Source: Pseudomonadota bacterium (GTDB lineage: Bacteria; Pseudomonadota; Alphaproteobacteria; UBA2136; JASBTF01). Taken from it: DNA of 64,000 nucleotides. The position numbers and the translations under genes were made by a program. The notes under the pieces were generated by a model. The model was not told where the DNA came from, ran no database searches, and worked only from the letters and a program-made list of their open reading frames with translations. The stretch spans positions 361,218 to 425,217 of the forward strand of contig JASBTF010000002.1 in assembly GCA_030148545.1 (NCBI GenBank), read 5' to 3'. Positions 1 to 64,000 of the stretch are shown piece after piece (within the stretch, counting starts at the first letter, position 1; each line of letters begins with the position of its first letter).

Positions 1-536
1 GCCTCGGCAATACCCGGTGCTACAACCGCCAAGCTGGTGTTGTTGGTAGCCCCAATGTTCTGGAAACTATTCATAATACCCCACACAGTACCCAGCAAAC
101 CAATAAACGGCGCGCTAGATGCCACAGTGGCAAGGAAAGGTAGGCCTTTTTCCAAGTTTTCCATGTCGCGCGTCATCGCTGCGTCCATTAGGCGGCGGGC
201 ACGCTCAATACCACTCACATGCAGCTGTACTTCGCCAGTGTCTACTGTGGCTTCGCGCTTGGCCTCCTGTGTGCCAATAATAAACAACCGCGCCAAAGCA
301 TGGTCGGCATGTTCAGGTTTGGTATCTTGGTAGCTTTGGGCCACGCCACGGTTGTTCCAAAAGGCATCTTCAAATGCGCTTGCTTGCTTGTGCGCTTTGC
401 CTAGTTGGCGGCCTTTGCTGAACCACATGCTCCATGCCCAAACGGACATACCCAGCAGCACCAACATCACTCCTTTAACAAAAATATCGGCTTGTAAAAA
501 CAGACTCAAAATTGACAAATCGGTGGAGTGATCCAT
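1..536 (-). CDS. tolQ: TolQ, Tol-Pal proton channel subunit (partial, C-terminus off window)
   Basis: Inner-membrane protein of the MotA/TolQ/ExbB family. With TolR it uses the proton motive force to energise TolA and draw the outer membrane inward at division. Reading from the ATG at 536 gives a short cytoplasmic start, a membrane segment near residues 15-40, a long cytoplasmic part, and the family signature ATVASSAPFIGLLGTVWGIM followed by NSFQNIG. About 178 codons are visible; the last membrane segment lies beyond the left edge, where tolR, tolA, tolB and pal would be expected. A purine-rich stretch (AGGATTAGGG) precedes the start. ExbB is the alternative, but the short N-terminus without a signal peptide favours TolQ. 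Confidence 0.85.
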   Translation of the reverse strand, partial: MDHSTDLSILSLFLQADIFVKGVMLVLLGMSVWAWSMWFSKGRQLGKAHKQASAFEDAFWNNRGVAQSYQDTKPEHADHALARLFIIGTQEAKREATVDTGEVQLHVSGIERARRLMDAAMTRDMENLEKGLPFLATVASSAPFIGLLGTVWGIMNSFQNIGATNNTSLAVVAPGIAE

Positions 537-632
537 AGGGTTCCCTAATCCTTATTGGTTGTGTGATCAAATATGGTCATGTTTATACCAAAGCTTACAC
601 TTAAATACCACGACAATAACCCCTTGAAACGT

Positions 633-662
633 CGAAAGGGAGAGCTTTAGCTCTCCCTTTCG
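633..662 (-). terminator. Perfect 14-bp hairpin downstream of the small lipoprotein gene
   Basis: The arms CGAAAGGGAGAGCT (633-646) and AGCTCTCCCTTTCG (649-662) pair perfectly around a two-base gap. The hairpin begins 8 bases after the stop codon of the minus-strand lipoprotein gene. It has no clear T-run, so it may stabilise the mRNA end as well as, or instead of, terminating transcription. Confidence 0.6.
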
Positions 663-670
663 TAATCAGT

Positions 671-976
671 TCATGCCGGCAGCGGCACATCGTGAATGAT
701 ACGGCCATTATGGTCGTGCACCATCACGCGATTACCGCGAATAGTAACCCACAGGTCATGTTCGCTGGCATCTTGCAGCACACGAGCTAGCCGTGTGTCT
801 ACGTTGATGATGCGTGATCCTTGGCGCTCGCTAAACAGTGTAGCCTGACCATTGCTGAGGAAAGTTACTTCCCCAGTGTAGTTATAGCTACGCAGTTCGC
901 CAGTCGTGCCACAAGCAGTGACAGATACAGCCAACACGGCCACAGCGACGATTTTTTGAATTTTTTTTGTAAGCAT
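671..976 (-). CDS. Small predicted lipoprotein, 101 aa, function unknown
   Basis: The N-terminus MLTKKIQKIVAVAVLAVSV followed by TAC is a lipoprotein signal peptide, with the lipidated cysteine at residue 22. The mature part of about 80 residues is hydrophilic, without cysteines, and probably beta-rich (alternating hydrophobic stretches such as LWVTIRGNRVMVHD). I do not recognise a named family. It is transcribed in the same direction as tolQ but ends in its own hairpin, so it is probably a separate unit. Export and lipidation are well supported by sequence; the role is not. Confidence 0.7.
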   Translation of the reverse strand: MLTKKIQKIVAVAVLAVSVTACGTTGELRSYNYTGEVTFLSNGQATLFSERQGSRIINVDTRLARVLQDASEHDLWVTIRGNRVMVHDHNGRIIHDVPLPA

Positions 977-1110
977 TTTACTTCTCCCAATGCCTCCATG
1001 TCTTCAATCCCCACATTCTGTGGATTGTGAAAACGGGAAGGCCCACGCATTTTGCGGGGCAGGGGTAGTCTTGTATAAATAAGTAGGGCGCGTTTTGCGG
1101 ATTACAAGTG

Positions 1111-1518
1111 TTAACTCGTAAAAATAGGTGGTAGCTTGGCAATCAGTCGCGTTTGCAAACTTTCAGGCCGTTCCTTTTTAGCAATAGCACCATGTGTATT
1201 GGCCTTAAACTGCTGCGCAAATTGGAGCACATCCGGCACATGCTCGGGCAATACATCGGCAAATACGTAGCTGTGCTTACCCGGTGTAGCAATGGTGAGG
1301 GTCGCAGGGCGCTTGCACACGCCATGGCAGCCAGCTTGGCGCAGGCGAATATCCACCGCTATGTCAGCCTGTTGTAGCAGCGCGTGCTGCAACGCTTTAA
1401 ACAAATCTGGGCCCGGTGTGTCGCCAGTATTTTCGGTTGGTTTGCACTTACCACACACAAAAATTTGCACCGTTTGCGCGTTTAAAGTTTCTGCTGTGGG
1501 GGTAATTTCAACCGGCAT
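1111..1518 (-). CDS. DUF1636-family metal-binding protein ((2Fe-2S) ferredoxin-like)
   Basis: A 135-residue soluble protein. Four cysteines occur as two pairs: VCGKC (C22, C25) and GCHGVCK (C64, C68). The spacing resembles thioredoxin-fold [2Fe-2S] proteins. The tail RPESLQTRLIAKLPP matches the end typical of DUF1636 proteins (RPE...RIPP), which in alphaproteobacteria are often near cobalamin genes. No cobalamin gene is visible here. Cluster binding is inferred from cysteine spacing; the electron partner is unknown. The start is the ATG at 1518, the only one ahead of the conserved core. Confidence 0.7.
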   Translation of the reverse strand: MPVEITPTAETLNAQTVQIFVCGKCKPTENTGDTPGPDLFKALQHALLQQADIAVDIRLRQAGCHGVCKRPATLTIATPGKHSYVFADVLPEHVPDVLQFAQQFKANTHGAIAKKERPESLQTRLIAKLPPIFTS

Positions 1519-1630
1519 GGCGTTAGATTAACAAATTTATCGCCCAGCACTACCAAAATTATTGACGTTACCGGCAAACAGTCGCATTGTGCCGCAACTA
1601 TTCAGTCCTTTTTGTCAGGGAGAGACACCC

Positions 1631-1960
1631 GTGATTCTTTTTTTAGCGCCCAAACAGCGCCTAATTACTGCTCTGATCACAGGGTCTGCACTGGTTCTTG
1701 CGCCTCTTGCTATGCATGAAACTGTCATAGAGCGTTACGCCGACATGATTCCCGCAAGCTGGGGTGATGTAATTAGCGCGCGCGAAGGTGAAGATGACCA
1801 AGGCCGCTATACCGTGTGGTTCACGCTGGCCAATGGCTGGGTTATTCCGGTTTGCTGCCAACCACGCCCACCGGGTGAACGGCAAAATAGCCAACCACCG
1901 TGGTGGCGTGACCGTAAACGTTTGCTGAAGAAAGTACTTGGCACGCCCGGCCTTGCTTAA
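1631..1960 (+). CDS. Small hypothetical protein with N-terminal hydrophobic segment
   Basis: The frame is open from 1562, but the likelier start is the GTG at 1631, because a CAGGGAGA ribosome site lies just upstream and the hydrophobic segment (ALITGSALVLAPLA) then falls near the N-terminus. That gives 109 residues: a membrane or signal segment, a short acidic region with EGEDDQGRYTVWF, a VCCQP motif, and a basic tail ending KRLLKKVLG. No family recognised. A strong terminator follows at once, so the gene closes its unit. It may be an inner-membrane or periplasmic protein. Confidence 0.5.
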   Translation: MILFLAPKQRLITALITGSALVLAPLAMHETVIERYADMIPASWGDVISAREGEDDQGRYTVWFTLANGWVIPVCCQPRPPGERQNSQPPWWRDRKRLLKKVLGTPGLA

Positions 1961-1963
1961 TAC

Positions 1964-2000
1964 CCAACACCCCTGCTTTGCGGGGGTGTTGGCGCCTTTT
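1964..2000 (+). terminator. Rho-independent terminator
   Basis: The arms CCAACACCCC (1964-1973) and GGGGTGTTGG (1983-1992) form a 10-bp stem with a TGCTTTGCG loop, followed by CGCCTTTT. It starts three bases after the stop codon at 1960. Confidence 0.85.
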
Positions 2001-2053
2001 GCTAGCGCAGGAGGGCAAAGTTCTTTAATCTCTTAATCGTGAAGGAAAATAAT

Positions 2054-2500
2054 ATGGATAAAGCAGCATTACCTGCACCAGAAAGCTCAGCAAATAGCGG
2101 CTTGTTAGCCGGTCTGGTTGGTATTGTAGGGCATGCTGTTTGTTGTGGCCCTATTCTGCTAGGCAGTATTATTACAGCTATTGGTGCCCCCGAACCTGCA
2201 TGGCTTCATGGTATTTTGCCACCAGTTGTGGAGCAGTTTTGGCTGTTTCCAATTGCGCCACTCTTGCTCATTGGGCAAGGGTTTTGGCTCTGGCGAAGCT
2301 ATAAGCATGCTAAAACATGTACAAAGCATAAGCACCATGCCAAAAAGTGGGTGCGTCGCCTAAGTGTAGTTATTTGGCTGTTGGCACTGGTTTTATACGC
2401 GGTATCACTTGTAATGCATCAAATGTATCCGCATGACCATGCTTTACAAACCGTTCCCGATTTTGGCGGTTTTAACCCCAGCGAGGTTAGCTTTTCCTAA
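2054..2500 (+). CDS. MerT/MerC-like inner-membrane protein, possible metal transporter
   Basis: The start at 2054 is chosen because GAAGGA sits 7-12 bases before it; the in-frame GTG at 2039 has no such site. The 148-residue product has a hydrophobic segment carrying a vicinal cysteine pair (VGHAVCCGPILLG), as in the first helix of mercury importers MerT and MerC, where the pair binds the metal. Two further membrane segments follow, separated by a His/Cys/Lys-rich loop (HAKTCTKHKHHAKK), and the C-terminus is HDH-containing. Metal binding is a reasonable inference; which metal is unknown, and no merR, merP or merA is nearby. Its own terminator follows directly. Confidence 0.5.
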   Translation: MDKAALPAPESSANSGLLAGLVGIVGHAVCCGPILLGSIITAIGAPEPAWLHGILPPVVEQFWLFPIAPLLLIGQGFWLWRSYKHAKTCTKHKHHAKKWVRRLSVVIWLLALVLYAVSLVMHQMYPHDHALQTVPDFGGFNPSEVSFS

Positions 2501-2532
2501 AATACACCACCTTTGGGTGGTGTATTTTTTTT
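2501..2532 (+). terminator. Rho-independent terminator
   Basis: Perfect 11-bp stem, AATACACCACC (2501-2511) with GGTGGTGTATT (2516-2526), TTTG loop, then a run of T. It begins right at the stop codon of the MerT-like gene. Confidence 0.92.
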
Positions 2533-2617
2533 ATGCAGTTTTTGTTGCATAGCTTGTGGATATCTTTTACAACCACCTCGCTCAAAAGAGCCAGAAACAT
2601 CTAACCCTGAGGATAAA

Positions 2618-3256
2618 ATGACCTCTTCTACCGCACAATCTATCGCCTCTAAGGGCGCTTCTTTGTTGCTGGTTACTGGCACTGCCACACCAGCAATTCA
2701 TGCGCGTTATAACGAAGTGTTTGAGCAATTTGCTTTTGCTTCGCCGCTGGTGGATCACTTGGCCGAACTCGCGCCCGTGATTGCTCAGTTCCGTGAGGAT
2801 GCCTATCCTGCCGAGCTGTTGACCGCGCTTTCGTCTGTTGAATCTGATCGCCATAATCGTATTTTGTCTGCTGCGCGCAGCCTGTATGACAATTTTGGCC
2901 GCACATTGCCTGCTGCATTGTACGAGCTGATTTTGCTGGGGATTGATTCGGATCATATTGGTCTGCGTGGTCGCGATGATGGTACGCTTTCCATGCCGTG
3001 TCAGCGTCTTTACGATAGCGCACTTCACGCGCTACTGGAGACAACGCCACTGAATAACCATGTTCAGCAGGTTCTGAGTGAGCACGGGCTCACACTTGGC
3101 CATATGCACAATTGCTCTTGTATTACGCCGGATACTGACTACATGCTGCCAACCAGCTATTGCCTGACTGGCGAGCAGCGTCATGACATCCTCGAGCTTT
3201 ATGTCCAGGCATGGCTTGATCAGTACATGTTCTTCCCACTGCGTGCAGAACTTTAA
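2618..3256 (+). CDS. Hypothetical soluble protein, 212 aa
   Basis: The ATG at 2618 is preceded by TGAGGA at the right distance. Upstream in-frame codons run back into the previous terminator and are not used. The product is mostly alpha-helical with no signal or membrane segment. Two regions stand out: ELILLGIDSDHIGLRGRDDG in the middle, and a His/Cys patch HMHNCSCITPDTDY in the last third that could bind a metal. I do not recognise the family. It is flanked by terminators on both sides, so it is monocistronic. Confidence 0.65.
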   Translation: MTSSTAQSIASKGASLLLVTGTATPAIHARYNEVFEQFAFASPLVDHLAELAPVIAQFREDAYPAELLTALSSVESDRHNRILSAARSLYDNFGRTLPAALYELILLGIDSDHIGLRGRDDGTLSMPCQRLYDSALHALLETTPLNNHVQQVLSEHGLTLGHMHNCSCITPDTDYMLPTSYCLTGEQRHDILELYVQAWLDQYMFFPLRAEL

Positions 3257-3282
3257 CCGAGCTAACCCTTATGCTCTCTACG

Positions 3283-3316
3283 AAACCCGCCACTTTGTGT
3301 GGCGGGTTTTGCTTTT
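3283..3316 (+). terminator. Rho-independent terminator
   Basis: Perfect 11-bp stem AAACCCGCCAC (3283-3293) with GTGGCGGGTTT (3299-3309), loop TTTGT, then TGCTTTT. It separates the upstream hypothetical gene from icd. Confidence 0.9.
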
Positions 3317-3367
3317 GTAAATTTTCTGCTATAACAGCGACCTATTTTAACAACGAAAAGGCATCTC

Positions 3368-4615
3368 ATGAGCCATATCCAAGCGCCTACTGACGGCCAA
3401 AAAATCACCTTTGAAGACGGTAAATTGAATGTACCCGATAACCCAATTGTGTGTTTTATTGAAGGTGACGGCACCGGGCCGGATATTTGGAAAGCAGCTA
3501 AGCGTGTCCTGGATGTAGCAGTGATGAAGGCCTACAGCGGCCGCAAACGAATTGCGTGGATGGAAGTATTCGCCGGCGAAAAAGCGAATGATGTTTACAA
3601 CGAAGAAATTTGGCTGCCGGAAGAAACACTAGAAGCCTTCCGCGAATACCGTATTGGTATTAAAGGCCCACTAACCACACCAGTAGGTGGCGGCTTCCGC
3701 TCACTTAATGTGGCACTACGCCAAGAGCTAGACCTCTACACCTGCCTGCGCCCAGTACAATACTTCGATGGTGTGCCAAGTCCGGTAAAACAGCCAGAAC
3801 TCACCGATATGGTGGTGTTCCGCGAGAATAGCGAAGACATTTACGCCGGTATTGAATTTGCCGCCGGCTCTGAAGAAAATCAAAAACTGCGCGATTTTCT
3901 GCAAAATGAAATGGGCGTACAAAAAATCCGCTTCCCCGAAACTTCAGGTTTGGGCATCAAGCCTGTATCGCGCGAAGGTACCGAGCGTTTGGTACGCGCC
4001 GCGATCGAATACGCTATTGAGCACAAACTACCTTCCGTAACCATTGTTCACAAAGGGAACATTATGAAGTTCACCGAAGGGGCGTTTAAAACATGGGCGT
4101 TCGATTTAGCCCGTCGCGAATTCTCCGAGGAAGTTGTGGTGGCAGAAGATGTAAACTGGAACATCCCCGATGGCAAAATTGTGATTAAGGACGCCATTGC
4201 CGATGCGTTCCTACAGCAAATTTTAACCCGCCCGGCCGAGTACAGCGTTATTGCTACCATGAATTTGAACGGCGACTATGTATCGGATGCTTTGGCAGCC
4301 ACTGTAGGCGGTATTGGTATTGCACCTGGCGCTAACATTAACTACCAAAGTGGCCATGCGGTGTTCGAGGCAACGCACGGTACAGCACCAAAATATGCCG
4401 GTTTGGATAAGGTAAACCCATCATCGGTTATCCTCAGTGGCGAAATGATGCTACGCCACTTGGGCTGGAACGATGCTGCCGACCTAATTGTAAAAGGCCT
4501 TAAAGCTGCCATTACCGAAAAAACCGTAACTTACGACTTTGCCCGCATGATGGACGGCGCTGAAGAAGTAAGCTGCTCCGGCTTTGGTGAGGCTATCGTC
4601 AAGCATATGGGGTAG
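3368..4615 (+). CDS. icd: NADP-dependent isocitrate dehydrogenase, E. coli type
   Basis: Oxidatively decarboxylates isocitrate to 2-oxoglutarate with NADP in the TCA cycle (EC 1.1.1.42). At 415 residues it matches the E. coli enzyme in length and almost continuously in sequence. The substrate loop [15 protein letters not shown] carries Ser112, the equivalent of E. coli Ser113 that the kinase/phosphatase AceK modifies. The cofactor region [20 protein letters not shown] has the Lys-Tyr pair that reads the 2'-phosphate of NADP. Many alphaproteobacteria carry the other, eukaryote-like subfamily instead. A TATAAC box near 3330 could be its -10 element. The gene stands alone. Confidence 0.97.
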
Positions 4616-4760
4616 GGGTAGCATAGCCTTATTTGCCTCCTCAGCTAATAACTGCTATGCTTTTAGCTACCTAATGTCATACCGTTTTTGCATCACCACT
4701 ATGTATGGGGTGTGAGTACGCTATGGCGTTCAGGTTTTTCGTAACTTCATGGAGAACGCT

Positions 4761-4910
4761 ATGAACGTGGAAATTGAAAAAGCTTCTCTTGGCGGCGGTG
4801 GCGGCTGCCTCGAAAAAGAACTCATCGAAGGGTTTGGCGGACATGATCCGCCGGAAGGCAAAGGCAAGCCTGAAAGGCTGACTTCTCTCGGCGGTGGCGG
4901 CATCGGCTAA
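4761..4910 (+). CDS. Small Gly-rich peptide, 49 aa, unknown function
   Basis: ATG at 4761 with GGAG six bases upstream; TAA at 4908. The product begins MNVEIEKASLGGGGGCLEKE, has a charged middle (EGKGKPER) and ends LTSLGGGGIG. The motif SLGGGG therefore occurs twice, once before the only cysteine (C16) and once at the extreme C-terminus. A perfect terminator follows at 4978. There is no signal peptide or membrane segment. The composition resembles some ribosomally made, modified peptide precursors, but no modification enzyme is nearby, so that is only a thought. Coding support comes from the ribosome site, the isolated unit and the internal motif repeat. Confidence 0.55.
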   Translation: MNVEIEKASLGGGGGCLEKELIEGFGGHDPPEGKGKPERLTSLGGGGIG

Positions 4911-4977
4911 CCAGCCAACGCTGAATTAACAGAGCAAGCGCCCGCAGAGGCGTCTTGCATCTGACCAACCGTAACTA

Positions 4978-5007
4978 ACCCCCAGCATAATGCTGGGGGT
5001 ATTTTTT
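4978..5007 (+). terminator. Rho-independent terminator
   Basis: Perfect 10-bp stem ACCCCCAGCA (4978-4987) with TGCTGGGGGT (4991-5000), TAA loop, followed by ATTTTTTG. It ends the small-peptide unit and insulates pheS. Confidence 0.92.
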
Positions 5008-5055
5008 GTATTTAAATATGCTCTTGCGGTCAGCAAAGCTGCCGCGCTAGCAACC

Positions 5056-5090
5056 AAAAAACCAGTAGCCAAAAAGCAGTGGTTTTTCTA
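5056..5090 (+). promoter_or_regulatory. Possible attenuator-like hairpin in the pheS leader
   Basis: AAAAACCA (5056-5063) can pair with TGGTTTTT (5080-5087), and the right arm ends in a T-run just 14 bases before the pheS start. An attenuator upstream of pheST would fit known biology in some bacteria. However, the stem is A-T rich, the loop is 16 bases, and no Phe-rich leader peptide is evident. Confidence 0.25.
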
Positions 5091-5101
5091 TAGTGGCCGC
5101 T

Positions 5102-6154
5102 ATGAACGAACAGCTAAACACGCTCCACACCACTGGCTTGGCACAACTAAGCGGTGCCGCAAACCTAGAAGATTTAGAACAAGTCCGCCTCAATTACTTT
5201 GGCAAAAGCGGCCAAGTAACCCAGTTGTTGAAGTCTCTCGGCCAAATGGATGCCGAGACCCGCAAAACCCAAGGTGCGGAAATTCACAAACTGCGCGAGA
5301 CCTTGCAAACCGCCTTTACCAGCCGTAAGGACGCGTTGGAACAAGCCGAGCTAGATAGCAAACTGGCGCAGGAAAAGGTGGACATCACCCTGCCAGGTAC
5401 CGCCCACACTACGGGTAAAATGCACCCTGTAAGCGCCACCATGATTGAGCTTGCAGAAATTTTAGGCCGCATGGGCTTTGGCCATGCTGTAGGGCCTGAG
5501 GTAGAAACCGATTACTATAACTTCAGCGCGTTGAATATTCCTGCCGAGCACCCCGCCCGTCAAGACCACGATACATTTTATGTAGAAACTAAGGATGAAG
5601 AAGGTCTGCGCAAAGTGTTGCGTACCCAAACATCTAACGTGCAAATTCGCCATTTGCAAAACAACCCAGCACCGGCACGTATTGTGTCGTTTGGTCGTGT
5701 ATATCGTCATGATTACGATGCAACCCACACCCCGCAGTTCCACCAAATGGAAGGCTTGGCGATTGATAAAGACCTCACCTTGGGGCACCTTAAAGGCACC
5801 ATCCAAAAATTCCTTAACGACTTTTTTGGTCGCGAGGTAACACTGCGTTTTCGCATTCACTATTTTCCATTTGTGGAGCCCGGTTTAGAGGTAGATGTGG
5901 CATGGCCAATCGACCAAAAAGCGGATGAAAAAACCCGCTGGCTAGAGGTAATGGGCGCCGGCATGGTGCACCGCAATGTGCTCGCCGCTTGTGGTGTGGA
6001 CCACACCCAATGGCAAGGCTTTGCCTTTGGTGCCGGTATCGAGCGTTTGGCCATGCTCAAACACGGCTTTAATGATATTCGCCAACTGTTTACTGGCCGG
6101 GTGGACTTTTTGCAGTCCTACGGCCAACTTGCCGCCAAATTGACCGCGAAATAG
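5102..6154 (+). CDS. pheS: Phenylalanyl-tRNA synthetase, alpha subunit
   Basis: Catalytic subunit of the (alpha-beta)2 class II enzyme that charges tRNA-Phe. The 350-residue product has the N-terminal coiled coil that binds tRNA (residues about 1-90). The class II core follows: motif 1 near HPVSATMIELAEILGRMGF, the phenylalanine-pocket region QTSNVQIRHL, motif 2 RVYRHDYDATHTPQFHQMEG, and motif 3 FGAGIERLAMLKHG. The ATG at 5102 starts with the usual MNEQL-type N-terminus; an in-frame GTG nine bases upstream is less likely. No good ribosome site is visible. pheT follows after 24 bases. Confidence 0.97.
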   Translation: MNEQLNTLHTTGLAQLSGAANLEDLEQVRLNYFGKSGQVTQLLKSLGQMDAETRKTQGAEIHKLRETLQTAFTSRKDALEQAELDSKLAQEKVDITLPGTAHTTGKMHPVSATMIELAEILGRMGFGHAVGPEVETDYYNFSALNIPAEHPARQDHDTFYVETKDEEGLRKVLRTQTSNVQIRHLQNNPAPARIVSFGRVYRHDYDATHTPQFHQMEGLAIDKDLTLGHLKGTIQKFLNDFFGREVTLRFRIHYFPFVEPGLEVDVAWPIDQKADEKTRWLEVMGAGMVHRNVLAACGVDHTQWQGFAFGAGIERLAMLKHGFNDIRQLFTGRVDFLQSYGQLAAKLTAK

Positions 6155-6178
6155 AGAAAAAGTTAAGAGATTAGTACA

Positions 6179-8548
6179 ATGAAATTTTCCCTAAGTTGGT
6201 TGCACGACCATTTGGATACTACAGCTACTGGGCAACAAATTGCCGATGGCCTCCTACAATTAGGCCACGAGGTTGAGGAGGTGGTGGATGAAGCCGCCGC
6301 CTTTAACAACGTGGTTATTGGCTATGTGAAGGAGCGTGTGCAACACCCAGATGCCGACAAACTTGGCGTTTGTACGGTAGATGTGGGCGAGGGCGCGGAT
6401 CGCCAAATTGTGTGTGGTGCACCAAACGTGCGCGGTGGGCTCACCGTAGCCGTAGCGCTGGAGGGTGCAACCCTACCCAACGGCATGAAAATTGAGCCAC
6501 GCAAAGTACGTGGCGTAACCAGTAACGGCATGATTTGCAGCGCAGCAGAACTCGGCTTGGGCGACGACCACAGTGGCATTATGGAGCTAGAAACCCATGC
6601 CAAACCGGGCGATAGCTTTGCCGAAGCAATGAGCCATAACGATGTGGTGTTCGACCTAGCGCTCACCCCCAACCGTGGCGACTGCTTTAATGTACGTGGC
6701 TTAGCGCGCGATTTGGCTGCCCTTGGCCTTGGTAAACTCAACGAAATCAGCGTGCCTAAGCTTGCTCATTTCGAAACCACAGCCCCGCAAAGTAAAACCG
6801 AAGGCTGTAGTTACTTTGGCCAGCTGGAAGTAAAATTCCTGAAGAATCAACCAAGCCCAGCTTACATTCAACGCCGTTTGGAACAAGCAGGCCTGCGCCC
6901 ACGCAACATTTTGGTGGATATTACTAACTTCATTTTGCTCGACCTTGGCCAACCACTGCACGCTTACGATGGTGCTAAAGTAGCATTGCCGCTCTACTGC
7001 CGCGAAGCAGAAGAGGGCGAAGCCTACGCCGGCCTGAACGACACTAACCTTAAGCTCAATAAGGGCGATTTGGTTATTTGCGACCAAAACGGCATTGTTG
7101 GCTTGGCCGGTATTTTGGGTGGCGCCACCAGCGGCGTTACCGATAGTACCGAAACCGTGATTTTGGAAGGCGCATTATTCAACCGCGCACAAATTGCGCT
7201 TACTGGGCAGGCACATGGCGTGCTTTCCGATGCACGTACCCGTTTTGAGCGCGGTGTAGACCCCGCCACAGTAGACCTTGCCTTGCAGCGCGCCGCTGCG
7301 ATGATGGTAGAGTTTGCCGGTGAACACGTGCAGGTGAGTAGCCTTGCCAGCACCGGCACAACCAACGTGGAAACAGCCACGATAGACTTTAACCCAACCA
7401 TGGTGCAAACCTTCGGCGGGTTAGAAGTAAGCGTAAAGCGCATTACCGAAATTCTGCAAAGCCTTGGTTTTACCGTGGCGCAAAATGGTGAAAACCTCAG
7501 CGTAACCGCACCAACGTGGCGTACGTACATGAGCACTCCAGAGGATTTGGTGGAAGAAGTTGTGCGCGTACACGGGCTGGATGATGTGCAGCCTGTGCTG
7601 CCAGCCTTGCCACTGGCTCCGCAACAACCTGCGCCAGCACGTGTGCAGTTCGACCGTGCTATGCGTACCGCTTTGGTGCAAGCCGGCGCTATGGAAGTGC
7701 AAACCTACAGCTTTATTCCGCAAAAAGTGGCGCAAGCTTGCGCTCCAGGTGTGGCGCTGATTGAAGTTGCCAACCCAATTGACGCCGCCACCATGACCAC
7801 CATGCGTCCCAGTTTGCTACCGGGCTTGCTCATGGCCGCGCAGGAGAACACTGCCCACTCAGATGAAGCAACCTTTATTGCTGAAGTTGGCACCGTATTT
7901 ACCGCACAGGAGGAGCGCCAGCACGCGGCATTTTTGCTCACCCCAAGCAGCCAACGCCATTGGCAACAACAGAGCACAGCGCCAGATGTTTACGCCGCCA
8001 AAGGCCGCCTGTTACAGGCACTAGCCGCACTCGGCGTGGGCGAACACACCTTGCAAATTGAGGCCGATGCCGGCGCACTAGCACACCCCGGCCAGTCCTT
8101 TAAGCTTAAGCAAGGTAAACTGGTTGTAGCATGGGCTGGCAGCGTGCACCCAAGTGTGCTCAAGACGGCAAATTATAAGGGCAAGGCACCTGTGTTTGGC
8201 TGTATTGACCTCACCGCGCTGGAAAAAGTAAAAGCCCGCGCACCAAAATATGCCCCAATGGATTACCCACCAGTAACGCGTGATTTGGCCTTTGTGGTAC
8301 CAGCCGATGTCACCGCAGGCGACATTCAACGTAGCTTAACCAATGCTGCTAAACCCTTGTTACAAAGCATCAATTTGTTTGATATGTACCAAGGTGAACA
8401 AATTGCAGCCGGGCATAAGTCTGTTGCCTTTGCGCTCACGCTGCGCTCTGCGGACCGCACCCTATCGGAGGATGAAATTACCGAGGTGATGGACAACTGC
8501 GTGGCAACCGTACGTAAAAACTACAACGCCGAACTGCGCGAAGCATAG
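6179..8548 (+). CDS. pheT: Phenylalanyl-tRNA synthetase, beta subunit
   Basis: Partner of PheS; provides editing of Tyr-tRNA-Phe and tRNA binding. The 789-residue length is normal. Domains in order: an OB-fold tRNA-binding domain at about 40-150 (VVIGYVKERVQHPDADKLGV...VRGVTSNGMICS), B3/B4 editing domains around 210-390, B5 around 400-480, an inactive class II-like core, and the C-terminal anticodon-binding FDX-ACB domain (PPVTRDLAFVVPADVTAGDI through NAELREA). Cotranscribed with pheS. No truncation seen. Confidence 0.97.
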   Translation: MKFSLSWLHDHLDTTATGQQIADGLLQLGHEVEEVVDEAAAFNNVVIGYVKERVQHPDADKLGVCTVDVGEGADRQIVCGAPNVRGGLTVAVALEGATLPNGMKIEPRKVRGVTSNGMICSAAELGLGDDHSGIMELETHAKPGDSFAEAMSHNDVVFDLALTPNRGDCFNVRGLARDLAALGLGKLNEISVPKLAHFETTAPQSKTEGCSYFGQLEVKFLKNQPSPAYIQRRLEQAGLRPRNILVDITNFILLDLGQPLHAYDGAKVALPLYCREAEEGEAYAGLNDTNLKLNKGDLVICDQNGIVGLAGILGGATSGVTDSTETVILEGALFNRAQIALTGQAHGVLSDARTRFERGVDPATVDLALQRAAAMMVEFAGEHVQVSSLASTGTTNVETATIDFNPTMVQTFGGLEVSVKRITEILQSLGFTVAQNGENLSVTAPTWRTYMSTPEDLVEEVVRVHGLDDVQPVLPALPLAPQQPAPARVQFDRAMRTALVQAGAMEVQTYSFIPQKVAQACAPGVALIEVANPIDAATMTTMRPSLLPGLLMAAQENTAHSDEATFIAEVGTVFTAQEERQHAAFLLTPSSQRHWQQQSTAPDVYAAKGRLLQALAALGVGEHTLQIEADAGALAHPGQSFKLKQGKLVVAWAGSVHPSVLKTANYKGKAPVFGCIDLTALEKVKARAPKYAPMDYPPVTRDLAFVVPADVTAGDIQRSLTNAAKPLLQSINLFDMYQGEQIAAGHKSVAFALTLRSADRTLSEDEITEVMDNCVATVRKNYNAELREA

Positions 8549-8560
8549 GAAACATAGGCC

Positions 8561-9586
8561 TTGCACATCGCCCTAGTTACCGACGCATGGCACCCGCAAA
8601 TCAACGGGGTGGTGATGACCTATGTGGACACTATTGCCGAGCTAGAACGCCAAGGGCACGAGGTAACAGTACTGTCACCAATGGATTTCCCAAGTTTTCC
8701 TCTGCCGTTCTATAAGGAGATCGAGCTGTGCCTTACGCCATGGGCGGTGGCCAAAAAGCTGCATAAAATCCCGTTCGATGCGTTGCACATTGCAACCGAG
8801 GGGCCAATGGGTTGGGCCGCACGCAATTACGCGATGAAGCGTTATATTCCCTTCACCACCGCGGTGCACACGCAATTTGCGCCCATGCTAAAGGCTATGA
8901 TTGGCGTGCCAGAAAGCTGGACCAAACCATTTATGCGTAACTTCCATCTGCCGGCGGTGCGTACCTTTGTACCAACACCAGCCATGGCCGAGCAATTACG
9001 TGCCGATGGTTACGATGACTTAGTCATTTGGGGCCGTGGTATTGATGGTCAGCGTTTTCAACCAACCGATGCAGCGCCAGAAATGGCCGATTTAGCAAAG
9101 CCAATTATGTTAAATATTGGCCGTGTGAGTGCGGAGAAAAACCTTAAAGCATTTTTGGATATGCCAGCCAAAGGCAGCAAAGTTATTGTGGGTGATGGCC
9201 CGCAGTTTAATGCGCTTAAAAAGCAGTACCCAAATGTGGTGTGGTTGGGTAAACGCGCGCATGATGATTTGGCACCCTATTACAGCGCTGCGGATGTTTT
9301 TGTATTCCCCAGTAAGGCGGATACTTTTGGCCGCGTGATGTTGGAATCGATGGCCTGCGGCACACCAGTGGCGGCGTATCCTGTTACTGGCCCTATCGAT
9401 GTGGTCACCAGTACAAAAGCTGGCAGCCTGCACGACGATTTAGCAGTGGCCACAGTGCAGGCACTAACCTGCAAACGTGACGATTGTGTGGCTTTTGCAC
9501 AGCAGCATACCTTGCAAGCCGTGACCAAAACCTTTGTACAAAGCCTTGCCCCACTTGACGCTACGGCAACGCTGCGCGCACAATAG
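8561..9586 (+). CDS. Family 4-type glycosyltransferase (GT-B fold)
   Basis: Retaining GT-B glycosyltransferase of 341 residues. The N-terminal acceptor domain begins HIALVTDAWHPQINGVV, the usual opening of MgtA/PimB-like mannosyltransferases. The donor-site region DTFGRVMLESMACGTPVAA has the E-x7-E motif of the family, and SAEKNLKAFL matches the family's NR(x)EKN segment. The start is a TTG at 8561, accepted because the conserved N-terminus begins there and AGGA lies about 11 bases upstream. It follows pheT by 12 bases and may be cotranscribed. Acceptor and sugar are unknown; glycolipid synthesis is the common role. Confidence 0.82.
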   Translation: MHIALVTDAWHPQINGVVMTYVDTIAELERQGHEVTVLSPMDFPSFPLPFYKEIELCLTPWAVAKKLHKIPFDALHIATEGPMGWAARNYAMKRYIPFTTAVHTQFAPMLKAMIGVPESWTKPFMRNFHLPAVRTFVPTPAMAEQLRADGYDDLVIWGRGIDGQRFQPTDAAPEMADLAKPIMLNIGRVSAEKNLKAFLDMPAKGSKVIVGDGPQFNALKKQYPNVVWLGKRAHDDLAPYYSAADVFVFPSKADTFGRVMLESMACGTPVAAYPVTGPIDVVTSTKAGSLHDDLAVATVQALTCKRDDCVAFAQQHTLQAVTKTFVQSLAPLDATATLRAQ

Positions 9587-9626
9587 AGCATTGAATTTTA
9601 AATAAATACAAACCGAGGGAAGAAAA

Positions 9627-10295
9627 ATGAGCTTCAAAAAACTATGTAACAACCCCCCATTTGCAACGCTAAAAATTGGTAGCTTTGCACTGCTACTCAC
9701 CATTGCTGCCTTTGTGCTGCAATATGGCTTTGGCGCTGAGCCATGCACCATGTGCTGGTGGCAGCGCTTTGTGCACTGGGCCATGGTTGCTGTGGCGTTT
9801 GGTGCGGCTTTTGTGGGGCTAAAATCTCTTTGCACATTGCGCCTGCTTGCGGTGTTGGGTGTTATTGGCCTTGGTTTGGCCTCATGGCAGTCTGCTGGGC
9901 AGCTTGGTGTTGTAGAACTTCCAGCCGTGTGTGGCGGTAGCGATGTTATTTTGGCCGATGCGGGTGACCTACTTGCTCAACTGGAGAAGAAAGACCTTGG
10001 CATGGCGCCAGCGTGCGATGAGATGGGTATGACCATTTTGGGCCTATCGCTCGCTATGTGGAATGTACTGGCCATGCTCGCCGTATTGGTTATTGCTGCC
10101 ATTGGTGGTGTGTGCTGCGGTAAAAACTGCCCAGTTGGCGGTAAAACCGAGCCAAAGGTAGAACCTAAGGCCGAGCCAGCACCAGCAGCTCCAGCTAAAA
10201 AGGCACCGGCGAAGAAAGCCGCGCCAGCCAAAAAGCCAGCTGCCAAAAAAGCTGCTCCTAAAAAAACAGCAGCGAAGAAAAAACAGGCTAAGTAA
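9627..10295 (+). CDS. dsbB: DsbB-like disulfide oxidoreductase with a Lys/Ala/Pro-rich C-terminal tail
   Basis: Four-helix inner-membrane protein that reoxidises DsbA and passes electrons to quinone. The first redox pair is EPCTMC (C40, C43) in the first periplasmic loop. The second is probably C102 (PAVCGG) and C130 (PACDE) in the second loop. Helices lie near 14-34, 48-66, 70-90 and 138-162. After residue 172 the chain becomes a 50-residue tail of PAKKA-like repeats, resembling histone H1 or basic tails of nucleic-acid-binding proteins; this is not part of the DsbB family. The ATG at 9627 follows GAGGGAAGAAAA. No dsbA is adjacent. Confidence 0.8.
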   Translation: MSFKKLCNNPPFATLKIGSFALLLTIAAFVLQYGFGAEPCTMCWWQRFVHWAMVAVAFGAAFVGLKSLCTLRLLAVLGVIGLGLASWQSAGQLGVVELPAVCGGSDVILADAGDLLAQLEKKDLGMAPACDEMGMTILGLSLAMWNVLAMLAVLVIAAIGGVCCGKNCPVGGKTEPKVEPKAEPAPAAPAKKAPAKKAAPAKKPAAKKAAPKKTAAKKKQAK

Positions 10296-10306
10296 TCGCT
10301 AAAACA

Positions 10307-10339
10307 AAAAAAAGCCCCTTATGAAGAGGGGCTTTTTTT
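10307..10339. terminator. Bidirectional rho-independent terminator between dsbB and pip
   Basis: AAAAAAAGCCCCT (10307-10319) pairs perfectly with AGGGGCTTTTTTT (10327-10339) around a TATGAAG loop. T-runs occur on both strands, and the flanking genes converge, so it can serve both. Confidence 0.92.
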
Positions 10340-10383
10340 ATATCATGCTGGTGGGTCAGCATAAATCGGCATTATTCAGCATG

Positions 10384-11400
10384 CTATGCTGCTTTATGCT
10401 GAATATCAGCATCATATGCTTGCTCATTAATGAGCTGAATCAGCGCGCTCTTATACATAGGGTTGCCAGAACGGTGACCAGCGTTAGAAACTACAGTCAG
10501 CTTAGACTGTGGCACAGCGTCATGCAATGCGTAAGCGTTTTTAACAGGGCATAAAATATCATATTGACCATGAATAATAAAAACTGGGATGTTTTTTAGC
10601 ATTTTTGCAGCTTTTTCCAACAGTGGGTTTTGCGGGTCAATAAAGTAATTATGCTGGTGGTAATGCGTGTAAACTAGCATGCTTTGGGCAAGCTCAGCGC
10701 TATATTCCAAGGTGTTAATAAAATCCCAATCAGGCACAATATCTAGCACCGTTAGCTCCCAACGGCTTAGCTCTAAAGTTGCCTTTTGCGCAACCCCTTC
10801 ATCGCTATGGCGTACCATTTGGCAATACCCCGCCATTGGGTCTGAGCGTAGTGTTCGTGGCAAAAATTGCACCATGCGCTGATATTCCCGTGGGTAAAGT
10901 TGCGCCGGAAAACCATGCTCGCTATATAGGTTCTGGATCTCTGTTTGCGTGCCAAAAAACGTGCCGGCACTCACCACGCCCAGCACCCGCTCCGGAAACT
11001 GCGCCGCATACGCCAAAGCTAAGGTAGCGCCCCAACTGCTGCCCATTACCCACCATTTTTCAAAGCCTAAATGTTGGCGCAAAGATTCCATATCGTTGAT
11101 CAAATCTTGCAACGTATTATGCTTGGTTTCGGCAGCTGGTTTGCTACGGCCACAGCCACGTTGATCGTGCAAAACCATATTCCATTTTTGTGGGTCAAAA
11201 ATTTGGCGTTTACTGTCGCTATTACCGCTGCCAGGGCCGCCGTGGAGCCAAATTACTGGCAGCCCATTTGGATTACCAACTTGTTCCCAGTAAATTTCAT
11301 GTTCATTATCAACAGCATAATAGCCAGTTTGGTAGGGCTCAATTTCAGGGAAGGCGCTGTGAAAGTTTTCAGGCTCAGCAGGGGTATAAGTAATGCTCAT
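10384..11400 (-). CDS. pip: Proline iminopeptidase (alpha/beta hydrolase)
   Basis: Removes N-terminal proline from peptides (EC 3.4.11.5, S33 family). The oxyanion motif is WLHGGPGSG, the nucleophile elbow GSSWGATLAL, the acid probably in GQYDILCP, and the histidine in SNAGHRSG. YYAVDNEHEIYWEQVGNP is the typical N-terminal strand of the family. I start at the ATG at 11400 (MSITYTPAEP); the frame extends 12 codons further to 11436, but those residues are not family-like. Soluble, no signal peptide. It converges on dsbB across a shared terminator. Confidence 0.93.
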   Translation of the reverse strand: MSITYTPAEPENFHSAFPEIEPYQTGYYAVDNEHEIYWEQVGNPNGLPVIWLHGGPGSGNSDSKRQIFDPQKWNMVLHDQRGCGRSKPAAETKHNTLQDLINDMESLRQHLGFEKWWVMGSSWGATLALAYAAQFPERVLGVVSAGTFFGTQTEIQNLYSEHGFPAQLYPREYQRMVQFLPRTLRSDPMAGYCQMVRHSDEGVAQKATLELSRWELTVLDIVPDWDFINTLEYSAELAQSMLVYTHYHQHNYFIDPQNPLLEKAAKMLKNIPVFIIHGQYDILCPVKNAYALHDAVPQSKLTVVSNAGHRSGNPMYKSALIQLINEQAYDADIQHKAA

Positions 11401-11450
11401 GACCGCAGAATAGCAGCTTTTTACTATATAAACCAATGAATTGAAGTGCC

Positions 11451-11918
11451 TTACTCTGGCCCAACGTTAATAAATACGCGGCTGCCGTTACGTGGCTGTG
11501 CTTCGATGATGATAGCCACAAAACGACCAGGTTTGGCGTAATACATGGAAGATGTACCAGACTGGAAGCTGTTTACCAAGCTCCAGCCCTGCGCTGCCAT
11601 TTGGGTTTCAAAAAAGCGGAACAAGCTATCTAGGTTGCCGCTACCACCAACCAAGGCAATTTTACCCATGGTGTGGTTCGGTGAAGCAAAAATTACGCTG
11701 CGATCTAGGTCAATTTTATGCGTTGCTGGAATAGGAATATCTGGAAATGCTTTAATAATGCCGCTTTCTAGCTCTTTAGCATCAGATTGGCGAGATACTT
11801 CACCCGTTTCTGGGTCTACATATTCACGCTCTGGCGCAACATAAGCATTGTTTAAACAACCGGCGAGCAACACAGGCACAGCCAGTAGAACAGCAAAACG
11901 GGACCACACTTTTTCCAT
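11451..11918 (-). CDS. Predicted lipoprotein, 155 aa, function unknown
   Basis: The signal peptide ends in LLAGC with the lipidated cysteine near residue 21. A proline/glutamate-rich linker (YVAPEREYVDPETGEVSRQSD) leads to a folded domain in which IPATHKIDLDRSVIF, SLFRFFETQMAAQGWSLV and YYAKPGRFVAIIIEA resemble the DUF4878/NTF2-like or SPOR-sized periplasmic domains found in many alphaproteobacterial lipoproteins; I cannot assign one. A TTGACG hexamer (plus strand 11948-11953) could be a -35 element. It lies 92 bases downstream of hslO. Confidence 0.7.
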   Translation of the reverse strand: MEKVWSRFAVLLAVPVLLAGCLNNAYVAPEREYVDPETGEVSRQSDAKELESGIIKAFPDIPIPATHKIDLDRSVIFASPNHTMGKIALVGGSGNLDSLFRFFETQMAAQGWSLVNSFQSGTSSMYYAKPGRFVAIIIEAQPRNGSRVFINVGPE

Positions 11919-12010
11919 GGTTTTAACAGTACGGGTGTTGAGCGTGACGTCAACTAGGTGTGATATTTTTTTGCTATAACAGCCCTATAGTGTGTTTAAA
12001 CAGTCACGTT

Positions 12011-12880
12011 TTAGCTGGTTTTGAAAAGTGCTGCTACGTCTACCGCATCAAATTTTTCTTCAGCACCGGTAAATTCGCACGTCATTACAATAGGGCCTTC
12101 TGCCAGTAGTTCTTCTGCCTGTTGTTGGCCAATACTGAGAATAGCTTTGGCCATGCGCTCACGCGTACTTTCGGTAGGGAAGTTGAGTTCTACAGGTTCA
12201 AATACGCGTAATTCATCTTCGTGGAAAAGTTTTTGTAGCATGGTAGTGGGGCTATCGCCATGTGGGCCAATTTCTTCGGTGGCAATGGTGCCTAACAACA
12301 GTCCCAAGCGGTGCCAGTCATCTTGCTCTACTGGTTTTTCACCTGGCATGGCTTGTAGGAATAGGGCACCGCAACCCCACTCGCCATTATGCTGGCTGGT
12401 AAATACCTTAAAGTAGGTTGGCAGCTGTACCGAAGTGCTAAAATATTGTTCTAGTGAATGGCTTACCGATAGGCCATCTAGCGCCACGAGGCTTTGGTAT
12501 GGCTTGCCATTTTGGGTCACGGTTACAGCAAACACGCTGTCTTTCACTTGGAGGTCTTTATACTTTAGGTCGCGAATGCGGTTTTCAGTTTCTGTTTCGG
12601 CAAATGCACGCATAGTACCGTTTTGCGAACATTGGGCGAGCAATAGCGGAATTTGCCCTGGGCTATGAATTTGTAGGGTGATGTCGGATGCTGTTTTGAG
12701 GTCGAAAGCTAAAACCGCGCTTGCTGCCAACATTTCTGATAGGGCGCTGGCGAGAAATGTATGTTGTTCTTTTAGCGTGGCAATGTGCTGTGTGAGCTCG
12801 CTTAATTGCAGCAATTTACCGCGCACATTAATGTTATCTAGCGTAAAAGGTTGTAAAATACCGTGGTTGTTGTTGCTCAC
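12011..12880 (-). CDS. hslO: Hsp33-family chaperone lacking most of the redox-switch cysteines
   Basis: Hsp33 normally is an oxidation-activated holdase whose C-terminal zinc is held by a CxC...CxxC motif. This 289-residue protein has the family N-terminal domain (residues 1-180, RGKLLQLSELTQHIA; PTYFKVF; GALFLQAMPG) and linker. In the zinc domain the first pair reads PTESTRER, so the expected cysteines are T236 and S238. The second reads TCEFTG, with C268 kept and T271 in place of the fourth. Zinc binding by the canonical site is therefore lost while the surrounding residues (RER, EKFDAVDV) remain. A constitutive or differently regulated holdase is inferred. Confidence 0.9.
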   Translation of the reverse strand: MSNNNHGILQPFTLDNINVRGKLLQLSELTQHIATLKEQHTFLASALSEMLAASAVLAFDLKTASDITLQIHSPGQIPLLLAQCSQNGTMRAFAETETENRIRDLKYKDLQVKDSVFAVTVTQNGKPYQSLVALDGLSVSHSLEQYFSTSVQLPTYFKVFTSQHNGEWGCGALFLQAMPGEKPVEQDDWHRLGLLLGTIATEEIGPHGDSPTTMLQKLFHEDELRVFEPVELNFPTESTRERMAKAILSIGQQQAEELLAEGPIVMTCEFTGAEEKFDAVDVAALFKTS

Positions 12881-12903
12881 AATAGTGTCTTTCTTTCAAC
12901 GTT

Positions 12904-15900
12904 TTAGTTAGAGCTAATTAGGTCGCCGCTAAGCTGTTGGTCGGCACGGCGTTGCTCCAAGTATTGCCATAAATCTTCTGTCATGTAGGGGAAGCTTTCG
13001 TAGCTTTCCTCTGCGCCACGGGCTGGTACCAATAGTTGGTAATCGCCACGCACGGGGTTTAGCCCACGAGCGGCGGCGGTGTCAATGTTCACGGTAACGC
13101 GTGGTGTACCGCTGGCCAGACTATAGCCACCAGATTGGAGCGTGCCATAGGTTTGGTTGCTATCTACCAGTGGGAGTAAGAAGCCATTGAAAATATAAGG
13201 GCCGCTGCGCGGTGAAACAAGAACAACCTCGGCCGCGGCACGGCGACCGGTGAGCGAACGCAAGCGACCGGTTTGGTTAGAAGTTTGAGCTGTAAGCTGT
13301 AGTGATGTGGCATCGATATAGCCATTAATGGTGTTGGCGGCTACCAATACCACATCTCCTGCTTTATCGATGCGGCCAGAGATATCGGTTGGGCCATTAA
13401 TGCTTAACCCACCACTTACATTAATACCTATATTGCCAAAATTGGTAATGCCCGTACCATCAATTTGGTTAAAGCTTTGGGCTTGAAAAGCATTACCTAA
13501 AATAATGCTATCTACAGTGTTAATGGTTACAGCGCCTAAACGTGTGGTGAGCCCAGCGGCACCGCCAGTGCTAAAGTTACCTGTACCAGCGGTTATGGTC
13601 ATGTCTTGTGTGCCATCTAGCGTGCCGATAAAGCTAATATCGCCACCGGCAATACCTGTATTAAGAGTAGTAGCAGCGCTTAGTGTAGCAGCGCTGTTGA
13701 ATAAAATATCGCTATTTGTGGTTTGGAAATTACCGCCAATGGTGGTTGTGCCGGTATAACTTTGGTCTCCTGTGGTGCGTACACCAGAGAAATTAAGTGT
13801 GGCTGCGGTAGCGGTGAGGCTGGTAAGCGGGGTAACAACACCAAGCGCTGCTGTGGTTACAATGCTGCCGGTACCACCTACAAGAGTTAGGTTCGCACCG
13901 CCATCTACAAGGCCACCAAGTGTGAGTGTGCCGCCGCCGGCACTGGTAGAGAGCTGGGTGTCGCCAGTGAGGGTAATAGCATCGTTAAAGGTGAGGTTGC
14001 TGTTGGTAGCAGTTACATCGGCCAGTAGGGTTGTGGCTCCATTAAATATAGTTGGTCCACCAATGGTAAGCGCATTGTTAACGGTACTGCCAGTTGTTGC
14101 ATTAATAGTGAGGCCGCTAAGGTTGGTCATGGCGTAGAGGTCGAGCGTATCGCCAGTAATACCTAGGGTAAAGCCGCCGCCGTTAATGGCGTTACTGCTA
14201 TCGAACACAATATTACCGGTGCCGTTGTTGGCGTTGATGGTGCTGTTGGCCGTGAGCAGGAAATTACCCAGTGCGGAGAAGTCTAATGTGGTATCGGTCA
14301 ACAAATCGCCGCCTAAGTTTAGGCTGTCGCCACTGGTGAAGGTGAGGGTATCTACATCGGCATTGGCAAGGTTAATATTACCGCTAGCTGCAGTAAGGTT
14401 AAGGGTGTAATCGCCTGTGATATCTCCGGTAAAGGTTAGGTTATTCCCTGCTGCACCACCGCCTGTAACGGCGCTATTACCGGTAAGGGTAAGTGCATCG
14501 TTAAGTGTAATGCTGTCGCCAGTACTGGTGAGCGTGCCGTTTAGTGTCACATCTCCCGTATAGGCCTGGGCGCCGCTGGTTGTGACATTAGTAAGCCCTG
14601 TACCGCCGCTACTGGTAACGGTAAGGCTGGTGAGAGGTGTGCCGCCACCAATAGTGCCGCCAGCGGTAATGGTACCTGTACCAGCGGCTAAACTGAGCGT
14701 ATTAGCGCCATCTACCGTGCTGTTGAACACAATGTTACCAGCACCTGTGTCGGTATCTATCTGTGCACCTGCGCCAATGGTGAGGGCGTTGTTAAAGGTA
14801 ATTGTATCGTTAGTGGTGCCAATGTTGTTACTGAGTGTGGTAGCACCGGTGTATGTTTGCGTGCCGTTGGTATCAATTTGGTCGTTAATGGTAATGCCGG
14901 TGGCGCCGGTTACATTCAATTGGTCCACACCATTAATGCGGTACAGTGTTACGGTGTCGCCGCTCATGGTGAGGTTTTGGTTGCCGGTAATGGTATTGGC
15001 TGCATCAAACACAATGTTTTGCGCTGTTGCCCCATCGTTAGCTGTAAGCTGCGTAGCACCGCTGAGCGTAATATCGTCAATACTGGTAAAGTCTAGTGGA
15101 TTATCGGTAGTGATATTAGCGTTTAGGGTTACATCGTCACCTGTGAGACTGAGGTTATCTATGTCGTAAGTTCCGGTCAGTTGAATATCACCGCTGACAC
15201 CAGTGTTTAAAATCAGCTGGCGGTCATCATCAACCGTAATGTTTAGTACAATATCGTCAGCATTGGTGCCACCGCTGGTGAGGGTGCGGTCGGCTGGTAG
15301 AGTCACATCACCCGTGAGGCGCACATCACCACTACTGCTGGTGATATCTCCACCAAGAGTGATGTTGGTACCGTTGAGGTCGGTGTTGTTTACAGTTTCA
15401 ATTTGTTGCGTGCTAATGGTGGTGGCATCAATGTCTATGCTGTTTGGGTCGGTTGTGGCACCTACGGCTGCAGCAAGTGTTACAGTACCACCGGCAGCGC
15501 TAAGGGTAATATCGCCGCTGTTATCTACCGTACTGTTGATATTGATATCACCATTAGTAGTGCTGAAATTTAGGTTGCCTGTGCCATCAATAGCGCCTGC
15601 TACAGTGTAATCACCATTGGTGTTGCTACCACTAAGGTTGTCGTTAAGGGTGAGCGTGCTGTTGATATCTACATTACCGCTGGTGCTGTCTAGGTTACTG
15701 GCGCCGCTAATGGTAAGGCCGCTGTTAAAATCAATATCGCCGGTGGTGGTGGTAAGATCACCGCTTAATGTGGTTGCGCCGGTATAGTTTTGTGCGCCTG
15801 TAGTGGTGGCATTTGCCGCTAGGGTAATTGTGGCACCATCAATATCCATACTGGTAAGTGCTGTGCCACCACCTACGGCACTGCTAAAGGTAACCACACC

Positions 15901-18900
15901 TGCGCCGGCATCGGCAGCAAGAGCTTGGCCATTATTTACCGTACTATTAAAGGTGATATTACCGCCACCAGCACCGGTGCTGAGGTTTACATCTGCACCT
16001 AGGGCGACGGCGCTATTAAAATCAATATTATTATTGGTGGTTGTTAAATCGCCATTGAGCGTGGTGGTGCCGGTATAATCTTGTGCACCGCTGGTGATGA
16101 CATTATTTACGGCCACAGTGTTTCCGTTTGCCGTATAGCTAGTAAGTGCGCTGCTATTACCAATTTGGCCACCCATAGTTACTGCGCCTGTGCCAGCATC
16201 GGTGGTGAGAGCTTGGCCACCGTTTACATTAGCAGTGAGTTGAATGTCTCCCGCGCCGGCGCCAGTGCTAATTTGTGTGTCGGCAGCCAGTGTGGTGGTG
16301 CCAGTAATGGTAATATCATCGTTAGTGGTAGTAAGGTCGCCACTGAGTGTGGTGTTACCGGTATAGTCTTGCGTACCATCGGTACTTACTGCGTTGTTAA
16401 GCACAATAGCGGTATTACCGGTTACATCTAGCTGGTCTACACCAGTAATGCCATATAAGCCAACGGTGGCACCAGTTATGGTCAGGTTATTACCGCCACC
16501 AGTAATGGTGTTATCGGCATCTAATGTAATATCAAAGTATCCACCAGCACCATTATCGGAAGATATGCTGGTATCGGCACTGAGGGTAATATCATCAATA
16601 TTGGTAAAATCTAGGGCGGCATCGGTAATAATGGTGCCATCTACGGTGTAGTCATCACCACTGGTAAGGGTGAGCGTATCAATATCTAAGCTGGTAGTAT
16701 AAATATCGGCGCTGCCGGCAACCAAGTTCATGGTGAAGTTACCCGTTACGGCACCATTTAGCGTAATATCATTCCCAACAGCGCCGCCGCTAGTAAGGGT
16801 GCGTGTACCGTTAATAACGGTAGGCCCACCAAGCGTAATAGCGCCACCATTAGTGTTAAGGCTACCTGTTAAGTTGAGTGCTGTGGTGGCAGTGCCGTTA
16901 ATATCGCCAGTAGCAAAAATAGCATTGGTGTTAATGGTATCACCCGTAGCGCTAAAGTTGGCAAGGCGTGTGCTTAAGCCCAGGTTACCGCCATTGGTAA
17001 TGGTACCAGCCCCAGCACTTAAAATAAGGTTAAAGCCACCATCTACCGTGCTGTCTAGGTCAATATCTCCGCCACTGGTAGAAATACTGCTATTGCCGCT
17101 CAAAATAGTGGCAGTTTGTAAATCTACCTTAGCACCGCTGGTGGTTAAAATGCCGCTGAGCCCAATAGCCGTATTAGCATTATAAACCTGAGTGCCTACG
17201 GTACCTACATCGGCCAGCGTAATGTTTTCTCCAGTTACATTAATACTGGTCAGCGGTGTGCTACCACCAACGGCGCCATTTAAAGTTACATCGCCAGTAC
17301 CGCCAACGGTGCTAAATGTTTGAGCGCCATTTACGGTTCCATTAAAGGTAATAGCGCCACCACCACCGCTGGTACTAGCCACTAGCCCGGCACCCAAGGT
17401 GGTATTACCCGCAATGGTAATATCTGCCGTATTGGTTGTTAAGTTGTCGTACAGTGTAACCACGCCTGTGCCGCTATGGGTGGTAAGGTCAATGGTACCT
17501 ACACCAGTGCTGGTGTTAATGCCGCCAACGGTAATATTATCGCCATTAATGGTAACGTTTGCACCTGCTGTTGTAATGTCATCGGTGCTATCCATAATAA
17601 AATCACCTGCACCGCTCACATCTGCATCGGCAGTAAATACCACATTAAAGCCGGTACCTTGCGCCATGCTGAGCTCATCATCGGTGAGGTTTTGAATGGT
17701 AATGTTATTATTTGCCTCTAGCGTCACATTAGTTGCAGCACCTAATGCTTCTAGCGCTCCTTCGGAGATGGTGTAGGTACCAGCACCATCAGCAGCTAAA
17801 ATTTCATCATCACCTAGTTGGCCATCGTGTGGTTGGGCTATGGCGCCATCTACCACCGTAATATCATCAGGGTCTAGCAATAGCAGCCCTGTTTCCCCTT
17901 GTGGTGCTTGTGTATCGGCCGTACCGCGCATGCGTAGGTCATCCTTAGCGGAAACTTCAATAAAGCCACCATCGCCACCATTATCACCACCACGGGCGCT
18001 GGCATGGCCTGCAAAATTGGTCAAATCATCGGCCCAAAAAACAATATAACCACCATTGCCGTTGTCGGTAGCATCGGCTGTGATTTCCGCACCCTGTGCT
18101 ACCCCTAGGCGTGCGCTGCGGAGCATATCGCCTTGGCCTTTGTGGTCCCCACCAATTTTAATAATGCCGCCACCAGCTGTGCCATTAGCGCTCACATTTG
18201 CAGTACTAGTTAGGATAATTTCATTCCCAGTAGCTTCAATAGTGCCGCCAAATTGGTTTACGCTGTTGCCAGTTGCTTCCACAGTGCCTGCCACACGCAA
18301 ACGGCCATTGCTTTGTGCCGCACCAATTTTAATGGTGCCTTTACCAGCATCTACCGAGTTAGCGCCTAAGTAGCCTTCTAAGTTTACGAGGTTGTTGAGT
18401 GCTTGTGCAGCCTCGCTTGCGGCAATTTGAATCATCCCACCTTCGGCATTGGTAGTGCCAGTGTGGTTTACACGAGCGCCTAAATCAGTATCGGCAGTAT
18501 GTTTGTCGCCTACGGCGAGTTGGATCAGCCCGTCGCCGTATAAGTCCACTGCATAGGTATTGGCACTGATGAGCGCCACTTTACCTAAACGTGCGTTAAT
18601 CACACCGCTGTTTTCCACGCCTGGGGCAACCAGTGCCACCATGCCACCCTCTTTAACGGTAATATCACCATGGTTGGCCACAATGGCATCGGGGTTGCCA
18701 GATTGTAAAAACTCTAATTTATCAGCTAAAAAATCAGCATCGGTAATATTGGCGCTGGTGGCCAGCAAGCCACCTACATCTACTTGGCTACCTTGGCCAA
18801 AAATAACACCATTGGGGTTAAGCAAAAATACCTGCCCATCAGCCGTGAGCACACCCAAAATGTGGGAAGGGTTATTGCTATTAATACGGTTAAGTGCGGT

Positions 18901-19137
18901 AGCTTGTGCATTGGGCTGGTTAAAGTGCACCGCTTCATGCGCATCAATATCAAAGCTGTTCCAGTTTAAAATAGCTTTTTGCGATGACTGGTTGATGGTG
19001 AGTTGGTTGCCATCTTGCTCTATGCTTGCGCTCCCGCTGGTAACGGTACCTTGCTGTGGTAATGCCCACCCTGCCATGGGTGCTAAGGCCGTTTGGGCGG
19101 CCAGTAGCGTAATGGCAAAGCGTTTTATATAAACCAT
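12904..19137 (-). CDS. Two-partner secretion exoprotein (filamentous-haemagglutinin-family adhesin, TpsA)
   Basis: A 2077-residue secreted protein. A signal peptide with the motif WALPQQG at residues 24-30 leads into the TPS secretion domain: LNWNSFDI, HFNQP, LNRI, and the hallmark LLNPNGVIFGQG (about 105-116). The domain threads through the TpsB pore. A long beta-helical stalk follows, made of N/T/G-rich repeats of about 97 residues. I see no cysteine and no CDI-type VENN/toxin end; the C-terminus (SFPYMTEDLWQYLEQ) is short and charged. The stop of tpsB and this start overlap as TAATG, so translation is coupled. Adhesion or biofilm function is inferred from family. Confidence 0.93.
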   Translation of the reverse strand: MVYIKRFAITLLAAQTALAPMAGWALPQQGTVTSGSASIEQDGNQLTINQSSQKAILNWNSFDIDAHEAVHFNQPNAQATALNRINSNNPSHILGVLTADGQVFLLNPNGVIFGQGSQVDVGGLLATSANITDADFLADKLEFLQSGNPDAIVANHGDITVKEGGMVALVAPGVENSGVINARLGKVALISANTYAVDLYGDGLIQLAVGDKHTADTDLGARVNHTGTTNAEGGMIQIAASEAAQALNNLVNLEGYLGANSVDAGKGTIKIGAAQSNGRLRVAGTVEATGNSVNQFGGTIEATGNEIILTSTANVSANGTAGGGIIKIGGDHKGQGDMLRSARLGVAQGAEITADATDNGNGGYIVFWADDLTNFAGHASARGGDNGGDGGFIEVSAKDDLRMRGTADTQAPQGETGLLLLDPDDITVVDGAIAQPHDGQLGDDEILAADGAGTYTISEGALEALGAATNVTLEANNNITIQNLTDDELSMAQGTGFNVVFTADADVSGAGDFIMDSTDDITTAGANVTINGDNITVGGINTSTGVGTIDLTTHSGTGVVTLYDNLTTNTADITIAGNTTLGAGLVASTSGGGGAITFNGTVNGAQTFSTVGGTGDVTLNGAVGGSTPLTSINVTGENITLADVGTVGTQVYNANTAIGLSGILTTSGAKVDLQTATILSGNSSISTSGGDIDLDSTVDGGFNLILSAGAGTITNGGNLGLSTRLANFSATGDTINTNAIFATGDINGTATTALNLTGSLNTNGGAITLGGPTVINGTRTLTSGGAVGNDITLNGAVTGNFTMNLVAGSADIYTTSLDIDTLTLTSGDDYTVDGTIITDAALDFTNIDDITLSADTSISSDNGAGGYFDITLDADNTITGGGNNLTITGATVGLYGITGVDQLDVTGNTAIVLNNAVSTDGTQDYTGNTTLSGDLTTTNDDITITGTTTLAADTQISTGAGAGDIQLTANVNGGQALTTDAGTGAVTMGGQIGNSSALTSYTANGNTVAVNNVITSGAQDYTGTTTLNGDLTTTNNNIDFNSAVALGADVNLSTGAGGGNITFNSTVNNGQALAADAGAGVVTFSSAVGGGTALTSMDIDGATITLAANATTTGAQNYTGATTLSGDLTTTTGDIDFNSGLTISGASNLDSTSGNVDINSTLTLNDNLSGSNTNGDYTVAGAIDGTGNLNFSTTNGDININSTVDNSGDITLSAAGGTVTLAAAVGATTDPNSIDIDATTISTQQIETVNNTDLNGTNITLGGDITSSSGDVRLTGDVTLPADRTLTSGGTNADDIVLNITVDDDRQLILNTGVSGDIQLTGTYDIDNLSLTGDDVTLNANITTDNPLDFTSIDDITLSGATQLTANDGATAQNIVFDAANTITGNQNLTMSGDTVTLYRINGVDQLNVTGATGITINDQIDTNGTQTYTGATTLSNNIGTTNDTITFNNALTIGAGAQIDTDTGAGNIVFNSTVDGANTLSLAAGTGTITAGGTIGGGTPLTSLTVTSSGGTGLTNVTTSGAQAYTGDVTLNGTLTSTGDSITLNDALTLTGNSAVTGGGAAGNNLTFTGDITGDYTLNLTAASGNINLANADVDTLTFTSGDSLNLGGDLLTDTTLDFSALGNFLLTANSTINANNGTGNIVFDSSNAINGGGFTLGITGDTLDLYAMTNLSGLTINATTGSTVNNALTIGGPTIFNGATTLLADVTATNSNLTFNDAITLTGDTQLSTSAGGGTLTLGGLVDGGANLTLVGGTGSIVTTAALGVVTPLTSLTATAATLNFSGVRTTGDQSYTGTTTIGGNFQTTNSDILFNSAATLSAATTLNTGIAGGDISFIGTLDGTQDMTITAGTGNFSTGGAAGLTTRLGAVTINTVDSIILGNAFQAQSFNQIDGTGITNFGNIGINVSGGLSINGPTDISGRIDKAGDVVLVAANTINGYIDATSLQLTAQTSNQTGRLRSLTGRRAAAEVVLVSPRSGPYIFNGFLLPLVDSNQTYGTLQSGGYSLASGTPRVTVNIDTAAARGLNPVRGDYQLLVPARGAEESYESFPYMTEDLWQYLEQRRADQQLSGDLISSN
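13540..17420 (-). repeat. Tandem coding repeats of about 96-98 codons in the adhesin stalk
   Basis: A module with the cores QxYTGxTTLxGDLTTT, LSTGAGxGxIxF and GxVTxxGAVG recurs at least seven times. Anchor points are the Q-x-Y sites whose DNA (ccggtata-like) falls near 13749, 14553, 14847, 15780, 16071, 16359 and 17180. Successive spacings of 288, 291 and 294 bases were read between neighbouring copies. This is a beta-helix repeat; the DNA copies have diverged. Confidence 0.85.
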
Positions 19138-20822
19138 TAAAATTCAGTACTTATGTTAAACAGCCAGCTGGGGTCGTTATTACCTTGGGTATCCACATTG
19201 CGGCTGAGTGGTTGGGCAAACACCAGCTCGCCTTGCAGTTTTTCCCACTGCACGCGAGCACCAAAACCACCGCTTACTAATGTTTGCGGTTGTTTGTCTT
19301 CATCGTCTGCGTCTTTATTTCTTATGGAGCTGAGGTCAAGAAAACCAAATACCTGCCAACTATCTAGCTTGCTGGCTAGCCATGGTAGGCTCATTGGGTC
19401 GGCCAAACGCAGCTCTGCTTTTAGGGCGGCACCATGGTCGCCGGTAAGCTCGGAAGGGTCGTAGCCGCGGCCAAAGTACGCGCCACCAACGCCAAATTCT
19501 GCAGGGGCAAGCAGGCTATCGTCAGCAAATTGGCCACTAAATGCCATGAGTAGCTGTAGAGATTCTGTCAGGCGCTGTAAGCGTGCGGCTTCAATATTCA
19601 CTTTCCAATATTCTGCCTCGCCAGCTTCGCGTGATTTAAGCGGGTCAGCATCGTCCGTTGCGCCCAGCTGACCTAAGCCTTTGGTAATACGTGCTTCGGC
19701 AATATTAATACCGCGCCAGTCATCTACTTTGTCGGCACGCAGGCCAATGTAGAGTTCGCGTAGTTTATCTTGGCTAATACGGCCCGAGATGGAATCTACC
19801 TCAGCATCCATATAGTTAAAGCCGGCAAAAGTACTCATGTTTTCGGTACGGCTGCGCTTAATTTTATAGTCACCTTCTAGCTTAATATTGGCGCTGGTGC
19901 TGTCGATACCGAGAGATTCTAGCTCGCGCCCAGCACGGCTGGAGCTGCTGGTGAATTCGGCCAGTATGGTATCGCCTTTAGGTGTCAGCACATATTCGTA
20001 CCCTGCTTGAATGTAAGAAAGCTCTGATGCTGTGGGGGTGCGTGCAATAGCAAGGTAGCCACGATCCATCCGCCCAGAAGGATTGTTGAAATTAGCACTG
20101 GCAGTAAACTGGTGCGGCCCAATATAGGGGCTGCCGTGGTTGTTATAGGCAATGTTACCGTTCAATTCATCGTAATCTACAACCAGCACTAAGTCGGAGC
20201 TACCGGGTACGGCACCAGGGCGCAGCAGGCCTTTGGCACTAATACCAGGGAGATCATTAATGGTGAGTAGCGTTTGCTCTAGCTCTTGTACTTTAAGCGG
20301 TTTACGAGCAATGTTCTCCGCCATTTCGGCAATCACATCGCGGTTGTCGGCAAAATCACCTTCAATTAGTACACGCTCAATGCGACCTTCAATAAGGGCA
20401 ATCTGTACAATGCCATATTCAATATCCTGTGGGGGGAGGAAAGCACGGCTCAGTACATAACCATCGTTACGGTAGCGCAGCGTGATGGCATTAATCATCT
20501 CTACTAGCTCAGCCAATGTAATACTGGTGCTAATGCGTGCGGCAAAGGGGGCGGCCAGTTCTGCCGGGTCGTAAATGGTGCTTTCGGTCATCTCCACACC
20601 TTCCAGTACAAAGCTTACTTCACTTGTGCCGGGTGCGCTGAGCGGTACGGGTTGCACCGCAGGTGTCATGTTAGCAGGGTCAGCTATGGGTACGTCCAGC
20701 GTAGGCTGTTGTGGGGCAACGCGGCCGGCTTCCACCGCGCCAGGCAGCACGGTTTGTGCGTGCATAATACCCCACCCAAACAGGGTGGTAGCACAAACGG
20801 CAAGGGCGGTGCGCAAATTCAC
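19137..20822 (-). CDS. Two-partner secretion outer-membrane transporter (FhaC/ShlB/HecB-like, TpsB)
   Basis: Outer-membrane beta-barrel that exports the adjacent adhesin. The 561-residue protein has a signal peptide (MNLRTALAV...MHAQT), a Pro-rich linker, two POTRA regions (ISTSITLAELVEMINAITLRY; VQIALIEGRIERVLIEGDF; LEQTLLTINDLPG), and a 16-stranded barrel. The secretion signature GRGYDPSELTGDHG, the L6 loop type motif, is present near residue 460. The barrel ends LFNISTEF with a terminal phenylalanine as BamA requires. The start is a GTG at 20822. Order tpsB-tpsA with overlapping stop and start is standard for these systems. Confidence 0.95.
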   Translation of the reverse strand: MNLRTALAVCATTLFGWGIMHAQTVLPGAVEAGRVAPQQPTLDVPIADPANMTPAVQPVPLSAPGTSEVSFVLEGVEMTESTIYDPAELAAPFAARISTSITLAELVEMINAITLRYRNDGYVLSRAFLPPQDIEYGIVQIALIEGRIERVLIEGDFADNRDVIAEMAENIARKPLKVQELEQTLLTINDLPGISAKGLLRPGAVPGSSDLVLVVDYDELNGNIAYNNHGSPYIGPHQFTASANFNNPSGRMDRGYLAIARTPTASELSYIQAGYEYVLTPKGDTILAEFTSSSSRAGRELESLGIDSTSANIKLEGDYKIKRSRTENMSTFAGFNYMDAEVDSISGRISQDKLRELYIGLRADKVDDWRGINIAEARITKGLGQLGATDDADPLKSREAGEAEYWKVNIEAARLQRLTESLQLLMAFSGQFADDSLLAPAEFGVGGAYFGRGYDPSELTGDHGAALKAELRLADPMSLPWLASKLDSWQVFGFLDLSSIRNKDADDEDKQPQTLVSGGFGARVQWEKLQGELVFAQPLSRNVDTQGNNDPSWLFNISTEF

Positions 20823-20912
20823 AAACTAATACTAGCAAAAGCCGCGCCAAATTGTCCTGCCCAGTGCCTTAAAATCAGGCGTTTAGATGAGGTTTAATAA
20901 CAGGGGTGTGAC

Positions 20913-20940
20913 AAAAAATAGGCCCCGCTAACGCGAGGCC
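20913..20940 (-). terminator. Rho-independent terminator of the 20949-21458 gene
   Basis: On the minus strand GGCCTCGC pairs with GCGGGGCC (one T-G pair) around GTTA, followed by TATTTTTTG. It starts eight bases after the stop codon. Confidence 0.85.
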
Positions 20941-20948
20941 ATAAATTT

Positions 20949-21458
20949 TTAACTCTTCCTGATAGAAAGAATAATTTGAATATCTTTTAGGATTTGCTGC
21001 TGTTCTTCTGCAGAGAGGTCGTCATACCCCTCAATATAAACAGTGATTGCCTTAATGTTCGCAGCTTCACTATCCATAGGGAAGTTTTCTTGTTGTTCTA
21101 CAAATGTTATGGCGTTTAAAACTAAGCGTGCTGATTGCTCGGCAAAATTTGTTGCCTTATCTTGCGATTTTTCTTGTTGTTGTTTTCTATAGGCACGTTG
21201 CTGTTGTTTTGCAAATTTGCGTTGGCGGTATGATGGCAGGTACCATACACGTCGTACAACCCATACTGTAGAAATGATCAGTAAGAGCTGCCACCAAAAA
21301 GAAAAGAATGATCTAACAAGCTCATCAAAAATGGTAATGGGAAGTCGCCAGAAATCAAATATAATAGCTAGTATAACTAATATAGCAGCGCTAGCTAAAA
21401 CGAGATGTCGATAGGATTGCGGATTGTCTTCCGCAAAATTAACAGTTTGTCGAAGCAT
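20949..21458 (-). CDS. Hypothetical membrane protein with two helices and a charged C-terminal domain
   Basis: The start is the ATG at 21458, placed by GGAGG six bases upstream; the frame is open further 5' but has no ribosome site. The 169-residue product has two membrane segments (HLVLASAAILVILAIIF and FWWQLLLIISTVWVV), a basic Gln/Lys-rich coiled stretch (RKFAKQQQRAYRKQQQEK), then an acidic helical domain ending in LSAEEQQQILKDIQIILSI. No family recognised. It has its own terminator and lies upstream of tpsB on the opposite side of that terminator. Confidence 0.65.
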   Translation of the reverse strand: MLRQTVNFAEDNPQSYRHLVLASAAILVILAIIFDFWRLPITIFDELVRSFFSFWWQLLLIISTVWVVRRVWYLPSYRQRKFAKQQQRAYRKQQQEKSQDKATNFAEQSARLVLNAITFVEQQENFPMDSEAANIKAITVYIEGYDDLSAEEQQQILKDIQIILSIRKS

Positions 21459-21536
21459 AAAAAGCCTCCATGGGGCTTTAAGAGAAATGGGTTTGATTAA
21501 CCCACTACTAATGTATACATAAAGGACTGTCAACCA

Positions 21537-22175
21537 CTATTTTGGCCAAATGATAGGCTTTTGGCCCGTTTTCCATAGGGGGAATTTTTCCATAATGGCG
21601 TTGAATTCTGGCAAGGCAATGCAGTGCTCTAGCCAGTTGCGTACGTGTGGGTGGGTTGGGCACGTATCGAACCATTCTTTATCCGGCATGCGGAATTGGC
21701 GGAGGAACGGGAAAATAGCGTAATCCAGCAGGGTGAGTTTATCGCTTGCCAAATATCGGTGTTGCGCCAATTGTTGCTCTAGCTGTTCAATAAAGATGTA
21801 GGCTTTGTTGCGCCAATCTTCATCGGCATCTTCTGGGTAGCGGGTAATGTATTTATAGCGGTCCAGCGCGTGTTTAAAATCGCCATCGTTAATGTTAATG
21901 AGCTCGTTTAAACTGCTAGAATAATTCATTAATTCTTGCGGGTCATTTTGTTGTAATGCCCAGTGCATAATATCCATGCTTTCATCAATAACATCGCCGT
22001 TGGGGAGCACCAATGTAGGTGTGGTGGCTTTGGCCGATTTTTCCACCAACTCAGCGGGCTTATTCTTTAAGCTAATTTCACGCATTTCTACGTGTGTGCC
22101 GCTGCTGTGAATCGCCAAACGGGCACGCATAGCATACGGGCAGCGGCGAAAAGTATAGAGAATTGGGTGGGTCAT
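21537..22175 (-). CDS. Glutathione S-transferase family protein (glutaredoxin-like CPYA motif)
   Basis: Two-domain GST fold of 212 residues. The N-terminal thioredoxin-like domain starts PILYTFRRCPYAMRAR, with a cysteine in the active site as in Omega/Grx2-type GSTs, and contains TTPTLVLPNGDVIDES (cis-Pro and the Glu-Ser that bind glutathione). The C-terminal helical domain includes LASDKLTLLDYAIFPFLRQF, which matches the N-capping box. The ATG at 22175 gives the conserved start; 12 more in-frame codons lie upstream. Likely a thiol transferase or deglutathionylase rather than a conjugating enzyme. Confidence 0.88.
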   Translation of the reverse strand: MTHPILYTFRRCPYAMRARLAIHSSGTHVEMREISLKNKPAELVEKSAKATTPTLVLPNGDVIDESMDIMHWALQQNDPQELMNYSSSLNELININDGDFKHALDRYKYITRYPEDADEDWRNKAYIFIEQLEQQLAQHRYLASDKLTLLDYAIFPFLRQFRMPDKEWFDTCPTHPHVRNWLEHCIALPEFNAIMEKFPLWKTGQKPIIWPK

Positions 22176-22258
22176 GACCTTAAAATACACAAATTTTAGT
22201 GAAAGCGTCAAAGAGGGCTTGCACTTTTTAATCTTTCAGGGCATATGTACGTGCCTAT

Positions 22259-22345
22259 GCCGAGGTGGCGGAATTGGTAGACGCGGTGGACTCAAAATCC
22301 ACTGGTGGCAACACCTTGTGGGTTCGAGTCCCACCCTCGGTACCA
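22259..22345 (+). tRNA. tRNA-Leu (anticodon CAA, reads UUG)
   Basis: An 87-base class II tRNA. The acceptor stem GCCGAGG pairs with CCTCGGT-side bases, with CCA encoded at 22343-22345. The D-loop contains AATTGGTAGA; the anticodon loop is CTCAAAA inside a GTGGA/TCCAC stem; the long variable arm (TGGTGGCAACACCTTG) is typical of leucine; the T-loop is GGTTCGAGTCC. It lies in a bidirectional gap upstream of ribF. Confidence 0.97.
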
Positions 22346-22376
22346 TTATTTCAAAAATATGTTACGCTCCCAGTTA

Positions 22377-22937
22377 ATGAATATTTGCCAATACCCACAA
22401 CCGTTTGAGCATGCGCCATGCGTGGTGGCCATTGGTAACTTTGACGGCGTACATAAGGGGCACCGTTATTTGCTTAGTGAAGCAAATAAAGTGGCCGAAG
22501 AGCATGACTTGCCGCTGATTGTTCTAACTTTTGAGCCTCATCCACGTGCTGTGCTAATGCCAGAAAAAGCGCCCATGCGCTTAACAAAGTTAGCCGAAAA
22601 AGCGGAACGTTTGCAGCAAAATGGCGTGGCACAGGTTGCAGTAGCTGAGTTTACAGCAGAGTTTGCCCAAATGAGCCCGCAGGCATTTATTAATGATATT
22701 TTAGTGAGCTGGTTAAGTGCACAGTATGTGGTGGTGGGAGAGGGTTTTCGCTACGGCCACAAAGCGTCTGGCGATGTAGCATTACTCAAAAAAATGGGCA
22801 TGAACTTGGAAGGAGGGGGTTTCCAAGTTCATGCCCTTGCACCCCTGCGGGATGCAAACGGTGAAATCATTTCTAGCTCGCGGCTACGTGCAGCAAAGCA
22901 GGGTGGTGATCAGGTTTCAGTTTCAGCGCTTTCTTGA
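22377..22937 (+). CDS. ribF: FAD synthetase domain protein (RibF N-terminal half only)
   Basis: Adenylylates FMN to FAD. Residues 12-30 hold the nucleotidyltransferase motif VVAIGNFDGVHKGHR; FEPHPRAVL, VVVGEGFRYGHKASGD and EIISSSRLR complete the fold. Bifunctional RibF is normally near 310 residues with a C-terminal riboflavin kinase domain. Here the chain stops after about 186 residues, just past SSSRLRAAKQGGD, so the kinase domain is absent and no remnant follows. The start is ATG 22377 or 22359; neither has a clear ribosome site. The 3' end overlaps a convergent gene by 28 bases, and the coding sequence contains a perfect hairpin. Confidence 0.85.
   Translation: MNICQYPQPFEHAPCVVAIGNFDGVHKGHRYLLSEANKVAEEHDLPLIVLTFEPHPRAVLMPEKAPMRLTKLAEKAERLQQNGVAQVAVAEFTAEFAQMSPQAFINDILVSWLSAQYVVVGEGFRYGHKASGDVALLKKMGMNLEGGGFQVHALAPLRDANGEIISSSRLRAAKQGGDQVSVSALS
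22796..22836 (+). repeat. Perfect 16-bp inverted repeat inside ribF
   Basis: GGGCATGAACTTGGAA (22796-22811) and TTCCAAGTTCATGCCC (22821-22836) are exact reverse complements separated by nine bases (GGAGGGGGT). The stem lies wholly in coding sequence and encodes MNLEGGGFQVHA. The loop holds a Shine-Dalgarno-like GGAGG. Confidence 0.9.
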
Positions 22938-23173
22938 AGTTCTTTGAGTTTCTCAATCAGGTATTCCAGCGCAATATATTGCTCAGGGTCTTTTTTGGGG
23001 TCTTCAGGCTGTGAGAGCTTCTCAAGCGCTTCTTCGGCGTGCTGAAGAATGGTTTTTTCCTGAAAAGAATAGCTGAGATCAATATCTCTGCGGTTATTTA
23101 CCAAATAGTTGTTGGCAATTAGGTAGTGGCCATTACTCACAAGAGTAAATAAGTGCTGAGACGGTGTCGTCAT
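22910..23173 (-). CDS. Hypothetical small acidic protein, 87 aa
   Basis: Start ATG at 23173 with GGGGGA just upstream; four more in-frame codons lie 5' but include that site. The protein opens MTTPSQHLFTLVSNGHYLIA and continues as a Glu/Lys-rich helical tail (EEALEKLSQPEDPKKDPEQY, EKLKELQESAE). Soluble, no signal. No family recognised. Its 3' end overlaps that of ribF (convergent). Confidence 0.55.
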   Translation of the reverse strand: MTTPSQHLFTLVSNGHYLIANNYLVNNRRDIDLSYSFQEKTILQHAEEALEKLSQPEDPKKDPEQYIALEYLIEKLKELQESAETET

Positions 23174-23335
23174 GGCGTCCCCCATGAAGTTGAGTGATAA
23201 AAATTGTGAACGGAATAATTACTCGTAAATAAGGCGCTTTTTAGTAGGCGGTGTCAATAACTTCTTGGCAGGTTAAGTTGTTTTGTGTACGTTCTGCGCC
23301 AATCTCTTTTTTATTTTTCTGTTTGGAGGAATCCA

Positions 23336-24193
23336 ATGTTTACTACTGAAAACTGTCACCCCGGTGTGTCTGTTGAATTGCGTGAAATGCTGAATGGTAT
23401 TGTGCGCCAGCTTGGTTTTACTATGCCTATTTACAAGTGCCCTCATTTTTTGACTGAACATGTAGAGCAGCGCGAAGCTTTGCTGAATGGTGGGCGTACT
23501 CGTTCGCTGGATTTGCTTCCTGTAGCAGATATGCTGAAGCTTCTTGATGAGCATACTGGCCAACTACCGTACCGCCTGATTCATGACCCGGATGAATATG
23601 GCCCGCTTGGTGAGAGCATGCCGTATTTGCAACGTTTGTATCTTGGGAGCGATGAAAAAGAGGGGTGGAATGCTTACCTGCATATTTTTGGTTGCTCGGA
23701 TAGTCGTGATCCACACAACCACCCTTGGCGCTGGGCAGTGGGTATCCCCCTTGTTGGTGGATATGAAGAACACTGCGTTACGGACACTACATTTATGGAT
23801 GTAGTGGCAAATCGGCGTGAGCGTGGCCAAGTTGGTTTGATCACGCAAAATGATTATCACCGTGTGGAAATTCTCCCCGAAATGACGGTTGGTAACTTTG
23901 TAGTGACGCTGTTTATTACAGATAATGAATACCCGTATGGTTGGTCCAAGCTGCAGATGACTGATCGTAAATCGCGAGGTTGCTATGCGCCGCGAGAAGG
24001 GCAAAATCATGCCTGTATTGTGGAGCAGTACCCTATGGTGCATGCGCCCGGTAATAGTGGCGGTGGTAACTGGTGGGAAGGTGGTACGCGAATCGACGAT
24101 GTTCGCGACCAGAAATATGCTACTGCTGACGAGGCATTTGCTCAGCTTTTTTCTGGTGTATCACCATTTGTACGGATGCAAGAGGCTTGTTAA
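23336..24193 (+). CDS. Hypothetical protein with a cupin-like metal-binding pattern, 285 aa
   Basis: ATG at 23336 preceded by GGAGGA. The middle has DPHNHPWRW (H127, H129), GGYEEH (E144/E145, H146) and YHRVEI (H175). The spacing resembles the His-x-His...Glu...His metal ligands of the cupin fold. The N-terminal third (VSVELREMLNGIVRQLGF) is helical. WNAYLHIFGCSD suggests a beta-strand entry to the barrel. No signal peptide. A dioxygenase or isomerase role is possible, but the family is not recognised. It is monocistronic, with a terminator at 24221. Confidence 0.6.
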   Translation: MFTTENCHPGVSVELREMLNGIVRQLGFTMPIYKCPHFLTEHVEQREALLNGGRTRSLDLLPVADMLKLLDEHTGQLPYRLIHDPDEYGPLGESMPYLQRLYLGSDEKEGWNAYLHIFGCSDSRDPHNHPWRWAVGIPLVGGYEEHCVTDTTFMDVVANRRERGQVGLITQNDYHRVEILPEMTVGNFVVTLFITDNEYPYGWSKLQMTDRKSRGCYAPREGQNHACIVEQYPMVHAPGNSGGGNWWEGGTRIDDVRDQKYATADEAFAQLFSGVSPFVRMQEAC

Positions 24194-24220
24194 GGCTGTT
24201 GCATAATACTTGAACTACGG

Positions 24221-24252
24221 AAAACCTCGGCCTTTATGGCTGAGGTTTTTTC
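24221..24252 (+). terminator. Rho-independent terminator
   Basis: AAAACCTCGGCC (24221-24232) pairs with GGCTGAGGTTTT with one wobble pair, followed by TTTCG. It sits 27 bases after the cupin-like gene. Confidence 0.85.
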
Positions 24253-24334
24253 GTTGCAGGGTCTTGCGTTTGCCGCATAAAACCAGTAGCTTTGGCTGTC
24301 TAACTGATATGAAAAAAAGTTTACCGATATACCC

Positions 24335-27169
24335 ATGAGCGATAAGCCCCAAAAGCCTAATAAAAAACAGAATGATTTTGACCTAAATTTGCCGCAAACG
24401 GAATTCCCAATGCGTGCCAATTTGCCAACCCGTGAGCCACAATGGCTAGAGCGCTGGCTAAAGGACGATATTTACGGCCAAGTGCGTAAAGCGCGTAAAG
24501 GTGCCGAGAAATTTATTCTGCACTGTGGCCCTCCATACGCCAATGGTGGTTTGCACCTTGGGCACGTGATGAGTTATGTGCTGAAAGATTTTGTGGTACG
24601 TAGCCAAAGCATGATGGGTAAGGATGCGCCGTTTGTACCCGGGTGGGATTGTCATGGTTTGCCGATTGAATGGAAAGTTGAGCAAGACTTGCGCAAACAA
24701 AAGAAATCTAAGGATGATTTAAGCGTTAAAGAGCTGCGTGACCTATGCCGTGCCGAGGCCGAGAAATGGGTGGCCGTGCAGGTGGAAGATTGGAAGCGTA
24801 TGGGCAGCCTGGGTGACTGGGATGGTCGCTACGAAACTAAGAATCCGCAAAATGAAGCAGGTATTATCCGTTCATTGGGGCAAATTGCTGCCAAAGGCCT
24901 GCTGTACCGCGGGCAAAAATCGGTGATGTGGAGCCCAGCTGAGCAAACTGCACTGGCCGAAGCTGAGATTGAATATGACGATAATCACGTAAGTACTGCC
25001 ATTTACGTGGCGTATCCAGTTCAAGGCACAGCTAATGAATACGTCGTGATTTGGACCACCACCCCATGGACCATGCCGGGTAGCCGTGGTGTGGCGTATG
25101 GCGAAGGTATTGAGTATGCCCAAATTGAGCAGGGCGGTAAGCGCTACTGGGTGGCAAAATCTCTGGTAAGTAATGTGGCTGAAAAATGGGGTTGGGAAAA
25201 TGTCAACACTGTAGCCGAGCAAGCCGGTACAGCGTTTGAAGGCACTAAGTTACAACACCCACTGTATGGCCATGAGTTACCTATGTTTGCTGGCCACCAT
25301 GTGAGTGATGAGGACGGTACTGGCTTTGTTCATACCAACCCAGCACACGGCCCAGATGACTTTATGCTCGGGCAAAAATTTGGCCTGAGCTTGGCGTGCC
25401 CGGTACAAGGTAATGGTACCTATGACGATAGCTTGCCAACCCTACCAAAAACAGGTGAGAACCTCCACAACGTGCACATTTATAAAGCTGAACCAGCTAT
25501 TTTAGCTGAGCTGGAGCAAGGCGCTAATTTGCTGCACCAATACAAGCATAAACACAGTTACCCTATTAGTTGGCGCAGTAAAAAGCCGTTGATTCACCGT
25601 GCGGTGCCACAGTGGTTCATTGCGTTCGATAACGACCAAAACTTACGCAGCAACTGCGTGGCTGAAATTGATAACGTGGCCTGGTACCCAGAGAGCGGCC
25701 ATAAGCGCATTCGTACCATGATGGAAAACCGCCCAGACTGGTGTATTTCTCGCCAGCGTGCGTGGGGTGTGCCGATTACGGTTTTCTATGGGCCAAATGG
25801 TGAACCAATTTTGGACGCTGATGTGTTTGAACATGTTGCCCAACAGGTAGAGCAACATGGTATCGACGCTTGGGAAACCTTGAGCACCGAAGAACTGCTA
25901 CCAGCAGAATGGTTAGAAGCTAAAGGCTATACAGCTGACCAGCTGACTAAGGAAACCGACATTCTGGATGTGTGGTTCGACAGCGGTAGTACGCACCACC
26001 ATGTGATGCAACAACATGCCGATTTGAAGAACGACGACGGCAGTTGGCAACAGGCTGATATGTACAGCGAAGGTACTGACCAGTATCGCGGTTGGTTCCA
26101 AAGTAGTTTGTCTACCTCTGTCGCCATGAATGGTAAGTCGCCATACAAATCGGTGCTGGCGCACGGTTATGTGGTGGATGGTACGGGTCGCAAGTTTAGT
26201 AAATCCCTCGGTAATGGTATTGCTCCAAGTGAGCTGCTGCAAAAGTACGGCATGGATATTATCCGCCTGTGGGTGGCCAGCGCCAATGTGTCTCAAGATG
26301 TACGCGTGAGCGATGAGATTATGAAAGGTGTGTCGGACAGCTATCGCCGCTTCCGTAATACTTTTAAGTATCTGCTAGGTAATTTATCGGACTTTGATGC
26401 TGAGAGAGACGCCGTTGTGGTAGAGGACATGCCACCATTGGAGCGTTATGTGCTGAGCGAGCTGCACACAGTGCTAACCACTGTGCGTGAGTGCTATAAC
26501 GGTTATCGTTTCCAGCAGGCGTACCAAACGCTATATCACTTCTGTAACGAGACCTTGAGCTCGCTGTACTTTGATGTACGTAAAGATAGTTTGTACTGCG
26601 ATGCCCGCGTGGATAATGGCAATGCGCAAGGTATGTACCAGCGTCGCCGCAGTTGCCAAACCGTGCTGCATATTTTGCTAGAGTCATTAACAACGGCACT
26701 AAACCCCGTGCTGCCATTCACCACCGATGAGGTATGGCGTAGCTACTTTGGTGATGATGCCAATGTACATGCCGCAGTGATGACTGAGCCTGAAAGTAGT
26801 TGGCAGCTGGAAACCACTACTGCTTGGCAGCAAGTAATGGCTGTACGTGATGAAGTTCTCCAACAGCTAGAGCAAGCGCGTACTGCTGGTACGATTAAAG
26901 CAAACTTAGATGCACAGGTAACATTAGGGCTAACAGCTGATGAGCAAAGCCAGCTTGATTTTGCAGATTGGGCAGAGTTGTTGGTAGCTTCAGAAGTTAG
27001 TGTGGAAACATGGGACGGCTCAGGTGAACGCCCAGTGCGTGTCACTAAACACACAGGTGAAAAATGCCAGCGTAGCTGGAAGTACAGCCATGAGCTAACG
27101 GCAGAAGGTATTACTCAGCGCGATGCAGCAGCAATGGCAGCCAACCAAAATATTGAGGCGGCGGCTTAA
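24335..27169 (+). CDS. ileS: Isoleucyl-tRNA synthetase
   Basis: Class I synthetase that charges tRNA-Ile and edits valine. At 944 residues it is full length. The HIGH-type motif reads HLGH at 74-77 after PPYANGGL, and the KMSKS loop reads KFSKS in GRKFSKSLGNG. The editing domain includes WTTTPWTMPGSRGVA and HTNPAHGPDDF. The C-terminal zinc module, usually four cysteines, is degenerate here: GEKCQRSWKY keeps one cysteine and the last pair is missing before ITQRDAAAMAANQ. The stop overlaps lspA as TAATG. Confidence 0.96.
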   Translation: MSDKPQKPNKKQNDFDLNLPQTEFPMRANLPTREPQWLERWLKDDIYGQVRKARKGAEKFILHCGPPYANGGLHLGHVMSYVLKDFVVRSQSMMGKDAPFVPGWDCHGLPIEWKVEQDLRKQKKSKDDLSVKELRDLCRAEAEKWVAVQVEDWKRMGSLGDWDGRYETKNPQNEAGIIRSLGQIAAKGLLYRGQKSVMWSPAEQTALAEAEIEYDDNHVSTAIYVAYPVQGTANEYVVIWTTTPWTMPGSRGVAYGEGIEYAQIEQGGKRYWVAKSLVSNVAEKWGWENVNTVAEQAGTAFEGTKLQHPLYGHELPMFAGHHVSDEDGTGFVHTNPAHGPDDFMLGQKFGLSLACPVQGNGTYDDSLPTLPKTGENLHNVHIYKAEPAILAELEQGANLLHQYKHKHSYPISWRSKKPLIHRAVPQWFIAFDNDQNLRSNCVAEIDNVAWYPESGHKRIRTMMENRPDWCISRQRAWGVPITVFYGPNGEPILDADVFEHVAQQVEQHGIDAWETLSTEELLPAEWLEAKGYTADQLTKETDILDVWFDSGSTHHHVMQQHADLKNDDGSWQQADMYSEGTDQYRGWFQSSLSTSVAMNGKSPYKSVLAHGYVVDGTGRKFSKSLGNGIAPSELLQKYGMDIIRLWVASANVSQDVRVSDEIMKGVSDSYRRFRNTFKYLLGNLSDFDAERDAVVVEDMPPLERYVLSELHTVLTTVRECYNGYRFQQAYQTLYHFCNETLSSLYFDVRKDSLYCDARVDNGNAQGMYQRRRSCQTVLHILLESLTTALNPVLPFTTDEVWRSYFGDDANVHAAVMTEPESSWQLETTTAWQQVMAVRDEVLQQLEQARTAGTIKANLDAQVTLGLTADEQSQLDFADWAELLVASEVSVETWDGSGERPVRVTKHTGEKCQRSWKYSHELTAEGITQRDAAAMAANQNIEAAA

Positions 27170-27681
27170 TGTTTGCATTTTGGCAGTCTCGTCGAGTGGG
27201 CTTTACCGTAGCGCTAGTAGCGCTGCTGGTGGACCAAGTGAGCAAGCAATTGGCGTTGGTTAAGCTTGGTGCGCTGAGCCATATGCTGATCCCTGATTTT
27301 TTAGGGCTGCGCCTTACTTTCAACAAAGGTATGTCGTTCAGCTTTTTGGCCGATGCCGATGCAATTACCATTGCTGGCGTTACATTAGCTGCAGAACAGT
27401 GGTTGCCGCTGTTTTTTGCTACATTGGCCGCAGTGGCTATTCTGGGCTTTAGCTTTTGGCTTGGTAGCTCCCGCACATGGTGGCACCAATGGGGCCTGGG
27501 GTTAGTAATTGGTGGTGCTGCCGGTAATATGATTGACCGCTTTTTGCATGGTGCGGTGGTAGACTTTCTCGATTTTTACCTGTTTGGCCAACCAATGTGG
27601 ATATTTAACCTTGCTGATGCCGCTATTACAGTAGGTGTTGCGTTATTACTGTTGGAAAGTTTGCGTTTTGGCGCCAAATGA
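27169..27681 (+). CDS. lspA: Lipoprotein signal peptidase (signal peptidase II)
   Basis: Cleaves diacylated prolipoproteins in the inner membrane. The 170-residue protein has four membrane helices. The two catalytic aspartates are in AAGNMIDRFLHG and FNLADAAITVG, and VVDFLDFY lies between them as usual. Start overlaps the ileS stop, so the genes are translationally coupled; the ileS-lspA order is conserved in many proteobacteria. The many predicted lipoproteins in this window are its substrates. Confidence 0.96.
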   Translation: MFAFWQSRRVGFTVALVALLVDQVSKQLALVKLGALSHMLIPDFLGLRLTFNKGMSFSFLADADAITIAGVTLAAEQWLPLFFATLAAVAILGFSFWLGSSRTWWHQWGLGLVIGGAAGNMIDRFLHGAVVDFLDFYLFGQPMWIFNLADAAITVGVALLLLESLRFGAK

Positions 27682-28073
27682 GTTTAAAGTATCACCCAAT
27701 GAAAAAGAGCCTGTTTTTAGTTGTTTTGATGATGGCGCTAACCGCGTGTAGCGGTGCCCGCCCTCCGGATGAAACTGTGGTTGTGGATGGTCCATCCCTG
27801 CTGTTGCCACCAGATTACCAATTACGCCCACCGCAAGAAGGTGCTGCGGGCCCTGTGCCACGTCGTGAACGTGCGGATGCCCGTGCCATTTTAACTGGTG
27901 AAGCAATCGATAGCACCGTAACGCCAGATGAACAGCCAAGTTGGTTAGCTGAGCGCACCGGTGTGGCGACTGACCCAAACATTCGTGAAGAATTAGCTGC
28001 AGATGCTGAGCAGCAAAAGGAAGAAGAAAAAGGGTTTCTGGGCCGCTTTTGGTCCCGCGATAAGGCCGAGTAA
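27678..28073 (+). CDS. DUF3035-type lipoprotein
   Basis: The signal peptide runs to LTACSG. The mature part has the family's RPPDETVVVDGPSLLLPPDY and LRPPQEG segments, with an acidic C-terminal helix (EELAADAEQQKEEEKGF). In alphaproteobacteria DUF3035 proteins regularly lie between lspA and an M16 protease, exactly as here. The start at 27678 overlaps the lspA stop as ATGA; an internal ATG at 27699 would give a cleaner signal peptide (MKKSLFLVV). Function unknown. Confidence 0.8.
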   Translation: MSLKYHPMKKSLFLVVLMMALTACSGARPPDETVVVDGPSLLLPPDYQLRPPQEGAAGPVPRRERADARAILTGEAIDSTVTPDEQPSWLAERTGVATDPNIREELAADAEQQKEEEKGFLGRFWSRDKAE

Positions 28074-28076
28074 GCC

Positions 28077-29435
28077 ATGTGGCGTTTACTCTTAACAGCA
28101 TTAGCAAGTTTAGGACTAGGAGGACAAGCCATGGCACTGACTGTGGAGCATTTTGAGCTGGATAATGGAATGAATGTGGTGGTGATCCCTGATCACCGTG
28201 CACCGGTTGTGGTACATAGCGTGTGGTACAACATTGGCTCGGCTGACGAGCCAGGTTGGCGCCCCGATAAAACTGGTATTGCTCACATGCTGGAACACCT
28301 GATGTTTAAAGGGACCGATAAAGTACCCGTAGGCCAGTTTGACAAAGTGGTAGAACGCCATGGTGGCGAAATGAACGCCTTTACCAGCTATGACTACACC
28401 GCGTATTACGAAAAAGTATCGGTAGATAATCTTGAAAAAATGATGGAGCTGGAAGCCGACCGCATGGCGAACTTGAAGCTTGCGGATGAAGATTTTCAGC
28501 CTGAGCGTGATGTGGTGCTAGAGGAACGCCGCTGGCGTACCGATAGTAAGCCGCAGTCTCGTTTTTATGAGGAGTTTATCCATAAGCACATGCCAACTCA
28601 CCCTTATGGGTTGCCAATTATTGGCTGGCAGGAAGATATTGAAAATTACACCGTAGATGATGCATTTGCGTGGTACAAAAGTTTTTATGGCCCTAATAAT
28701 GCTACGCTGATTTTGGCTGGTGATGTTACCGCTGACCAAGTACGCCCTATGGTGGAAAAACATTACGGTGCGGTAGCCGCACGTGAGCTAGATCCCGCCA
28801 AGCGTGAGGTTGAGCCAGCACGTAATGAGGCTGTGGTATTCGATAAAACTGATCCAGAAGTACAAGTACCAGTGTTTTACCGCGTGTACCGTGCGCCAAG
28901 TGTGTTTGCCGGTATTGCCGGCGCACCTGGTAATGCTCAGGATGCGATTGCTCTGTGGATGCTGAGCGAAGTAGTGGGCGGTAGCCAAACAGCACGCATG
29001 TACCAAAAACTGGTGGTGGAGCAGCAGCTTGCCAATAGTGCTAGCACGCATTTTGATCCTGATAGCAAGGGTGAAAGCAGCTTTGATGTATTCTTACAAC
29101 CTAAGCCAAGCATTACACTAAAACAGCTAGAAGAGGCTGCAAATGCTGTACTGGCTGATGTTCAGGACAATGGTGTAACTGCCGAAGAGTTAAACCGTGT
29201 GCGCACGCAATTGCTAGCAGATGATATTTACGCTCGTGATGACCTGTTTAACGGTATTTACCGTATGGGGAATTGGGTGCTTGCTGGTGGTGAGCCAGAT
29301 GAATTTTTGGACTGGCGCAATGATGTGCAACAGGTAACACCGGCTGATTTGCAGCGTGTGGCTCAGCAATATTTGGTATTAGAGCAAAGCTCTACCGGCC
29401 GCTTGGTGGCCGACGCCAGCCAACTGGGCGAGTAA
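28077..29435 (+). CDS. M16-family zinc metalloprotease (catalytic subunit type)
   Basis: Periplasmic or envelope-associated processing peptidase. Signal peptide MWRLLLTALASLGLGGQAMA; the inverted zinc motif HMLEH is at residues 70-74 and the distal ligand Glu150 lies in VVLEERRWR, 76 residues further as in the family. The second half is the inactive M16_C domain. It follows the DUF3035 lipoprotein by three bases. Its usual non-catalytic partner is not adjacent; one lies 4 kb downstream at 33187. Substrate unknown. Confidence 0.93.
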   Translation: MWRLLLTALASLGLGGQAMALTVEHFELDNGMNVVVIPDHRAPVVVHSVWYNIGSADEPGWRPDKTGIAHMLEHLMFKGTDKVPVGQFDKVVERHGGEMNAFTSYDYTAYYEKVSVDNLEKMMELEADRMANLKLADEDFQPERDVVLEERRWRTDSKPQSRFYEEFIHKHMPTHPYGLPIIGWQEDIENYTVDDAFAWYKSFYGPNNATLILAGDVTADQVRPMVEKHYGAVAARELDPAKREVEPARNEAVVFDKTDPEVQVPVFYRVYRAPSVFAGIAGAPGNAQDAIALWMLSEVVGGSQTARMYQKLVVEQQLANSASTHFDPDSKGESSFDVFLQPKPSITLKQLEEAANAVLADVQDNGVTAEELNRVRTQLLADDIYARDDLFNGIYRMGNWVLAGGEPDEFLDWRNDVQQVTPADLQRVAQQYLVLEQSSTGRLVADASQLGE

Positions 29436-29441
29436 TAAACA

Positions 29442-30320
29442 ATGGCTTGGTGGCTGCTCGCTTTAGTCGCCAACCTTTGCTATGCCGTGGTGTTAGAACT
29501 AAATCGCCACTGGCAACTCCCAGCTTTACCACTCACCTTGGCACGCTCTGTTGGTGTGGGTGTTGTACTGTTACCTGCCATGTTTTTATTGCCGTTACCG
29601 CAAGACCCTAAATTTTGGTGGGCAGGTGTTTTTCTTGGCTTACAGTTACCCTTTACCGTGAGTTTACTGTTTCGTTTAGCAGCCAAGCATAATGGGCGGG
29701 TTGCTGCCATGTTTATGCCAGTGGAGCTGGTGGTTAGTTTGGTGCTTTGGTGGTTGTGGGATCAGTCCAGTTTTATAGAACTATGGGATAACGCATGGCA
29801 GGGTGCGCTCGTTTTTATCGCGTTATTTATTATGCTTGCAGCCTTTACCCGTTTACGCCGTAACGACTTTGCATGGCGTGCCATGCTCACCACCATTCCT
29901 GTTGGGGTGGTGTATGGTGTGGCGCTATTTATTTTTAAACTGCTTTTTGGTGGGGAAAACGCACTGCCAAATAGCTCTATTATTCAGTTACTTTGGCTTT
30001 CTAGCAGTGTGGGTGCTTTAACGGCTTTATTGGTATTGTGGCGTTGGCCAGCAATGCGTGGAAAGCAGGTACACCTGCCGCAGTTAGCAAAAGCCGGTGG
30101 TATTATTGCTTTGTTTTACATTGCTGCCGAAGGGTTATGGATTTGGGCTGTTTCGCTCGCTGCAAACCCTGGGTATTCTGCAGCGCTGGCCTTGTTGGTT
30201 CCGGTAGGGCTTATGGCGTACCACCGTGCAACAGGTGTACGTGACGAAGCAAGCCCACAGTTAGGGCTGGTCATGGTATTGGCGGCACTTGTGTTAGTAT
30301 TAGCAGTTGAAATTTTATAA
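29442..30320 (+). CDS. Multi-pass membrane protein, EamA/DMT-like, first of three paralogues
   Basis: A 292-residue protein with about 8-10 hydrophobic helices and little hydrophilic sequence. It shares with its two downstream neighbours the order: N-terminal LxxxNRxWQ, a KHNGRVAAMFMPVE segment, RLRRNDFAW, and the C-terminal NPGYSAALALLVPVGLMAYH followed by DEASPQLG. The pattern resembles drug/metabolite transporter (EamA) proteins, but I cannot confirm the family. It begins six bases after the M16 gene and probably shares its transcript. Confidence 0.6.
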   Translation: MAWWLLALVANLCYAVVLELNRHWQLPALPLTLARSVGVGVVLLPAMFLLPLPQDPKFWWAGVFLGLQLPFTVSLLFRLAAKHNGRVAAMFMPVELVVSLVLWWLWDQSSFIELWDNAWQGALVFIALFIMLAAFTRLRRNDFAWRAMLTTIPVGVVYGVALFIFKLLFGGENALPNSSIIQLLWLSSSVGALTALLVLWRWPAMRGKQVHLPQLAKAGGIIALFYIAAEGLWIWAVSLAANPGYSAALALLVPVGLMAYHRATGVRDEASPQLGLVMVLAALVLVLAVEIL

Positions 30321-30335
30321 GGAGATGGAACGACG

Positions 30336-31193
30336 ATGACGTGGTGGCTATGGGCATTAATTGCGAGTGGGTTTTACGCAATTTTCTTGGATTTTAACCG
30401 CCGTTGGAAAATGGAACCGGTGCTGCTGAATGCATGGCGCGCGTTGACCATGGCAGTAGTACTGGCACCTATTACATTGTTTATGGAGTGGCCAACACAT
30501 CCGCTATTTTATGGGGCAGCGGTATTTTTGGGTGTGGCGTTGTTTATTGGTATTAACGTACAGTTTTGGATGGCCAAAAAACATAATGGCCGGGTGGCTG
30601 CCCTTACACTACCTATCGAGGTGGTGGGGATGTTCGCCCTTTGGTTGGTGATTGATGATGCACAGCGCCAAGCGTTGTTTGCTCAACCCATGGTGCTTGC
30701 AGCTGTTGTAGGTATTTTTGTGGTGATGACGGCAGCATTATTGCGTTTTCGCAGTAATGATATTACGCGAGATTTGGTACCGATTATTTTGTTCCTCGGG
30801 GCTATTTTTGTGGTGATGAATGTACTGGTAAAAGCTGGTTTAGCCACGGCTAGCGAACCTTTTGGCGCAGTAGCAGTTATTACATTGGTTCAAAGTGCTG
30901 TGTTTGCTGTGCTCTCATTTGGTTGGCAACTTGTTAAAAAACAGCCAATGTGGGAGCCAAAATTGGTGAAAGCTGTACCTGGTTTAGCTGGCGTACATTT
31001 GGCGTATTCGTTGTGCCTTAATATGGGTTTTTTCTATACGCCTAATCCTGGATATATTGCAGTGTTTATTCTGCTTGCGCCGGTATGGTTGCTGTTTTAC
31101 CACAAGCTAGCTGGCATCCCCGATAGTGCAAGCCCGGTTGCTGGTACAGTATTGGTTGTTGCGGCTATGGTGTTACTGTTAGTAACATCATAA
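30336..31193 (+). CDS. Multi-pass membrane protein, EamA/DMT-like, second paralogue
   Basis: 285 residues, same helix layout and landmarks as its neighbours: LDFNRRWKMEP, KKHNGRVAALTLPIEVVGM, RFRSNDITRD, NPGYIAVFILLAPVWLLFYH, DSASPVAG. The ATG at 30336 follows AAGGAGATGG. It is 15 bases from the first paralogue and 25 from the third, so all three look like products of local duplication in one operon. Confidence 0.6.
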   Translation: MTWWLWALIASGFYAIFLDFNRRWKMEPVLLNAWRALTMAVVLAPITLFMEWPTHPLFYGAAVFLGVALFIGINVQFWMAKKHNGRVAALTLPIEVVGMFALWLVIDDAQRQALFAQPMVLAAVVGIFVVMTAALLRFRSNDITRDLVPIILFLGAIFVVMNVLVKAGLATASEPFGAVAVITLVQSAVFAVLSFGWQLVKKQPMWEPKLVKAVPGLAGVHLAYSLCLNMGFFYTPNPGYIAVFILLAPVWLLFYHKLAGIPDSASPVAGTVLVVAAMVLLLVTS

Positions 31194-31218
31194 ACCATCG
31201 TACGGGGGAGTATTACAG

Positions 31219-32091
31219 GTGATTTGGGTTCTGTATTCGCTGATTACAACTATATCACTGGCAGGTTTGTTAGAGGCTAACCGCCGTTTCCAGATGGATG
31301 GTTTCCGCCTTAATTTTTGGCGCGCAAGTATGGTGACAGTAGCCATGTTACCAGCCTTATACTTTGTGGAGTGGCCCGCGCCATCTTTGTTTTATGGGGT
31401 AGCATTTGCAGCTGGTATTGCTGGTATGGTGGGTACTGTGATTCTGAATAACTTGGCGGCACGGCGTAGTGGTCGTGTGGCGAGTATTTACCTACCGCTC
31501 AAAATGTTAGTAGCGTTTATTTTATGGCTATTGGTAGATCCCTTTACTCTACAAACCATGCTGAATAGTCCGCTAAAACTATTCATTCTTATTGTTTGTT
31601 TTTCTGTGTTGATTCTTTCCATGTTGGCAGTGCGTCGCAACGACGTGAGTTGGGAAGCCTTTATTCTGGTAGCGCCAATTGGCCTGATGTATGGGGTGAT
31701 TGATGTATTTATTAAATATAGCTTTGGTAGTTATGGCAGCCTAGGCGAGTTTGTGATTTATGCCTTTATTATGACCGCAACCGCTGCGGTACTCAGTGCT
31801 GGTATTTTGGCTATTCGCCCAGCACCAAAAGGGTTGCGTTTGTGTCCACCAGGCATGCTTAAAGCAGCAGCTGTGTGTGGTGTGTTGTGGCTGTTTAGTG
31901 TGATTAGCTTTTTGGCTGCGGTAGTTGTGTCACCCAACCCAGGTTATGTGTGCGCTATTCAGCTGTTAGTGCCAGTTATTCTTATGGGCTATCACAAAGT
32001 ATTTGGCATTAAGGATGAGGCAAGCCCACGCGCTGCCTTAGCCATTGTTGCTGCTACGGTTGTTATTGTTTTGGTGAGTTTAAGCCAATAA
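31219..32091 (+). CDS. Multi-pass membrane protein, EamA/DMT-like, third paralogue
   Basis: 290 residues; landmarks LEANRRFQMDG, ARRSGRVASIYLPLKM, VRRNDVSWE, NPGYVCAIQLLVPVILMGYH, DEASPRAAL. The start is a GTG at 31219 with GGGGGAG about nine bases upstream. The KHNG of the others is RRSG here. It closes the operon at a terminator. Substrate unknown; three copies with conserved polar residues suggest different substrates or a hetero-oligomer. Confidence 0.6.
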   Translation: MIWVLYSLITTISLAGLLEANRRFQMDGFRLNFWRASMVTVAMLPALYFVEWPAPSLFYGVAFAAGIAGMVGTVILNNLAARRSGRVASIYLPLKMLVAFILWLLVDPFTLQTMLNSPLKLFILIVCFSVLILSMLAVRRNDVSWEAFILVAPIGLMYGVIDVFIKYSFGSYGSLGEFVIYAFIMTATAAVLSAGILAIRPAPKGLRLCPPGMLKAAAVCGVLWLFSVISFLAAVVVSPNPGYVCAIQLLVPVILMGYHKVFGIKDEASPRAALAIVAATVVIVLVSLSQ

Positions 32092-32093
32092 GA

Positions 32094-32113
32094 AACGCCC
32101 CCGAAGGGGCGTT
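32094..32113. terminator. Convergent-gene terminator hairpin
   Basis: AACGCCCC (32094-32101) pairs with GGGGCGTT (32106-32113). The loop reads CGAA on the plus strand and the stable TTCG tetraloop on the minus strand. T-rich sequence lies on both sides, and genes converge here. Confidence 0.8.
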
Positions 32114-32121
32114 GCAGTAGG

Positions 32122-32511
32122 TTATTTTTGGGAACCGTGTCGGATATAGGCCCATACAGCCAAAAGAAAGCAGGAAATAATTGGAATATAAAGCAGTGGT
32201 CCGCTGAATTCATCCCAGTTTCCAGTGTATGTGATAAATGCAGCGGCCAGCAGTACCGAGCAGATCACTATGGTTTCTTTAACGCTGAGGTGCAGTTTTT
32301 TACGGCTGAAAGCAGCCAAAAGTAGAGCAGTAGCAGCAACAGCAGTTAATATGCTAATTACAATGAGGGCTGCTAGCTCAGTCCAGCTTTTATAAAGTGT
32401 AATGGCGCCTCCACCAATAACAAGCAAAGTCAGTATGGCTAAGCCCGTATAAAGGTCAGCTTTATTAGGGTTTTCTTGAGCAAATTCTCGCCAAGATTTT
32501 GCAATATTCAT
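32122..32511 (-). CDS. Hypothetical four-helix membrane protein, 129 aa
   Basis: ATG at 32511 preceded by GGGAG. Short cytoplasmic start (MNIAKSWREFAQENPNKADL), then four hydrophobic helices (LYTGLAILTLLVIGGGAI; LAALIVISILTAVAATALL; TIVICSVLLAAAFITYTG; PLLYIPIISCFLLAVWAYI) and a basic tail. No family recognised. Single gene ending at the shared hairpin. Confidence 0.6.
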   Translation of the reverse strand: MNIAKSWREFAQENPNKADLYTGLAILTLLVIGGGAITLYKSWTELAALIVISILTAVAATALLLAAFSRKKLHLSVKETIVICSVLLAAAFITYTGNWDEFSGPLLYIPIISCFLLAVWAYIRHGSQK

Positions 32512-32575
32512 GGGAAATTCTCCCTTTTAAGAGCGTGAAAATAAATGGTCCAGATTTTTGTGCACAATACACGGG

Positions 32576-33163
32576 TTATGTAGATTTGGCCACTAAAAAG
32601 CCTGCAAGCCCGGCGATATTTTTGTCTCTAACCACGTTAAGTCCTTGGTTGTTAAGCTCGGTTATAAACTCTTGGTGGGAAAAACGCTGCGGTGGGTGTG
32701 GTACCAGTTGTTTAAATAGTGGTGCTTCCAACAGTGGGCGATAAAACTCTTCAGCATAAAAATATCCACCAGGCTTAAGCACGCGTTTCAGCTCTGTTAA
32801 AGCAACTTGCCAATTTGGTATGTGGTGCACGCAGCCAAAGCTCATCACTAAATCAACGCTATTATCCTCTAGTGCTATTTGGGTGGCAGAGCTTTCAATA
32901 AGTGTCGCCTTAATGTGTTGTTTGTTAAGTGTGCGTTGCGTGCGGTTAAGCATATTGGCGTCTAAATCTAGGCCAATGAGCTGTTGTGGCTGGCAAAGCT
33001 GGTGCAAATACACAAGGCCACGGCCATCGCCACAGCCAATTTCTAGCACAGTATTACTATGTGCAAAGGGGTGTAAGGCTTGGAACTGCTGTAGTTCCCA
33101 CTGTCGCTGCCAATTGCGCCATGGGCCAGTGAGATAGAATTTTTCTAAAAAGCCGAGTTTCAT
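32576..33163 (-). CDS. Class I SAM-dependent methyltransferase
   Basis: A 195-residue Methyltransf_11-type enzyme. Motif I is VLEIGCGDGRGL, the acidic strand-2 end IGLDLDANML, and motif IV region DLVMSFGCVHHIPNW; the post-motif KRVLKPGGYFYAEEF is typical. The N-terminus (KFYLTGPWRNWQRQWE) may place it on a membrane lipid or quinone-like substrate, but nothing fixes the acceptor. Its start lies about 20 bases from the divergent M16-like gene, so promoters overlap. Confidence 0.85.
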   Translation of the reverse strand: MKLGFLEKFYLTGPWRNWQRQWELQQFQALHPFAHSNTVLEIGCGDGRGLVYLHQLCQPQQLIGLDLDANMLNRTQRTLNKQHIKATLIESSATQIALEDNSVDLVMSFGCVHHIPNWQVALTELKRVLKPGGYFYAEEFYRPLLEAPLFKQLVPHPPQRFSHQEFITELNNQGLNVVRDKNIAGLAGFLVAKST

Positions 33164-33186
33164 TGGATGTTTTATTCAGGTTTGTT

Positions 33187-34548
33187 ATGGTGTCGCCTAT
33201 GCGTTTAGCATCTGCACTATACACTATTTTAACAACTGTAACCCTAAGCTTAGGAGCCTGCATGAATTCTGCACCAAAAAACGATGATAAAATGATTGAT
33301 ATTCAAGAGCTTAAAACAGCAACTGGTACCAATGTATGGCTGGTGGAAAACCATGATTTACCCCTAGTACGTATTGAAATTGCGTTTCGTAGCGGCAGCG
33401 CATTTGAGCCCGCTGAGAAAAGTGGTTTAGCATCTTTAACAGCAAGCATGCTAGATGAAGGTGCGGGTGAGTACGGTGCTAAAGCCTTCCAAGAAGCCTT
33501 GGAAAATATTGGCGGCCGCTTTGGCGCGCGTGCAGGTACATTGAACACCACGGTTAAAATTTCTAGCCTGAGTGAAAACCTTGCACAAACTGTAGAGCTT
33601 GCGGCGTTAGCTTTGCAAAACCCAAGCTTTAATGAGGATGATGTAGAGCGTATCCGCGAATCTGTATTGTCGGGCATTAAACAATCAGCGGAAGACCCTG
33701 GTTCAGTTGCCGCAAAAATGCACAAAAAGAAACTATATGGCGATCATGGTTATGGCCGCCCCGTTAGTGGTGAGCAAGAAACGGTGGAGCAACTTACCGC
33801 GGCAGACCTGCGTAACTGGCACCAAAGCCAGTACACCAAGGCTAATGCAGTGGTGAGCGTAGTGGGTGCCGTTTCTGCTGAGCAAATTTTACCACTTATT
33901 GAACAGCTTATGTCAGCTCTGCCTGAAGGAGAGGAACGTAATGCGATTTCTCAGAACCCAGCTGACCCACAGCCAGGTGTTTACACCAAGCAAATGCCTG
34001 TACCACAAGCAACGGTAAAGCTTGGGCACTTGGGCATTAGCCGTGAAGACCCTGATTATTACAAAGCTTTGGTTCTTACCGAGATTTTCTCAGGCGGCCG
34101 TTTTTCAACGCGCTTAATGGATGAAGTACGTGAGAAACGTGGTTTGGTATATGGTATTGGTGGTCGTTTTACGCACCTGCCACACCGCGGTGACTACAGT
34201 ATTTCATTGGCAACAAATAATAATGATGCCGCCCAAGCTATTGATGTTGTGATTACAGAAATGCAGCGTATTCGTGACGAGTTGGTAGATGCTGAACATT
34301 TGCAAGCCAGCTTGGATTACTTGCTAGGCTCATTCCCGCTACGGTTGGATAGTCACAGTAAAATCCTCGGCCACCTAACCGTGATGCAGCTGGAAGGCTT
34401 AGGCGTAGATTATTTAGATGAATGGCCACAAAAAGTAGCAGCTGTAACGGTGGAAGACTTACAACAAACTGCACAGCGCTTGTATCACCCTGATCAGCTT
34501 GTCATTACTATTGTAGGTGACGGTGCTGCGCTTGAGTATAGCCGTTAA
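33187..34548 (+). CDS. M16-family protease homologue without HxxEH (non-catalytic partner type), lipoprotein
   Basis: An envelope protein of about 454 residues with the M16 fold: LVENHDLPLVRIEIAFRSGS at the N-terminus, then GLASLTASMLDEG where the catalytic members have HxxEH. The C-terminal half holds RLMDEVREKRGLVYGIGG, a substrate-binding signature. Such proteins pair with a catalytic M16 subunit, plausibly the gene at 28077. The signal sequence ends in LSLGAC, suggesting lipidation. The start is ATG 33187 or 33199; neither has a strong ribosome site. It is followed by xseA after four bases. Confidence 0.88.
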   Translation: MVSPMRLASALYTILTTVTLSLGACMNSAPKNDDKMIDIQELKTATGTNVWLVENHDLPLVRIEIAFRSGSAFEPAEKSGLASLTASMLDEGAGEYGAKAFQEALENIGGRFGARAGTLNTTVKISSLSENLAQTVELAALALQNPSFNEDDVERIRESVLSGIKQSAEDPGSVAAKMHKKKLYGDHGYGRPVSGEQETVEQLTAADLRNWHQSQYTKANAVVSVVGAVSAEQILPLIEQLMSALPEGEERNAISQNPADPQPGVYTKQMPVPQATVKLGHLGISREDPDYYKALVLTEIFSGGRFSTRLMDEVREKRGLVYGIGGRFTHLPHRGDYSISLATNNNDAAQAIDVVITEMQRIRDELVDAEHLQASLDYLLGSFPLRLDSHSKILGHLTVMQLEGLGVDYLDEWPQKVAAVTVEDLQQTAQRLYHPDQLVITIVGDGAALEYSR

Positions 34549-34552
34549 TTAT

Positions 34553-35794
34553 ATGGATCTCTTTGAAGCTGTCGCCCAACAGGAAGCCGAGCCGACACTT
34601 GAACCGAAAAAGGATGATGTGCTAGGTGTTTCGGCGCTGAGTCGTGCGTTGCAAAAAACGGTGGAAAGTACCTTTGGGCGTATTAGTGTACAGGGGGAAA
34701 TTGTTGGCCTTAAAGTTGCGGCCAGTGGCCATGCGTACCTAAACCTTAAGGAAGGTGACGATACTATTAATGCGGTCATGTGGCGCTCTACTGTGGCACG
34801 GCTTAGCATGCAACCGGCCGATGGTTTGCAGGTAATTGCGCGGGGTAAGCTCAGCACTTATAGCGCGCGTAGTTCGTATCAACTGGTTATCGATAGCATG
34901 CAACCAGCAGGGCAAGGCACGCTGTTGCAACAGCTTGAACAACTCAAGCAAAAGCTAGCTGCGGAAGGCTTATTTGATACTGACCGTAAACAGCAGTTAC
35001 CATTTTTACCGGCACGTATTGGGTTGGTGACATCCTCCAGCGGGGCGGTGTTGCACGATATGCTCAACCGTTTGCAGCAGCGTGGCCCACGGCCAGTTAA
35101 GCTATGGCCTGTTAAGGTGCAAGGTGTGGGCGCTGCGGAGGAAATTGCCACAGCTGTATCAGGTTTTAACGCCATGCCTACCAATGAGCAACCCAGCGTG
35201 ATTATTGTGGCGCGTGGCGGCGGCAGCTTGGAAGATTTATGGGCCTTTAACGAAGAACCAGTAGTACGTGCCATTGCGGAGAGCGCAATCCCTGTCATTT
35301 CTGGTGTGGGTCATGAACCAGATGTAACTTTGGCTGATTTTGTGGCTGACTTGCGCGCACCAACGCCAACAGCTGCTATTGAGCATGCCGTACCCGTACA
35401 GGCCGATGTGGACCACACATTATACCAATGGGCTCACCGCGCTAGCCGTGCGCAGCAACAGCGCTTGGCCTATGCCAAACAACAGTTGCAGGGCATGCAG
35501 CAAGCACTGCGTGACCCACGCATGATCCTCGCTAATCAGCAGCAACGGTTGGAAGATCGTGCCGAGCGATTAACATTAGCGATGAAAAATCAGCTTACCA
35601 ACTGGCAAGGCCGCAGCCAGCAACTGGCCGCCGTGCTTAAGGCAAATAACCCACAAGCCCCGTTGGAAAAAGGTTATGCCATGGTAAGTACTGAGAATGG
35701 CGAGGCGGTTACGTCTGCCAAAACATCTGCAACCAATATTCAACTTCGCTTTAAGGATGGCACCCGCAGCGCGACTTTAAAACCTGCATCCTAA
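34553..35794 (+). CDS. xseA: Exodeoxyribonuclease VII large subunit
   Basis: Catalytic subunit of the ssDNA exonuclease that degrades DNA from both ends. An N-terminal OB-fold (LSRALQKTVESTFGRISVQGEI...GHAYLNLKEGDDTINAVMW) is followed by the nuclease domain with RIGLVTSSSGAVLHDML, IIVARGGGSLEDLWAFNEE and ISGVGHEPDVTLADFVADLRAPTPTAA, the signature of the family, then a coiled-coil that binds XseB subunits. Length 413 residues is normal. The C-terminus keeps the LEKGYAMV motif. No xseB is seen in the window. Confidence 0.96.
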   Translation: MDLFEAVAQQEAEPTLEPKKDDVLGVSALSRALQKTVESTFGRISVQGEIVGLKVAASGHAYLNLKEGDDTINAVMWRSTVARLSMQPADGLQVIARGKLSTYSARSSYQLVIDSMQPAGQGTLLQQLEQLKQKLAAEGLFDTDRKQQLPFLPARIGLVTSSSGAVLHDMLNRLQQRGPRPVKLWPVKVQGVGAAEEIATAVSGFNAMPTNEQPSVIIVARGGGSLEDLWAFNEEPVVRAIAESAIPVISGVGHEPDVTLADFVADLRAPTPTAAIEHAVPVQADVDHTLYQWAHRASRAQQQRLAYAKQQLQGMQQALRDPRMILANQQQRLEDRAERLTLAMKNQLTNWQGRSQQLAAVLKANNPQAPLEKGYAMVSTENGEAVTSAKTSATNIQLRFKDGTRSATLKPAS

Positions 35795-35830
35795 CTTGTG
35801 TTTTGTGCCTATGCACGGCACACTGTGCTC

Positions 35831-36637
35831 ATGCGTTTTTTGTTAGCTTTATTATTTTCAATCCCGGCGTTGGCGGAGCTATCGCTCAGCGGAGCTTATC
35901 AGCAGGGTGGCTTCATGATTGGCCGTACAGAACCAGGCAGTGTGGTGGTTATTGGCGATAATATGCACCGCTACCAAGTGCCCAAAAGTGGCTATTTTAT
36001 TTATGGTTTAGGTCGTAAGGAAGTGGGCCCACTGCGGGTAGAAGTACGCCTGCCAGATGGCCGCGTGAGCTATGGCAAGCTGCCAATTGAAATACGTGAG
36101 TTTGCTGTGCAGCATGTTAAAGGTGTGCCGCAAAAAACAGTAACGCCTGACCCTAAACAGGTGGCGCGTTCTCGTAAAGAAGGGCAGGTGATTCGTGGTG
36201 TGCGTGAGCGCACAAGTGAGCTCACGGGTTGGCAGGAAGAGTTTGTTTGGCCGGTGAGCGATACATTAAGTGGTTTTTATGGCAGCAGCCGTACATTTAA
36301 TGGGCATGAGCGTAGCTGGCATAAAGGTGTGGATGTTGCAGCACCAACCGGCACACCCATTATAGCTCCAGCCAGTGGGCAGGTACGCCATGCACGAGAC
36401 ACATTTTTTAACGGTAATTTGGTGATGATAGACCATGGAGCCGGGCTATTTAGTATTTACGCCCATATGGATGAAATGAGCGTAACCGAAGGCCAAATGG
36501 TACAACAAGGTGATGTTTTAGGCACAGTGGGTAGCACTGGTCGCTCTACCGGCCCCCATTTGCACTGGGGTATTTACTGGCATCAAGTAGCGATAGACCC
36601 TATACTATGGCTAACAAAAGAAAGAGTTAGTAACTAA
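35831..36637 (+). CDS. M23-family metallopeptidase (LytM-type), exported
   Basis: Peptidoglycan endopeptidase or regulator of amidases. The ATG at 35831 gives a clean signal peptide (MRFLLALLFSIPALA); the frame is open 11 codons further. An N-terminal beta domain (residues 20-110) precedes a linker and the LytM domain. Ligands HKGVD (H-x3-D) and HLHWG (H-x-H) are both present, with GNLVMIDHG between, so it is likely an active zinc enzyme. It starts downstream of xseA and its stop overlaps the next gene as TAATG. Confidence 0.9.
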   Translation: MRFLLALLFSIPALAELSLSGAYQQGGFMIGRTEPGSVVVIGDNMHRYQVPKSGYFIYGLGRKEVGPLRVEVRLPDGRVSYGKLPIEIREFAVQHVKGVPQKTVTPDPKQVARSRKEGQVIRGVRERTSELTGWQEEFVWPVSDTLSGFYGSSRTFNGHERSWHKGVDVAAPTGTPIIAPASGQVRHARDTFFNGNLVMIDHGAGLFSIYAHMDEMSVTEGQMVQQGDVLGTVGSTGRSTGPHLHWGIYWHQVAIDPILWLTKERVSN

Positions 36638-37068
36638 TGCTGTCCTTACTGTGGCGATCTTTTCAAGGAATTTTGGTGCTTGGCACCTTTGTAGTGTCGG
36701 CAGTGCATTATGGCCAGTTTGGGGCAGAGGTTCCTGAATATTTCAAAATGGTACTAATGCTCGGTGTATTTGGTGTGAGCGCAGCGGGTGCTTTGGTTCA
36801 CCTTGTTGGTGGTAGTATTTTTGGTGTCGCAGCTGGTGGCTTTTGGGAAGGCGTGCGCGGTGGTTGCGTGCTTGGTATTGGCTTTGCTGTAGGCCGGTTG
36901 TGGGTTTACAGCATGATGTGGGGGTTAGGCGCGCTGGCGTTTGGTATTCTCCTCTCTGAAACACGTAATATTTTTATTGGTGGCGGCTTTGTAGTGCTAG
37001 GTATTGCGCTGTTTGGGCTGAACATTATGATGAAATCAATTTGGGAAAATGTAGGAACCTTCCGATGA
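36637..37068 (+). CDS. Hypothetical Gly-rich multi-pass membrane protein, 143 aa
   Basis: About four hydrophobic helices rich in Gly and Val (ILVLGTFVVSAVHYG; MVLMLGVFGVSAAGALVHLVGG; GCVLGIGFAVGRLWVYSMMWGLGALAFGILL; IFIGGGFVVLGIALFGLNIMM). Small-residue packing suggests tight helix association. No family recognised. It is translationally coupled at both ends (TAATG with the M23 gene, ATGA with the next gene), so the three belong to one operon. Confidence 0.65.
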   Translation: MLSLLWRSFQGILVLGTFVVSAVHYGQFGAEVPEYFKMVLMLGVFGVSAAGALVHLVGGSIFGVAAGGFWEGVRGGCVLGIGFAVGRLWVYSMMWGLGALAFGILLSETRNIFIGGGFVVLGIALFGLNIMMKSIWENVGTFR

Positions 37069-37598
37069 GTGATTTATTGCTAGTGATGGATGTGCAAAAC
37101 GCATTTGCTAAACCATCGACCGAACCTGTTATTGAAATTGCCAAACAAAGTTTAGATGTAGCGCGTGAGCACAATGTGCCTGTAGCTTTTACGCGCTTTA
37201 TCAACACCCAGCAGCGCAATTTTGTGCGTCGTTTGCACTGGTCACAGTGCATGAGTGAGCCAGATAATTTGCTAGTAGATGGCTTAGCAAAAGATGGTGA
37301 AACAGTGTTTGAAAAGTTTTACTACACAGCCTTTACTGAAGAGTTTGAAGAATACCGTTGGAAAAACAAAGTGCGTCGTTTGTTTATTATGGGCTTTGAT
37401 ACCGAGGCAGGCGTACTAAAAACCGCGCTAGACGCTTTTGAGCGTGACATGCACCCCATTGTGATTATGGATGGTTGCGCCAGCGTAGGTGGTCAAGATC
37501 GGCATGAAGCAGGCTTATTGGCACTGCGTAAAACCATTGGTTTTACCAACGTCATCCACGCCGATGAATTTGCTCAGTTATTGAAGTCACAGGGTTAA
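37065..37598 (+). CDS. Isochorismatase-fold protein lacking the catalytic cysteine
   Basis: A 177-residue cysteine-hydrolase fold. MDVQNAF supplies the catalytic Asp9, and FEKFYYTAF supplies Lys84. Where family hydrolases have T-E-x-C-V, this reads TEAGV, so the nucleophile is Gly116. Isochorismatases proper (EntB type) also lack the cysteine and use a different mechanism; loss of activity is the other option. The start at 37065 overlaps the previous stop and has AGGAACC upstream. No siderophore gene is near. Confidence 0.8.
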   Translation: MSDLLLVMDVQNAFAKPSTEPVIEIAKQSLDVAREHNVPVAFTRFINTQQRNFVRRLHWSQCMSEPDNLLVDGLAKDGETVFEKFYYTAFTEEFEEYRWKNKVRRLFIMGFDTEAGVLKTALDAFERDMHPIVIMDGCASVGGQDRHEAGLLALRKTIGFTNVIHADEFAQLLKSQG

Positions 37599-37610
37599 TT
37601 TAGATAGGAC

Positions 37611-37740
37611 GCAGGCGGCAAAGCCGCTGCTTGCTAGTAGGGACACCCCACACCCCGCGGCAACCAATCGAATCCTCGATTGGGATGTCGAGCCCGTAAC
37701 TCTGATATGTTGTTGCTGTGAGTAGGCCTAGCAAACCCTA
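37611..37740. ncRNA. Candidate structured RNA or intergenic element
   Basis: No ORF. A bulged hairpin GCAG-G-CGGC-AAA-GCCG-CTGC occupies 37611-37630. It is followed by a long imperfect fold: TTGCTAG (37631-37637) with CTAGCAA (37728-37734), CGGCAAC (37658-37664) with GTTGCTG (37712-37718), and a terminal CCAATCGA/TCGATTGG hairpin (37664-37683). A long rod with internal bulges recalls 6S-type RNA, but I cannot match conserved positions. Either strand could be transcribed. Confidence 0.35.
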
Positions 37741-37749
37741 AGAAAAAAA

Positions 37750-38739
37750 TTATCTACGGCTGAGGTTAACCAGTTGGTCTAGGTGTTGAAACAGGCGGGT
37801 TGTATCGCTACCGTCAAGGCTGGCAGGAATCACAACCATTTTCTCACGCAGGTGTGCTGGTAGTCGTGCGGCATCTTTTTCGGTCGTTACTAGCGTTGCT
37901 TGGTTTTCTTTGGCTTCATTTAGCAAATTTTGCACCTCGGCAATGCTGTAGCGATGGTGGTCTGCAAAGCTGTATTGACGAAACAGTGTTAGGCCATGGT
38001 GTTTTAAGTTATCAAAAAACTTCTCTGGGCGACCAATGCCAGCAAAGGCAATTAGTGGCTGTTCCTTTAGCTTATCTAATGTGGATTTGTCCGCTGCTAG
38101 GGTTAAGTCAAACCGGGTGCAGGGGAGGGCTGCTGTTTTAGTGGTACTGTTCATCACCACCACAGCATGTGCACGGCGCAGTGCGTTTTTAGGTTCGCGT
38201 AAAGGCCCAGCTGGTAGGAGTTGGCCATTACCAAAGGGGTTTTGGCCATCCAGCACAACCAAGTCTACATCGCGGTGCAGTTGATGGTGTTGAAAACCAT
38301 CGTCCAAAATAAGCAGCGTGGCACCAGCTGTAATAGCGCGTTTTGCGCTGGCACTACGGCGACGGCCAACCCACACTTGGGCGCTGGTATGGCGCAGTAG
38401 GTGCGCAAGCATTTTCGGTTCATCACCCACACGGGCAGCTGCATCATCTTTAGTAACGCGGTATGGTGTTTTTTGGCTGCCGCCATAACCTCGGCTAAGT
38501 ATGGCCACAAGTTCACCTTGTGCGGCAAAATGTTCAGCAAGCAGTGCCACCAAAGGTGTTTTGCCACTGCCACCAACAGTAATATTACCAACAGAAATAA
38601 CAGGCACAGGTGCTTTAAATTGGCGTTTGCGGCGTAGGGTCGCATCTACCTTTTGGCCCATGCCATACAGCATGCTGAGTGGTGTGAAACTATTAAATGA
38701 AGGGGCAGATTGCTGCCACCAGCTGGGTGCATTACTCAT
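37750..38739 (-). CDS. lpxK: Tetraacyldisaccharide 4'-kinase
   Basis: Phosphorylates the 4' position of the lipid A disaccharide (EC 2.7.1.130). A P-loop enzyme of 329 residues: VGNITVGGSGKTPLVALLAE (Walker A), ILSRGYGG, VGDEPKMLA, LILDDGFQHHQL, and PAGPLREP are all family landmarks. The N-terminal amphipathic helix (PLSMLYGMGQKVDATLRRKRQF) docks it on the inner membrane. Its start overlaps waaA by eight bases. With waaA and the DUF374 acyltransferase it forms a lipid A-Kdo operon on the minus strand. Confidence 0.96.
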   Translation of the reverse strand: MSNAPSWWQQSAPSFNSFTPLSMLYGMGQKVDATLRRKRQFKAPVPVISVGNITVGGSGKTPLVALLAEHFAAQGELVAILSRGYGGSQKTPYRVTKDDAAARVGDEPKMLAHLLRHTSAQVWVGRRRSASAKRAITAGATLLILDDGFQHHQLHRDVDLVVLDGQNPFGNGQLLPAGPLREPKNALRRAHAVVVMNSTTKTAALPCTRFDLTLAADKSTLDKLKEQPLIAFAGIGRPEKFFDNLKHHGLTLFRQYSFADHHRYSIAEVQNLLNEAKENQATLVTTEKDAARLPAHLREKMVVIPASLDGSDTTRLFQHLDQLVNLSRR

Positions 38740-40030
38740 GATTAGGTTGCTCTAAGCTGTTCAATTTTTTATTTAATTCTACGGCAATTCGTTTGGTTGC
38801 ACCAGCAAAACGCGGCATAGCACGTTTAATACGATCACGCTGCTGCTGGCGCTGTTGCGGATGCGTTAAAATTTCTAGCAGCCAACCGGTGAGTTCCTCG
38901 CGGTTTTTCGCTACACGGAGCAAGCCATCGGGGGTAAGCAGGTGCAACATGTCTGGAAAGTTATGCATATGTGGCCCAGAAAATGTTGGCACATGTAGCT
39001 TGAGCGGTTCTAGCGGATTATGGCCGCCATGTGGAACCAGTGTACCGCCCATTACAACCACATCAGCAAGAGACATCCACAAGCCCATTTCGCCAAGTGT
39101 ATCGGCAATGTATAGCGCGGTGCGTGGGTTAACATTTTGCCCAGCACTGCGGCGTTGCACTGTGTGGGGCTGTAGGTTGAGTTTGTGGTGAATTTCCTTA
39201 CCAATGGCCGATCCACGCTCGGGGTGACGTGGCACAATAATGGTCAGCAAGTCTGGTGCCGCGTTTTGCAGCAGCTGGTGCAGCTGGCTAAACTGTACTT
39301 CTTCCCCTGGGTGGGTGCTGGCACAAACAAGTATAGTACGGTTTTTCAGTTCGGCCTTTAGGGTTTTTAGCTGCTTTTCTTCAATAGGGAGTGTTGCTGC
39401 ATCAAACTTAATATTCCCGGCAATACTCACGTTTTGGGTGCCAAGTTCGCGCAGGTGCAAAGCATCGCGGTCGGTTTGGGCAAAAGCATGTTCCAAACGT
39501 TGCAGAATAGGGGTGTATAGCGCTGCAAAGCGACGGCGCCATGGTTGGCTGCGTACGCTTAAACGGGCGTTGATCAGGTAGGGGTTCGGGGCGCGTGTGA
39601 GCAGTTCTGGCCAAAATTCACTTTCAATAAATACGCAGCTATCTGGCTGCCAACGGTTGAGAAAACGTGTGGCGCTGAGCATCCAATCAAATGGTGCCAT
39701 GCGGTGGTAAATACGTTGCTCTAGCTTTTGTTTTTCAATCCATTTTGCCATGAGCTGCGCGCTAGTACGTGTTTGGCTGGTGACAATAACACGTAAGTTT
39801 TCATGCTTGTTTAGTAGTTCGATAAGCAGGGGCTGAATGCTGAGTAATTCGCCAACTGAAGCACCATGGAACCATATCGTTTCACCATTGTGAGATGCAG
39901 GCTTTTTACCGCCGCCAAAACGTTCTAGCCAGCGTTTTGGGTCTTCTTTACCGCGCAGCATGCGGCTTATGGTGAAGATGATAACAACAGGTAATAACAC
40001 CCACCATAAAACACGATATAACGTTAGCAT
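38732..40030 (-). CDS. waaA: 3-deoxy-D-manno-octulosonic acid (Kdo) transferase
   Basis: Transfers Kdo from CMP-Kdo to lipid IVA. A GT-B protein of 432 residues with an N-terminal membrane anchor (YRVLWWVLLPVVIIFTISRM). The acceptor domain has WFHGASVGELLSIQPLL with the catalytic glutamate, and IESEFWPELL. The donor domain has CASTHPGEE, IVPRHPERG, and VVMGGTLVPHGGHNPLEP. Whether it adds one or two Kdo residues cannot be told. It overlaps both neighbours by 7-8 bases. Confidence 0.96.
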   Translation of the reverse strand: MLTLYRVLWWVLLPVVIIFTISRMLRGKEDPKRWLERFGGGKKPASHNGETIWFHGASVGELLSIQPLLIELLNKHENLRVIVTSQTRTSAQLMAKWIEKQKLEQRIYHRMAPFDWMLSATRFLNRWQPDSCVFIESEFWPELLTRAPNPYLINARLSVRSQPWRRRFAALYTPILQRLEHAFAQTDRDALHLRELGTQNVSIAGNIKFDAATLPIEEKQLKTLKAELKNRTILVCASTHPGEEVQFSQLHQLLQNAAPDLLTIIVPRHPERGSAIGKEIHHKLNLQPHTVQRRSAGQNVNPRTALYIADTLGEMGLWMSLADVVVMGGTLVPHGGHNPLEPLKLHVPTFSGPHMHNFPDMLHLLTPDGLLRVAKNREELTGWLLEILTHPQQRQQQRDRIKRAMPRFAGATKRIAVELNKKLNSLEQPNHE

Positions 40031-40662
40031 GCTGTGGTTTCCTTTGCTGCTGCTTGAGTTAGATTTTGTAGTTGTTGTTGCAGGTTTTGCTGCTGTTGTT
40101 CTAGGTCCATAGTTTTATCGATATCTATGGCGCTGCCCCAGTGTACTGTAATGGTATTAAACGGCTTAGGTATTTGGAATTTATCCCATGATTTAATGGT
40201 CCAGTGTTTTTTAGTAGCAATAGCAACGGGAATGAGCGGTGTTTTGCTGAGGCGTGCTAGGTCGATAGTGCCTTTGCTAACGGTGTGCACTGGTCCGCGT
40301 GGGCCATCGGGCGTAATAAACAAATTATGCTGCTGTTTAAGTTTATTGATTACCGTGCGTACAGCTTGAGCTCCCCCTTTATTGCTGGAGCCCGCCACAA
40401 CACCAAGGCCAAGCGCTTTAGCGACGGCAGCAATTTGCTGACCATCCCGGCTTTGGGAAATAAGTACATGAGCAGGCTGGTTAGGACATAGCCAAGGTAG
40501 TAATAGGAGCTGGTTGTGCCATAGCGCAATAATATGTGGGGCAGTGATGGGTGCAGTACCTTGTACAATTTTGCGGCTACTGAGCCATACAAGGCGCAAG
40601 TAACAGGCGCCAATATGGCCTAACAAAATACGCATTACGGGGTGGGCAAGCAGCTTTTTCAT
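40024..40662 (-). CDS. DUF374 lysophospholipid-acyltransferase-like protein
   Basis: A 212-residue protein with IALWHNQLLLLPW near the N-terminus, ISQSRDGQQIAAVAKALG and ITPDGPRGPVHTVSKG, the DUF374 signatures related to LPLAT acyltransferases. It lies first in the waaA-lpxK operon, as often in alphaproteobacteria. It probably acylates a lipid A precursor or phospholipid; the acceptor is unproven. The N-terminus has a hydrophobic, membrane-facing segment. Confidence 0.85.
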   Translation of the reverse strand: MKKLLAHPVMRILLGHIGACYLRLVWLSSRKIVQGTAPITAPHIIALWHNQLLLLPWLCPNQPAHVLISQSRDGQQIAAVAKALGLGVVAGSSNKGGAQAVRTVINKLKQQHNLFITPDGPRGPVHTVSKGTIDLARLSKTPLIPVAIATKKHWTIKSWDKFQIPKPFNTITVHWGSAIDIDKTMDLEQQQQNLQQQLQNLTQAAAKETTAC

Positions 40663-40752
40663 GCCGGGTCACTATAGCTAAAGCCTTTACAAAAAGCGAC
40701 AACAACAAAAATACAACTTTTTGTTGAAATTGGTCAGTAGGTTTTAGTACAT

Positions 40753-40770
40753 TCTCTCATATATGAGAGA
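40753..40770. promoter_or_regulatory. Perfect 18-bp palindromic operator upstream of the 40793 gene
   Basis: TCTCTCATATATGAGAGA is a perfect palindrome centred 31 bases before the start codon. A TTGAAA hexamer at 40724-40729 could be the -35 element, which would put the palindrome over the start of transcription. A 13-of-18 match occurs at 42436-42453, in front of the HTH-methyltransferase gene. Confidence 0.65.
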
Positions 40771-40792
40771 TATTAACTTTAGGGGGAACCAC

Positions 40793-41152
40793 ATGATGAC
40801 CGTATTTTCAAACTTAGAGACATCGCTTCAGCCAGAACTATCGCCACAATTGGCGCAAGAGTCTGTAAAGCTGTACGACCAGTTTTTACAGCTGTGCGGC
40901 AAGTATGCTGATGAAGCTTTGGTGCCACCACAGCTTGCTGATATGGCATGGCATAAACACTTGGAAATGAATAGCTACGCAGCTGATGTTCAAGGCTATT
41001 GTGGCCGTGTTGTAGAACACCAAACTGACCAAGCTGATAGTGTTCAAGAACAAGGCTGGGCACGTACAAAAGCACTATACCAAAGCGAGTTTGGTATCGA
41101 TTTAAGCACGTTGAGCGATGCTGCTCAGCTGCCAGCAAGCTGCAACGGTTAA
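40793..41152 (+). CDS. Small glycine-rich-domain-like (WHxH) protein, 119 aa
   Basis: AGGGGGAA precedes ATG 40793 (or 40796). The central motif DMAWHKHLEMNSYAADVQGYCG followed by VVEHQ matches the D-x-x-W-H-x-H-L...Y..D...G....H pattern of GRDP/DUF1399-like proteins. That pattern supplies possible metal-binding histidines. The remainder is helical and acidic, with no signal peptide. Function unknown. The stop codon overlaps by four bases the stop of the convergent HTH-methyltransferase gene, and the upstream palindrome ties it to that regulator. Confidence 0.65.
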   Translation: MMTVFSNLETSLQPELSPQLAQESVKLYDQFLQLCGKYADEALVPPQLADMAWHKHLEMNSYAADVQGYCGRVVEHQTDQADSVQEQGWARTKALYQSEFGIDLSTLSDAAQLPASCNG

Positions 41153-42372
41153 TAGCTTTTTTGGAATAACGCCGTAATTTGCGGCACTAATTGTTCCTGT
41201 ATTTGGCCGTTATGCGTTACTGGGGGAGGGTTATCAAATGGCTTGCCCTCCAGTAACTTAGTTTTAAAGGTGCTTTGCTCAACAAGTTGCTGTAGTTGCT
41301 GCAGGTTGTAGGCTTGGTGGTAAGGCAGCAAAGAGTGCCAGTTACCATGTGGCGTTGTAATACTTAATAAACCACCAGGTTTAAGCACGCGTAGTGCTTC
41401 TTTAATCATTTCAGGGGCACCTACTTGGCAGCCCGGTATGTAGGGCAAGTGCATTAGCACTGCACGGCTATAAACCACATCAAAACTATTGCTTTTAAAA
41501 GGCAGGTGTCTGGCATCACCTTCTCGCACGGCGCCATGTGGTAGTTTTTCTGCTGCTTCTAGCTTGTGGGCACGCTGTACGCTTTCTGCGCTAGGTTCTA
41601 CCCCGCGTACCTGAATATGCGGGAAATGGCGATACATATAGCTCATTTCACGGCCGCTACCACAGCCTACATCTAGCCAAGTTATTCCCTCAGTAGGTTG
41701 TAAAATTTGTGTGGCTTGCTCAACAAGGTGCGTAATACGCGCAACAGAATTTGGCCACACAGATTGCCCTAAACGTTCAAAGTAATGGTGGCCAGTGCGT
41801 GTGTTGTAATAACTGCTAGAGGCATGGCAAATTTGGTTAATAGCCGAGGAGATGTCTTGCACAGGTTTTTGTTTATCATCAGTTAGTTGAAAAAAGATAT
41901 CGCTCAGCACATCTAAAATGCTCAAGCTACTAAAAGAGATCAGATAATTAAGCATGTGCAAAATATGGCCTTGTTCAGGTAATTCTGTTTGCCATTGTGG
42001 CTCATGCCTCAACGCTTGGTACATCAATGGCACAATTTTATGCTGCAAAGGTTTGAGCGCTTTATAGTCATCATAAGCGTTAAGTGCATGAGTGGTATGT
42101 TCTAGTAGTGTACTGAGTAGTAGGTGTTGGTGCTGTTCATGCTGTGCAATATGAGGCATAGCAGCAGGGCTTTGCCCTGTTAGTAGCCATTGCGGTGTAA
42201 CATTACCTGCTTCCGCTAGTTTAAGGATATTCCGTTGTGTTGGTTGAGATGAGCCGTTACGATAGCGATAAAGCTGCGCCTCGGAGATCCCGCTTTTTTC
42301 CGATAGTGCACGCTTACCGCCTAGCTGATAGGCGATTTGGTCAAGCCGGTTGCTAAATTCTTTATTGCTCAT
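41149..42372 (-). CDS. HTH (Cro/CI-type) regulator fused to a SAM-dependent methyltransferase
   Basis: A 407-residue protein. Residues about 5-65 are a Cro/CI HTH: IAYQLGGKRALSEKSGISEA (helix-turn-helix), LYRYRNGSSQPTQRNILKLA, then VTPQWLLTGQ as in phage-type repressors. A helical linker (75-225) follows. A class I methyltransferase fills the rest: WLDVGCGSGREMSYMYRHF (motif I, near 232-250), VRGVEPSAES, EGDARHLPFKSNSFDVV, RVLKPGGLLSITTPHGNWHSLL. The start has GGGGGAAA upstream. The unusual fusion suggests a repressor whose binding answers to a methylated or methylatable small molecule. Confidence 0.85.
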   Translation of the reverse strand: MSNKEFSNRLDQIAYQLGGKRALSEKSGISEAQLYRYRNGSSQPTQRNILKLAEAGNVTPQWLLTGQSPAAMPHIAQHEQHQHLLLSTLLEHTTHALNAYDDYKALKPLQHKIVPLMYQALRHEPQWQTELPEQGHILHMLNYLISFSSLSILDVLSDIFFQLTDDKQKPVQDISSAINQICHASSSYYNTRTGHHYFERLGQSVWPNSVARITHLVEQATQILQPTEGITWLDVGCGSGREMSYMYRHFPHIQVRGVEPSAESVQRAHKLEAAEKLPHGAVREGDARHLPFKSNSFDVVYSRAVLMHLPYIPGCQVGAPEMIKEALRVLKPGGLLSITTPHGNWHSLLPYHQAYNLQQLQQLVEQSTFKTKLLEGKPFDNPPPVTHNGQIQEQLVPQITALFQKSY

Positions 42373-42435
42373 CTTTCCCCCTGAAGTATTATATTGTTCG
42401 GCAACATGCCTTAGTTGTAAAGCGGTCTGATATTA

Positions 42436-42453
42436 TCTCGCATATGTGCGATT
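42436..42453. promoter_or_regulatory. Palindromic operator between HTH-methyltransferase and MAPEG genes
   Basis: TCTCGCATATGTGCGATT matches the operator at 40753 at 13 of 18 positions. Its core TCGCA-TATG-TGCGA (42438-42451) is palindromic at six of seven pairs. It lies 64-81 bases upstream of the regulator start (minus) and 55-72 bases upstream of the MAPEG start (plus), next to a plus-strand TATTAT (42431-42436). Autoregulation is the natural reading. Confidence 0.55.
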
Positions 42454-42507
42454 TTGTGCTTATTTAGTAGGCTTGATTGCTATGGTTTTGCGGCGTATGG
42501 TGACGAC

Positions 42508-42900
42508 ATGATTACAGGTTTATACGCAGCGTTAGTGGCTATTTTGATGGTAATTGTTGGTGTTTACATTGTTTCTTTGCGCATACGCCACCAAGTGAGC
42601 CTTGGTGATGGTGGTGAAAAAACACTAGAAGCAGCTCAGCGTGCGCTGGGTAATACAGCCGAGTGGTTACCCACTTTTTTAATATTGATGTGGGTTGCAG
42701 AATACAGTGACTTATCAGCCAACTGGCTACATGGTGTGGGTATTATTATGGTGCTTGGCCGTGTAAGCCATGCATTTAGCTTGATTGTTGCTGAGCAAAA
42801 GCTAAAAACAATTCGTTTTCGCCAATTTGGCATGTTTGCTATGTGGCTACCAATGTTACTGCTCGCCGTTTATCTGATTAAAGAATTCTTCATTTTTTAG
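42508..42900 (+). CDS. MAPEG-family membrane protein
   Basis: A 130-residue four-helix protein of the membrane-associated eicosanoid/glutathione family. It begins MITGLYAALVAILMVIVGVY, and the conserved centre reads QRALGNTAEWLPTFLILMW (family R-x-x-x-N-x-x-E-x-x-P), followed by LGRVSHAFSL. Bacterial members are often glutathione transferases or unknown. ATG 42508 is favoured, since the conserved first helix begins there; 18 upstream codons are open. It is divergent from the HTH-methyltransferase across a shared operator. Confidence 0.8.
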   Translation: MITGLYAALVAILMVIVGVYIVSLRIRHQVSLGDGGEKTLEAAQRALGNTAEWLPTFLILMWVAEYSDLSANWLHGVGIIMVLGRVSHAFSLIVAEQKLKTIRFRQFGMFAMWLPMLLLAVYLIKEFFIF

Positions 42901-42942
42901 CTTTAATTGGCTCTATTACAGATTGATTTAGTGTTCGTGGCT

Positions 42943-42964
42943 CCCAGCTCGCGGCGCGAGTGGG
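42943..42964 (+). other. Hairpin downstream of the MAPEG gene
   Basis: CCCA and CTCGC (42943-42952) pair with GCGAG and TGGG (42956-42964) around GGC with one bulged G. No T-run follows. The rest of 42901-43037 holds no convincing gene. Confidence 0.4.
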
Positions 42965-43037
42965 TCAATGCGTGCGCTAAGGTGTCCCCAGTAGAAAATG
43001 ACGGTTTAGCTGATTATTTTTTTATGCAAACAAACGA

Positions 43038-43057
43038 GCCCCCGCAAATGCGGGGGC
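43038..43057 (-). terminator. Hairpin ending the small minus-strand unit
   Basis: GCCCCCGCA (43038-43046) pairs with TGCGGGGGC (43049-43057). On the minus strand it is followed by TCGTTTGTTTGCAT, a weak T-rich tail. It lies 30 bases after the stop of the 24-codon ORF. Confidence 0.55.
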
Positions 43058-43086
43058 GACGTGCGTGTCGAAACAACTATGACCGC

Positions 43087-43161
43087 TTAAAAACCTCTTT
43101 TCACCAGCGTGGAGGTTGGGGCTTGGCCTAGTTGGATGGACGTTCGGCTTTGGTTTATCAT
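43087..43161 (-). CDS. 24-residue ORF behind a perfect extended Shine-Dalgarno sequence
   Basis: On the minus strand AAAGGAGGTGATCC is immediately followed by ATG (43161). This is complementary over 14 bases to the universal 3' end of 16S rRNA, and GGAGG lies six bases from the start, the optimum. The frame encodes MINQSRTSIQLGQAPTSTLV plus KRGF and stops at 43087. A hairpin follows at 43038. The peptide is polar and basic with no membrane segment. The ribosome site, not the peptide sequence, is the evidence; the ORF may serve as a translated regulatory RNA rather than a functional peptide. Confidence 0.45.
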   Translation of the reverse strand: MINQSRTSIQLGQAPTSTLVKRGF

Positions 43162-43191
43162 GGATCACCTCCTTTGGATTGCTGGTTGTTA

Positions 43192-43276
43192 TTCCCCACA
43201 ACCACTGTACACTGCAGGGGTATGATGAAAAAGAAAAATCCACAGGATATCCACAATTTATCCACAACTCTTCACA
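43192..43276 (+). other. Phased DnaA-box-like array (candidate origin or DnaA-regulated site)
   Basis: 9-mers in one orientation: AAATCCACA (43236), ATATCCACA (43247), TTATCCACA (43258, perfect consensus) and CTCTTCACA (43268), with starts 11, 11 and 10 bases apart, i.e. on one face of the helix. A further TTCCCCACA lies at 43192. The array is in the gap between the minus-strand small ORF and the DCC gene and runs into the latter. No strongly AT-rich unwinding region adjoins. Confidence 0.45.
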
Positions 43277-43668
43277 GGGGTGTTGCGGACACGTCACCAC
43301 CTGCAGAAAGCGCAAAGCCAGTCGTACTTTTTAATGGTTTATGTAGCCTGTGCAAGCGAGAGATAGGTTGGTACCGCAAGCTAGATAGCCAGCGCCGTGC
43401 GTTGGTATGGCAAGATCTGCACAAGGCAGACATGTTGCTTAAAGATAATGGTCTGACTATTGACAAGGCAGTGCAGCAATTGCACATTATTTTACCAGAT
43501 CATTCAGTGCGGGTTGGCGTAGACGCTTTCCGCTATATATGGTTACAAATACCACAGCTCAAACCATTGGCGTGGTTGGTGGCTGTACCGGGTATCTATC
43601 AAATTTTTACATATTTGTACGAGCTATGGTTAAAGCACTATTACCTTAAAAGATTTAGTACCAAATAA
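43222..43668 (+). CDS. DCC-family (DUF393) thiol-disulfide oxidoreductase-like protein
   Basis: A protein of about 148 residues. VVLFNGLCSLCKREIGWYRKLD is the DUF393 active-site region, with C41 and C44; the usual Asp before Gly is Asn here. The C-terminal QLHIILPDHSVRVGVDAFRYIW, PLAWLVAVPG and YLYELWLKHYY match the family. The start at ATG 43222 or 43225 follows GCAGGGG. Its first 20 codons coincide with the DnaA-box-like array, so the N-terminal residues (NPQDIHNLSTTLH) may reflect DNA constraints rather than protein ones. Confidence 0.8.
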   Translation: MMKKKNPQDIHNLSTTLHRGVADTSPPAESAKPVVLFNGLCSLCKREIGWYRKLDSQRRALVWQDLHKADMLLKDNGLTIDKAVQQLHIILPDHSVRVGVDAFRYIWLQIPQLKPLAWLVAVPGIYQIFTYLYELWLKHYYLKRFSTK

Positions 43669-43732
43669 CTACTATTTGCAACGCGTACATTTTGTGGCAT
43701 GATGCCTTCAAAATAAGAAGAGGATTCATACT

Positions 43733-44308
43733 ATGTTTAAGAAAATCATGGCTACCGCATTGGTTGTAGGCTCAACTTTTTCTGCACATGCAGCAATGGA
43801 TGAGGCGGTAAATAGTCTTGTTGAAAGCCGTATTAACGGTTGGTTGAAAAATGAAACAGTATTGAATGCTATTAAAGCCCAAAATGCTGCGCATGCTTCT
43901 CTCGCACAAGATCAAATTGATGCACTGGATGAACAGTGGCGCGCTGAAGTAAAAGGCGACGGTAGCGAGCTGGTAAGTAAAGTATTGGGTAACGACCTAT
44001 CTAGTTACCTCAAAGGTGTTTACCAAGAAGGTGAAGGTCTTTATTCCGAAATTTTTGTGATGGATAATAAAGGTCTTAACGTTGGTCAAAGTCATGCTAC
44101 CTCCGACTACTGGCAAGGTGATGAAGCTAAGTGGCAGAAAACCTTTAACCAAGGTATGGATGCTGTACTGATTGGTGAAGTTGAGTTTGACGAATCTAGC
44201 CAAACGTATCAGGTGCAAGTAAGCCTACCTGTTTACGATGCCGATGGCACAGCACTTGGTGCCGTGACAATTGGCCTAGATGCTGACCGCCTAATGGAGG
44301 TTGAATAG
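43733..44308 (+). CDS. Periplasmic Cache/PDC-like sensor protein
   Basis: Signal peptide [20 protein letters not shown], then 170 residues. The core [27 protein letters not shown] and [22 protein letters not shown] is the single Cache (PDC) pattern found in ligand-binding sensors. There is no membrane anchor after the signal, so it is a soluble periplasmic protein. The next gene, seven bases downstream, is a chemoreceptor; a binding-protein/receptor pair is a sound inference. The ligand is unknown. Confidence 0.8.
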
Positions 44309-44315
44309 GTTTTTC

Positions 44316-45689
44316 ATGCAGTTAAATCTAAACCTTAAAATCCTGCTATTGGTACAGGGGGTTATCCTCCTGTGCCTAGTGGTAGGAGGTCTGGCCCAGC
44401 GTATGGTTATTGGTGGTGATGTTGAAAATACATATACCACGTTGGTTGCAGAAAAGAATGAGCTTTTAAGCTCATCTTTTAGCGGCGCTATTAAGTGGAA
44501 TAAGCCAGAAAAGATTCAAAAACTTATTGATGATTATAATGCGCAAACAACGGGTGCGCATATCTTAAGTCTCATTGTGCTAGATGCCTCAGGCAAAGAA
44601 ATGTTTAAGCTAGACGATGGCGGCTTTGTAGATGAAGAAGTCCGTGAAATTAAATCGCACATGAACGAAATACGTAGCGGTGAAGCTTTGGCAGTGCCTA
44701 TTCACGGTGGCCAGCGTATTTACTTACAGCCAGTTATTGTTGGTGACCAATTTGTTGGTACAGCAGCGTTTGTTTGGGATAACAAAGCATTGCGACACAT
44801 TTTCTCACAAATTTGGCTAAATATTGCCTTGGTAACATTGGGTGTTGTCTTGGCAGTAACTGCTGTGGTGCTCCCTGCTATGTGGATCATGCTTGGTAAG
44901 CCTATTAATGTCTTGCTCGATATTATTAAAAAGTTGATGGAAGACGAACTAGACTTGGAAGTACCATACACGCAACGCCATGATGAAATTGGTAGCTTTG
45001 CCCAAGCCTTGCGTATGTACCAAGAGAAAAGCCGTGCCATTCAGGTTATGCAAGAAGAGCAGCGCGCTACAGAAGAGCGTGCCAAGCAAGAACGTGAAAA
45101 TATGGTGCAAAACTTGGCAGAAGAGTTTGAGGCAGATGTAAACTCTAGTGTTGCTCAGGTATTTAGTGCTTCGGAAGAAATTTCTAAAGCAGTGACTGAT
45201 ATTGCAGACCACGTAAATATTAGTGCTGGCATTACCCGAGAGGCGGTAGATAAATCTAACAGTTCATCTGAGACTGTTGGTAAACTCAGCCAAGCTTCTG
45301 AGAAAATTCAGGACGTAGTGAGTTTGATTCGTGATATTGCGGAGCAAACAAACTTGTTGGCATTGAACGCAGCAATTGAAGCAGCACGCGCTGGTGATGC
45401 AGGTCGTGGCTTTGCTGTTGTTGCCGACGAGGTGAAGAAACTCTCTGGCCAAACCAACAAAGCAGTGGATGAAATTGCTGATCAGGTAGCCTTTATGTTG
45501 GCATCAACTGGCGATACGGTGGAATCTCTCTCCGGCATTAGTGAAATTATTGGTAAAGCGAATGATGCAACCAATTCTATTAGTGCCACGGTGGAAGAAC
45601 AGCGCCAGATGAGCCAAGTAACGCTGGACCAGTTCCAACGCTTGAATGCATCGGTAGAAAGCTTCCTTACTAAGCTGCGCCGTAGCTAA
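44316..45689 (+). CDS. Methyl-accepting chemotaxis protein
   Basis: A transmembrane chemoreceptor of 457 residues. First helix near residues 8-28 ([17 protein letters not shown]), a periplasmic domain of about 140 residues ([36 protein letters not shown]), second helix [25 protein letters not shown] ([14 protein letters not shown]...[15 protein letters not shown]), and a signalling coiled coil. The hairpin tip reads [20 protein letters not shown], the CheA/CheW-binding signature. ATG 44316 is preferred to TTG 44301. Cotranscribed with the periplasmic sensor; a terminator follows at 45707. Confidence 0.95.
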
Positions 45690-45706
45690 CCAAATATAAA
45701 AAAATT

Positions 45707-45731
45707 GCCCCGGTTTTACCCGGGGCTTTTT
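45707..45731 (+). terminator. Rho-independent terminator
   Basis: GCCCCGG (45707-45713) pairs with CCGGGGC (45720-45726), loop TTTTAC, then TTTTT. It ends the sensor-chemoreceptor operon. Confidence 0.9.
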
Positions 45732-45750
45732 GGTGGTTTACCATTCAAAC

Positions 45751-46044
45751 CTAGCTAGGATGCCTTGTTCTGTAATCTTCATGCCACATTGCCAAAGTTA
45801 CAATGATGATGATAACCGGCCAATATAGCAGTAAATGTACGAATGGCCCCACATTTGTAGTGTAGTGAGCAAAGAAAATAGCAATGCTACACCACATAAG
45901 GGTAGAAATGGGCGGAAACAGATCAGCTACATTAAGGTAGAAGGCGCGATATGAAAAAACCGCTATGCCAACTCCAAGCCAAGCCCAGTAGAGTGTATTG
46001 AACTCAGTCCACTGAGATATTCCGAGAAATACGCTGTCAAACAT
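45751..46044 (-). CDS. Hypothetical three-helix membrane protein, 97 aa
   Basis: GGGGAGGA lies just upstream of ATG 46044. Three hydrophobic helices (YWAWLGVGIAVFSYRAFYL; STLMWCSIAIFFAHY; VHLLLYWPVIIIIVTLAMW) and a charged end (HEDYRTRHPS). No family recognised. The strong ribosome site and the gene-sized gap support it as real. Confidence 0.6.
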   Translation of the reverse strand: MFDSVFLGISQWTEFNTLYWAWLGVGIAVFSYRAFYLNVADLFPPISTLMWCSIAIFFAHYTTNVGPFVHLLLYWPVIIIIVTLAMWHEDYRTRHPS

Positions 46045-46158
46045 CGTATCCTCCCCTAGGTTATCGCGCTCTTTTGGAACTTTCCTTTCTGGCGCGTTAA
46101 ATGTTTATTGATCGGATGAATCTACAGGAAATTTGTACATCGAGCAAGTCGGTGTAAA

Positions 46159-48282
46159 TTAACCAGCCAGTAAGAGTTTGCCAGCATCTTGTTTGTTAAA
46201 GAGGTGCACTAATAAATTTAATAAAGTGCGTTGCTCAGGGGTGGTGCCTTGCTCCAAAATGCGCTCAGCATGGTCATGAGCAATAGGCATTAAATCTTTA
46301 TGGGCACTCAGGTCAGCCAAGCGCGTAACCTGCAAGCCCGATTGCCGATTACCTAACACTTCTCCCGGCCCACGCAGTTTCAGGTCTTCTTCAGAAAGGT
46401 CAAAACCATCGTTAGTTTGGCGCATGGCATCAATACGCGCTTGGCCATATTCACCAATGCGGCTGTCGTACAGCAGTAAGCAGCTGCTGGCCTTGCTACC
46501 ACGCCCTACGCGGCCGCGCAGCTGGTGCAGTTGGCTTAGGCCAAAACGCTCAGCATGTTCAATAATAATCGCCGTGGCATTGGGCACATCCACACCAACC
46601 TCAACAACAGTGGTGGAAACCAAAATGCGAATCTCACCGTCGCGGAAGCGGTTCAACGTTTCCTCTTTTTCAGCAGCTTTCATCTTGCCGTGTAGCAAGC
46701 CAATTTTATCGCCATAAAATTGTTGCAACAGTTCTGCACGGTCGCTGGCTGCCGCCAAATCCGATTTTTCCGACTCATCCACCAGTGGGCAAATCCAATA
46801 TGCTTGCTCGTCTTTGTCTAGCAGGCGCTGCATATTACGCACCACATCTTCCAAACGTTCCAGCGGTAAAGCGTTGGTGGTAATGGGTTGCCGCCCTGGC
46901 GGTTTGCTACGTATGGCGGATACATCCATATCGCCGTAAAAACTCAGCGCCAGTGTGCGTGGAATTGGCGTAGCGGTAAGTAGCAGCACATCTGGTGCAG
47001 GGTCGTGGTTGGTGAGCTGCAAACGTTGGCGCACACCAAAGCGGTGTTGTTCATCAATAGCAATCAGGCCGGCATTATCAAAAATAACATCCTCTTGCAC
47101 CAGCGCATGCGTACCAATAATCACTTGGGCAAAACCATCACGAATATGCTCCTTGAGGCGTTTCTTCTCCGCAGCTGTGAGCTTGCCAGTTAATAGCGCT
47201 ACGGTAATGCCCAATGGCTCTAGCCATTTTTTAGCTGCTTGGTAGTGCTGTTCGGCCAAAATACCTGTCGGTGCCATCAGCACCCCTTGGTGGCCATTTT
47301 CCACACAGCGAATAATCGCCGCGAGTGCCACCACAGTTTTACCACTACCCACATCACCTTGTATCAGCCTCAACATGGGTTGTGGCGCGCTCATATCAGC
47401 GTCAATCTCGCTGAGCACGGTGTTTTGGTCAGCCGTGAGTTCAAATGGCAGGTTGCTATAAAAACGTTGTTGTTTGTCATCAACCGTGCCATGCGCAATA
47501 CCGCGCTGCTGCTTAGCCGTGCGCCGTGCATGCATTAAAATGAGCTGGTTAATAAAAATTTCATCAAACGCCAAGCGCACGCGGGCAGGGTGGTGTGGGT
47601 CCAGCACTTTTGGGTTTTCGGGGTCATGCATGGCGAGCAGCGCATCGGCAAAGTTTGGCCACTTGTGCTGTTCTGCTAAGTCATCTGGCAGCCATTCTGG
47701 TAGCGGTTGCTCTTGTGCTTCTTGCAATAGCTCCTGAATAGCTCGTGTCATCCACCCTTGTGTTAGCCCAGCTGTAGCCGGATATTTTGGCCATAGTCGG
47801 GCAATGTTTTCCAACCCACGTTTAGCCGGCCAAACATCAGGGTGCATGATTTTCTTGCGCCCTGTAACGCTTTTGCTTTCCTCCACCACACCATGAATAA
47901 TCACTTGTTCGCCTTCGGGGTAGGCACGGGTTAACCAGCTGCTGTTACCAAAGTAAACCAGCTCCATGGTGCCACTATCGTCAGTTACCAAAATACGGTT
48001 TGGGGCACGCCCTTTGCGGAACGCCAGCTTCACGCTTTCCACGGTCACCAGTAGTGTGGTGGCTTCAGCATTGCGTGCATCAGCAATAGTACTGGTATGA
48101 CGACGATCAATAACATTGGTCGGCAAATGTAACAGCAAGTCTACCGCACGTTCTCCTGCTAGCTTTTTAAAAGTATTGAGCGTTTTTTCTGGCACGTGGG
48201 GGATTTTTTCCACCGGGCGCAGCCACCAGCTGGCGGCAGTATTAAGCGCAGTATCGGTTGTGGCGGCACTTGTTTGGGGCAC
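46159..48282 (-). CDS. recG: ATP-dependent DNA helicase RecG
   Basis: Branch-migrates and regresses stalled replication forks. Length 707 residues. The N-terminal wedge domain has RAVDLLLHLPTNVIDRR and an OB fold; the helicase motor has Walker A GDVGSGKTVVALAA, the II box IDEQHRFGV, III LLTATPIPRTLALSFYGDMD, and the TRG-like end RFGLSQLHQLRGRVGRG...CLLLYD. The start is a GTG at 48282, only 23 bases from the start of divergent sdhE, with weak ribosome sites on both. The recG-sdhE-mfd arrangement is common in alphaproteobacteria. Confidence 0.96.
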   Translation of the reverse strand: MPQTSAATTDTALNTAASWWLRPVEKIPHVPEKTLNTFKKLAGERAVDLLLHLPTNVIDRRHTSTIADARNAEATTLLVTVESVKLAFRKGRAPNRILVTDDSGTMELVYFGNSSWLTRAYPEGEQVIIHGVVEESKSVTGRKKIMHPDVWPAKRGLENIARLWPKYPATAGLTQGWMTRAIQELLQEAQEQPLPEWLPDDLAEQHKWPNFADALLAMHDPENPKVLDPHHPARVRLAFDEIFINQLILMHARRTAKQQRGIAHGTVDDKQQRFYSNLPFELTADQNTVLSEIDADMSAPQPMLRLIQGDVGSGKTVVALAAIIRCVENGHQGVLMAPTGILAEQHYQAAKKWLEPLGITVALLTGKLTAAEKKRLKEHIRDGFAQVIIGTHALVQEDVIFDNAGLIAIDEQHRFGVRQRLQLTNHDPAPDVLLLTATPIPRTLALSFYGDMDVSAIRSKPPGRQPITTNALPLERLEDVVRNMQRLLDKDEQAYWICPLVDESEKSDLAAASDRAELLQQFYGDKIGLLHGKMKAAEKEETLNRFRDGEIRILVSTTVVEVGVDVPNATAIIIEHAERFGLSQLHQLRGRVGRGSKASSCLLLYDSRIGEYGQARIDAMRQTNDGFDLSEEDLKLRGPGEVLGNRQSGLQVTRLADLSAHKDLMPIAHDHAERILEQGTTPEQRTLLNLLVHLFNKQDAGKLLLAG

Positions 48283-48305
48283 GTCTCTGGTGTATCACGT
48301 TAAGC

Positions 48306-48578
48306 ATGGATATTGAATTATTAAAGCGCGAAATTCGTTACCGCGGTGGTCGCCGCGGCTTGAAGGAAACCGATGTGACCCTTGGCGGTTTTGTGCAAAA
48401 CGAGCTCAACACACTGACCGAGAGAGAGCTACTAGAGCTACGCGACATTTGCTTTGAGCCTGACCAATTCCTGCTCGCATGGCTCACTGATGAGCAAAAT
48501 CCACCTAAGCCTGAACCACAAAATAGTACGTGGCAAAAGCTTAAGCAGCACCACCAGCAACGCCTTATCGCTGGCTAA
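48306..48578 (+). CDS. sdhE: Succinate dehydrogenase flavinylation factor
   Basis: Small helical protein (90 residues) that promotes covalent FAD attachment to SdhA. The RGxxE motif appears as RRGLKETD, preceded by RYRGG; LGGFVQNELNTLTERELLELRDIC is the rest of the fold. ATG at 48306 gives the usual start MDIELLKREIRYR; the frame extends 16 codons further into the recG promoter and is not used. It is followed by mfd after 29 bases. Confidence 0.93.
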   Translation: MDIELLKREIRYRGGRRGLKETDVTLGGFVQNELNTLTERELLELRDICFEPDQFLLAWLTDEQNPPKPEPQNSTWQKLKQHHQQRLIAG

Positions 48579-48607
48579 CTCACACTGGTTATGCTAACAC
48601 CCCCAGC

Positions 48608-51600
48608 ATGTTAACACCTGCCCTTGCCACCAAACTTGCTACTGCCAATGGGCAGTTTAAGCTACATGGCCTGTTGGCAGAGCAATTGCCACTATTGGTA
48701 CCAGACATGGCAACACAAGCAGCAGCGCCACTGGTGCTCATTGCACGAGATCATGCGCAATTGGTGCAATGGCACGAGCAACTTCAATTTTTAATGGGTG
48801 AGGGGCAAACGCATATTTTTCCAGCGTGGGATACCCAACCGTACGACCGCCAACCGCCAGATGCCCAACTACAAGCTCAGCGGGCAGCTACGCTACATGC
48901 ATTAGCCAAGCAGCAGGTAAAAGTGTTGGTTACATCCACCAATGCCATGGTGCAGCGGGTGGTGCCAGCCACGCAAACGCCACAAGCCATTAGCGTGCAA
49001 CAAGGCAAAAATTACGACCCAGCAGAGTTGGTAAAGCAGCTGGTGGGTATGGGCTACCAACGCGTAAACACAGTGCTAGAGGCTGGCGAAGTTGCCCAAC
49101 GCGGTGGCATTGTGGATGTATTCCCACCGTTGGGTGAGTCAATTCGTCTCGATTTTTTTGATGATGAGCTAGACCAGCTCCATACGTTTGATCCATTGAA
49201 CCAACGTACCGAGCAAGAGCTCAAAGAAGCGTTAATTGTCCCTGCGGCGGAGCTAGTACCGGGCGAAGCTGAAATAGCCACTTTCCGCGCTAAATTCCGT
49301 GAGCATTTTAGCACGGTGGATGACCCGCTGTACGTGGCGCTCAGCAGTGGCCAGCGTCCATCACAGTGGTTGCATTACTTGCCGTTTTTTGTTGCGGATG
49401 AATTGCCGTTATTGACCGATATTTTGCCAGAAGAAAGCATTTATATCGCTGCGCACGATACGCCAGAAGCCATGCAACAGCGCTTCAGCGCCGTAAATGA
49501 AATGTATTTACTGCGTGAGGAAGACCGCGGCGCCGAGCAACCATATCGCCCCGTACCGCCGCAAAGTATGTTTGCGAGTGAGGAAGAGTTAGAGCAATGG
49601 CAACAAACCTTAAACTGGCGCTTAGAAACTCCGTTTAGCGATGGTGAAAAAACAACGTTGGAACTGCCATTACATACGCATGAGTTTGTTAGCCAAAGCC
49701 AGCCACAGTTAGCCTACAAACAAGCCGCAGAGCATATTGATAGTGTGCTGCAAAAGGGTGGTCGCGTGATTTTGAGTGCACAAACGCAAGCGGCGCTAAC
49801 TCGTTTGGAACGCGGCTTGGCTGAGGCAGGTGTAGCACAAATGAGCTTGGCGAGTGATTGGCAATCAGCGCAAAAAGGCCCGCGCTGTCGCCTAGCGCTG
49901 AGCGCACTTGGCCGTGGTTATGTGCTGAATAACCAGCAGCTGAGCGTGCTCACCGCGCAGGATGTTACCGGCGTACAGGAACAGCGCCGTGTGTACCGTA
50001 AACGTCGTAGTAAAGATGCAGACATGGTGCAGCACTTTAGCGAGCTGGCACCGGGCGATTACGTAGTTCATGAGGAACATGGCGTAGGCCGTTTTGAAGG
50101 CCTAATCACTATGGATGTTGGCGGCGGCGTGCAAGATTTTTTACACCTGACATACACGGGTGATGACCGTTTATATGTACCGGTAGATGCGCTGGAGGTA
50201 ATTTCTCGCCACAGCAGTGCCGAGGCGGGTGCTGTATCGCTCGATAAACTGGGTGGAGCTGCATGGCAGGCACGTAAGGCAAAAGCCAAGGCCGACCTGA
50301 TGGAAATGGCCGATGCGGTAGTAGGTGTGGCTGCCGAGCGTGAGATGATGTCGGGCCATGCCTACCCACCACCAGACGGCCTGTATGAAGAGTTTTGCGT
50401 GCGCTTTGGGCACGAGCCAACACCAGAGCAGCAACGCACGTTTGATGAAGTGCAAGATGACCTGACCTCCGGTCGGGCGATGGACCGTTTGGTGGTAGGA
50501 GATGTTGGCTTTGGTAAGACCGAAGTAGCGCTGCGTGCCGCATTTTTGGCAGCAGCTGGCGGCAAGCAAGTGGCAGTACTATGCCCCACCACGCTATTGG
50601 CGCGCCAACACTTGGATGTTTTCAAAAAGCGTTTTGCTGATTTTCCGTTTAATGTACGTGGTTTGAGCCGTTTAACTCCCGCTAAAGAGGTTAAGGAAAC
50701 CAAGGAACGGTTAAAATCTGGCGGGGTGGATATTGTGGTGGGTACCCACGCGCTGCTTGCCAAATCAATTCAGTTTAAAAGCTTAGGTTTATTGGTGGTG
50801 GATGAAGAGCAACGCTTTGGTGTGGCCCACAAAGAGCGCCTTAAAGAGCTCAAAGCCAATGTGGATGTGCTCACCTTAACCGCCACACCAATTCCACGTA
50901 CGTTGCAGCAAAGTTTGGGTGGTATGCGCCAGCTTTCCACCATTACCACACCGCCGGTGGACCGTTTAGCCATTCGTAGTTATGTCACTCCGTTCGATGG
51001 GCCGCTGCTGCGTGAGGCCGTGATGCGCGAGCTACACCGTGGTGGGCAGGTGTATGTGGTGACTCCGCGTATTGAGGACATTCCCGAACTACGCGATACT
51101 ATTGAACGCTTGGTGCCAGAGGTAAGCTTGCGTGTGGCGCACGGACAAATGCCGGAGCAAGTGCTAGACCGCACTATGACCGATTTTTACGACAATAAAT
51201 TCCAGCTGTTGATTGCCACCACCATTATTGAAAGCGGGATTGATGTTGCCCGCGCTAATACAATGATTATCAACCGTGCCGACCGCTTTGGCCTAGCGCA
51301 GCTATACCAACTTCGTGGCCGTGTAGGGCGCAGCAATGTGCGTGCGTATGCGTACTTTTTGCTACCACCACGTGGTGTGAATGAGCAAGCGGAACGCCGC
51401 TTACGTATCTTACAGCGGCTCAATGGTTTGGGTGCGGGCTTTATGCTCGCCAGCTACGATATGGACCTACGCGGTGCAGGTAACCTACTTGGTAAGCAGC
51501 AAAGCGGCCATATTCGTGAGGTTGGATTTGAGCTGTACCAAAAACTATTGAACGAGGCTTTGGCCGCCAAACGCCGCCAACAGCAAAGCCCTGAAGCTGT

Positions 51601-52087
51601 GCCAGAAGTGGTAGAAGATTTTGTACCGCAGTTGAGTCTAGGTGTGAGTTACTTGATTCCTGAGCGTTATGTGCCAGACCCAGCAACCCGTATGCAGCTG
51701 TATCGCCGCTTAGCACAAGCAAAGGATGCGGAAGCCATTACTGATTTTGCCGACGAGCTAAAAGAGCGCTTTGGCCAATACCCTGATGATGTAACGCGAT
51801 TGTTGCAGGTGATGACACTTCGCAACCAGTGTCGTGTACTGAATATTGCTAAGTTGGAAGTGGGTGATAAAGGCGCTGTAGTTGCTTTCCACAATAACCA
51901 AGCCACCAACCCAGTAGCGCTGATGCAGTTTATTCAAGCCAAAGCTGGGCAAGTGAGCGTACGACCAGACCAACGGTTGGTATTACACAGCATGTGGGGT
52001 GCAGATGCGCAAAAACGCTTGGCTGGACTGGACAAATGGTTGAACCTGCTCTATGAATCGCTGAATGAGCAAGAAAAAGCCGCATAG
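48608..52087 (+). CDS. mfd: Transcription-repair coupling factor
   Basis: Displaces stalled RNA polymerase and recruits UvrA. Length 1159 residues. UvrB-homology domains fill the N-terminus (FPAWDTQPYDRQPPD; RGGIVDVFPP). The RNA-polymerase-interacting domain has GDYVVHEEHGVGRFEGL. The translocase has GDVGFGKTEVALRAAFLA, VVDEEQRFGV, LTATPIPRTLQQSLGGMR, and the TRG region RFGLAQLYQLRGRVGRSNVRAYAYF. The C-terminal D7 inhibitory domain is present. Its 3' end overlaps smpB by 23 bases. Confidence 0.97.
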   Translation: MLTPALATKLATANGQFKLHGLLAEQLPLLVPDMATQAAAPLVLIARDHAQLVQWHEQLQFLMGEGQTHIFPAWDTQPYDRQPPDAQLQAQRAATLHALAKQQVKVLVTSTNAMVQRVVPATQTPQAISVQQGKNYDPAELVKQLVGMGYQRVNTVLEAGEVAQRGGIVDVFPPLGESIRLDFFDDELDQLHTFDPLNQRTEQELKEALIVPAAELVPGEAEIATFRAKFREHFSTVDDPLYVALSSGQRPSQWLHYLPFFVADELPLLTDILPEESIYIAAHDTPEAMQQRFSAVNEMYLLREEDRGAEQPYRPVPPQSMFASEEELEQWQQTLNWRLETPFSDGEKTTLELPLHTHEFVSQSQPQLAYKQAAEHIDSVLQKGGRVILSAQTQAALTRLERGLAEAGVAQMSLASDWQSAQKGPRCRLALSALGRGYVLNNQQLSVLTAQDVTGVQEQRRVYRKRRSKDADMVQHFSELAPGDYVVHEEHGVGRFEGLITMDVGGGVQDFLHLTYTGDDRLYVPVDALEVISRHSSAEAGAVSLDKLGGAAWQARKAKAKADLMEMADAVVGVAAEREMMSGHAYPPPDGLYEEFCVRFGHEPTPEQQRTFDEVQDDLTSGRAMDRLVVGDVGFGKTEVALRAAFLAAAGGKQVAVLCPTTLLARQHLDVFKKRFADFPFNVRGLSRLTPAKEVKETKERLKSGGVDIVVGTHALLAKSIQFKSLGLLVVDEEQRFGVAHKERLKELKANVDVLTLTATPIPRTLQQSLGGMRQLSTITTPPVDRLAIRSYVTPFDGPLLREAVMRELHRGGQVYVVTPRIEDIPELRDTIERLVPEVSLRVAHGQMPEQVLDRTMTDFYDNKFQLLIATTIIESGIDVARANTMIINRADRFGLAQLYQLRGRVGRSNVRAYAYFLLPPRGVNEQAERRLRILQRLNGLGAGFMLASYDMDLRGAGNLLGKQQSGHIREVGFELYQKLLNEALAAKRRQQQSPEAVPEVVEDFVPQLSLGVSYLIPERYVPDPATRMQLYRRLAQAKDAEAITDFADELKERFGQYPDDVTRLLQVMTLRNQCRVLNIAKLEVGDKGAVVAFHNNQATNPVALMQFIQAKAGQVSVRPDQRLVLHSMWGADAQKRLAGLDKWLNLLYESLNEQEKAA

Positions 52088-52538
52088 TGATAATATCATC
52101 GCGCAAAACCGCAAAGCGCGTGCGGACTATGAGCTATTGGATTTTTATGAAGCTGGCTTAAGCCTAAAAGGTACCGAAGTTAAATCCCTGCGTAATGGCC
52201 AAGGGCAAATCACCGAGGCCTATGTTGGCTTCACCAGTGGTGAGGCATGGTTGCTCAACGGTATGATTCCAAAATATTCCCACGCCAGCGATTACATGAA
52301 CCACGATGAACGCCGTAGTCGTAAGCTGCTGCTGCACGCACATGAAATTCGCCAGCTGAAAGAATCAGTAGAGCGTGATGGCCTTACCGTAGTGCCACTC
52401 AAACTGTTTTGGAAAGGTGGTAAAGCCAAACTAGAAATTGCTGTGGCCAAAGGCCGTAAAAAGCATGATAAACGCCAAGCGGTAAAAGAGCGTGACTGGA
52501 ACCGCCAGCGCCAAAAACTCCTCAAAGAGAAGTATTAA
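52065..52538 (+). CDS. smpB: tmRNA-binding protein SmpB
   Basis: Partner of tmRNA in ribosome rescue. 157 residues: NIIAQNRKARADYELLDFYE at the start, GLSLKGTEVKSLRNGQGQI, EAWLLNGMIPKYSHA, and the basic C-terminal tail RKKHDKRQAVKERDWNRQR that reads the empty A site. It starts within the end of mfd, so the two are coupled. The ssrA gene (two-piece in alphaproteobacteria) was not found in the window. Confidence 0.97.
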   Translation: MSKKKPHSDNIIAQNRKARADYELLDFYEAGLSLKGTEVKSLRNGQGQITEAYVGFTSGEAWLLNGMIPKYSHASDYMNHDERRSRKLLLHAHEIRQLKESVERDGLTVVPLKLFWKGGKAKLEIAVAKGRKKHDKRQAVKERDWNRQRQKLLKEKY

Positions 52539-52564
52539 GTATATTTTTGTGATAGCGTAGCGGT

Positions 52565-53320
52565 GTGACTCAGTTCGCCGACGTTTTTGTGTTTTCATTC
52601 CTGCTGATTTTTGTGCGGGTAGGCTCGGCAATTATGGTGCTACCTGGTTTTAATGACCGGGCAATAAATCCACGTGCTCGGCTCATGGTGGCGCTGGGTA
52701 TTAGCTTAGTATTTTGGCCGCTATTGGCAGATGAATTACCTGGCTTGCCTGGTAGTGCAGGCATACTTGCCACTATGTTGTTTATGGAGCTTTTTATTGG
52801 TATTGCCTTTGGCACTATGGCGCGCATGTTTATGGCAGCACTTAATGTGGCAGGGGAGCTCATTGGTTTCCAAATTGGTTTTCAGGCGGCAATGTTGTTC
52901 AATCCGCAAAGTGGAAGCAATACCACGGCAATCAGTATTTTGCTGCTGCTGATTATGGGCGTGATGATTTTTGCGACCGACTTACATCATTTATTTATAG
53001 AAGGTGTGCTAGAAACCTATGCCGTGTTCCCCGTTGGGCAGTTTTTAGACTTAGGTTTACTGGCGCAAACGGGTGTTAAGGTACTAGCCGATGCCTTTGT
53101 GGCTGGTGTTAAAATTGCGGCACCAGTTATGGTAACCGGTTTTTTGGGCTATGCGGCGTTTGGTATTTTTAACCGTATTGTACCGCAAATGCAGGTGTTT
53201 TTTGTGGCGTTACCGCTCACAATCATGATTGGATTAGCCATGCTAACAGCTAGTTTAAGCGCTATGTTGCTGGTTTTTACACAAGAACTTACCCAAATGG
53301 CACAAGTCATGCTAAATTAA
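52565..53320 (+). CDS. fliR: Flagellar export apparatus protein FliR
   Basis: Inner-membrane subunit of the flagellar type III export gate (FliP-FliQ-FliR). 251 residues, about six helices. LIFVRVGSAIMVLPGFND at the start, GELIGFQIGFQAAMLFNPQSG and the C-terminal FFVALPLTIMIGLAML are FliR marks. Start is a GTG at 52565. It leads a cluster with fliX; flhB, normally its immediate neighbour, is 3.3 kb away. Confidence 0.93.
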   Translation: MTQFADVFVFSFLLIFVRVGSAIMVLPGFNDRAINPRARLMVALGISLVFWPLLADELPGLPGSAGILATMLFMELFIGIAFGTMARMFMAALNVAGELIGFQIGFQAAMLFNPQSGSNTTAISILLLLIMGVMIFATDLHHLFIEGVLETYAVFPVGQFLDLGLLAQTGVKVLADAFVAGVKIAAPVMVTGFLGYAAFGIFNRIVPQMQVFFVALPLTIMIGLAMLTASLSAMLLVFTQELTQMAQVMLN

Positions 53321-53324
53321 CGCC

Positions 53325-53750
53325 ATGGTAAAAATTACAGACACCACACGCACCCAACAAACCAGTAAGGCAAATAAAGCCAAAGCCAATAAAAAAGCTG
53401 GCGATGTAGACTTTTCCGCCATGGTGGATGCAGCACAGCAAACCGATGCTACAGAAGGTCAAGAAAGCCTAAACCGTGATGGTAGCGGTAACGATGCTTA
53501 TGCCGCGTTACTTGCTGCGCAAGAAAAAGTACCAAGCGACCCACAAGAACGAGGTGCATATTTGTTGGAAAGTTTGCGTGAGCTAGAAAAAAATATTCTT
53601 AATGGCAACCCAGCAGCAGCATTAAGCAAGCTAAAGCAAGCGCTAGAAGCTGGCGAGGTAGATAAATCTCAACTTTCTCCAGAGTTACAAGAAGTTTTAG
53701 ACGAAATTGATTTGCGGGCGCAAATTGAAGTAGCAAAGCTAGCAAAGTAG
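53325..53750 (+). CDS. fliX: Flagellar assembly regulator FliX
   Basis: In Caulobacter FliX links basal-body assembly to the activator FlbD and to FliI/P-ring biogenesis. The 141-residue protein has a disordered basic N-terminus, then DAYAALLAAQEKVPSDPQER, LLESLRELEKNILNG, and the end LQEVLDEIDLRAQIEVAKL, the FliX C-terminal pattern. It starts four bases after fliR. No flbD is in the window. The assignment is by recalled motif and helped by the flagellar context. Confidence 0.8.
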   Translation: MVKITDTTRTQQTSKANKAKANKKAGDVDFSAMVDAAQQTDATEGQESLNRDGSGNDAYAALLAAQEKVPSDPQERGAYLLESLRELEKNILNGNPAAALSKLKQALEAGEVDKSQLSPELQEVLDEIDLRAQIEVAKLAK

Positions 53751-53799
53751 TGTCAGTAGCCGCTTGTAGCTGATCCTATAAGAAATTGAGGGGAATAAG

Positions 53800-55902
53800 A
53801 TGATGAAAATATTTAATTGTTCGGCAAGAGCGATGTTATTAGCGCTATGTGCGCTTTTTGGCGTTTTTAATAATGTGCATGCTGGTGATGGTGCAGCACC
53901 TACAAATGCTGGCCAGTCAGGGCAATATGTAGCGCAAGATGGCAGCGTGGTTGGCTTTAAATCTACGGGCCCAGTTGCTGCAGAGCTAAATGTTTATGGT
54001 GAATGTAGTGTTGTTGTAAATGGTACGGGGCAACAGCTTTTTGTGGCCCTTAATTCTCAAGCAGAGTGGAGTGGACCTGAAGGCTTTACACAAAAAGGCG
54101 TGGAATATGACCCAGAGCTGAATGTACTCCCCTGTACCGACTTTATTTATGGAGATTGGGGCCCGTGGACACCGTGGGCTGGCAGCGGTACCGAAACACG
54201 TAGCCGTAACCGCACATGTGAACATAAAGATGATCCAACAATAACCGACGATACTTGCGGCGCTTGTGGTGGCGAATGTACCCAAACCGCCCGTCGTGGT
54301 CCTTGGGGTCCTTTTGGGGCGTGTAGCGCTAGCTGTGGCGAAGGAACGCAAACGCGAGAACGCCTATGCGAAGTTGCCACTAACAGCACTTTTACCACCA
54401 TGAGCGGCAGCCAGTGCGATACGTATTGTGGTGGCTGTACCGATACACAGGCTTGTACAGGCTTAAGCGCATGTGTGGGATGTGAGGTAGCCGCATTAGA
54501 TGCAGACGGTAACCCTGTGACAGTAAACGTGGCAGATGGCGATAGTATCACGCTTTATTCCGACCCAGCTCCAGACTTTGGCACAACATGTACGCCTTAT
54601 ACCTCTGGCTGTGAAGATGGTGAGCTGGTACCACATTTAAGCAGTAGCTTATACACCAGCTGTACGCCAGCACTGCCGCGTGATTGTACGTTGGGTAGCA
54701 CAACAATACGACATGGCGAAAGCATTACAGCTTACAGTGTAGGTCAGGTAATAGAGCCCGATAGCTGTACTAATTACATGCAAACACGCACCTGTTTTGA
54801 TGGCACCCTAAGCGGTAGCGAAAGTTACAGATATGATACATGTGTGGTGACCCCACCAGGCGGTAGTTGTAGCTTTAATGGTGTTGAGCTTACCGAAGGT
54901 GAATCTGTAACAGCGTTTGAAAACAGCTCTGTACCATATGGTTCTACTTGTGTGAGCGAGTCACGCACATGTTTGGCTGGCAACTTAACTGGTAGTTACG
55001 CGCACTCAAGCTGTACTGTGCAGCCACCGGCTAATTGTACGTTTGATGGACAAGTTGTTTTACACGGTAATTCTGTAACGGCGTATCAAAGCTCTAATGG
55101 CACTTGTGTTTCTGAGCAACGTACGTGCGACAACGGCACCTTAAGCGGTAGTTATCAGTATAGTACCTGTGGTGGTGGCGGTGACCCCGTAAGTTGCATG
55201 TTTAACGGTGTAGAAGTAGCGCATGGCGATAGTGTAACAGCGTGGGAAGCACCTGCAGCGTCATCTTCGGCTGATTGTAATAGCGAACAACGTACATGTA
55301 ACGATGGTACGTTAAGCGGCAGCTTTGAATATACCGCTTGTTTAAATGGCTGTACTCTAGATGGTGAGTTCATACCACACGGTGAGTCTATTACGGCTTA
55401 CAGCACACAATCGATTGACTATGAAGAAACCTGTGCCAGCGAAACACGTAGCTGTAATGATGGCGTGTTAAGCGGCAGTAGTTCATACCAGTATTCCAGT
55501 TGTAGTGGCCCAAGTTGTAGCATTACCAAATCTGGTAACGTAAACTGGACAGCAACCAATACACGCGGCACCACACGTGGCTGTGAAGCACACTGTGCGG
55601 GGCAAGGGTTATACTCTGTGCGTACCGATAAAGCACGTTTGTGTGAATCTGGTGAAACAGGTAACTACCCTGATAAATCTACCAGCTTGTACTGGACTGG
55701 TAACTCACTGCGCTGTTACTCCGCAGGCCAGCTGATGGATAACGACCGTAGCGATAAAACGCAGTACTGCTACTGTGCACCACACCCAAGTTGTGAAGGT
55801 ACAGAATATGTACCACCAAGCACGGGTGGTGGCAGCTCAGGTGGCGGTGGCGGACAGTTTGCCGATCCAGATGAACCTGGCATGTTTTTAAATGAAAAAT
55901 AA
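53800..55902 (+). CDS. Secreted Cys-rich protein with TSP1-like modules and a four-Cys repeat
   Basis: A 700-residue exported protein: signal peptide to about residue 28 (NNVHA), a short beta region, then two thrombospondin type-1-like modules at about 118-160 (YGDWGPWTPWAGSGTETRSR) and 166-213 (GPWGPFGACSASCGEGTQTR). From 228 to 568 a four-cysteine module recurs: five clear copies and one degenerate, pattern C-F-x-G...HG-x-SVTAY...C-x-S-E-x-RTC-x-x-GTLSGSY-x-Y-x-x-C. A Cys-rich region (573-666) and a Gly/Ser tail end the chain. GAGGGGAA precedes ATG 53800. TSP1 modules often bind glycans or matrix. Function unknown. Confidence 0.85.
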   Translation: MMKIFNCSARAMLLALCALFGVFNNVHAGDGAAPTNAGQSGQYVAQDGSVVGFKSTGPVAAELNVYGECSVVVNGTGQQLFVALNSQAEWSGPEGFTQKGVEYDPELNVLPCTDFIYGDWGPWTPWAGSGTETRSRNRTCEHKDDPTITDDTCGACGGECTQTARRGPWGPFGACSASCGEGTQTRERLCEVATNSTFTTMSGSQCDTYCGGCTDTQACTGLSACVGCEVAALDADGNPVTVNVADGDSITLYSDPAPDFGTTCTPYTSGCEDGELVPHLSSSLYTSCTPALPRDCTLGSTTIRHGESITAYSVGQVIEPDSCTNYMQTRTCFDGTLSGSESYRYDTCVVTPPGGSCSFNGVELTEGESVTAFENSSVPYGSTCVSESRTCLAGNLTGSYAHSSCTVQPPANCTFDGQVVLHGNSVTAYQSSNGTCVSEQRTCDNGTLSGSYQYSTCGGGGDPVSCMFNGVEVAHGDSVTAWEAPAASSSADCNSEQRTCNDGTLSGSFEYTACLNGCTLDGEFIPHGESITAYSTQSIDYEETCASETRSCNDGVLSGSSSYQYSSCSGPSCSITKSGNVNWTATNTRGTTRGCEAHCAGQGLYSVRTDKARLCESGETGNYPDKSTSLYWTGNSLRCYSAGQLMDNDRSDKTQYCYCAPHPSCEGTEYVPPSTGGGSSGGGGGQFADPDEPGMFLNEK
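54685..55503 (+). repeat. Tandem repeats encoding the four-cysteine module
   Basis: Residues 296-568. Copies begin near residues 296, 357, 413, 466 and 518, so the period is about 50-60 residues; residues 228-288 are a degenerate extra copy. Each has four cysteines, the middle two six or seven residues apart, and the peptide (T/N)G(T/V)LSGS is the best-kept core. The cores HGESITAY and HGDSVTAW are also reused. Confidence 0.85.
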
Positions 55903-55907
55903 AATTA

Positions 55908-55936
55908 AAAGGCCCCCGTTTAAAACGGGGGCCTTT
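55908..55936 (+). terminator. Rho-independent terminator
   Basis: AAAGGCCCCCG pairs with CGGGGGCCTTT around TTTAAAA, a perfect 11-bp stem extendable by A-T pairs. It starts a few bases after the TSP1-like gene. Confidence 0.92.
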
Positions 55937-55941
55937 ATGTC

Positions 55942-56091
55942 GTGTAGCGCTTTACCGACAGCACGAGCGATTACCATATGTGACTAGCTTAATGATGTTG
56001 CTGTCGTGGTCCCTAGGTTCCGGAGGGACTAGGTCAACGCGGGTCCAGGATGCCCCTGGTGCCGTGCTGCGGCTTTGCCGACAGCACGAGC
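55942..56091. ncRNA. Candidate structured RNA with two copies of a bulged hairpin
   Basis: A 19-mer CTTTRCCGACAGCACGAGC occurs at 55950-55968 and 56073-56091 (one mismatch, 123 bases apart). Four hairpins follow one another: CGACAGCA/TGCTGTCG (55956-56006), GTCCCT/AGGGAC (56009-56029), CCAGG/CCTGG (56045-56059), and GTGCTG-CGGC-TTT-GCCG-A-CAGCAC (56064-56087). No credible ORF. The last resembles the hairpin at 37611. Confidence 0.4.
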
Positions 56092-56095
56092 AGTC

Positions 56096-56551
56096 CTATA
56101 AGTGGTTACGTAGCATCCACAGCGTTTTTTCATGTGCTTGCAAACGCGCAATCATCATATCTGCAGTGCCTTCATCGCCATTTTCAGCGGCTACTTCCTG
56201 TGCGTTTTTAATCAGTGCATCTATTTTTTCATGCCCGTTTACAAGCGCTTTCAGGGCATCACTGCCTTTAATTTCTGCTGCTGTAAGCTCTTCAATTTGG
56301 CTTAGCGCAGCATAACCGCTTAGGCTACCGGGTGCAGCAGCACCAAGAGCACGAATACGCTCAGCAATCTCATCAATAGCTTCAGCTAGTTCCGCATATT
56401 GTTCACCAAACATTTGATGCAGCGGATGAAAATGCGGGCCAACCACATTCCAGTGTGCATTTTGAGTGTTTAAGTAAAGTGCGTAGGTGTTAGCCAGTAC
56501 AATGTTGAGCTGGTCAACAACGGCGTTTTTATTTTCAATGTAATGTGTCAT
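56096..56551 (-). CDS. dps: Dps-family ferritin-like DNA-protection protein
   Basis: A 151-residue four-helix protein forming a 12-mer that oxidises and stores iron and shields DNA. The inter-subunit ferroxidase ligands are in NAHWNVVGPHFHPLHQMF and EAIDEIAERIRALG (His, His, Asp, Glu). There is no long basic N-terminal tail, so DNA binding by that route is unlikely. It lies minus-strand between two plus-strand genes of the flagellar cluster. Confidence 0.95.
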   Translation of the reverse strand: MTHYIENKNAVVDQLNIVLANTYALYLNTQNAHWNVVGPHFHPLHQMFGEQYAELAEAIDEIAERIRALGAAAPGSLSGYAALSQIEELTAAEIKGSDALKALVNGHEKIDALIKNAQEVAAENGDEGTADMMIARLQAHEKTLWMLRNHL

Positions 56552-56628
56552 GTACGTGTTCCTTATTGTTGCTAAACCCTAGCATGTTAACGCTAACCAT
56601 AAAGCTATTTTTCTGATAGGCTGCCGCT

Positions 56629-57696
56629 ATGGCTGATAATGAGGATCAATCCAGCAAAACCGAAGAACCCACCGACCGGAAACTCCAAAAACTCCGCGAC
56701 GATGGGCAGGTACCGCGATCACGCGAGGTGAATAGCTTTTTTGCGTTATTAGGGGCGCTGTTGTTAATTGGCCTTGTTCTACCGTGGCAACTTACCGAGG
56801 TAATGAACCTTACCGGTGCTGTATTAAGCCAAACAGGCGACTTGGGCGGCGATGATGCGGGTGGCTTATTAGGGTTTGTTATGCAAAAGGCATTAATTGC
56901 TGCCATACCTGGTTTTATTTTACTCGTCTTTCTCGCTCTATTTGGCAGCATGGTGCAAACAGGTGGTTTGTTAATGAGCACCAAACCTATCGAGCCAAAA
57001 CTCAGTAAAATTGCGTTAGATAAAGGCTTTAAACGGCTGTTTTCACTCAAATCGCTTATGGAGTTTCTCAAGTCATTTTTTAAGCTCGCGGTGCTAGGTG
57101 TCACGCTTTACGCCATTCTTTATTACTTCCGCGAAGAGTTTTTACTACTAGCCGATAAAAATGTAGCTGCCACTGTCATACTGGTTTGGAAAATAGTACT
57201 CATCATGATTGCTGTAGCCATGGTGTTTATGTTTGTCATTGCGGTGATTGACTATATGTACCAGCGCTTTGAATTCATGAAAGAACAAAAAATGTCGCGC
57301 AAAGAAATTAAAGACGAAATGAAAGATAGCGAAGGCGACCCACACATTAAAGCGCGCCAGCGCCAAATTATGCGTGAACGTGCTCAGCAGCGTATGATGC
57401 AGGATGTACCAGGTGCCGATGTGGTGATTACCAACCCAACACACTACAGCGTGGCCTTGCAGTACGATCAAGAAAAAAGCCCAGCACCTATTGTTGTTGC
57501 CAAGGGGGTAGATGCCGTGGCACTGCGTATTCGTACCGTAGCGAAGGAACATAATGTACCACTGTACGAGGATCCACCTTTAGCGCGTCAACTCTATGCT
57601 GATGTAGAAATAGGTGAGATTATTCCAGTAGATTTGTACCAAACTGTGGCGCAGGTTATTGCCTTTGTGTATCGCCAGAAAAAGAAGGTTGGCTAA
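56629..57696 (+). CDS. flhB: Flagellar export protein FlhB
   Basis: Export-gate protein that switches substrate specificity from rod/hook to filament. 355 residues: N-terminal SSKTEEPTDRKLQKLRDDG, four membrane helices (about 38-58, 88-112, 150-166, 180-206), then the cytoplasmic domain with the autocleavage site NPTH at residues 269-272, as in Salmonella, and VVAKGVDAVALRIR. Its end overlaps the convergent small gene by four bases. Confidence 0.96.
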   Translation: MADNEDQSSKTEEPTDRKLQKLRDDGQVPRSREVNSFFALLGALLLIGLVLPWQLTEVMNLTGAVLSQTGDLGGDDAGGLLGFVMQKALIAAIPGFILLVFLALFGSMVQTGGLLMSTKPIEPKLSKIALDKGFKRLFSLKSLMEFLKSFFKLAVLGVTLYAILYYFREEFLLLADKNVAATVILVWKIVLIMIAVAMVFMFVIAVIDYMYQRFEFMKEQKMSRKEIKDEMKDSEGDPHIKARQRQIMRERAQQRMMQDVPGADVVITNPTHYSVALQYDQEKSPAPIVVAKGVDAVALRIRTVAKEHNVPLYEDPPLARQLYADVEIGEIIPVDLYQTVAQVIAFVYRQKKKVG

Positions 57697-57944
57697 TCGC
57701 CAACAGCTTTTCCGCATTCGCCGCACAGCCCGTTCACCACACGTGGGCGTTCAGCTACATATAACCCGCAATAAGGGCATTGAATCGTTTCCAGCAAGTC
57801 TTTATCCGCAGCGCGAGATTTCTTTTGTTTACGGTCTGCGGCACGGAAAGGGGCCAACAATAAACTAGCAATGCCAATAAAAATAAGCGCAATAATGAGT
57901 AAGCCAAACAGAAAAATGCCAAAAATAATACCTAAAAACGCCAT
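57693..57944 (-). CDS. Small membrane protein with a C-terminal zinc ribbon
   Basis: 83 residues: a long hydrophobic N-terminal helix (LGIIFGIFLFGLLIIALIF), a basic linker (RAADRKQKKSRAADKD), and a zinc ribbon with cysteines in CPYCGLYV and GLCGECGKA. Function unknown; the pattern is common in small proteobacterial proteins. It is immediately downstream of the TlpA-like gene (one base apart), so cotranscribed. The stop overlaps that of flhB. Confidence 0.75.
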   Translation of the reverse strand: MAFLGIIFGIFLFGLLIIALIFIGIASLLLAPFRAADRKQKKSRAADKDLLETIQCPYCGLYVAERPRVVNGLCGECGKAVGD

Positions 57945-57945
57945 C

Positions 57946-58446
57946 TTATTCAGTCCACTGCTTAAGGCGTTTAATCATATCCGGGTGGTCCCAATCACGC
58001 ACACCGGCAATACTTTGGCGTACAGTGCCAGTAGCATCCACCACAAGTGTTAGCGGTAGCTGGCGCGCTTGCCAAGCGTCACGACTACTGCGTCCCATTG
58101 GGTCATGCCATACATTCAAATCCAGCCAGTCATAGCGCCCTAAAAACTCAGTTACTGTTGCAGCTTCACGGTCGGTGGCAATGGTGATTACATCAAACTC
58201 ACCTTGCTGCTGCAGTGCTAGCAGGTCTGGTAACTCTTTAATGCATGGTGGGCACCATGTTGCCCAAATATTAATAACGGTTGGTTTGCTTTGCAGTGGC
58301 AGCGTAACTGGGCGCGCAAAAGCAAGTTCCTGCACCGTAATTTTGGGTAAAGCTTTATCAACTAAAGCGCTGGAAGCACTTTGTGGCTGTTCATCACAAC
58401 CAGTTAGCACCAATAAGCTCAATAAAACTGTAAACAGGTTTTTCAT
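57946..58446 (-). CDS. TlpA/ResA-like thioredoxin lipoprotein
   Basis: Membrane-anchored periplasmic thiol-disulfide protein. Signal peptide ending LVLTGC (lipid Cys near 17); a thioredoxin fold with the active site WCPPC (C65, C68) in INIWATWCPPCIKELPDL, and the cis-proline in RQLPLTLVVDATG. 166 residues. Such proteins reduce apocytochrome c or other envelope thiols. It sits first in a two-gene unit with the zinc-ribbon protein. Confidence 0.9.
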   Translation of the reverse strand: MKNLFTVLLSLLVLTGCDEQPQSASSALVDKALPKITVQELAFARPVTLPLQSKPTVINIWATWCPPCIKELPDLLALQQQGEFDVITIATDREAATVTEFLGRYDWLDLNVWHDPMGRSSRDAWQARQLPLTLVVDATGTVRQSIAGVRDWDHPDMIKRLKQWTE

Positions 58447-58496
58447 GCCGTCATTGTGCGCGTTATCAGGTGAGTGTCAAGAAAATGCGGTGGGTG

Positions 58497-59084
58497 TTAG
58501 GCTGCCATGCGGTTAGCCAAAATGGCTGTAGCATAAGCGTTCCAGCGCTGGGTGTTTTCCAGCTGAGGCAGGCTAAAAGCTTGTACCATTGCACCACTTA
58601 CAACCATACCGTAAAACAGCTCAGCCGCAGCATCAGGGTCGGTGCCCGCTTGTAGGTCGCCCTGTGCTTCTCCAAATTTGAGAATTTGAGCAACTTGAGA
58701 ACGGATTTTAGCGTTCAATAGCTTAATACGCTCTGCCATACCGGGTGCCTCGGTGCTAGCGTGGCCCAACAGTAGGCGCGCCAAACCTGGGTGACCTTCT
58801 AAAAATAAATTAAACGCGTGGTAAACAACTTCCAAGCGTTGTGCGGTGTCGCGACCTTCTTTTTGAGCAGCGTTAAGCGGCGTGAGCAAGTTAGCTTCCA
58901 TGTAACTTACCAATGCCTCAAAAATCTCTTCCTTACTGCGATAGTGGCGATAAATGGCGCCTTCGGTAACGTGAATTGCGCGAGAAATAGCATTTACCGT
59001 AATACGTTGCTCTGGGTTTTCCAGTAGGTTGGCAACAGCTTTCAAAATTTTTAGCTGGCCGGGGCGCAGGTCTGGTGTGCTCAT
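58497..59084 (-). CDS. TetR-family protein resembling nucleoid-occlusion factor SlmA
   Basis: 195 residues. The TetR DNA-binding domain (ILKAVANLLENPEQRITVNA; VTEGAIYRHYRSKEEIFEAL) is followed by a ligand/dimer domain in which EANLLTPLNA, DTAQRLEVVYH, HPGLARLLLGHA and ERIKLLNAKIRSQVAQIL follow the order of SlmA. SlmA-like proteins block FtsZ over the nucleoid in gammaproteobacteria; in this organism that role is unproven. The start overlaps the HAD stop by four bases (ATGA). Confidence 0.75.
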   Translation of the reverse strand: MSTPDLRPGQLKILKAVANLLENPEQRITVNAISRAIHVTEGAIYRHYRSKEEIFEALVSYMEANLLTPLNAAQKEGRDTAQRLEVVYHAFNLFLEGHPGLARLLLGHASTEAPGMAERIKLLNAKIRSQVAQILKFGEAQGDLQAGTDPDAAAELFYGMVVSGAMVQAFSLPQLENTQRWNAYATAILANRMAA

Positions 59085-59731
59085 GCTACATCCTCCAAAA
59101 ATTCCAGCAAAGTTGGGTATTGGTGCTCAATAAATTCAGCTTCGTGAATATCCGTACGGTGCACCAACACAGTTTTCATGCCCATCGTAAACGCGGGCTG
59201 TAAATTCTCTGGGCTGTCTTCAACAAACACAGCTTTAGTCGGTTCAAAATTAAACTCTTGCACCAGATCAGTGTAAACCTTGCTTTCCGGTTTGTTAATA
59301 TAATCCCGACTTACATTGTCGCTAATACCATCAAATAAGTGGTCGAGGTGTAGCTGTTGGAGCACGCGCTCAGCATGTTGTGCCAAATGGTTGGTAAAAA
59401 TGTATTTCTTACCGGGCAGTTTTTCAATCAGCTCAGCTGTGCGGTCACACTTTGGCAAACGTGAGTAATCCACGCTAATCGCTTCTTGAACCCACTCATT
59501 AATATCAAAAGGGTAGCCTAGCTGAACATAGCGCGCCATGGGGTCAAAGTGCGTTTTAGAGAGCTCTTCCAAACGTTTACGTACTACTTTAGGCTCAGTA
59601 TCACCCTTGCGCGCTAGATAGTTTACGTAGAGCTCAATTTGCTCATGCTCAAACGAGTGCTCGGGGTTATACAGCGTATTATCAAGGTCAAATACCCAGG
59701 TGTTGATTTGGCTAAAGTCAGGGTGGGCCAC
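59081..59731 (-). CDS. HAD-superfamily hydrolase, pyrimidine 5'-nucleotidase type
   Basis: 216 residues when started at the GTG at 59731, where the yidC stop and this start share TAGTG and GGAAGG lies upstream. The frame also opens 10 codons earlier at an ATG inside yidC, which is less likely. HAD motif I is FDLDNTLYNP, motif II YIFTNHLAQHAERVL, motif III KPESKVY and motif IV VFVEDSPENLQPA. This matches the SDT1/phosphoglycolate-like group that often follows the argB region in alphaproteobacteria. Coupled at both ends. Confidence 0.88.
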   Translation of the reverse strand: MAHPDFSQINTWVFDLDNTLYNPEHSFEHEQIELYVNYLARKGDTEPKVVRKRLEELSKTHFDPMARYVQLGYPFDINEWVQEAISVDYSRLPKCDRTAELIEKLPGKKYIFTNHLAQHAERVLQQLHLDHLFDGISDNVSRDYINKPESKVYTDLVQEFNFEPTKAVFVEDSPENLQPAFTMGMKTVLVHRTDIHEAEFIEHQYPTLLEFLEDVA

Positions 59732-61392
59732 TAGGCAACCACCTTCCGCTGAATCCACCATTGTTGTGCCACACTAAACACATTGTTGGTGAGCCAGTAC
59801 AACACCAAGCCACTCGGGAAGAACAGGAACATCGCAGTGAAGATAATAGGCATCAGCTGCATCACCTGGCGCTGTGTTGGGTCTGGTGGCGGTGGGTTAA
59901 GGCGCATTTGAATCATCATGCTTAGGCCCATCAAAATAGGGAGCACAAAGTACGGGTCACGCGCGCTTAGGTCATGTACCCACAGGCCAAGTTCTGCATG
60001 GCGCAAGTCAAACGATACTAACATTACCTTATACATCGCGAAGAAGATTGGCATTTGGATCAACATAGGCCAGCAACCGCTTGCAGGGTTTACTTTTTCT
60101 TTTTTGTAAAGTTCCAGCATAGCCATGGCAAAGGCTTCTTTATTTTCACCATGTTGCTCTTTCAGTTTCTCCATTTTGGGCTGAATCGCTTTCAGCTTAC
60201 CCATGGATTTATAACTCTTACTCGCCAACGGCCAAGTAATTAGCTTAATCAGCAGCGTAATGGCAATAATAGCCACGCCCCAGTTTCCTGTAGCTGCAGC
60301 CAACCAGCGCATTACATCAAACATTGGTTTGGCAATGGCGTGCAAAATACCAAAGCTATTTACTTTGTTTAGGTCGTGGTTTGCAGCGTTTAGTGCATCT
60401 ACATCTTTTGGTCCAGCAAATAGCTGTGTGGTGTAGGTTAGCGTTTGGTTGGGCTGTAAAATTTGTAGCGGGCCTTGGGTTACAGCACTATACACATCAT
60501 CGTTACCTACGCGGTTATAACGTAGAGATGCTTGCGTTACGCGGCTATCAGGAATAATAGCAGCCAAGAAGTAATGCGAGCTCATGCCCCACCAGCTTGG
60601 GCGGCCATCAAAAGTGAGGGTGCCTTTTTTCTGTAGCTTTTTATAGCTGCGCTTGTGCATTTCATCAGCAGCAAAACCTTGTGGACCATAGTAGTGGTAA
60701 AACGTTGGTTGCTCACCTTTAATGTGGCCATCAGTTTTGTGAATTTGGCTGTAGTGTGCCAGCTGTTGTGCATTGGTGCTGGCGTTTTGCACACGGTCGG
60801 TAATGGTGATCACATAGCCATTATTATCTAGCTGAAATTCACGTTCAAACACCAAGCCATTGTCATTACGCCATTGCAGTACTAATGGCTGCGCTGGCGT
60901 TAGCTCGCTACCGCGTGCAACTTGCCATGGAGTATTACCATCGGGTACTTGGCCACCGGGGCTTAACCAACCGGCATCAAAATAATGGCTTTGCGAGCCA
61001 CTTGGCGCAAATAGCGCTACGGGTTCATCACCGCTCAGCTCTTTTTTACAGCACAACAGGTCTAGCTCATCAATACGGCCGCCAACGAGTGCAATGCGGC
61101 CAGCCAATAGCTCGCTTTGTAGTGCAATTTCACCGCTTTCCTGTACAGCGTTATCCAGCAGCGGTGCTACGCTTGTGGCATTGGTAGGCAATGCTTGTGG
61201 GCGTAAATCATTGAGCGATGCTGGCGCGGCAGCTGTTTCAACAACAGCTGTTTGCTCTGCTTGTTGTGGCTGTTTTGGGTTTTGCCACCACATGTATGCT
61301 TCAAAGGCAATGAGTACTAGTGCTGCTAACAGCACAGCCATCAGCAGGTTGCGGTTATCGTTATTATCGCCATTCGGGGTAAAATTTTGCAT
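59731..61392 (-). CDS. yidC: Membrane protein insertase YidC
   Basis: Inserts and folds inner-membrane proteins alone or with SecYEG. 553 residues: N-terminal anchor (LLMAVLLAALVLIAFEAYMWW), a large periplasmic beta domain (residues 60-330), then the conserved five-helix core: NWGVAIIAITLLIKLITWPL, SKSYKSMGKLKAIQPKMEKL, ASGCWPMLIQMPIFFAMYKV, and FFPSGLVLYWLTNN. Leads the yidC-HAD-SlmA-like operon. Confidence 0.97.
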   Translation of the reverse strand: MQNFTPNGDNNDNRNLLMAVLLAALVLIAFEAYMWWQNPKQPQQAEQTAVVETAAAPASLNDLRPQALPTNATSVAPLLDNAVQESGEIALQSELLAGRIALVGGRIDELDLLCCKKELSGDEPVALFAPSGSQSHYFDAGWLSPGGQVPDGNTPWQVARGSELTPAQPLVLQWRNDNGLVFEREFQLDNNGYVITITDRVQNASTNAQQLAHYSQIHKTDGHIKGEQPTFYHYYGPQGFAADEMHKRSYKKLQKKGTLTFDGRPSWWGMSSHYFLAAIIPDSRVTQASLRYNRVGNDDVYSAVTQGPLQILQPNQTLTYTTQLFAGPKDVDALNAANHDLNKVNSFGILHAIAKPMFDVMRWLAAATGNWGVAIIAITLLIKLITWPLASKSYKSMGKLKAIQPKMEKLKEQHGENKEAFAMAMLELYKKEKVNPASGCWPMLIQMPIFFAMYKVMLVSFDLRHAELGLWVHDLSARDPYFVLPILMGLSMMIQMRLNPPPPDPTQRQVMQLMPIIFTAMFLFFPSGLVLYWLTNNVFSVAQQWWIQRKVVA

Positions 61393-61434
61393 GTGCGCAG
61401 TGTCGCCATTTTCGGCGAAATGTCAAACCTTAGT

Positions 61435-63519
<2,085 letters not shown>

Positions 63520-63581
63520 TCACCGTTGTCAGCATCATCAGAGTTCGCTATGTTACCAAGCACAATAAAAAAGGCAAAAAC

Positions 63582-63938
63582 GTGCTGGTTGAATACCTAC
63601 CCATTCTCATTTTCCTCGGTATTGCAGTGGTAGTGGCCGCTATTGCTATGGCAATTCCGTTTGTTGCCAACCCCATCCGTCATGATGATGAAAAAATGTC
63701 CCCGTTCGAATGTGGGTTCGAAGCGTTTGACGACGCTCGTAAACCGTTCGATGTACGTTTTTACTTGGTGGCTATTCTATTTATTATTTTCGACCTAGAG
63801 GTGGCGTTTCTATTTCCATGGGTCATGGCGCTCGATGCTATTGGCTGGCTCGGCTTTAGCGTGATGATGATCTTCCTCGCCATCCTCACCATTGGCTTTA
63901 TTTACGAGTGGAAGAAAGGAGCCCTCGAATGGGAGTAA
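63582..63938 (+). CDS. nuoA: NADH-quinone oxidoreductase subunit A
   Basis: Membrane subunit of complex I. 118 residues, three helices; [36 protein letters not shown] and [20 protein letters not shown] are the family signature, with the conserved acidic residues of helix 2. The start is a GTG at 63582. It is the first gene of the nuo operon; nuoB starts inside its end. Confidence 0.96.
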
Positions 63939-64000
63939 ATCAATTTACGTCTGACCCTAAAGCATTGGTGCAAGAGGGAATGGAGCATATGGGCGACGAG
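63929..64000 (+). CDS. nuoB: NADH-quinone oxidoreductase subunit B (partial, 5' end only)
   Basis: ATG at 63929 overlaps the nuoA stop by ten bases; AAGGAG lies just upstream. The visible 24 codons, starting [17 protein letters not shown], fit an alphaproteobacterial NuoB N-terminus. The cluster-binding cysteines lie beyond the right edge. The call rests mainly on position after nuoA. Confidence 0.75.

Follow-up and report, generated by a model that had tools for sequence, protein, structure and literature searches.

The gene described here lies in a window of 64,000 nucleotides, meaning the whole stretch of DNA that was analysed, from a swimming bacterium with a tiny genome (1.14 Mb, 86% complete). 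The open reading frame at 53800-55902 on the forward strand is real; it is open for 700 codons, and its product, P0001, contains 48 cysteines. P0001 is a secreted, cysteine-rich, multi-domain protein of 700 residues with a paralogue in its own genome (L009:7071-9359, reverse strand), which shares 46% identity over aa 13-386. Its N-terminus (aa 1-28; 53800-53883, forward strand as for all parts of the protein) reads as signal-peptide-like, ending in FNNVHA before GDG, in agreement with the preliminary description of this DNA, although this was judged by reading the sequence only. An N-terminal domain, two thrombospondin type 1 (TSP1)-related stretches and an array of four-cysteine repeats follow, and then a C-terminal domain with eight cysteines (aa 573-665; 55516-55794) and a tail read as Gly/Ser-rich (55813-55899). 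The eight-cysteine domain is kept in the paralogue (46% identity over aa 590-685) and had no match in Pfam or among plasmids. Searches with the whole protein found no full-length homologue in 60 relatives and no match in the genome contig collection, and neither P0001 nor its paralogue matched any of the phage families. The G + C content of the gene is 0.489, against a window mean of 0.487, and at third codon positions it is 0.378, lower than in the flagellar neighbours (0.444 and 0.458). Right after the stop codon there is a hairpin of 13-14 perfect pairs (55908-55936), a probable terminator, which the pattern scan scored as such on the minus strand only.

The gene had been placed between fliX and flhB, and Pfam analysis confirmed both neighbours (FliX, 4.6e-14; FlhB, 4e-125), as well as FliR and a Dps-type ferritin, whose gene lies antisense in the same gap. 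The P0001 gene follows fliX by 50 nt in the same direction, as would suit a flagellar component or an adhesin carried on the flagellum. However, in the six relatives of the same order with fliX in view, fliR, fliX and flhB are contiguous with nothing between them, so the P0001 gene and the antisense dps look inserted. The fliR-flhB adjacency previously ascribed to most relatives was therefore nearly right: the P0001 gene is missing there, but the order is fliR-fliX-flhB. Moreover, the paralogue gene lies outside any flagellar cluster and adjoins an S74 gene instead, and the Sec-type start of P0001 is unlike what flagellar type III export needs. A flagellar function was rejected on the synteny of these six relatives and is very improbable, and the location of the gene carries no functional weight.

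Further downstream, on the forward strand at 55998-56105, lies an intergenic element of about 95 nt that forms three hairpins (MFE -46.5). It is dispersed, and 25 other matches to it are present across the 1.14-Mb genome. Paired stem changes between the copies were recognised by eye. No Rfam family was reached at cut-off, and the element is REP/MITE-like.

TSP1-related modules

TSP1 is the module known from thrombospondin and other adhesive proteins of animals. Two modules of the form CSxSCGxGxQxRxR had been reported in P0001, of which only the second has the CSxSCGxG motif (C175-C179). This module, aa 167-219 (54298-54456; CSASCGEGTQTRERLC), scored narrowly above the Pfam cut-off for TSP_1 (PF00090; 22.0 versus 21.6 bits), and in a PDB search it matched thrombospondin-1 chains at E-values of 1.5e-7 to 1.7e-6. 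Six shuffles of the TSP1 region gave no TSP1 match, which indicates that the second module is no composition artefact. The first W-rich stretch, aa 118-162 (54151-54285), has the WxxW start (WGPWTPW; W120, W123) and TRSRNRTC, but the two leading cysteines are missing; it aligned weakly to thrombospondin TSR and had no Pfam match of its own. Since it does not have CSxSCGxG, it can at most be called a degenerate module, and TSP1 membership holds for one of the two modules. An AF2 model of the N-domain/TSP1 region, made from 4 sequences only as homologues are few, had a pLDDT of 39.8, too low to speak for or against a three-stranded CWR-layered fold.

P0001 resembles the known TSP1 proteins (thrombospondin-1, TRAP and CCN) in one CSxSCGxG module, the W-rich start and the basic ladder residues. 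It differs from them in being bacterial and in having one good copy beside a second without the first two cysteines, and the remainder of the protein is unrelated to them by sequence. Among the 289 genomes sampled from the class, TSP_1 was present only in the genome studied here and in one relative of the same order, G002.

Two further TSP1 proteins were observed. In G002 an 817-aa protein (L067:5981-8434, reverse strand) has at least six TSP1 modules, and its gene adjoins those of two short secreted proteins that begin with an N-terminus of the same type. A plasmid of Azospirillum oryzae encodes a protein with three TSP1 modules (TSP1_ADAMTS; L072:4059-5663, forward strand), whose gene is flanked by traA and by a large hypothetical gene, after which comes a DsbC-family gene.

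The four-cysteine repeat

Five clear copies of the repeat, each of 45-53 residues, were found at aa 296-348 (54685-54843), 357-405 (54868-55014), 413-457 (55036-55170), 466-514 (55195-55341) and 518-568 (55351-55503). They are preceded by a degenerate copy at about aa 228-288 (54481-54663), recognised with the HMM of the repeat, so that the earlier count of about six copies was correct. The nine copies of P0001 and its paralogue in alignment A1 share 12 invariant columns, including all four cysteines.

The repeat had been called unfamiliar, and indeed its sequence matched no family in Pfam, NCBIfam or PDB, and its motif was not found printed in any bacterial context in the literature searched. 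It is, however, not private. An HMM search with the repeat alone, as proposed in the preliminary description, found 176 copies in 40 ORFs from many bacterial groups, in arrays of 1 to 15 copies; the loci comprise 23 in the genome collection and two plasmids. For the collection search a four-row set (A2), tighter than A1, was used, in which two rows were slightly edited for search only. The hosts are Bdellovibrio and its relatives (up to 15 copies), Kaiserbacteria, Falkowbacteria, Omnitrophota, Myxococcota, Bacteroidales, Methylococcaceae, Hyphomonas, Nitratireductor and UBA6503, with both alpha- and gammaproteobacteria represented; in UBA6503 (L033) they are part of fusions with collagen-like/fibre stalks. 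Viral contigs and phage records yielded no repeat. Only 2 of the 289 class genomes sampled carry it, a patchy distribution like that of exchanged surface modules. Repeat pairs also gave weak Pfam matches to cystine-knot, Salp15, hydrophobin and other families; these were rejected, as they are scattered across unrelated cysteine-rich families, and a cyanovirin-like sequence match (E 6.3) was rejected as chance.

In Bdellovibrionota, proteins at L018, L022 and L024 consist nearly entirely of the repeat, with 7-15 copies, and some have lipoprotein-like starts. They are probably surface-exposed.

An AF2 model of repeats 2 and 3, made from 38 sequences, reached a pLDDT of 96.6. A Foldseek search of this model against PDB gave the vWC domain of CCN3 (5nb8) as the highest-probability match (prob 0.90, 1.8 Å over 43 columns, E 1.8), followed by the collagen-IIA vWC and FN1 finger domains, with entries including 5nir and 1tpm (FN1). 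No match was significant, all E-values being above 0.8, and a fold search against the viral library found none. The predicted fold is like subdomain 1 of von Willebrand factor type C (vWC) and fibronectin type I (FN1), at 1.8-2.5 Å over about 40 residues, but without a significant sequence match or Foldseek E-value; the repeat also lacks the CxxCxC signature of vWC and has four cysteines only. A Pfam scan of 38 repeat pairs gave no VWC or FN1 family among the matches listed. On the basis of this single fold search, in which E exceeded 1, we predict a vWC-SD1/FN1-like fold with moderate confidence. Mapping by sequence to a well-known family, which would have spoken against the earlier description, was not observed in Pfam, NCBIfam or PDB. 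The repeat appears to be a widespread surface domain of bacteria missing from both family databases, and its high-confidence model opens the way to ligand testing.

The repeats, as beads, might form a passive, protease-resistant spacer or matrix, as in a sheath, a biofilm or a coat on the surface; the TSP1 and cysteine-rich domains would then serve only to stabilise it, with no specific binding. The range of 1 to 15 copies in very different proteins is spacer-like, P0001 is rich in S/G/T, and a purely structural stalk would present the same sequence picture as an adhesin. On the other hand, each bead is a defined small domain with its invariant columns and a confident model, and the Bdellovibrio-type proteins, being nearly all beads, have no other obvious functional part. 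We regard the spacer as rather unlikely.

The N-terminal domain and its neighbours

The N-terminal domain of P0001 (about aa 53-112; 53956-54135) has the pattern C-x3-V-x-N...LFV...S-x2-EW...F...C and no Pfam match. It recurs in a few alphaproteobacteria: besides the paralogue (L009), in Hyphomonas BRH_c22 (L025), in a protein with a TSP1 motif, repeats and the overall architecture of P0001; in the UBA6503 genome G290 (L070), with repeats and no TSP1; in G131 (L078/L105), with a Hint domain; and in G116 (L077). The domain is rare, being found in 4 of the 289 class genomes and in 3 of the 398 genomes of the phylum sample.

An S74 or tail-fibre-like neighbour was present at four of the six N-domain loci outside the window (L009, L070, L105 and L025). 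Directly upstream of the paralogue, on the same strand, is the gene of a 237-aa S74 (endosialidase chaperone) protein, and the same pair order is found in G290, where the S74 gene is 21 nt away, and in G131 (L105); Pfam S74 E-values were 1.8e-16 at L009 and 2.1e-15 at L070. In Hyphomonas the divergent neighbour encodes a fibre-stalk protein with a GIGT motif, and its N-terminus, NGxxCYTDGxDxIC, is common to the 2,398-aa S74 fibre of the genome studied here. The loci without an S74 neighbour are that of G116, which comes after a pilin-like gene, and a weak second copy in G131 (L106). Of 18 genomes of the order, 12 carry S74. With zero to three such genes in each genome, it is very unlikely that the adjacency at four loci arose by chance. 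No S74 gene was found near the window copy of the P0001 gene, the S74 matches of its own genome lying on another contig, and P0001 itself had no Pfam S74 match. Secreted proteins of the genome studied here (G000), of G002 and of G290 have in common a coiled-coil and two-cysteine N-terminal cap, which precedes S74, TSP1, Hint or repeat tips; the similarity of the caps is low and was judged by eye.

The S74 fibres of Bdellovibrio are known prey-contact adhesins, and the mosaic adhesive trimer (MAT) fibres of Bdellovibrio bacteriovorus, both S74 and non-S74, act on prey through exchanged adhesive tips (PMC10769870). S74 fibre proteins are encoded in the same genomes and loci as P0001-type proteins, those read here keep the SDxxxK motif, and the logic of shared N-termini with swapped C-terminal domains is alike. 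P0001, however, has neither the trimeric beta-helix shaft with GIGT-type repeats nor S74, and would be a companion of MAT fibres rather than one of them.

Proposed role of P0001

Close relatives of P0001 are encoded beside phage-tail-fibre-like genes, which suggests a gripping role, and P0001 probably helps the cell to grip other cells or surfaces. It has about an even chance of being an exported, Dsb-dependent modular adhesin or an accessory of a tail-fibre-like surface system. The adhesin or contact factor proposed earlier is supported indirectly, by the S74 and tail-fibre-like neighbours of the family proteins and the Bdellovibrio precedent (PMC10769870). Also in favour are the TSP1 match, the confident repeat model, whose highest-probability PDB match is to a binding module of extracellular proteins, the UBA6503 fusions with fibre stalks and the 2,398-aa S74 fibre of the same genome. 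Against this reading stand the missing S74 neighbour of the window copy, the high E-values of the fold search and the lack of a full-length homologue in the 60 relatives. We infer the surface location, docking, binding, partner cells and export route of P0001 as follows. The protein would be exported by Sec and folded oxidatively by the Dsb system, and a DsbB gene is present in the window at 9627-10295. Outer passage may be through one of the two secretins of the genome, one of which has a T2SSE ATPase and a T2SSF protein close by. The mature protein would be a rod made of the N-domain, two TSP1 modules of which one is degraded, five disulfide-locked beads and the cysteine-rich C-terminal domain. 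The N-domain most likely docks it to, or cooperates with, an S74 MAT-like tail-fibre appendage, while the TSP1 modules, beads and C-terminal part would offer binding surfaces to another cell or a matrix.

P0001 could also be the adhesin of a conjugation- or pilus-type machine delivered by mobile DNA. The gene of the Azospirillum TSP1 protein belongs to an F-type transfer locus, where it lies between traA and the dsbC-type gene, an Allochromatium repeat protein is plasmid-borne near a TraG-like gene, the Hyphomonas contig has transposase-like and plasmid-type reading frames, and the pilin-like gene ahead of the G116 N-domain gene points the same way. Yet the surroundings of the two copies in the genome studied here showed no transfer locus, and the likeness of P0001 to the Azospirillum protein is confined to TSP1 (34.9%, E 0.01). 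We consider this origin improbable.

The gripping role could be part of a wider scheme, which is possible but doubtful: the repeat, as an uncatalogued bacterial family with a vWC/FN1-like fold, would in small-genomed alphaproteobacteria form, together with the new N-domain, an exchangeable accessory or tip of contact systems of the S74 tail-fibre-like kind, and would be what TSP1-vWC matrix proteins are in animals. The findings tie TSP1 and the repeat in alphaproteobacteria to S74 fibre systems, with which predatory Bdellovibrio recognises its prey, a link that suggests how small uncultured bacteria may keep hold of partners. If the vWC/FN1 likeness is true, there is a bacterial parallel to the pairing of TSP1 with vWC in animal matrix proteins.

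Other proteins of these genomes were also observed. Two giant tail-fibre-like proteins, of at least 1,162 and of 2,398 aa, are encoded in tandem in the P0001-bearing genome (L104:2-3490 and 3501-10697, forward strand), with many GNVGIGT repeats; the second ends in S74, and the pair represents MAT-like fibres in a small alphaproteobacterium. Hint (intein-like) C-terminal domains were found at L078:518-1453 and L069:7989-9107 (both forward strand) in secreted proteins with the N-domain or a coiled-coil cap, and these domains are possible self-processing tips.
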